Shown here: piece after piece, positions 1-22,847 of the stretch
Layout of the letters: each line of letters starts with the position of its first letter
Position numbering within the stretch: the first letter of the stretch is position 1
From: a virus
Virus record (IMG/VR): IMGVR_UViG_3300020401_000101
Location: 1 to 22,847 of that record
Reading direction: 5' to 3' (one strand)
Length of the DNA: 22,847 bases
Notes under the pieces: generated by a model
The model's database searches: none
Told to the model about the DNA's origin: nothing
The model's input: only the letters and a program-made list of their open reading frames with translations
Made by a program: the position numbers and the translations under genes

Positions 1-122
1 CTAAAAGTATTTACTTTAACTGTTTGTTTTACTTGAATAATAGACCCTGCACTCATAGCAGAATCTGGTAACTGAGCTAACCCAGTTACGGCACCTGTCG
101 TGCCATTAATTGCTACTGGCAT
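1..122 (-). CDS. Fibre-accessory protein, 5' part only (runs off the window)
   Basis: The gene starts at ATG 122..120, overlapping the TAA of the preceding gene as TAATG, and stays open to the window edge, so only about 40 N-terminal residues are visible. It begins MPVAINGTTGAVTG, closely matching the start of the accessory gene at 1613..2134 (MPITLNGNGTITG). It then has a segment (SIIQVKQTVKV) resembling the KILQVVQ segment of the genes at 442..1017 and 1017..1616. I infer it is another member of this short fibre/appendage family, probably with the same beta-rich C-terminal domain outside the window. The function is inferred from position behind the tail fibre and from these resemblances; no enzyme motif is visible. 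Confidence 0.7.
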   Translation of the reverse strand, partial: MPVAINGTTGAVTGLAQLPDSAMSAGSIIQVKQTVKVNTF

Positions 123-442
123 TAGATCACCACCCAAGTCTCGCCTGAACCAACCGTTACAGTTGCTCCAGAGTTTACAGTTACTGGACCAAATGTTCCA
201 GCGTTCATATTGTTGCTAATGGTATAAGAAGTCGTAATTGTATTCGAGTTCTCCCAGAAGCATTTATCATTTCCACCGCCTGTTGCTCCAGCGACAGCCT
301 CAGCCCATGTTAGACCTCCAGCTGCACTAGATTTGGCAGTAAGTACATAATCATTTGTAGGGGTATTGTCTATATTAAGATCGGCTTCTTTAATAGTACC
401 GTCTTTAATTCCATCTCCACCTGTTATTTTTGTTAATGCCAT
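122..442 (-). CDS. Short fibre-tip-like protein duplicating the tail fibre C-terminus
   Basis: This is a 106-residue protein. Its second half, from about residue 50 (AGATGGGNDKCFWEN) to the end (GETWVVI), aligns along its length with the last 60 or so residues of the tail fibre encoded at 2139..4469 (AGATGGGTDKIFYEN to GENWTIV). The short N-terminal half (TKITGGDGIKDGTIKEADLNID) also resembles the fibre stretch just before that domain. The family is common at fibre C-termini of marine phages and is probably a beta-structured receptor-binding or trimerising tip; that role is inference. The gene is joined to both neighbours by TAATG overlaps, implying translational coupling. It could be a separately encoded tip or an adaptor. 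Confidence 0.8.
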   Translation of the reverse strand: MALTKITGGDGIKDGTIKEADLNIDNTPTNDYVLTAKSSAAGGLTWAEAVAGATGGGNDKCFWENSNTITTSYTISNNMNAGTFGPVTVNSGATVTVGSGETWVVI

Positions 443-459
443 TATGCTGCTACCTCCAT
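438..459. repeat. Direct repeat at a cistron junction, copy 1
   Basis: These 22 bases are identical to 1013..1034. On the minus strand they read through MEVAA, the TAA stop, and the overlapping ATG-GC start of the next gene. They therefore contain both the Shine-Dalgarno GGAGGT and the coupled stop/start. A shortened relative (GAGGTAGCAGCATGA) sits at the 1613 junction. Confidence 0.85.
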
Positions 460-1017
460 AAGCGTTATAAATCCAGACCCCATTTCTCCACTTCCTGTGC
501 CTGAGTTTACATATATTGTAGGGCTTGCACTTGATTGAGCATTAGCAAACTGTGTTTTATAAGTCGTAGAACTGGTTGTAGAAGGTGAGTCTAAATAATG
601 TAAATTATATCTACCAGCAACTTGAGTAGAACCTCCTAAGTTTGTTGATTTACCAAGACCATTAGGTTCTTGTCCTGTTGCAGCATTTGGCCCTTGTTCT
701 AAAACTGTACTTCCTTTAAGTAATCTAAATCCACCTCTTGCCTGATCTGTGCTTCTTGTAATGTAATAACCCTGCGAAACTAATATTAAAACTTTATTAC
801 TGCTGGAATTAGGTGTTATTGACGCAGACAAACCTGTATCAGTATATGTAATTCCTGTTGTAGAAACTGTAGCAGTATGAACGACTTGAACAACTTGAAG
901 AATTTTACCTACACCACCTGACAGGTTAGATATAGTTGTACTTCCATCAGCAGCTAAAACAATATTGTTAGAACCAGAGGAAGCATGTTTAATGTTTGTT
1001 GTGTTTAATGTTGCCAT
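442..1017 (-). CDS. Fibre-accessory (tail appendage) protein, EVAA-ending family
   Basis: This is a 191-residue protein with a short variable N-terminus, a GVGKILQVVQ segment near residues 35-46, then a beta-rich domain containing SASITPNSSSNKVLILVSQGYY, FRLLKGSTVL, a YLDSPSTTSSTTYKTQ segment and the terminal TLMEVAA. The same landmarks in the same order occur in the protein encoded at 1017..1616, so the two are paralogues. Such proteins are widespread beside tail fibres in marine phages. They are probably virion appendage or receptor-interaction subunits, but I know of no proven activity. It starts with TAATG overlap, and a GGAGGT Shine-Dalgarno lies 9 nt upstream inside the previous gene's MEVAA codons. 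Confidence 0.8.
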   Translation of the reverse strand: MATLNTTNIKHASSGSNNIVLAADGSTTISNLSGGVGKILQVVQVVHTATVSTTGITYTDTGLSASITPNSSSNKVLILVSQGYYITRSTDQARGGFRLLKGSTVLEQGPNAATGQEPNGLGKSTNLGGSTQVAGRYNLHYLDSPSTTSSTTYKTQFANAQSSASPTIYVNSGTGSGEMGSGFITLMEVAA

Positions 1018-1034
1018 TATGCTGCTACCTCCAT
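1013..1034. repeat. Direct repeat at a cistron junction, copy 2
   Basis: This is the second copy of the 22-base junction repeat described at 438..459. It spans the end of the gene at 1017..1616 and the start of the gene at 442..1017. Recombination between the two copies would cleanly remove or add one accessory gene. Confidence 0.85.
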
Positions 1035-1616
1035 TACTGTTATTGAAGAAACTGGTCTTGGTACATAATTATAATCAGTATCAGTAGTTGCTCTATTAAC
1101 CATGACAGTATAACTAGCGTTATGTGGAGTACATGCTTGCAATTTATAAGTTGTCGCAGATGTTGTATTTGGAGAGTCTAAAAAAGTATGACTATAAGTT
1201 TCACATTCGTAAGAATTTTGAGTTATCGCAGCAACAGTACAATTAACTCGACTACCAGTAGAATTACCTTTAAAAATATCTGTGCTACCTCTAACAAGGT
1301 TAACCATTCCATATGAACTGGTTGCGACACTTATTGAAAACATTACTAGAATTTTACTAGAAGCAGAAGTAGGTGTGATTGTTACGGACATTCCAGAAAT
1401 ATCTGTAAAAGTTTGTGACTGTATTGATTGTGTATCTGTTTTAGTTGTTTGAACAACTTGCAAAATTTTACCTACACTCGAATTACTTGTAAGAATAGTT
1501 CCACTTGCTGTACCTGGTACAGTCAACTCAAAGGCATTATTACCAGTTGTACTGGCTGGTCCTTTAATAGCAACTGTTCCTCCACCGCCGTCTGCGGTTA
1601 ATTTTAATTGACTCAT
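1017..1616 (-). CDS. Fibre-accessory (tail appendage) protein, EVAA-ending family
   Basis: This is a 199-residue protein starting MSQLKLTADGGGGTVAIKGP, then an N-terminal stretch (NNAFELTVPGTASGTIL) of the kind found in phage fibre shafts. SVGKILQVVQ follows near residues 47-56, and then a beta-rich domain with MSVTITPTSASSKILVMFS, VNLVRGSTDIF, HTFLDSPNTTSATTYKLQ and terminal SSITVMEVAA. It is a paralogue of the protein at 442..1017. The start codon overlaps the previous gene's stop as ATGA, and its stop overlaps the next start as TAATG, so translation of the cassette is probably coupled. The role as fibre-associated virion protein is inferred from family and position. Confidence 0.8.
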   Translation of the reverse strand: MSQLKLTADGGGGTVAIKGPASTTGNNAFELTVPGTASGTILTSNSSVGKILQVVQTTKTDTQSIQSQTFTDISGMSVTITPTSASSKILVMFSISVATSSYGMVNLVRGSTDIFKGNSTGSRVNCTVAAITQNSYECETYSHTFLDSPNTTSATTYKLQACTPHNASYTVMVNRATTDTDYNYVPRPVSSITVMEVAA

Positions 1617-2134
1617 GCTGCTACCTCATAAATTGTTATTGAACTCCTTGTTTCTATTGAGTCATCACCGCTTGTATTACCGCTTCTGTTCCATCTAATT
1701 GTACCTACTTGTTGTTGGGCAACTATTTGATAAGTATGGTTATTTGTGTCTCCCGGTGCATGTTCAAAATTAAATTGAGTACAATTTACACGATTATCAT
1801 ATCCTCTGGAACTGCCATCAGCCGCGATTCCCTGTATTCCATAACCTGTACTAGTTGCTGTTCCTGTGACTGCACTATCTTTATAAAGTGCGAAAGCAAT
1901 TTCGTTATCACCAGTTGCTCCAATATTATTTGATGATTGAATAATAAGTTTATTATTACTATTAGTTAGAGCTACTGTTAAAGTTGCTGGCCCTACTGTC
2001 CAAGAGTTAGCAGAACCTTGTACTTTGGTTTGTGAATCATTATGATACACCTTGATAACAGAACCAGAAGGCAACTGGCCAGTTGTTACTGTATATCCGG
2101 TTATAGTACCATTTCCGTTTAATGTTATTGGCAT
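1613..2134 (-). CDS. Fibre-accessory (tail appendage) protein, EVAA-ending family
   Basis: I choose ATG 2134..2132 (MPITLNGNGTITGYT) rather than the in-frame ATG at 2170: the longer form would overlap the end of the tail fibre by 32 nt, and the chosen start matches the N-terminus of the partial gene at 1..122. The 173-residue product has the family pattern: Gly/Thr-rich start, a segment LPSGSVIKVYHND, a beta-rich domain (TVALTNSNNKLIIQSS, ALYKDSAV, CTQFNFEHAPGDTNNHTYQI) and the ending SSITIYEVAA. It directly follows the tail fibre, with only 4 nt between them. It is probably a fibre-associated appendage protein; no catalytic motif is visible. Confidence 0.75.
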   Translation of the reverse strand: MPITLNGNGTITGYTVTTGQLPSGSVIKVYHNDSQTKVQGSANSWTVGPATLTVALTNSNNKLIIQSSNNIGATGDNEIAFALYKDSAVTGTATSTGYGIQGIAADGSSRGYDNRVNCTQFNFEHAPGDTNNHTYQIVAQQQVGTIRWNRSGNTSGDDSIETRSSITIYEVAA

Positions 2135-2138
2135 AATT

Positions 2139-4469
2139 TTATACGATTGTCCAGTTTTCTCCAGTACCAATCGTTACAGCTACGCCACTATTGATGGTCA
2201 CAGGACCAGCACTCATTGCGTTTGTATTATTAGTAATGGTGTAATTGGTCGTTACGGTTTGACCATTTTCATAGAAGATTTTGTCAGTTCCTCCACCTGT
2301 TGCTCCAGCTGCTGCTGTTACCCACTCCATACCATTAGCTGTGTAGCCAAGTACTTTGTCAGTTCCAGAAGGAGCTGCATGTATATCTAGTTTTGCTTCG
2401 GATATAGTGTCGTCAGCTATCTTGGCATTAGTAACTGTGTTGTCACTTGGAGTACCAACATTTATTGCTGTTCCGAGGGTGAGAATAAAGAAGTCAGCAC
2501 CACTAGGAGGAGCGGAGGAGAAAATAATAGAAGTACCGTCAATAGCGAATCCCTCGCTGGGTTGACTGGTTCCGCTATTAGGTTTCTGAACGACTCCATT
2601 GATAGAAACAAGATGAGCTTGTGCATTTGCGCCTGCATTAGATAAGACAAATCTGTAAGCACTACCATTGAAGGTTGCACTATTACCACCAGTTCCGCTG
2701 TAGGAAGAGATAGTATTGATCTGTATGTTGTAAGGACTTGTTGGCAAGTTAGTTAAGTTTGCACCACTAACTGCTGGTAAAGTTGCAGGGAATCTAGCGT
2801 CAGGAATAGTTCCAGCATTTAGATTTGAAGCATTACCAGCTGTAAATCCTCCAGATGTACCTGTCGTGTTTTGGTTAAGTGTATTTACAGAAAATGTAGT
2901 CCCAGATAGTGTCAAACCAGATCCAGCAGAATAAGTTGTATCTGTATCTGTAGTTTGGTCGACCCATGCAAGAACACCGCTGCCATCAGTTTTTAATACC
3001 TGATTACTGTTCCCGTCATTGACAGGTAAAGTTAGTGTATAACTTGCATTTGCACTATGCGGTGGTGATTTGATTTTTACACCATGACTATTATTTTCAC
3101 AGTTAAGCTGTAAAGTACCAGCATTTGTATTACCTTTAACTTCAAATACACCTGTGCCGTTTGGATTTACTTTTATGTTTCCGTTAGTTGTACTTGTGTT
3201 TATTTCTCTTGTCTGTACATCAAGGTTCCCTCCAAGTTGAGGCGATTGGTCATCTACAATATCTTGAGTAGGTGTAGTTACAGTAACAAACTCAAGAGCA
3301 TTACCAGCTGCGTTAACTTTTACTGTTTTACCACCAGCTCCAGAAAAGGATACAGGAGTATCACTTAGACCAACAAAGGTGCTAGAGCCTCCACCTCCAC
3401 CTCCACCTGAATTAGCATCATCAGCAATAATAAATTTAGAGGTTGAAGAATCATATTTAAGAATCTTTCCATTAGCTACCCCTGCTGTATTTACGTCAGA
3501 TAAATCATTAATACTAGCTGGTACTGTTGGTTTATTTAATATCTGTGAATCACCTGAACTAGAGTTCCAGTCAGCATTCACATTTACTTCAGCCCCAGTT
3601 TCTATGCCATTAAGCTTAGTATGATCAGCATCAGTAAATACATTACTATCGGTAGCATTTTCTACAAGGGTTCTTATCTCTGAGGCAGTTTGATCTGCGG
3701 TAGCTCCAGTTTCAATTCCAGATAATTTAGTACTTTCAGCATCTGTAAATACGTTACTGTTAGTAGCACTTCCTATAAGTGTTCTAATTTCAGAAGCAGT
3801 CTGATCTCCAGTAGCTCCACTCTCAATTCCGTCAAGTTTTGTACCATCAGCAGCTACGTCTCGACCATCAACAGTTCCAGAAACAGTTATGTTTCCTGTC
3901 ACTCCTAAGTTGCCAGTAGCACCTGTTCCCGTAGTAACAATATTTTGTGAACCAAAGTTAGGTGAAATTTTAGTTCCGTCTATTGCTGCTGACGCATTTA
4001 CATTGGCATTAACAATAGTACTGTTAGCTATTTGAGTAGTGGTGACAGCATTCGTAGTTATTTTATTGGTAAACTTTGGCTGATCTCTTAATTCAGCTAT
4101 TGCATATAATGCCTGTTCAGTATTGGCATTAAGATCTGTAGCACGGATAGATGAACCAGCTGCAAATACAGCTTTAGGATCATCATCTCCATTTGTTTTA
4201 CCAACAGCAGTCTCCCTGTAAACTCTTACAGTTACACCTGATTTAGGAGCACCTGTAGTTTCTTGGACACTACTATCAATACTTGTATTATTAAATTCAA
4301 TTTGGGTAGGATTTGTAGAAGTATCTACTGTGTATTTAGTTGTCGCTTGCACCGAGTTATTCAATGCAACTTTTACATCTTCATTTTGTAAAACGGGAAA
4401 AGTGAACGTAAAGATCTTGTCAGATCCATTAGGAGCACCTCCACCGTTATCGGTATAAGTTGTCGCCAT
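2139..4469 (-). CDS. Tail fibre protein (T7 gp17-like N-terminus)
   Basis: This is a 776-residue fibre. Residues 1-60 (with KIFTFTFPVLQNEDVKVALN) match the tail-attachment domain of T7-type fibres, which anchors the fibre to the tail. Low-complexity shaft segments follow, including a 37-residue repeat (GIE[ST]GAT..DQTASEIRTL) present twice plus a partial copy, a poly-Gly tract followed by STFVGLSD, and a DDQSPQLGGNLDVQT motif common in fibres. The last 60 or so residues form a separate tip domain (AGATGGGTDKIFYEN ... NWTIV) that is duplicated as a stand-alone gene at 122..442. The N-terminus is conserved while the rest is expected to vary with host. It lies 27 nt after the gp16-like gene. Receptor binding is known for the family but cannot be assigned to a ligand here. 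Confidence 0.92.
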   Translation of the reverse strand: MATTYTDNGGGAPNGSDKIFTFTFPVLQNEDVKVALNNSVQATTKYTVDTSTNPTQIEFNNTSIDSSVQETTGAPKSGVTVRVYRETAVGKTNGDDDPKAVFAAGSSIRATDLNANTEQALYAIAELRDQPKFTNKITTNAVTTTQIANSTIVNANVNASAAIDGTKISPNFGSQNIVTTGTGATGNLGVTGNITVSGTVDGRDVAADGTKLDGIESGATGDQTASEIRTLIGSATNSNVFTDAESTKLSGIETGATADQTASEIRTLVENATDSNVFTDADHTKLNGIETGAEVNVNADWNSSSGDSQILNKPTVPASINDLSDVNTAGVANGKILKYDSSTSKFIIADDANSGGGGGGGSSTFVGLSDTPVSFSGAGGKTVKVNAAGNALEFVTVTTPTQDIVDDQSPQLGGNLDVQTREINTSTTNGNIKVNPNGTGVFEVKGNTNAGTLQLNCENNSHGVKIKSPPHSANASYTLTLPVNDGNSNQVLKTDGSGVLAWVDQTTDTDTTYSAGSGLTLSGTTFSVNTLNQNTTGTSGGFTAGNASNLNAGTIPDARFPATLPAVSGANLTNLPTSPYNIQINTISSYSGTGGNSATFNGSAYRFVLSNAGANAQAHLVSINGVVQKPNSGTSQPSEGFAIDGTSIIFSSAPPSGADFFILTLGTAINVGTPSDNTVTNAKIADDTISEAKLDIHAAPSGTDKVLGYTANGMEWVTAAAGATGGGTDKIFYENGQTVTTNYTITNNTNAMSAGPVTINSGVAVTIGTGENWTIV
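3609..3830 (-). repeat. Tandem 111-nt repeat within the tail fibre shaft
   Basis: Two adjacent 111-nt units (3830..3720 and 3719..3609) encode 37-residue repeats starting GIE[ST]GAT and containing DQTASEIRTL and SNVFTDA. A third, incomplete unit follows from 3608 (GIETGAEVNV). The register is exact, since the GI codons fall 111 nt apart. Unit number could change by slippage or recombination, which would alter fibre shaft length. Confidence 0.85.
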
Positions 4470-4496
4470 TTATCTATGGATAATTTGACGGGCGGA

Positions 4497-7400
4497 TTAT
4501 TTATTGCGTAAATTTTGAATATTTTCGATATTTTTTCTTCTATAGTTTCCTGTACTTTTTAATGTTTTTAAATTATCAATTCTTCTATCATCTCTTTCTT
4601 TTATAAGCTGCCTTACTTCTGGGTGATTTCTAATTTTATTAAATGCTCTTTTTTTTGCTAATTGAAATATCCTTTTAATTTCAGCATTATGAACATAAGC
4701 TTTCATTGGGTCTCTACCACGATTACCATTATTCATATCAAATATCATTCTATTTATTGAAGCTTGCATTTTTGGATCATCTGCTAACGCATTAAGTTGT
4801 GCTTCAATATTTTGATCGCCAATAGCTTTTGCAAATAAAGATCGAACTCTTGCATTTTTACTAAAATCTAAACCTTCATATGAATATGTAGTTGTTCTTA
4901 AATCGTATCCACTATCAAATAAGAATTTTCTTCCTTTACTGTAATCTAAATTAATAGTAAAGGGACTAAACATATTAAACATACGAGTTGGAAAATCCCA
5001 ATTTCTAATTGGGTTACCAGTTAAAGTGTCAAATTTAGTTGGCAATTCAAATGCTGCAACACCTTCTAAATATAAATTTCTATTTCTGAATGATTGCAAT
5101 ATTCCTGAATTTATTTCCTTCATATAAGGATTAAATACCTTACCTAATTCATTTCTTAATGATGATAATGGAATCGTATTGTTAGCAATACTTGCAATTA
5201 TTCTTTCCATTGATCCTGGTTTACCAGCAAATAAATCAACAAACTGTTGCATACTTGCTAAGTACGATTTGCTAGACAAACCTTGTGCTAAAACAATAGC
5301 TAATTTTCGATATTGATCCTCTGTCCATTCTGGACCCATTTGATCAAAATGGTCTCCAATATCACCAATAGTAGAAAGTATTAGGTTAAATGGTTCGAAA
5401 GAATCATAACCTACCCATACTGGACCTATTTTCATACTTCTTGGTCTCCATCCAGCATCTATCCAGGTCTGTCGTTTTTGCCTATCAGCAGGGCCATTGC
5501 CAGTTAAACCACCATTTATGTAATGCATATTTGCTAACAAAATTAAACTACTACCAATAGCAATTCTTCCTTGTCTTAAGGCTTTTGCGTTAGCTAAATC
5601 TTTTGCATCTTTTATTCCATATATTGCTAAATCACCTAAATTATCTGGTGTCGCTTTCATTATGTCTCTCGACTCTTTTACAAGTCTGTTAAATAATGGT
5701 GTATGTTTTGCTGTTAAAGCCAAACCATTCATACCAGTTCTAGCAAATAAAAGAAAAGGTTTAGTCCAAGGACTTGATTCAAATGCAGCATCTAATTTTG
5801 CTGAAAAACCTTGCAGTTCATTTGTTAGTGTTGCCTCTTTTTTTGCATATAAAGCAGCATCATCAATAATATTTCCATCACCATCCATTATTTGTTTATA
5901 AAATCTTTCTTGTGCTTCCATTAACATGGGTGGTGATATCTCTGTAACTTTTCCAGCATTAAAAAGATCCATTGCTTCACGCATTGCTCTTTCTTTTGCA
6001 GTAGCTCTAGCTAATATCAAACCGAATGCATCATCAGTTGCACCCATTATTTTTGTTGAATAAGTTAAAAATTTATTATCATTTAGTGCCCTAGTACCAT
6101 TTGCTATGTGAAATGCTAACTTGTCGCCATCTGTAGCTCTACCACTGTTTTCTATCCAATCAGTGTACATAGCCCACTGTTCATCACCTTTTGTAAATTG
6201 GTTAAATCTACTTTTAACAGTTGCAATATCGCCAGACCAATAACCGTTTAAATTATGTTTAAATAATTCCCAAGCTTCTGGAATAGATTCTCTCATAGCA
6301 TTCATAGCAGCCATTGATGCTCTTAATGTTGCACCATCACCACGAATACCAGCACCCACTGCCATAGATAAAGGACGTAAAAATGTGGCTGTACCAGTAC
6401 CAAATATTGCTCTCATAGGAGTTTTTGGACCACTAAGCACACTATTAACCATGACCTTACCTAAACCTTTAACTATTAATCCTTGCTCAGTCTTACCTTT
6501 TATTTTTCCGCCTCTAAACTTTTTCCTTATATAGTTATCGTAATCAGTAAGTGTATGTATCTCACCTGTAAATGATATAGCTTCTTGAATTGCTTTAAAT
6601 AAATCATCATTGTCACTTGTACCAGCAATTTCATATGCTAACTTATGTGCTTTTTTTGATTCAGCCATTTGTTTGTTTACAGCTTCAAACACTTCAGCTT
6701 TTGATTCTTTTGTAAATACTTTTCCAGCTTTAAAATCAGAAAACTTTTTTGAATGAGTCATTTTTGATAATTTAACTTGCGTTAAACCAGCTATAACTTT
6801 GTCATACGTTGCTTTGGCTGGACCATCTACATCAGTTAAATTTGCATAATCATAAAGTTCTCTGTTTGTTATTCCAGAGTCTCTTATTTCTTTTAAAAGA
6901 GATCCTATAACTAAATCAGCAGCTGCTACATTTTTAGGATCCCAGACAGCAAACTCTTCAGCTGTACCAGTATTAACAGTTGTTTTACCACGATTAAGTA
7001 AATCCCAAAACTCGTCAGCAGTTAATTCACTAGTATTTCTACCTTCCATTATTTGTTGTGCTAACTCAACTGAGTCTTGCCATACCTTATGTAGTGGTAA
7101 GTTTTGTGCTTTAGCAGCCGCAACTTCTTCTTTAACTCTTGCATCACTCATATAAACTTTCATAAGTTTTACAAGTTCTGCTTCAGCCATTTCACTAGTA
7201 CGTTTCATACGATCAAGTGAAACTGGTGTGGTTACAGAACCAGTAGAACCACCTTCAGCTCCATATTCTGTTCTTATTCTTTTCAGTTGTTGTTTTACGT
7301 TGTATAACGGTTCAGTCGAAGTAGGTGCAGCTTGCGTTTTACTCGCAATGTTTTTATTTTTATATGCACCGAATCCTGGAAACTCTAATTGTTGTACCCC

Positions 7401-8264
7401 TTTTTCTATAATCTGTGTTTGTACACTTTCATTTCTAGCTAATACTTTAGACATTTCTTGCTCATCAATAATATAGTCTTCAGTATTAAATAACTCACCC
7501 TGAACTAAACTTTTTTCATTAGCTGGTACTTTTCTAATACCTCTTTTAATAGCTAAACCCGCAGCATCGAATAAGACTCCAATGCCCATACCCTCTACAA
7601 CATTTTTCAATGTTTTCATTGCAGGGTGATCAGTATCTTTTGTAGAAAAAGGTGTATCTAATAAACCAAAATTATCTCTTAGTACAGCTAAACCGTTGTC
7701 ATCTTGTGAGTACCGTGATACTAAATCTGATGTGGCACCGATTGCTGCACCCCTAGCTAAACTACCAGCTACAGTTGTTGCTGCTCCAATACCCGCAGCT
7801 TTCATTGCTGGTATTATTCCAACTGCTAAAGATCCAAAATGTACAAGACCTCGTAAGGCTCCACCCCACCATGTTTTAGTTTCGATTGGATCTTCATCGT
7901 TTACAAATGCATCATCCCATTCAGGTTTATAACCTTCTTCAGTTTGCATTTCTTCTTCCATTTCACCACTGAACATATCAATGGCTCTTTCTGGAAGAGT
8001 AACTAGAGACGAAGCTGTATCTTGCAAACCACCACCTATTGCAGATGTTAGTTCTTTAGCAACACCTCTTACGCCTCCAAAGTTTTCTCTATTTCTTGGA
8101 TCAGTAACTTCTGCATCTATCCGATCCTGTTCCTCAATTTGTTGAGTTTCCATTTGTTGTCTCAACAATTCTTTTCTTTCTTCCTCTTCTCTTGATTCTC
8201 GAACTTCTTCAGAAAAATCTTCAAATCCAGTATCAAAAGAATCAAAATTCATATTTGAATTCAT
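4497..8264 (-). CDS. Internal virion protein, gp16-like ejection protein
   Basis: At 1255 residues this is the largest protein, in the T7 gp16 position between the gp15-like gene and the tail fibre, and of similar length to T7 gp16 (about 1300). In T7, gp16 is ejected at infection and with gp14 and gp15 forms the channel that brings DNA across the cell envelope. The N-terminus (to about residue 55) is strongly charged, rich in Glu/Arg/Gln and possibly coiled coil. Two hydrophobic, Gly/Ala-rich stretches follow, around residues 75-95 ([20 protein letters not shown]) and 135-180 ([20 protein letters not shown] and beyond), which may insert in membrane. I see no N-terminal lytic transglycosylase domain like that of T7 gp16. 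The gene starts 25 nt after its neighbour, with AAGG seven bases upstream of the ATG. Confidence 0.85.
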
Positions 8265-8288
8265 TTCATTACCTTAGTAATTACATTG

Positions 8289-10685
8289 TTATCTTCTATT
8301 TCTTCTAGAAGGTTTATTTATCTTCCTTACTTCTTCTTTTCTTTCTTCAATTGCCCTTGAGAAATTGGAGAATAATTTTCTGGAAGCTTTAAATTGTATA
8401 GGTTCTGCTACTTGTAAAAAATCATTTATTAACTTTTTACCACCTGGTGTTTCAATCCAAGGCATTGCATTAGGATCTCTACGGCTTTTACTCTGTTTAA
8501 CTCTATTCGAAACTCTTTTTGGTCTATCTTTTTCTATAACAACTTCTTTACCTAGTGGAAAGTCTCTATCTAATATAGCTTTACCTTCTTCTGTTGCATA
8601 AAAAGCATCAACTTCATCAAGTAAATATTCAACATCGTTATATGAAATATCACCATCTTTTGCTAATAAATCAATCTTAGCTCTGTTTACACGTTCTTGA
8701 TCTGGATGTACTAAGAGTTTACTTCTTATGTAATCTGGTAATTCGTCTAATTCTTTTTCTATATCAGACTTAGGTATTTCTTTATCACCAATTAAAGCGG
8801 CCTGTGCTCTTGCAATATCAGTAGCTGATTTAGGAGGAAATTTTGTTCGATTATGTTGATCAGCTATAAGTTGATAAATTTCTGGCAAATCTTTACCATT
8901 AGATTCAATAAATCTTTGTAAGTAATCTTCTGTACCAGGTAGAACACTATCTGTGATAGCTTCTCCACCATTTATTTTTATTGCATATGTTGCTAATTCT
9001 AGATCTTTATTTAATGTCATCTCTGGATCAGGATCTATAGCCTGTTCATAGTAATCATATATAAGTCCATCTTCACCTTCTGTTTGCTTATTTATATTTC
9101 CTAATACTTCTTTTTTTGCTATGTCAAATGCTTTTTCTTTACCAAATTTAGAAACATTTTCTCTGTATATTCTATGAAAATCATTTAAAGCATTATCGTG
9201 ATAATCCCAATATCCATCTGGTTTAGTATCACCATCATTTTTAAGTTTAAATTTATTTTTTAGTCTTGTATTTAATCTATTAGTAAAACTAGTTACCTCT
9301 TCTTTATTTAAACTAGTTGTTTTACTTGTAGTTACTTTTTTTGAATAATCATTCCACTTTTGGTCATCTTTAATTTTATCAACATCATCTTGTGATATTG
9401 GTAAGTTTCTTCTTATTCTAAAGTCTAAATCTTCTATGACACCATCATCTTCTCTATCTTCTTCTGTCCTATCCAATATATCTTTTAATTTATTTGGCAC
9501 AGTTCCCCAAGCAGGGTCCCATTGATTAATTTTTTCTTTAATTTGTTCTTCTGTAAAACGCTTACCGTCTTTCTTTAATTTTGATTCTTCTTCTAAAACT
9601 TCTTGCGTAAATTGTTTACCTTTTAATTCTTGTGCCTCTATCTCATTTTTAATAACATCATTTTGATACTCTGTTACTTCATCACCTAATTTAAGCCATC
9701 TAGTCTTCCATCTACTTGCTTTATATGGTTTGCCATCGATCATGATTTCTTGATCTTGTATGTTTTTAAGATCATCTTCTGTTAACTGACCTGTTTTAGC
9801 CATATCAGTTAATATCTTGAATGTTTCGTCTAAAGCTTCTGCTCTGTTATGAAGAGATCCATCTTTTTTTATAGTTCTTTTTATTGTTCCTAATAAAGCT
9901 TCAAAATCTTTATTTACAGCAAAATCATTGACGGCATCTGTTCTTATTTGAAATCCTTTATCTATAGCATCATCTTTCTCATAACCCTTCATTATGGTGC
10001 TATGAGCACTTTGAACTTTATCGTAAAATCCAACCTCTTTATCATCTAATAATGCTCTGTTTACATCAGTAAGGTTTTGTTCAACAAGGTATTGTCTTCG
10101 TAATGCTTTTAATGCAACATTTCTTTGATCTAAAGTTTCAGCTGTTTTAGGCGTAAATCTAACTCCATTAACTTCTAGTTCAATAGTTTCATTATTTTGC
10201 ATCTCGCCTTTCAACCAGTCTTCGTAACCGTCAGCTGCAATCTTAGATTTCTGTTGTACAAAACTATATAATGCCCAACCAGATAAATTACTAATGTCAT
10301 TAGATTGTTGAAATGATCCACCTTCTTCTAAAACATTATTAGCTACAGTATTTAATTGTTTTTTACTATCTAGTAGTGTTTCTTTGTTTGCAAAGTAATC
10401 GTCAAAATCTTGTTGTGGTATTTGAGTTTGACCTGTTACTTCACGAGACTCCATGTCTTGTTCAATAGCTGCAAGCTTACCTTTTAATTTATCTTCTTCA
10501 ATTTGTTTATCTACTGTATTTTTTATAAAGCCATCAAGACTTGTAGAAAATTGAGAAATAGCTTTTAATCTTTCACGACCTCTTTCTCGGTCTTCAGCTA
10601 AACGTATAGATTCAAATTGTTGAAATCTATTAGCGTTATTCTGTTCACCAGCAGTCAGTCCTCTTAGTACTTCTTTGTATGACAT
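8289..10685 (-). CDS. Internal virion protein, gp15-like core/ejection protein
   Basis: This is a 798-residue, very charged protein rich in Lys, Asp and Glu, with long predicted helices and no signal peptide or membrane segment. Its length and place (after the gp14-like gene, before the gp16-like gene) match T7 gp15 (about 747 residues), a component of the internal core that is ejected and builds the periplasmic part of the DNA channel. The start MSYKEVLRGLTAGEQNNANRF lies 3 nt after the upstream stop. The C-terminus is basic (KINKPSRRNRR). Assignment is by synteny, length and composition; sequence identity to T7 gp15 is not obvious by eye. Confidence 0.82.
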   Translation of the reverse strand: MSYKEVLRGLTAGEQNNANRFQQFESIRLAEDRERGRERLKAISQFSTSLDGFIKNTVDKQIEEDKLKGKLAAIEQDMESREVTGQTQIPQQDFDDYFANKETLLDSKKQLNTVANNVLEEGGSFQQSNDISNLSGWALYSFVQQKSKIAADGYEDWLKGEMQNNETIELEVNGVRFTPKTAETLDQRNVALKALRRQYLVEQNLTDVNRALLDDKEVGFYDKVQSAHSTIMKGYEKDDAIDKGFQIRTDAVNDFAVNKDFEALLGTIKRTIKKDGSLHNRAEALDETFKILTDMAKTGQLTEDDLKNIQDQEIMIDGKPYKASRWKTRWLKLGDEVTEYQNDVIKNEIEAQELKGKQFTQEVLEEESKLKKDGKRFTEEQIKEKINQWDPAWGTVPNKLKDILDRTEEDREDDGVIEDLDFRIRRNLPISQDDVDKIKDDQKWNDYSKKVTTSKTTSLNKEEVTSFTNRLNTRLKNKFKLKNDGDTKPDGYWDYHDNALNDFHRIYRENVSKFGKEKAFDIAKKEVLGNINKQTEGEDGLIYDYYEQAIDPDPEMTLNKDLELATYAIKINGGEAITDSVLPGTEDYLQRFIESNGKDLPEIYQLIADQHNRTKFPPKSATDIARAQAALIGDKEIPKSDIEKELDELPDYIRSKLLVHPDQERVNRAKIDLLAKDGDISYNDVEYLLDEVDAFYATEEGKAILDRDFPLGKEVVIEKDRPKRVSNRVKQSKSRRDPNAMPWIETPGGKKLINDFLQVAEPIQFKASRKLFSNFSRAIEERKEEVRKINKPSRRNRR

Positions 10686-10688
10686 AAT

Positions 10689-11594
10689 TTATAAGAATGA
10701 TGATTGTATACTGAAATTCAAATCATTAGCACCAGTTTGTCTAGTCTCCTGGAAATAATCATCTAATTCATTTTGTAAACCTGAATCTCTAAATGAAATA
10801 GGGTTACTAAATTGAGGTACATCAAAGGTGTTCATAGCACCTCCCATAGACATCTGTTGTGCTGGTTGTTGTTGCTGTTGCTGTGGTGGTACGAACTGGT
10901 TGTAAGAGTCACCACTTTGAGTAACTTGTGGAGCTTTTTTATCCTGATATTGTTGATATCTATTTAAACCAGAACTTGCAATAGATAATGCTGTATTGAA
11001 AAAACTTGGACCTTTTTTATATTCTTGAAGTAAAGGTGGTGCTTCAGGACTAGGTCTACCAGTTATGTACTCTACATATTTACCTTGAGCAAATGCAGCC
11101 ATATTTCTTCCAGCTTTATCTCTAAATAATATTTCGCTTTCTTTAGCAAATGCAGCTTGTGCTCCAGCAGCAGCTAGTTGTGCTCCTAACTCTGCGATAC
11201 CTTTTCTGCCTGATCTTCTACCTGATTGTTCTCTACCGCCAGCGGTTAACATCTTGGCAAGAATACGTTGCTGTGAAATAGCAGCTTCACCAGCAGCTTG
11301 TCTAGCTTTGAATTGTGCTTCAGCTAATGCATCTTGTGTTTCACGCCACTTATTATCAACTTCAATGTCACTATCTATTTTGCTGTTTCGCCATATATTT
11401 TCCTCATTACGATTCTTTGTATTGTAAGCATTAATAGCTAATTGATTTTGTAGTGCTATTGATCTGTTTGCTTCTCTAGTTTGTCTTCGTTGCTCTCCGT
11501 ATTGTCCAAATGCTCCAAGAACATCTAAACCAAATCCGAGACCAGCACCCATTCCAGGAGACATTCCGCCTCCTCCTCCTATTCCTGAACACAT
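10689..11594 (-). CDS. Internal virion protein, gp14-like core/ejection protein
   Basis: This is a 301-residue protein beginning MCSGIGGGGGMSPGMG, a Cys-2, Gly-rich hydrophobic start of the type seen in T7 gp14, which spans the outer membrane after ejection. Residues 30-165 form a long Gln/Ala/Arg-rich helical region (EANRSIALQNQLAINAYN, AEAQFKARQAAGEAAISQQR, AELGAQLAAAGAQAAFA), again like gp14. A Pro/Gln-rich linker with a poly-Gln run follows near residue 240, then a short C-terminal segment. It is longer than T7 gp14 (about 196 residues), mainly because of this C-terminal extension. It overlaps the upstream gp13-like gene by 16 nt. Confidence 0.82.
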   Translation of the reverse strand: MCSGIGGGGGMSPGMGAGLGFGLDVLGAFGQYGEQRRQTREANRSIALQNQLAINAYNTKNRNEENIWRNSKIDSDIEVDNKWRETQDALAEAQFKARQAAGEAAISQQRILAKMLTAGGREQSGRRSGRKGIAELGAQLAAAGAQAAFAKESEILFRDKAGRNMAAFAQGKYVEYITGRPSPEAPPLLQEYKKGPSFFNTALSIASSGLNRYQQYQDKKAPQVTQSGDSYNQFVPPQQQQQQPAQQMSMGGAMNTFDVPQFSNPISFRDSGLQNELDDYFQETRQTGANDLNFSIQSSFL

Positions 11595-12055
11595 GGTATT
11601 TTACAAAATTCGATAAATGGTAATAAGTTTGGACCATGAAAAACTTCACGAAGAAATTTAAAGCCCAAAAACTTTAAAAGTTTTAGGTGTGTTGTGTTGC
11701 GTTTATCGCATATATTCCACAACAAAGGTTCAGTACGTTTATCTAACCATCGTTTAGCATTTCTAGAAAATGCATAAGGATAGTCATGAATAACATCTGT
11801 ACATATCATCCAGATACGTCCGTCTGGATATACGCCAGCCAATCCAGCAGTCTTGCCGTTTGGCATAGTGAAATAAATATTGTCGCCAGAATTTAAAAAA
11901 AGAGGAACATGGACAACAGGTGTTAATCCATGACCCTCTACTAATTCTCTATAATCGTCTGAACGTAAGTTTTGTGCAACATCTAAAGCTACTGCTTTTG
12001 TAGCTGGATGGATAGTTACTTTAGACACGTCTATAATATCGTGGGTTATAATCAC
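11579..12055 (-). CDS. Internal virion protein, gp13-like (GNAT-like fold)
   Basis: This protein has up to 158 residues. The C-terminal part, with LLWNICDKRNTTHLKLLKFL and GFKFLREVFHGPNLLPFIEF, follows the pattern of the T7 gp13 C-terminus (LWNYVWVGNTSHIRFLKTIG) and of acetyltransferase-like phage proteins. T7 gp13 affects virion morphogenesis and is associated with the internal proteins. The start is uncertain. The longest frame begins with GTG at 12055 and overlaps tail tube B by 35 nt. A second GTG at 12028..12026 (reading SKVTIHPATKAVALD) would overlap by 8 nt and better matches the T7 gp13 N-terminus. A GGGAAG sequence directly precedes the first GTG, too close for an ideal ribosome site. 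Confidence 0.75.
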   Translation of the reverse strand: MIITHDIIDVSKVTIHPATKAVALDVAQNLRSDDYRELVEGHGLTPVVHVPLFLNSGDNIYFTMPNGKTAGLAGVYPDGRIWMICTDVIHDYPYAFSRNAKRWLDKRTEPLLWNICDKRNTTHLKLLKFLGFKFLREVFHGPNLLPFIEFCKIPCVQE

Positions 12056-14834
12056 CTTCCCAGTTCATAGAAAACAATGTTGCTGGTGAAGGGTGTGTAG
12101 ATTTAATTTGTATATCTAAATTTGTATTTCTTTCGTATATCGGTATTGTTTGTATAAATTCTTCTACTACTGGTAATTCGTTTGCCTTAAGAGAATCTAT
12201 CTCAGCAGCATTAAAGTTAGTTGTATAATCAACTCTTCCTTTTCTTTTTATCACTGTATCAATATTCCCTATTTCTCCAAAAGCAAAATGTAGTCTATGG
12301 ATTACTAACGATGATCTTGTATCAGATCTAGTTTTTTCTCCAGCTGCTTTAGTTACAAAGATTGTAGGTAATTTTAATGACCAATCATATAAATAACCAA
12401 ACATTAAGGTTGATCCTGTCCAATCTCCATCTACTTCTAAATTCTGTGTACCGCTAACAGCATTTGCTTTTGCAAATCTACCTATATCATCTCCAGCATT
12501 GTTGTTATATACAGCTAGTTGTGAAGTACTTGCATAGCCTGTAGGTCTAGCAAATGTTGTTTTTTTTGTTGTTGCATTATAAGAACCAGAAGATAATGCT
12601 GATAATTGGCTATGTCTATCTAAATGAATAGGATAGTTCTCAACTCCTATTAATGTAGTATCGTCTTGTTTTTTAACATCAAAAGCTTCTATGACTACCT
12701 CATCTGCATCATCTTTCACAACCACATAATAAACATCATCTAAAATTACATGGTGCAATAAGTTTCCTGTTAACAACCATCTAAACCATGCAGATTGTAC
12801 TCTTTTTTCTCCATTGTTATAAAATCTAAACCCCCAAATTTCGTTATAACCAAGACTGCCTATTAGTAATAAACTATTCTCTTTAGATGTTGTAGGTTTT
12901 GTTAGATCTATTGGTAATCTTTTAGATACTAGTTTGCTTTGTTCTAATACTGTTGGCTCACCTTCACGTCTTATATCTGCCATCTCAAAAATTCTTGAGT
13001 TTTTACCTGTACTGTTTATAAAACCTGAAGTTGTTCCTAAAGAAAAAGGTACAGTTTTAGGATTGTAGTTATAAGAACAAAGGAAATTAATTTTAGCTGT
13101 AGAAGGTGTTAAAGCATCACTATCTGTAGTTAACATAAACTGTTGATTAGAACTAAATATTAATAATCCTGAGTTAACTTCTATTCCATCATGCAGAGTA
13201 GTTGGAAAAGTAGAACTAGCTTGTATATCTATAGGATCAGCAGTCGATTCTGACATAGCTGTCGTGCTAAAAAAATTGAAAAAATCATTAGTTTTAGAAA
13301 GAATTACATTGCCCTTGCTTAGTACAACTAATCTATTTCTAAAGAAAAGCATCTTTTCTAAAGTGCTGCCTATAAAGCTAGGTACTGGGTTTGTGTTGTC
13401 ATCTCCTACATCACGTTTTGTGTAATCTATTTCTTGTACTAAAAATCTTCCTTGTGGATATACATTACCTGGTAACTCTCTAACAATCTTAATAGGCATA
13501 GTAGTTTTATCTATTTCTATTTCGATACCAGGTGCTGGACATTCTTCCCATACACCTTCACCAAAAAAGTTACCGCTTGTACCAGCATTAGATTGTTTAA
13601 ATTTTAAAAAGAAATCATCATCGTCATCACCACTATTTACAATCTTTACTACATAATTATGTCTACAGTTAGAAGGTAATTCTGCGATTGAGTTTGCTTC
13701 ATTAGTAACAATATTCATCAACTGTGGTTCTGGAGTACTTACAGCAAAAGGTGTACTGCGTTGTAGATGTAAGCAGTTACCAGTAATAGTTGCAGTAATA
13801 CCAGTTCCAGAAATTGCATCTAATGACGTTTTCATTCCCCCAAGGATTCCAGCTGCGGTTACGGCTTCATCAGCACTTGAAGATGTGGCTGCTGGACGAA
13901 CTGCTGCAATATTTGCAGATGATTTTATAGTTACATGAGAAGTAATTTCTATCGAACCTGACCCACCTTTTTTAGTTGTATAACTATGAGTGTTTCCTGT
14001 AACCCAACCTTCACCACCAAATTGTAGTTTTGCAAAGGGTTGATAAGAATCATTATATTGTGGACCACTTGAGCTACCGCCAATATTTGCTGGATCAACT
14101 ACAGGTGCACATCTGACATCTATTTCATATCTTAAATTAGTTTTTCCAGAGGCAGTTGCATTAATAACCTCTCTACCCATCGCTTCGCATGAACCATCAT
14201 TAGCTCCTCCACTTTCAGAAAAGTCTGCTTTTGCAGCAATAGAAGTAGCTCTTGTTTCTGTTATGGGTGAACCAGGGTTAGTTGGATTATAAATATTTAA
14301 AGAATATTGCTTACCATAAGATATTGTCTTTAATTCAATAATTGCTTCATTTACTAATGCTGGGGATTTATCTGAAGCCCCTGATTTCATAGCAGTAGTT
14401 TTAGTTCTATTAGTAAAAAAAGTTTGTTCGTTTAATGTCAGTGCTTGTATTTCAGTTTCATCAGTCCAACCAGTCAGATATGTAGCTGCATTAGTTCCTG
14501 TTACGTTGGAATAATCAATTAGGTTTGTGCCCTGACCATTATTATCATGGTAAGAAAAACCATCTCTAGTTCTCCATATTTGAAATTGACCTGATGTGTT
14601 AACGCATCCAATATATTGATTATCTTCGTCAGTGTATATATGAAACCAACTTAAGGTTCCACTATTTGGAGTTATTTTTTTTATTAGTTTACTACCAGGT
14701 CTTTTAATACAGCCTAAAGTTACATCTGGTATGGCATTCACCAAGTCTTTAACTTGTCCAGGTAATTTTAATTCGTCTGGCTGTTCTGATATTCCTAATA
14801 CATAGTTTGGTACTTGTTGAGTTACTGTTGCCAT
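12021..14834 (-). CDS. Tail tubular protein B (T7 gp12-like nozzle)
   Basis: This is a 937-residue protein. The N-terminus (NYVLGISEQPDELKLPGQVKDLVNAIPD then CIKRPGSKL) matches the T7 gp12 opening (GGISQQPDILRYPDQ ... KRPP), a reliable family signature. The centre holds characteristic phrases (MLFFRNRLVVLSKGNVILSKTNDFFNFF, and LLIFSSNQQFMLTTDSDALTP), also typical of gp12 proteins. The protein forms the hexameric nozzle that closes the tail tube and carries the fibres. It is longer than T7 gp12 (794 residues), with Ser/Thr/Gly-rich insertions in the first half. The start codon overlaps the tail tube A stop (TAATG-type, shared base 14834). Confidence 0.93.
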   Translation of the reverse strand: MATVTQQVPNYVLGISEQPDELKLPGQVKDLVNAIPDVTLGCIKRPGSKLIKKITPNSGTLSWFHIYTDEDNQYIGCVNTSGQFQIWRTRDGFSYHDNNGQGTNLIDYSNVTGTNAATYLTGWTDETEIQALTLNEQTFFTNRTKTTAMKSGASDKSPALVNEAIIELKTISYGKQYSLNIYNPTNPGSPITETRATSIAAKADFSESGGANDGSCEAMGREVINATASGKTNLRYEIDVRCAPVVDPANIGGSSSGPQYNDSYQPFAKLQFGGEGWVTGNTHSYTTKKGGSGSIEITSHVTIKSSANIAAVRPAATSSSADEAVTAAGILGGMKTSLDAISGTGITATITGNCLHLQRSTPFAVSTPEPQLMNIVTNEANSIAELPSNCRHNYVVKIVNSGDDDDDFFLKFKQSNAGTSGNFFGEGVWEECPAPGIEIEIDKTTMPIKIVRELPGNVYPQGRFLVQEIDYTKRDVGDDNTNPVPSFIGSTLEKMLFFRNRLVVLSKGNVILSKTNDFFNFFSTTAMSESTADPIDIQASSTFPTTLHDGIEVNSGLLIFSSNQQFMLTTDSDALTPSTAKINFLCSYNYNPKTVPFSLGTTSGFINSTGKNSRIFEMADIRREGEPTVLEQSKLVSKRLPIDLTKPTTSKENSLLLIGSLGYNEIWGFRFYNNGEKRVQSAWFRWLLTGNLLHHVILDDVYYVVVKDDADEVVIEAFDVKKQDDTTLIGVENYPIHLDRHSQLSALSSGSYNATTKKTTFARPTGYASTSQLAVYNNNAGDDIGRFAKANAVSGTQNLEVDGDWTGSTLMFGYLYDWSLKLPTIFVTKAAGEKTRSDTRSSLVIHRLHFAFGEIGNIDTVIKRKGRVDYTTNFNAAEIDSLKANELPVVEEFIQTIPIYERNTNLDIQIKSTHPSPATLFSMNWEGDYNPRYYRRV

Positions 14835-15496
14835 TATCTTTGTAATCCTCTAAAAGGTTTATATGTTGAATAATTTGTGTTATGAGGAAAACCAAGCATG
14901 TTGTAATCACCTTGATTACATTCGTATTCCATACATGAAGCTCTAGCCATTTGTTCTTGAGCAGCTATAAGTTGAACTAATTGAGAGTTAGTAATCATTT
15001 GTGTTGCTGCTCTGCCAGCTGCTTTATAAGTTATGTATCTTTTGAAAATTGAAGGTAAATCTTCAAACTCAAAAAAATAAACAACATTCAATAAGATATC
15101 GTCATCAAATTCGAAAGTATGATTTACCTTGTCATATAGTTTTCCGTTACGTCTTATAGGATCTATAGTTTTATCTTCTGGATTTTCTGAATCTAAACGC
15201 AAAACATTAGTTGGTATTGTGATATGTTTTGTTGTTGCATCTGGGCTAAATTTAACGTGATCTTCTCTATTGAAAGACCAACCCTCGTTCTGTATATCAC
15301 TATTACACTCTTTTAATATTTGGTATATAAGTGCTATCTCTGGATTATCAAAAGTGTTTGCAACTTCTGATGCTGTATTAGTTACGTTTGTAGTTATTGT
15401 TCCTAGCGTTGTTACTGGAGATTGACCGATAGCTCCCAGTATTGTATTTACAGCGGAGAGTTCTGTCTCGGTATCTATTGTTGTGGGAGTTGTCAT
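14834..15496 (-). CDS. Tail tubular protein A (T7 gp11-like adaptor)
   Basis: This is a 220-residue protein. Near the N-terminus, ELSAVNTILGAIGQSPVTTL is the hallmark opening of the gp11 family (AVN..L..IG..PV). Further on, ILKECNSDIQNEGWSFNRE and the region FKRYITYKAAGRAATQM are also family-typical. The protein makes the dodecameric ring joining portal to nozzle. Its length is close to T7 gp11 (196 residues). It is the first gene after the terminator at 15507..15531, so it depends on read-through or its own promoter. No clear promoter is visible in the 48-nt gap. Confidence 0.93.
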   Translation of the reverse strand: MTTPTTIDTETELSAVNTILGAIGQSPVTTLGTITTNVTNTASEVANTFDNPEIALIYQILKECNSDIQNEGWSFNREDHVKFSPDATTKHITIPTNVLRLDSENPEDKTIDPIRRNGKLYDKVNHTFEFDDDILLNVVYFFEFEDLPSIFKRYITYKAAGRAATQMITNSQLVQLIAAQEQMARASCMEYECNQGDYNMLGFPHNTNYSTYKPFRGLQR

Positions 15497-15506
15497 ATTA
15501 ACAAAT

Positions 15507-15531
15507 AAAAAAAAGGGAGGCCGAAGCCTCC
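15507..15531 (-). terminator. Rho-independent terminator after the major capsid gene
   Basis: On the minus strand GGAGGC-TTCG-GCCTCC forms a perfect 6-bp stem capped by a UUCG tetraloop, followed by C and eight T residues (15514..15507). It begins 13 nt after the capsid stop codon. The position resembles T7, where the late terminator follows gene 10, and would raise capsid mRNA over the downstream tail genes. Confidence 0.93.
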
Positions 15532-15544
15532 ATGTATATAAAAA

Positions 15545-16033
15545 TTAGAATGCAGAAGGAGCTGTAGCACCTACGTACAATTCAACAGCAGCAGCTGGGT
15601 TTAGGTAATCTGCCCCCATAGCCATGCGTCCCAATATAACATCACCTTGGTATATAACCGAGACATCTCCATTGGTTACTTGGACTTGTGGTCCGATTGC
15701 CTCAACAACTCCAGCAGCTTCTTTTTGGAAAATTAAACCAGCAGACTTAGCCCCTAACTCAGCGTTAGTACCGTAGTCGTTGTTTACTCCGCCAGTAGCA
15801 TTAGCGTTTTCTGGTGTAGGTCCAATGAAATCACCAAGATTTCCAGGACTTGTTTCACCTGTTGTACCGCCGTACTTAACACCATACTTACCTAAGAATG
15901 GAATATTCATAGATTTGTAGATGTGTATTCCAGCAATTTCGATAACGCCACTACCACCTTGTAAAGCAGTACCCTGTACGTCTCTGTTTACTAATCCGTT
16001 AGAACCAATGTCCTGAATTAGTGCATAATATTG
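15545..16033 (-). CDS. Major capsid protein, exon 2 (C-terminal part)
   Basis: These 162 codons plus stop encode the C-terminal part of the T7 gp10-like capsid protein. The exon begins at CAA (QYYALIQDIGSNGLVNRDVQ), which lines up with the T7 capsid segment SPDQYSALL. Later parts (GIHIYKSMNIPFLGK; VGTVAAVE-like end LNPAAAVELYVGATAPSAF) fit the family, where the IP/P-domain region precedes a short C-terminus. The frame can be read back to a TTG at 16036, but those bases belong to the intron 3' end, so this is not a separate gene. Spliced to exon 1 (16231..16860) it gives about 372 residues, the normal size for this family. A strong terminator follows. Confidence 0.9.
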   Translation of the reverse strand, partial: QYYALIQDIGSNGLVNRDVQGTALQGGSGVIEIAGIHIYKSMNIPFLGKYGVKYGGTTGETSPGNLGDFIGPTPENANATGGVNNDYGTNAELGAKSAGLIFQKEAAGVVEAIGPQVQVTNGDVSVIYQGDVILGRMAMGADYLNPAAAVELYVGATAPSAF

Positions 16034-16230
16034 CAATTTGGACTATATCATCATCCTATAAGGATGTCGGACGCTATTCATGTATTACGCACTACGTTCT
16101 TAGTGCTCCATGTAGTCTCTGAACCTTCCCTTCAAGCGTGAAGGGCTTGGCTGCTGATTGGGTATAAACCGTTCCAGCAATTCATCCGATTATTCGATCA
16201 AGATTACTCTTGAAAGCCGCCAATATGTTA
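16034..16230 (-). ncRNA. Group I intron (group IA-like, no ORF) in the major capsid gene
   Basis: This 197-nt element splits an otherwise continuous capsid frame. P1: exon CCGU|UAA pairs with UUGGCGG (U·G at the splice site). P2: 16213..16198, UCAAGA-GUAA-UCUUGA with a GNRA loop. P3: 16189..16183 with 16073..16067. P4: UGCUG/CAGCA. P5: GGU/ACC. P6a: 16145..16128, seven pairs. P7: GACUA (16117..16113) with UAGUC (16045..16041) inside the classic UUCAGAGACUA and AUAUAGUCC elements. A GCACUA/UAGUGC hairpin sits between P7 5' and P3 3', the P7.1/P7.2 position typical of subgroup IA. P8: 16066..16052. P10: intron AUAUUG (16226..16221) pairs perfectly with the first six bases of exon 2. The intron ends in G at 16034, as required. 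No endonuclease gene lies inside. Confidence 0.93.
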
Positions 16231-16860
16231 ACGGGGGTTTAGTACAGCACATCTACCATCAGTGCTAACTCCTTTTTCATCTAAAGCAGCAGCAGCATCA
16301 TAGAATGCGTTTACTAGGTTTCCAGCGTTAAAAGCATCAGATTCGTTAGTTGTAGAACCAACTCTGATTTGTGTTCCACCAGGCTCTTCAAAGTTTGTTG
16401 CAGATACTGGAGATGCAGATCTAGCTCCTCGTGTAATAGAACGGAAGATTAGTCTGTCATATTTCTCAGCAAGAGCATATCCAATCTTCTTAGATATTTC
16501 TCCTCTCAATTCATAATGTGCAAGTGTCTCATCTAAGTCATAAACAAAAGCTGAACTGATTAATAGATCGTCCATTACGATTGTTTTTTCTGCGACTGGA
16601 GGAGCCTTGTCAGCATTTCCAAGTATGGGGGTTCCAGGTGTGTGGAACGAACTTGTCATGCGTCCAGTGTAGATAAACTGCAATGATTTGCCGTTCTTTA
16701 AGGTTCTCTTAGTAACGAGATCTCTAGCGATAGTCTCGTGTTGGAAGCCTTTGAACATTTCCCCACTGAACAATTTTAAGTACAAATTATACTTATCATT
16801 GTAGCCAGTACCAGTCGCTAAATTTGAGCGACCTAAACTGACCTGATTAGCATTAGCCAT
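16231..16860 (-). CDS. Major capsid protein, exon 1 (N-terminal part)
   Basis: These 210 codons start at ATG 16860 (MANANQVSLGRSNLATGTGY). The body has the T7 gp10-like HK97-fold N-terminus: KLFSGEMFKGFQHETIARDL, KNGKSLQFIYTGR, TPGTPILGN, and MDDLLISSAFVYDLDETLAHYELR, then KIGYALAEKYDRLIFRSI. It ends at CGT (Arg210); the following TAA is the first intron triplet, so the apparent stop at 16230..16228 is removed by splicing. The frame joins to Gln of exon 2 at 16033. The protein assembles the icosahedral shell around the scaffold. No good Shine-Dalgarno precedes the ATG (AACTGAAAAA). Confidence 0.92.
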
Positions 16861-17031
16861 TTTTTCAGTTAAAAATTAAAGATATATTTACGTGTCTTGT
16901 CGTACGAAAAGTTGCGAGTCTTATGCGACTCTTTTGTTATGTGGTCTATCCCACCGTCATGACGGCTGATGAGTATCCTCGTAAGGGTCAAAAGCCAAAT
17001 TGAGTAGGGAGGACTTGCACCTCCCAGATCA
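16861..17031 (-). other. Structured spacer upstream of the capsid gene
   Basis: No gene is supported in this stretch. Read on the minus strand it contains a hairpin GGGAGG-TGCAAGT-CCTCCC (17025..17007), whose six-pair stem and seven-base loop look like a tRNA T-arm. It also holds CCT-UACG-AGG, a perfect 12-base palindrome CCGTCATGACGG (16965..16954), and GAGTC-GCATAA-GACTC. It forms the leader of the capsid mRNA or the 3' tail of the psbA mRNA. I see no full tRNA, no U-run terminator on this strand and no convincing promoter. Confidence 0.5.
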
Positions 17032-17088
17032 CTATTTCTTGATTACTCTTGTGTAAGCAATGCCACGATATACGTAAGTTACTTGCAT
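17032..17088 (-). CDS. 18-residue YRG-type mini-protein downstream of psbA
   Basis: The 18-codon frame reads MQVTYVYRGIAYTRVIKK. The VxYVYRGIAY core resembles the short YRG motif of the cyanobacterial DUF4278 family, and I recall similar tiny peptides in other cyanophages. GGAG lies six bases before the ATG, a better ribosome site than at any upstream in-frame ATG; the frame is open back to ATG 17133, giving 33 residues, and another ATG lies at 17100. It sits 78 nt after the psbA stop, within a structured spacer. The function is unknown. A coincidental frame is possible given the length. Confidence 0.5.
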   Translation of the reverse strand: MQVTYVYRGIAYTRVIKK

Positions 17089-17103
17089 AGTAAGCTCCAT
17101 ATA

Positions 17104-17127
17104 CCTAAGCCCCGTTCCATGCTTAGG
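17104..17127 (-). other. Hairpin in the psbA 3' untranslated region
   Basis: CCTAAGC and GCTTAGG form a perfect seven-pair stem with a ten-base loop (ATGGAACGGG), about 40 nt after the psbA stop. A smaller hairpin TCCC-TTAC-GGGA (17148..17137) precedes it. Neither is followed by a U-run, so they look more like mRNA-stabilising or processing structures than intrinsic terminators. That role is inference. Confidence 0.5.
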
Positions 17128-17166
17128 ATTCATGCGTCCCGTAAGGGATGAACGGACGTGACAGTA

Positions 17167-18201
17167 TTATGCTAAATCTAATGGGAAGTTATGTGCGTTA
17201 CGCTCATGCATAACTTCGAAACCTAAGTTTTGTCTGTTGACTATGTCAGCCCATGTTGGAATAACTTTACCGTTAGCGTCAACAACTGACTGGTTAAAGT
17301 TAAAACCATTTAAGTTGAATGCCATAGTAGCTATGCCCATAGAGGTAAGCCATATGCCAACCACGGGGAGAACAGCCAGAAAGAAGTGTAGAGAGCGAGA
17401 ATTGTTAAAACTTGCATATTGGAAAAGTAAACGTCCGAAGTAGCCGTGAGCCGCAACGATGTTATATGTCTCCTCTTCCTGTCCAAACTTATAACCATAG
17501 TTCTGAGCTTCCAATGCAGTCGTCTCTTTAATGAGAGAAGATGTAACCAAACTTCCGTGCATAGCAGCGGCAAGAGCACCACCGAATACGCCAAGAACAC
17601 CGAGCATATGGAAAGGATGCATAAGGATATTATGTTCTGCCTGAAATACAAACATAAAGTTAAAAGTACCAGAAATACCAAGAGGCATACCATCACTGAA
17701 ACTCCCCTGACCGAAAGGGTAGACAAGAAATACAGCGAATGCTGCTGACACTGGTGCAGAGTAAGCTACTGCTATCCAGGGTCTCATCCCTAATCTGTAA
17801 CTAAGTTCCCATTGTCGTCCCATGTAAGCAGAGACACCGATGAGGAAATGGAATACGATGAGCTGATATGGTCCACCGTTGTAGAGCCATTCATCAAGGG
17901 TTCCCGCTTCCCAGATTGGATAGAAGTGCAAACCGATTGCGTTTGATGATGGGACAACTGCCCCTGAGATGATGTTGTTTCCATAGAGTAATGAGCCAGA
18001 AACTGGTTCACGTATCCCATCTATGTCAACAGGAGGTGCAGCTATAAAGGCGATAATAAAACATGTTGCAGCTGTAAGTAATGCAGGGATCATAAGAACA
18101 CCAAACCATCCAACATATAATCTGTTGTCTGTTGATGTAACCCACTTACATAACTCTTGCCACTTATTGGTTGTTTCTCTACTAATTGAGATTGCAGCCA
18201 T
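17167..18201 (-). CDS. psbA: Photosystem II D1 protein
   Basis: At 344 residues it aligns without gaps to cyanobacterial D1, so standard numbering applies. Tyr161 (YZ), Asp170 (SFSDGM), Glu189, His190, His198, His215, and the C-terminal Mn-cluster ligands His332, Glu333, His337, Asp342 and Ala344 are all present ([14 protein letters not shown]). The five transmembrane helices are intact. D1 carries the primary photochemistry and is damaged by light; phage copies are known to be expressed during infection to keep host photosynthesis running. Unusually, translation ends at Ala344, the mature C-terminus, so the C-terminal extension normally removed by CtpA is absent. The gene has visibly higher G+C than neighbouring genes, consistent with host origin. 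No intron interrupts it and no strong Shine-Dalgarno is seen before the ATG. Confidence 0.98.
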
Positions 18202-18240
18202 GTGTAATAAAAAATATATGTAAATTAAATGAGGTTGTTA

Positions 18241-18277
18241 TGCTCCCACCAGCCAGGGCCGACCTCTTATGGGAGCA
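18241..18277 (-). other. Hairpin between the small-gene cluster and psbA
   Basis: TGCTCCCA (18277..18270, minus strand) and TGGGAGCA (18248..18241) form a perfect eight-pair stem around a 21-base loop, in the 86-nt gap before psbA. On the minus strand no U-run follows, so it is not a standard terminator. It may mark an mRNA processing point or stabilise the psbA transcript 5' end. Confidence 0.5.
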
Positions 18278-18287
18278 ATTGTATAAA

Positions 18288-18446
18288 TTATTTTTTTCTT
18301 TTCTTTGCAGTTTTTGCTGCTCTTTTAAAGTTTGCAGCTGTAGGTGCTCCAGATGTACCAGGCTTTCTCATTTTTTCTCCTGATCCAGCAGCTATTCTTT
18401 TTCTCTTTGCATGAATGTTTGCATAGAGTCCACGTTTAGCGGGCAT
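18288..18446 (-). CDS. Small basic protein, MPAKRGLYANI family
   Basis: This is a 52-residue, very basic protein starting MPAKRGLYANIHAKRKRIAA. It continues with GSGEKMRKPGTSGAPTAANF and a Lys-rich tail. I recognise the pattern (RGLY.NI.AKR.RI.AGSGEKMRKPGS.GAPTA..F) as recurrent in marine phage genomes near capsid or scaffold genes, but know of no function. It starts inside the end of the 22-codon gene before it (11-nt overlap, different frame). Composition suggests nucleic acid contact, for example with packaged DNA; that is speculation. Confidence 0.8.
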   Translation of the reverse strand: MPAKRGLYANIHAKRKRIAAGSGEKMRKPGTSGAPTAANFKRAAKTAKKRKK

Positions 18447-18504
18447 ACTTCTTTCCTCCTTTTTTCATTCCTTTTTTACAGGAACCTTTTGATTTGTGTG
18501 CCAT
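18436..18504 (-). CDS. 22-residue Lys-rich mini-protein
   Basis: The frame MAHKSKGSCKKGMKKGGKKYAR starts with a TAATG overlap on the preceding 80-residue gene and ends 11 nt inside the following one. Nearly half the residues are Lys or Arg and it has one Cys. The tight overlaps on both sides support real translation, and the GGAGGAAAG near its 3' end provides the ribosome site for the next gene. It could therefore exist mainly to couple translation. I do not recognise the product. Confidence 0.55.
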   Translation of the reverse strand: MAHKSKGSCKKGMKKGGKKYAR

Positions 18505-18746
18505 TAGCATTTCCATCTTCTTCTTGCTTTCCTTAATCTGCTGTTTGGATCTTTAGCAGCTTTTGGAAATTTTTTCATTTGCCCTGCACTTCTCGCACAG
18601 TATGATTTTTTTCTAGGACCACCACCAGGCTGTGGAGCCTTTAGGTTCGATCCTGTTTCTCTATTAATTTTTTCTCGACCAGCTTTTGTTAAGCCACCTT
18701 TTCTACTCTTATGCTTTCCTATTTTTAGGCTTACGTTTTTTGCCAT
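18504..18746 (-). CDS. Small basic protein, probably DUF6321 family
   Basis: This 80-residue protein has the pattern KSRKGGLTKAGREKINRETGS, then LKAPQPGGGPRKKSYCARSAGQMKK and a terminal KDPNSRLRKARRRWKC. I recognise the RKGGLT.AGR...R.TG / CAR / DPNSR...RRWKC arrangement from small proteins of marine phages, which I believe are catalogued as DUF6321. The name is from memory and the role is unknown. Its two conserved Cys residues (mid-protein and C-terminal) might bind metal or crosslink. The start at ATG 18746 overlaps the previous gene by 38 nt in another frame, and the stop is a TAATG junction. Confidence 0.8.
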   Translation of the reverse strand: MAKNVSLKIGKHKSRKGGLTKAGREKINRETGSNLKAPQPGGGPRKKSYCARSAGQMKKFPKAAKDPNSRLRKARRRWKC

Positions 18747-18855
18747 TAGACTTCATTGCTCTAAGTTTTGCTAAATCGTCTGAACCGATTTTTTTCTTGT
18801 TACCAGCTAAAGAAGCTAATCCTTTTTGTTTAGCTGAATACTTTGAATAAGGCAT
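18709..18855 (-). CDS. Small basic protein, MPYSKYS family
   Basis: This is a 48-residue protein starting MPYSKYSAKQKGLASLAGNK, followed by KKIGSDDLAKLRAMK and a Lys/Arg-rich tail (GKKRKPKNRKA). The MPY.KYS.KQK.LA start is, to my recollection, recurrent in cyanophage and pelagiphage small proteins of unknown function. The ATG directly follows the hli TAA with no gap. It is strongly positively charged. No ribosome site beyond the coupled context is evident. Confidence 0.78.
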   Translation of the reverse strand: MPYSKYSAKQKGLASLAGNKKKIGSDDLAKLRAMKSNGKKRKPKNRKA

Positions 18856-18990
18856 TTATAAAATTCCTGGAATTATTTGTCCTGTAAAAACGTATGCTCC
18901 AATAGCAGCTATTACTCCTATCATTGCGAGACGGCCATTTAGCTCTTCAGCTACATGCCATGAGTCATTATCGTGGTTGTGATTTGTCAT
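18856..18990 (-). CDS. hli: High-light-inducible protein (Hli, one-helix chlorophyll-binding)
   Basis: This is a 44-residue protein. Residues 16-25, ELNGRLAMIG, are the chlorophyll-binding signature of high-light-inducible and light-harvesting-like proteins. They continue as a single transmembrane helix (VIAAIGAYVFTGQIIPGIL). The short polar N-terminus (NHNHDND) is typical of phage copies. Hli proteins sit in the thylakoid membrane, bind chlorophyll and carotenoid, and protect photosystem II or help D1 turnover under excess light. Pairing with psbA 650 nt downstream fits a joint photoprotective function during infection. The gene lies 4 nt after the previous stop and abuts the next start. Confidence 0.95.
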   Translation of the reverse strand: MTNHNHDNDSWHVAEELNGRLAMIGVIAAIGAYVFTGQIIPGIL

Positions 18991-18994
18991 TGTT

Positions 18995-19141
18995 CTATGG
19001 TTTGAATTGTGGACCTACGCCAGCTTGTACGCATCTACCTTTGTCTTTATCAAAGTAAAAACCAGAAGGACACTTAACTTGACGTTTTGACTGTTTACCT
19101 TTTGGTAGTTTTTGTGGTTCTCTTAGTGTTGTGTATTCCAT
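18995..19141 (-). CDS. 48-residue two-cysteine protein of unknown function
   Basis: The frame starts with a TAATG overlap on the 47-residue gene upstream and ends in TAG. The product has a basic N-terminal half (LREPQKLPKGKQSKRQVK) and then a CPSGFYFDKDKGRC motif with two Cys 13 apart. The layout CPxGxxxDxxxGxC resembles Cys-rich extracellular knot fragments, but one pair is not enough to name a family. It sits between scaffold and hli. I do not recognise it. Confidence 0.72.
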   Translation of the reverse strand: MEYTTLREPQKLPKGKQSKRQVKCPSGFYFDKDKGRCVQAGVGPQFKP

Positions 19142-19284
19142 TAGAAATTATCTCCAAAGGCTTTTTTGATAGCTGCGTTTCTTGCATCTACAGCTCTTAC
19201 ATATCGAGAAGCTGGAGAAACATTTTTTTTATTTGTAAGTTTTTTTTTAACTTTTGCTAAAACTTTTCTTCTTAATTTTTCCAT
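19141..19284 (-). CDS. 47-residue basic protein of unknown function
   Basis: The ATG overlaps the scaffold stop (TAATG) and the stop overlaps the next start the same way. The product begins MEKLRRKVLAKVKKKLTNKK, a strongly basic amphipathic helix-like segment. It ends with ASRYVRAVDARNAAIKKAFGDNF. The chain of stop/start overlaps argues that it is translated together with scaffold. Function not recognised; charge is compatible with DNA or scaffold (acidic protein) contact, which is only inference. Confidence 0.75.
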   Translation of the reverse strand: MEKLRRKVLAKVKKKLTNKKNVSPASRYVRAVDARNAAIKKAFGDNF

Positions 19285-20141
19285 TAAAATTCAATATCAG
19301 ATCTATCAAGTTTGTCTATTACTGCTTTTCTATATGCAGGGTCGTTGTCATATCTTCTATCACTCATAGCTTCTATAAGTTGAGCCTGACTTTGGAATAC
19401 ATCTGTGTTTGTTTTAGAAGGTTTGCCTTGTAGCATTCTTCCTTCGTAACCATTTACATCGTTGTATTTAGCTTGTAAACCATCGACTGCTAACTGTATA
19501 GAGCCAGGGTCACCAGTGTTAACTAAATTATCAAATGACTTTATAGCCTCTTGAGACAAGTTATTACTTGCCCAGTTCATTAATGTTTTATATTTAGCTT
19601 CACCACCTACTGATTGATAAATTGAATTTATATCTGTTTGTGATACAGCTGCATTCATACCCATATCTTTTGCTCGTCCAGCTAAATACGCATCTACAGC
19701 TTCCTTAGCTATACCAGCTCCAGTTAATTGATTATGCATTTCTGGTGTAATCTGACCATTATTTTTATAAAAATGTTCAGCAATACTATATGGATCTACA
19801 CCTTTCTGTTCAAATAAATTACTTAAAGTTTCACCATAATGTTCTTTGACGGATTCATAATTTACTTTTCCGTCTTCTTGGTACATCTCAACTTCAGTAG
19901 GTTCCTCTGGTTCTACTTCTTGGGTTTCGTTCCGCCCTTCTTCTTGTACGCCATCATTGTCTCCTAATTTTTTTTGTAGTTCTAGATAAGCACTTTCTAA
20001 ATCTTCAGCATTTTTATATTTACCAGCAAGTAATTCACCTTGCTGTTCGGCCATCTCCTCACCGACTTGTAGAGAATCTTGCTCTTCGGGTGATAAACCT
20101 TCAGCTTCAGGTGTATCGTTGACTGTTAAAGTTTCTGCCAT
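19284..20141 (-). CDS. Scaffolding protein (capsid assembly, T7 gp9-like)
   Basis: This is a 285-residue, acidic, Glu/Gln-rich protein directly after the portal gene, the scaffold position in T7-like phages. Early residues include LAGKYKNAEDLESAYLELQKKLG, a motif shared by many podoviral scaffolds (GKYK..EDLE.AY.ELQ.KLG). The next segment is extremely acidic. The C-terminus, which in such scaffolds usually contacts the capsid, reads DPAYRKAVIDKLDRSDIEF. The protein drives procapsid assembly and leaves before packaging is finished. Its length is close to T7 gp9 (307 residues). The capsid gene is unusually far downstream, because the small genes, hli and psbA lie between. Confidence 0.92.
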   Translation of the reverse strand: MAETLTVNDTPEAEGLSPEEQDSLQVGEEMAEQQGELLAGKYKNAEDLESAYLELQKKLGDNDGVQEEGRNETQEVEPEEPTEVEMYQEDGKVNYESVKEHYGETLSNLFEQKGVDPYSIAEHFYKNNGQITPEMHNQLTGAGIAKEAVDAYLAGRAKDMGMNAAVSQTDINSIYQSVGGEAKYKTLMNWASNNLSQEAIKSFDNLVNTGDPGSIQLAVDGLQAKYNDVNGYEGRMLQGKPSKTNTDVFQSQAQLIEAMSDRRYDNDPAYRKAVIDKLDRSDIEF

Positions 20142-20142
20142 T

Positions 20143-21723
20143 TTATTCTTCCATTGGTGGTTCTTCTTCTGCCTCTTCAGGTTGCTCTAACATTGCTGGA
20201 TTCTTACTTGGGTCCATCATTGGAGCACTAGCAAGTTGACCCATTTGTTTAGTCATTTCCTGAGCTTGCATTTGTTGTTGTTGTTGCTGCGTTTCTTGTT
20301 GTAACTGTTCTCTAGTCTTAACAAGATTCAATACGTCTATACCTTGTGCAGCTGCAAGACGTTTTATATATTCGCTTGGTTCTATAAATTTCATCAAAGC
20401 TTGTGGTCCCATTGTTTGAGCCAACACTGTGACAAATTGAGTCAAGCTATCTCTATCCTGTCCTCTTCCTAAAGCATTTACACCAGCAACTATTTGCGGA
20501 CGTACAAGATCTTTAGGGATCTTAGGAATCTCATTATTTCTTTGAAGTATATGTAAAGTTCTAGAGAGATAGGGTCGGAGAAACTCATCCGTCAGCTGGC
20601 TGAATAGTCCGCCAAGCTGTTTCTCTAATTCCAACTGTGTAAGGCGTACTTCCTCAGCTGTGGTTCTTTCGCTTTGTCGTATCTGTACTTTTAAAAAGGC
20701 TTCGTTGATTCTTCTTTCTAAATTAGAAATCATTTCAGATGCAGTGCGGAAATCTGCTGTCTTGCCTACCTGGACGACTTGTACGTCCTCCGCTCGGCCT
20801 TGAACTATGGCTCCATTTCCAGCTTCTGCAAGGGTTTTTGGCTTTGTGGTTGAAGAGGGACTGACTAGAAAAACGACCTTCGCAGCTGCCGAACTACCTT
20901 CCGTTAGTGCTTGAGATAAACCTTCTAAAGATTTAAAATCACCAAGAAACTCTTCTACTCTTCCACGTCCGTAATCTTCTCCATCCACAGAATTAAAGCG
21001 GCACACGAGCCATGCGTTTGCATTCTTTGGTGCACTACTTCTACTGCCTTCTATAATTTTGTCAAATACTTCTTGATGCCAAACCCATCTACCATTTTCT
21101 AAACGAACATAAGTAAATACTTCTACATCATCATCGTAAGACTTCGTCTCATCTATACCTGTATTAGGTTGTTTGGGTTCTTCTAAGTCTTCTGGAAGAA
21201 CCTGACGACTAATCAGTTCCTTTGTAAGGATCTCTAACACGTTCCCGTTCCCATCTCTATTAACTACGAAACGGTTAAGGGGATAATGCTTGAGACCATC
21301 TTTGCCCATAAATATTAATGCATTACCAGACACTATCAAATGCTTTAGAGCTTGGTTTAAAACAACTCTGTCAGTAGAAGCATTGATGTAATCCATAATC
21401 ATCCTTTCCATTTTTGCAAAGGAAAGATCTAGTTCACTTCTAACTTCTGCTGGTAGATCTACACCTAACTTGTCATCTCTAATTTGTAATTTAAAGAAAC
21501 TAGTTTGTGGGGGTAGAAGAGCTAGGGAAAGCTTTGCCGCCAAATTTACAACCGCAGAGGCTCCCACGCTTTGCCAAGGTGTGATTAATTTTTTATGATA
21601 TGGTCCGTCTGTTTCATCTTTTATTAGATAAGGCAAGGTAAGTTCAGAACAATCAACTGCTGTATCTAGGAACTGTGTTCGATCATGAGTCAGTTGAGTG
21701 TATCTTTGTCTTGCGGTTATCAT
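20143..21723 (-). CDS. Portal protein (head-tail connector, T7 gp8-like)
   Basis: This is a 526-residue protein, close to T7 gp8 (536). Family landmarks run in order: an N-terminal helix with RYTQLTHDRTQFLDTAVDCS; LTLPYLIKDE; PWQSVGASAVVNLAAKLSLALLPPQTSFFKL; LIVSGNALIF; HYPLNRFVVNRDGNG; a PRF-type NSVDGEDYGRGRVEEFLGD segment; LVSPSSTTKPKTL; and a VRLTQLELEKQLGG helix. The last 50 residues are Gln- and Met-rich and end in acidic EEAEEEPPMEE. It forms the dodecameric ring at one vertex through which DNA is packaged and ejected. The start overlaps the previous stop (ATGA); 1 nt separates it from scaffold. Confidence 0.96.
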   Translation of the reverse strand: MITARQRYTQLTHDRTQFLDTAVDCSELTLPYLIKDETDGPYHKKLITPWQSVGASAVVNLAAKLSLALLPPQTSFFKLQIRDDKLGVDLPAEVRSELDLSFAKMERMIMDYINASTDRVVLNQALKHLIVSGNALIFMGKDGLKHYPLNRFVVNRDGNGNVLEILTKELISRQVLPEDLEEPKQPNTGIDETKSYDDDVEVFTYVRLENGRWVWHQEVFDKIIEGSRSSAPKNANAWLVCRFNSVDGEDYGRGRVEEFLGDFKSLEGLSQALTEGSSAAAKVVFLVSPSSTTKPKTLAEAGNGAIVQGRAEDVQVVQVGKTADFRTASEMISNLERRINEAFLKVQIRQSERTTAEEVRLTQLELEKQLGGLFSQLTDEFLRPYLSRTLHILQRNNEIPKIPKDLVRPQIVAGVNALGRGQDRDSLTQFVTVLAQTMGPQALMKFIEPSEYIKRLAAAQGIDVLNLVKTREQLQQETQQQQQQMQAQEMTKQMGQLASAPMMDPSKNPAMLEQPEEAEEEPPMEE

Positions 21724-22061
21724 GTTCCTGTATTAACTCCACCAGCTGGTGTTGAATCAACTCCAGTGTTTACAGCGGCTGCTGCTCCTAAAGCACCTAA
21801 ACCTTTTTTAACTGTTTGCTTATCTCTTTTCTGTTTAGCGTTTTGTTGGATCTTAATTGATTCATCAACCTTTTTAGTTTTTTCATCATCGCCAGCTCCT
21901 TGAGCAGCTGGTCCTGGACCTCTTGCTGTAGGAGGTGGGGTCATAGCTCTTTGTGGTGGTGTTTGATTTCTATTCCTTCCTCCAAATATTCCAAGTGCTT
22001 GTCCAGCTGAACCGATAGCTCCTATTGCTGAAATAATTGGTATTACTGCGGGTGCACACAT
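21720..22061 (-). CDS. Small virion-like protein in the gp7.3 position
   Basis: This is a 113-residue protein with three parts: a hydrophobic start MCAPAVIPIISAIGAIGSAG (similar in style to the opening of T7 gp14, MCW..AIPIA); a Pro/Gly-rich linker (TPPQRAMTPPPTARGPGP); and a Lys-rich stretch ending in GLGALGAAAAV and a Gly/Thr-rich tail (GGVNTGT). T7 has gene 7.3, encoding a 99-residue ejected tail protein, in exactly this place before the portal gene. Homology is not provable by eye, so the assignment is positional. It is joined to both neighbours by overlapping stop/start codons (TAATG upstream, ATGA downstream). Confidence 0.7.
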   Translation of the reverse strand: MCAPAVIPIISAIGAIGSAGQALGIFGGRNRNQTPPQRAMTPPPTARGPGPAAQGAGDDEKTKKVDESIKIQQNAKQKRDKQTVKKGLGALGAAAAVNTGVDSTPAGGVNTGT

Positions 22062-22252
22062 TAGATTTCATCCTCCATTATGGATTTTATGTATTCAATA
22101 ACGCTGGCTTGACCAGCTCTGTAGAAGATTGTGTTTACTTCTTCTTTTGGATGGATAGGTTTCCAACCGAAGTTTTCCTCTAGTTTTATAAGTAACTTAT
22201 CGAGTCTCTCGTTATGTAACCTAAGCGTACTGAGGGAGATTTCTGTTGTCAT
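22061..22252 (-). CDS. 63-residue protein of unknown function
   Basis: I use ATG 22252..22250 (MTTEISLSTLRLHNERLDKL); a TTG two codons upstream is possible but less likely. The product is helical and charged, with LIKLEENFGWKPIHPKEEVN and ending VIEYIKSIMEDEI. It overlaps the end of the ribonucleotide reductase gene by 32 nt in another frame and meets the next gene through TAATG. Small genes of this kind occur between nrd and portal in cyanopodoviruses. I do not recognise a family. Confidence 0.72.
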   Translation of the reverse strand: MTTEISLSTLRLHNERLDKLLIKLEENFGWKPIHPKEEVNTIFYRAGQASVIEYIKSIMEDEI

Positions 22253-22847
22253 GTTCAAAAAATGCTGGCATTCTTGCTGCCTTGGTGGTGACTAGTTGGG
22301 GAGCTTTGCCTTCATACATAAGACGATCACTCGCATCCAACCAAAATTTTTTGCTCAAATATTGATCTTCATGCTGCATAGCTAGTGGCTGCATGATCCA
22401 ATTTATTGTTGCTTTTCTAAGTTTGTCTAATGAAGGACTAGGTTTTAGACCTAGCTCTGCACAGACCAAACTATTACTTGCCACATGTACTTGCTCATCT
22501 CTAGATATATCAGCAGAAACTGTTGCTAAACCAGCGTCTCCATTAAATCTAAAAAATGGCAATAAAACAAAAAATATTGATCTTTCAATAATCATTGCTT
22601 TCAATACTGTGTGGTCAGGATGAGCCATCCATGCATCTCTTAGACGCAAGGCTTCTGCCTCTGCGGTATCATCAACGCCATGTACATTTGTGATGTATCC
22701 AAGAGCTAAATCATGTTTGATTTCATCCTTTATGTTCGACTCCAAAAGTTCTCTAGATAATTTAGGAATTTCTGAGAGAGAGTCTTGTATAAAGTCGCCA
22801 ACTGGTAATTCCATATGGCGTATTGCAAGAGCACGGTAGATGGTTTC
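22221..22847 (-). CDS. Ribonucleotide reductase, class I beta subunit-like (C-terminal part; N-terminus outside window)
   Basis: The frame is open to the right window edge: codons upstream of the ATG at 22814 read ETIYRALAIRH with no stop, so that ATG is probably internal. Counting from that Met, Glu77 in MIIERSIFF and the ExxH motif Glu107/His110 in DISRDEQVHV match the second-half metal ligands of class I beta subunits (E. coli NrdB Glu204, Glu238, His241), set in a ferritin-like helical pattern. The first-half ligands and any radical Tyr lie outside the window. Class I enzymes reduce ribonucleotides to supply phage DNA synthesis. Cyanopodovirus reductases related to P-SSP7 were once called class II and later re-read as class I with separate alpha and beta genes; the alpha gene would be expected upstream. 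Confidence 0.82.
   Translation of the reverse strand, partial: ETIYRALAIRHMELPVGDFIQDSLSEIPKLSRELLESNIKDEIKHDLALGYITNVHGVDDTAEAEALRLRDAWMAHPDHTVLKAMIIERSIFFVLLPFFRFNGDAGLATVSADISRDEQVHVASNSLVCAELGLKPSPSLDKLRKATINWIMQPLAMQHEDQYLSKKFWLDASDRLMYEGKAPQLVTTKAARMPAFFEHDNRNLPQYA

Follow-up and report, generated by a model that had tools for sequence, protein, structure and literature searches.

What interrupts the major capsid gene of a T7-like marine phage, and is the interruption a switch or a parasite? The question is raised by IMG/VR record IMGVR_UViG_3300020401_000101, positions 1 to 22,847, a stretch of viral DNA that was analysed in full and is termed the window here. The minus strand of the window carries a T7-like morphogenesis block in which psbA immediately precedes the capsid gene, an arrangement shared with Prochlorococcus phage P-SSP7, and the capsid frame within this block is split into two minus-strand open reading frames (ORFs; 16860-16228 and 16036-15545). 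A Glutamine-II riboswitch match (RF01704, 49.4 bits) lies between psbA and the capsid gene, at window 17104-17157 (-), and the capsid gene is likewise preceded by this riboswitch in records L082-L085, L128, L150, and L199. A preliminary description of the locus attributed the split to an ORF-less group I intron of 197 nt and proposed that this element times or gates late assembly. The first of these claims holds, and the element is very probably a self-splicing group I intron, mobile or neutral, that parasitizes the capsid gene of P-SSP7-like (Tiamatvirus-like) marine phages.

The identity of the interruption is evident from an Rfam cmscan search of the whole window, in which the full RF00028 model matched 16240-16020 (-) with 89.2 bits (E 6.5e-22), above the gathering threshold of 50. 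Joining 16860-16231 to 16033-15545 removes exactly 197 nt and yields an open frame of 372 aa, the product of which aligns end to end with the P-SSP7 capsid protein gp10 (PDB 2xd8, E 2.5e-230). The frame had been described as breaking at Arg210 and resuming at Gln211, and the same boundaries are recovered in two ways: the junction 16231/16033 has the top score among all U/G choices tried near the Rfam match (205 versus 182 for the next), and in a global DNA alignment with the uninterrupted gene of P-SSP7, the sole large gap falls exactly at position 630/631 of the capsid coding sequence (CDS; window numbering). The predicted joined-exon sequence at 630/631 reads ...CCCCCGT/CAATATTATG. Read on from exon 1, the first in-frame codon of the intron is UAA, so translation of unspliced RNA would stop after 210 residues. 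At its 3ʹ end, the intron reads UUG (16034-16036, minus strand), a possible start codon in frame with exon 2, and as a consequence ORF lists give a spurious ORF of 163 aa.

Table 1. Coordinates of the capsid gene, its intron, and the seven insertion sites in the homologous gene
Feature	Position	Strand	Basis or remark
Exon 1, major capsid gene, codons 1-210	16231..16860	-	ORFs, spliced frame, match to P-SSP7 capsid
Group I intron, 197 nt, ORF-less, site A (capsid CDS nt 630/631), last base omega-G	16034..16230	-	Rfam, frame, junction test, P1/P10
P10 strand AUAUUG, just 5ʹ of guide	16221..16226	-	Pairs with exon 2 start, 16033-16028
Internal guide sequence GCGG	16217..16220	-	Pairs with exon-1 end CCGU (16234-16231), forming P1
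P7 5ʹ strand GACUA, guanosine-binding helix	16113..16117	-	Invariant across intron set
P7 3ʹ strand UAGUC	16041..16045	-	Invariant across intron set
Exon 2, major capsid gene, codons 211-372 and stop	15545..16033	-	ORFs, spliced frame, capsid match
Site D	capsid CDS 99/100
Site G	inside codon 72
Site E	after codon 114
Site A	capsid CDS 630/631
Site A'	capsid CDS 634/635
Site C	capsid CDS 1007/1008
Site B	capsid CDS 1020/1021

The pairings that were proposed to fix both splice sites are present in the intron (Table 1). P1 consists of 4 bp (CCGU/GCGG) with a U·G pair at the 5ʹ splice site, and P10 is perfect, with 6 of 6 bp formed between AUAUUG and CAAUAU of exon 2. The remaining helices of the preliminary description are likewise found, namely P2 with its GNRA loop (GUAA), P3, P4, a short P5, P6/P6a, P7, hairpins at the P7.1/P7.2 position, and P8. 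To this description can be added that the window intron has no P9 hairpin; its 3ʹ end lies 7 nt past P7, and the P9 drawn by Rfam is fitted onto exon 2. Assignment to group IA is putative and is based on the P7.1/P7.2 position. With a length of 197 nt and stops in all frames, the intron contains no internal homing endonuclease gene.

The window intron belongs to a larger set. In IMG/VR, 29 ORF-less group I introns of about 195-233 nt are found in the homologous capsid gene, at seven sites and in 21 records. These introns were collected by pattern and protein scans followed by Rfam or frame analysis, and comprise 24 mapped to splice sites plus five more, with seven sites in all; the 5ʹ boundaries drawn by Rfam at sites E, G, and A' were wrong and were reset by frame and P1. 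The intron-bearing records are metagenomic and mostly fragments, and the window and record L085 are counted separately among the 21, although L085 is nearly a duplicate of the window and contributes little as independent evidence. Site A is occupied in four other records. A single capsid gene, that of G006 (L097), carries four introns (sites D, G, A', and C), and two introns each are present in L082, L084, G002, G005, and G007. The introns of G006 represent two core subtypes, GGUUCAGAGACUA and GGUGCAWCGACUA, and sites C and D are each occupied by either core subtype in different phages. Site-A-like pattern matches in L108 and L109 were rejected as chance, having neither a group I intron nor a capsid match. 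A preference of the seven sites for unusually conserved codons was not significant overall (p 0.14), yet sites D and A are nearly invariant.

That the members of this set are true introns is supported by pairing that is specific to each site. Across 14 distinct site/sequence combinations, P10 forms a mean of 5.0 of 6 pairs with its own exon 2 versus 2.7 with the exons of other sites. None of 5040 site permutations reached the observed pairing, which is therefore site-specific across the seven sites, and at sites B and D, exon and intron vary together. Moreover, in an alignment of 14 introns, 35 of the 48 predicted helix pairs show at least one two-sided compensatory change; P7 is invariant and hence uninformative for covariation. 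These data also bear on the possibility of an artefact of assembly, or of a dead and degenerate insertion that has broken the capsid gene. The window is indeed a metagenomic record, and its intron has a short P5 and no P9; against this, the same insertion is present in independent contigs with diverged flanks, the core is intact with an invariant P7, the exons are open, and P1 and P10 are exact. We give this explanation almost no credence. As a self-splicing intron, the RNA would fold within the late transcript, P1 and P10 would bring the exons into line, guanosine would attack after the U of codon 210, and ligation of the exons would restore the full capsid protein.

Intron-bearing alleles are in the minority. 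Among the matches listed, about 8% of capsid loci (9/115) have at least one interruption, in a sample chosen by exon sequence near the 3ʹ end of the capsid gene alone. Matching records of T7-like cyanophages in the phage collection showed no capsid-gene intron, and a scan of bacterial and archaeal species genomes for close matches to the intron pattern found nothing. This distribution is pertinent to the proposal that the intron is a regulatory device, whereby regulated or slow splicing would time capsid production and late assembly. Such a role would suit an intron located in the virion gene with the strongest expression, and also the immediate stop at UAA that unspliced RNA would encounter. 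However, most close relatives, cultured ones included, lack the intron, its presence is patchy and spread over seven different sites, and there are signs of horizontal transfer. For these reasons a mobile element is favoured over a control device, which is very unlikely, and the proposed timing of assembly finds no support. Given seven invaded sites, the capsid gene is better seen as a target for mobile introns than as the site of a switch, and the intron is probably nearly neutral to the phage. The intron of the window would be one member of a related, ORF-less set with at least seven points of entry into this gene.

Evidence of mobility comes from the exons. Between the window and L082, identity is 97.4% from -132 to +867 relative to the capsid ATG and 79.4% elsewhere, a gain of 128.5 log-likelihood units. 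This tract, common to two intron-bearing genomes at an identity above background, is of the kind taken as co-conversion, although L082, the one contig on which the shared tract mainly rests, could be an assembly chimera; L082-L084 are from consecutively numbered data sets. Much of the neighbourhood in G009 matches the window at approximately 93% identity; divergence increases within the capsid gene, which in this record has a site-C intron instead of one at site A. As sequence comparisons, the L082 and G009 patterns fit recombination that moves introns together with flanking exon. Related phages would then exchange the intron by recombination that takes along neighbouring exon DNA, and a free-standing nuclease acting in trans may initiate the process.

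No HNH_3, GIY-YIG, or LAGLIDADG_3 nuclease was found in the intron-bearing records tested, and searches for HNH_3, GIY-YIG, Endonuclease_7, HNH, and LAGLIDADG_3 found no nuclease near the capsid gene. No free-standing nuclease was found adjoining the capsid gene in these records, the window itself being a fragment; the four matches in other records (Endonuclease_7 in G009 and G010, HNH in G001 and G053) are all far from the gene.

For the mobility step only, an RNA route is a rival, in which the intron reverse-splices into a nearby, weakly matching site and recombination follows, with no homing endonuclease. The introns most similar to intron A are those at site C of the same capsid gene (about 83%), and the copy of G001 at that site has the same unusual AAGAAC-type P7.2 hairpin. 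Additionally, L082 carries introns at both sites, and the guide sequences, GCGG and GCAG, are one base apart. These points, and the failure to find an adjacent nuclease, count in favour of the RNA route; the similarity and the shared hairpin suggest a move from site C to site A inside the capsid gene, an origin that is only suggested because the intron tree is poorly resolved, with low support for the exact branching and hence for a placement of A within the C group. The exon tract would also be explained by a free-standing nuclease that acts in trans, as in the psbA system of S-PM2. We consider the RNA route unlikely, if tenable. Slightly more doubtful is its extension to a multi-site landing zone, where introns would copy themselves from site to site by reverse splicing, retune guide and P10, and then pass between phages by ordinary recombination, again with no homing endonuclease.

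The capsid intron has several known counterparts. In marine cyanophage S-PM2, a psbA group I intron and the free-standing endonuclease F-CphI constitute "collaborative homing" (PMC6083498). The S-PM2 intron is likewise short and without its own ORF, and its related core is about 60% identical; it differs in residing in psbA of a T4-like phage with the nuclease gene next door, whereas none was found adjacent to the capsid gene here. Mycobacteriophage LittleE also has an intron within its major capsid gene, most likely group I, with splicing proven by RT-PCR (PMC3706429), but that intron is 819 bp, contains a LAGLIDADG-like reading frame, and occupies one site in an unrelated phage (PMC3706429). 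The same paper cites a capsid-gene intron in lactococcal Tuc2009. Huge Jug phages of the gut carry many group I introns of approximately 206 nt in essential genes, and metatranscriptomes support the splicing of 37 of the 76 (PMC12363816). They resemble the present introns in length, type, and choice of essential genes; the phages differ in being gut phages of 360-402 kb, and the targets named are terL, nrdD, and polymerase, with no capsid example among them. Group I introns also occur in T7-like phages in the DNA polymerase gene (Bonocora and Shub 2004, as cited in PMC6083498), a different gene and site, and some encode a nuclease.

Two Vibrio phages provide a further parallel. Their terL is split by short ORF-less group I introns, four in vB_VpaM_R16F (L111) and three in 1.193.O (L113), which the deposited annotations leave unmarked. 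In these phages, as in the capsid set, several short introns (three to four) interrupt a single essential late gene, and the closest R16F copy is about 72% identical; they differ in that the gene is a terminase and the genomes are 130-140 kb. In a different phage lineage, L098 (G008) has as many as three larger group I intron matches in tandem at 4910-6710, and an ORF that resembles a LAGLIDADG homing endonuclease by eye immediately precedes a putative capsid-like ORF.

Late genes of phages, capsid genes included, are already known to harbour introns, and short ORF-less phage introns are known as well (PMC3706429, PMC6083498, PMC12363816). The earlier view that no intron had been described in a podoviral capsid gene stands for the T7-like cyanophages in the phage collection and for the literature searched, but not as a statement about capsid genes of other phages. 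No description of the capsid gene of T7-like marine phages (cyanopodoviruses) as a seven-site intron hotspot was found in the open-access literature searched. One practical consequence is that intron-bearing capsid genes will be split or overlooked by gene callers and by surveys based on capsid sequences. With several sites, no nuclease found, roughly 8% occupancy among the matches listed, and close alleles with and without introns, the capsid gene is a natural setting in which to study the spread of short ORF-less introns and to ask whether splicing carries any cost for a phage in its most-used late gene.

Follow-up and report, generated by a model that had tools for sequence, protein, structure and literature searches.

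A predicted Glutamine-II riboswitch and a tRNA-like capsid-leader module in the psbA–capsid spacer of T7-like cyanophages

Two linked RNA units between psbA and the capsid gene

The spacer between psbA and the major capsid gene of an uncultivated virus (IMG/VR record IMGVR_UViG_3300020401_000101, of which positions 1 to 22,847 were analysed, i.e., a 22,847-nt stretch referred to as the window) consists of two linked units on the psbA–capsid transcript. The first is a predicted Glutamine-II riboswitch, recognised by homology, that would control a micropeptide, and the second is a putative capsid-leader element with a tRNA-like module, the structure of which is supported by covariation. Since the riboswitch and its peptide ORF were missed in the original prediction of a structured RNA region, the coordinates given there in fact enclose both functional units. 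As far as the open-licence literature was searched, no account of the leader element with its tRNA-like module was found. The features are as follows:

16861-17166, psbA–capsid intergenic spacer, 306 nt; all structured elements read on the minus strand
17167..18201 (-), psbA, the upstream gene (ORF list; tblastn to P-SSP7 psbA)
15545..16860 (-), major capsid gene, downstream (ORFs; similarity to annotated capsid genes)
17104..17157 (-), Glutamine-II (Downstream-peptide) riboswitch aptamer (49.4 bits with Rfam RF01704, the gathering threshold being 33)
17032..17088 (-), ORF of the 18-aa YRG peptide MQVTYVYRGIAYTRVIKK (translation)
17002..17048 (-), tRNA-like structure without anticodon arm (local minimum-free-energy (MFE) fold; acceptor covariation in 59 loci)
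16940..16999 (-), conserved capsid-leader element, 60 nt (covariance model R1; covariation)
16916..16931 (-), GAGTC-GCATAA-GACTC hairpin (fold; in many, not all, relatives)
16900..16907 (-), short perfect palindrome TCGTACGA, 8 nt (palindromes of relatives at the same place)

Among cultured phages, the T7-like cyanophages P-SSP7, P-SSP3, P-SSP2, and P-GSP1 are the closest relatives and share the gene order, and in P-SSP7 the corresponding gap likewise measures 306 nt and is the longest interior one. The spacer had been called long for this genome, and it is indeed the longest coding-strand intergenic gap of the window except for 18747-19283, which smaller ORFs fill. The surrounding region from psbA to a scaffold-like gene (18288-19284, minus strand) holds several small ORFs, some of them strongly basic, and by eye the ORF at 18856-18990 resembles a high-light-inducible protein.

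Both flanking genes have features of their own. The capsid gene is split by a group I intron (16020-16240, minus strand; Rfam RF00028, 89.2 bits), and another locus (L007) carries a group I intron at the same place of its capsid gene (1221-1441). The psbA product of the window ends in ...HNFPLDLA, the mature D1 end, without the C-terminal extension of ca. 15 aa encoded by P-SSP7 and most relatives; seven such instances were found among the sequences scanned, the window and duplicates counted. In P-SSP7 (L001, 1654-1773) a 39-aa ORF (PSSP7_028; phrog_28543) lies between psbA and the riboswitch, and the spacer of the window has no room for an ORF of this type.

Structure and strand of the spacer

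The spacer proved to be packed with structured RNA as claimed, and every feature listed in the original prediction could be located. The seven-pair stem CCTAAGC/GCTTAGG (17127-17121 with 17110-17104) corresponds to the second hairpin of the Glutamine-II aptamer, and the T-arm-like hairpin GGGAGG-TGCAAGT-CCTCCC (17025-17007) belongs to the tRNA-like structure. The UACG mini-hairpin was found at 16986-16977, the 12-base palindrome CCGTCATGACGG at 16965-16954, and the GAGTC/GACTC pair at 16931-16916.

Compared with shuffled sequences, the spacer folded well on the minus strand (z of -2.40) and on the plus strand (z of -2.35), with 2 of 100 shuffles being as good on each. Because both strands beat the shuffles, folding energy by itself neither establishes a structure nor distinguishes the strands; the comparative data accomplish both. 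The covariation analysis proposed at the outset was positive for the acceptor stem of the tRNA-like structure and for hairpin P1 of the capsid-leader element, with shuffles, slid partners and swaps as the only controls.

An antisense or independent small RNA transcribed from the plus strand would fit the good folding of that strand, and an antisense RNA of the kind reported across psbA in S-PM2 had been put forward as a precedent. However, the riboswitch, the peptide ORF, the T-loop and the UACG loops are all carried by the minus strand, and the stems of the alternative hairpins that replace the tRNA-like structure in other phages show 31 G-U pairs when read as capsid-sense RNA versus only 2 A-C pairs (which would be G-U if antisense), a ratio that speaks against the antisense suggestion and makes any plus-strand RNA exceedingly unlikely.

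Several other candidates were dismissed. The GAGTC/GACTC hairpin looks like a terminator on the plus strand only. A hammerhead-like plus-strand stretch (CTGATGAG) is attributed to chance, with no hammerhead match up to E 5, a CTGATGA that is unconserved in relatives, and no GAA box by eye. The blv_FSE frameshift family matched the plus-strand T-arm hairpin at 20.9 bits, below its cut-off of 34 (E 0.18), and ARAGORN, which also seeks tmRNA, revealed no permuted tmRNA in the window.

A predicted Glutamine-II riboswitch ahead of a short peptide ORF

The riboswitch begins 9 nt past the psbA stop codon and lies in the 5′UTR of the YRG peptide ORF, the ATG of which has a GGAG sequence 6 nt ahead of it. 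To assess its distribution, 39 distinct psbA–capsid spacers shorter than 700 nt were taken from 80 IMG/VR capsid-protein loci together with P-SSP7, P-SSP3, P-GSP1 and the window, and a paired riboswitch core plus YRG ORF was present in 38 of them, L054 being without the core. The same locus was the exception among 20 related loci scanned with Rfam, 19 of which scored at or above the RF01704 gathering threshold. The YRG peptides come in two forms, i.e., a short one (MKVTFVYRGVAYTRVIG) and one of 32 aa. The latter is weakly similar to the beginning of DUF4278 (E 0.008, short of the curated cut-off), and the 18-aa peptide of the window itself had no Pfam match.

This arrangement agrees with that of the known Glutamine-II class (Downstream-peptide, RF01704; yfr6 leader), in which an above-gathering aptamer is followed by a short peptide ORF; for the cyanobacterial Downstream-peptide motif, a short ORF encoding a peptide of 17-32 aa after the aptamer has been reported by Weinberg and colleagues (PMC2864571). 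It differs in being phage-borne and placed 9 nt after psbA, in that the 3′ end of the ORF runs inside a tRNA-like structure, and in having the capsid gene next. A cyanophage riboswitch putatively controlling psbA was reported earlier (PMC9004378), and glutamine riboswitches are reported to be present in T4-like cyanophages (PMC9602691), so that the occurrence of a glutamine riboswitch in a cyanophage already has precedents.

When contexts upstream of the capsid-leader element were surveyed, Glutamine-II cores were found in 78 of the 114 with enough sequence, indicating that the capsid leader is independent of the riboswitch.

A tRNA-like structure without an anticodon arm

Downstream of the riboswitch, the acceptor strands GAGTA (17048-17044) and TACTC (17006-17002) flank the T-arm hairpin and a D-like arm of four pairs (ATCA/TGAT). 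When this 47-nt stretch was folded alone, its MFE structure consisted of exactly the acceptor, the D-like arm and the T-arm (-13.7 kcal/mol, z of -2.17). The fold thus has the acceptor, D-like arm and T-arm of a tRNA-like structure at an mRNA boundary, as in a t-element, subject to the folding energies in context given below. The acceptor/T-arm stack amounts to 11 bp, not 12. ARAGORN did not call the structure of the window as a tRNA, and Rfam returned no tRNA family in the spacer and no mascRNA-menRNA (RF01684) match in the window, both up to E 5.

A free MAFFT alignment misplaced the acceptor by 1-3 bases, and no pairs were counted on it; pairing was therefore scored per locus with a swap control. 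All five acceptor pairs formed in 44 of 59 non-tRNA loci, whereas 2000 swaps gave 15.0 such loci on average and never more than 24. More than 10 different acceptor sequences occurred among these 59 loci, with covarying pairs such as GAGTA/TACTC, GATAA/TTATC, GAATA/TATTC, GATTA/TAATC, GGTAA/TTACC, GCTAA/TTAGC, CTGAA/TTCAG and GTAAA/TTTAC. The D-like arm is weakly supported by an excess over shuffles, as 45 of the 47 distinct cases had a hairpin of at least four pairs on the 5′ side of the T-arm vs. ca. 53% of shuffles.

The acceptor helix had a low probability when folded in a 170-nt context (mean of 0.13 over 53 loci; 0.03 in the window), which is a real weakness of the tRNA-like reading, although the energy model omits coaxial stacking, protein binding and translation. 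The acceptor was part of the local MFE structure in 23 of the 53 loci, and the T-arm reached a probability of 0.94. In the window, the helix competing with the acceptor is a hairpin within the peptide coding region.

A conserved element at the head of the capsid message

Directly 3′ of the tRNA-like structure lies the capsid-leader element, which is composed of an interrupted hairpin (P1) with a UACG loop, an 8-nt palindrome (GTCATGAC), and a hairpin GTGG-GATAGA-CCAC. Its ungapped seed alignment comprised 18 sequences, and nine truncated instances were left out of the core set. In the seed, 97.9% of the cells were paired and six pairs changed on both sides. Such double changes affected 37 cells, whereas shuffles gave 12.4 and slid versions no more than 8. 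RNAalifold recovered the same P1 and terminal hairpin unprompted. The paired columns of the palindrome and the last hairpin are invariant in the seed and hence give no covariation signal either way. The folding energy of the element is ordinary (z of -1.05), and its unpaired positions are under strong sequence constraint.

Model R1 matched the window at 62.1 bits (E 1.1e-12), and Rfam gave no match to the element on the minus strand up to E 5. Over 68 sources, the model yielded 62 full matches, all of them at the same position, in addition to a truncated match in L037 and a weak one (13.6 bits) in Syn5; the remaining four sources, which have no upstream flank, gave none. In the alignment of the R1 matches, which is fitted to the model, 35 cells changed on both sides vs. 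at most 14 in slid versions.

By BLAST, the element was present in 34 cyanopodovirus records (3 of the 37 listed being unrelated short matches), including S-RIP1, S-RIP2, S-TIP37, S-SBP1, S-B28, P-SSP6, P-SSP10, and NATL1A-7. A pattern scan of genome contigs gave matches that, among those listed, were mostly due to chance, with the full element in one (L209) of the 80 loci examined. This contig is labelled as a Dehalococcoidia MAG and is probably a misbinned cyanophage contig.

T7 possesses a gene 10 leader and RNase III processing sites, and the present element resembles the former in that a T7-like phage again places a structured leader ahead of its major capsid gene. Together with the tRNA-like structure, the element might be read mainly as a translational or stability leader of the capsid mRNA that involves no cleavage. 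In line with this, among at least 80 IMG/VR pattern loci the capsid start lay ca. 50-165 nt downstream in all 76 that could be tested (the other four ending at a contig edge), and the element occurs once per phage (once in P-SSP7), with its unpaired positions constrained as described above. Such a leader would nevertheless leave unexplained why real tRNAs, tRNA-like structures and a fixed-loop hairpin interchange just 5′ of the element (see below), and we consider it possible but doubtful.

The conserved DNA could alternatively be a transcription signal, i.e., a binding site of the phage RNA polymerase or a host promoter for the capsid gene. T7-type phages have a strong promoter ahead of the capsid gene, and a AATATACC-like stretch and palindromes are situated just before the start codon. 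However, a single copy per phage is unlike a repeated promoter set, and the stems change sequence yet keep pairing, with UACG-type loops on one strand. Moreover, exact copies of the Syn5 promoter, reported as ATTGGGCACCCGTAA (PMC3950665), were absent from P-SSP7 and from the 21 kb of Syn5 covered (15-36 kb). A promoter is thus quite unlikely to account for the element.

Changing palindromes before the capsid start

Downstream of the element (16861-16939 in the window), 97 of the 129 stretches compared among the relatives (75%) contained a perfect palindrome of 10 nt or more vs. 10.6% of shuffles, and 57 different palindromes of all lengths were counted before the capsid start. Self-complementarity extends even to their centres, a property for which the loop of an ordinary hairpin has no need. 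The palindromes may be due to template-switch repair, which acts on quasi-palindromes, or may serve RNA pairing between two copies.

Interchangeable modules in the slot before the element

Distinct contexts upstream of the element numbered 126, of which 67 had a T-arm and 50 a hairpin; one further context fitted no class, and the remaining eight lacked sufficient length. The slot is occupied by one of three modules, i.e., the tRNA-like structure, a fixed-loop hairpin, or a real tRNA. The 10-bp hairpin class has a near-invariant loop (CACCTCAGAGTCGGA), and its stems span 9-12 bp in 48 of the 50 cases; in 40, the stem end is 0-1 nt away from the TTGG that follows. Eight of the 67 T-arm contexts are tRNA genes or close likenesses thereof; ARAGORN called four (L055, L087, L093, and L144). 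The other four (L059, L141, L142, and L161) are tRNA-Gly(TCC)-like with a reduced D region, and were uncalled. Each of the three module types therefore presents a stem of ca. 10-12 bp ending beside the same element.

The presence of real tRNA-Gly(TCC) and tRNA-Leu genes at this place in some phages is also what would be expected if the tRNA-like structure were a functionless remnant, i.e., a decaying tRNA gene or attachment site. However, acceptor pairing is kept through many double changes, and the structure is retained even among phages whose capsids share as little as ca. 51-60% identity, rendering decay very unlikely.

Syn5 has no psbA at this place and no close sequence similarity, and its capsid gene is again preceded by a tRNA-like structure. 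In Rfam, this structure matched mascRNA-menRNA best (23.4 bits, E 0.012), below the cut-off of 42.5.

A candidate tRNA-type processing site

The fact that a tRNA, a tRNA-like structure and a hairpin replace one another at a constant site ahead of the message suggests a shared processing enzyme. The best explanation of the second unit, to which we assign about an even chance, is that it constitutes a tRNA-type processing site that releases the capsid mRNA with a structured 5′ end. Either RNase P of the host or a nuclease acting on tRNA 3′ ends (RNase Z or E), or both, would recognise the stacked acceptor/T-arm top half and cut the polycistronic RNA, setting the psbA/peptide message apart from that of the capsid. 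After this cut, the capsid mRNA would start at or near UUUGG with the structured element at its 5′ end, where the element may protect from RNase E or aid translation. In other phages, a real tRNA or the 10-bp fixed-loop hairpin would fill the same slot. Of the earlier proposal of a functional RNA, for example an element processing or stabilising the transcript between psbA and the capsid gene, the functional RNA is thus upheld by covariation, and the processing step is one that we infer. Counting against processing, an RNase P cut at the acceptor would take off the stop codon of the peptide.

Comparable systems are known. Bacterial RNase P is reported to cleave non-tRNA substrates including mRNAs and tRNA-like RNAs, and the MALAT1 mascRNA to be released by RNase P and Z (PMC4919922), while the t-elements of plant mitochondria are described as being cut by RNase P and RNase Z (PMC8003010, PMC11658184). 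Host RNase E was reported to increase in P-SSP7 infection (PMC10989914). Like t-elements, the present module is a tRNA-like structure between genes of a polycistronic RNA, but it belongs to a phage with host bacterial enzymes, has no anticodon arm, and is a putative cleavage substrate. It shares with mascRNA/menRNA (RF01684) a small tRNA-like structure at a transcript boundary, whereas those RNAs stem from an animal long noncoding RNA context; the counterpart in Syn5 scored below cut-off and the window gave no match. In contrast to the RNase III processing sites of T7, the module is tRNA-like and not an RNase III hairpin, and the likeness to T7 lies in the structured leader and its place.

A possible glutamine-gated coupling of both units

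The last codons of the peptide and its stop codon form the acceptor and the D-like arm. In 53 of 58 tRNA-like contexts the YRG stop codon fell inside the acceptor/D region, the other five being without such an ORF in the 120 nt checked, whereas no stop overlap occurred in the 50 contexts of the hairpin class (10 with a stop before it and 40 with no ORF in the stretch). This location of the stop codon led to the speculative and rather unlikely idea of a glutamine-gated mRNA cleavage switch, in which the riboswitch would set YRG translation, the ribosome would unfold the tRNA-like structure, and nitrogen status would decide on the RNase P cut and the amount of capsid. The overlap could also be explained by the packing of a compact genome.

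Podoviruses infecting Prochlorococcus and Synechococcus abound in the oceans, and the findings bear on how they separate psbA from the late structural genes and sense host nutrition. If the processing reading is true, these phages would possess a phage version of tRNA punctuation, conserved between the podoviruses of Prochlorococcus and those of Synechococcus, with Syn5 carrying a diverged form. If the coupling is true as well, host nitrogen status, in the form of glutamine, would govern psbA–capsid cleavage and capsid output. Whether nitrogen controls late expression in these phages can now be tested directly in cultured members such as P-SSP7.
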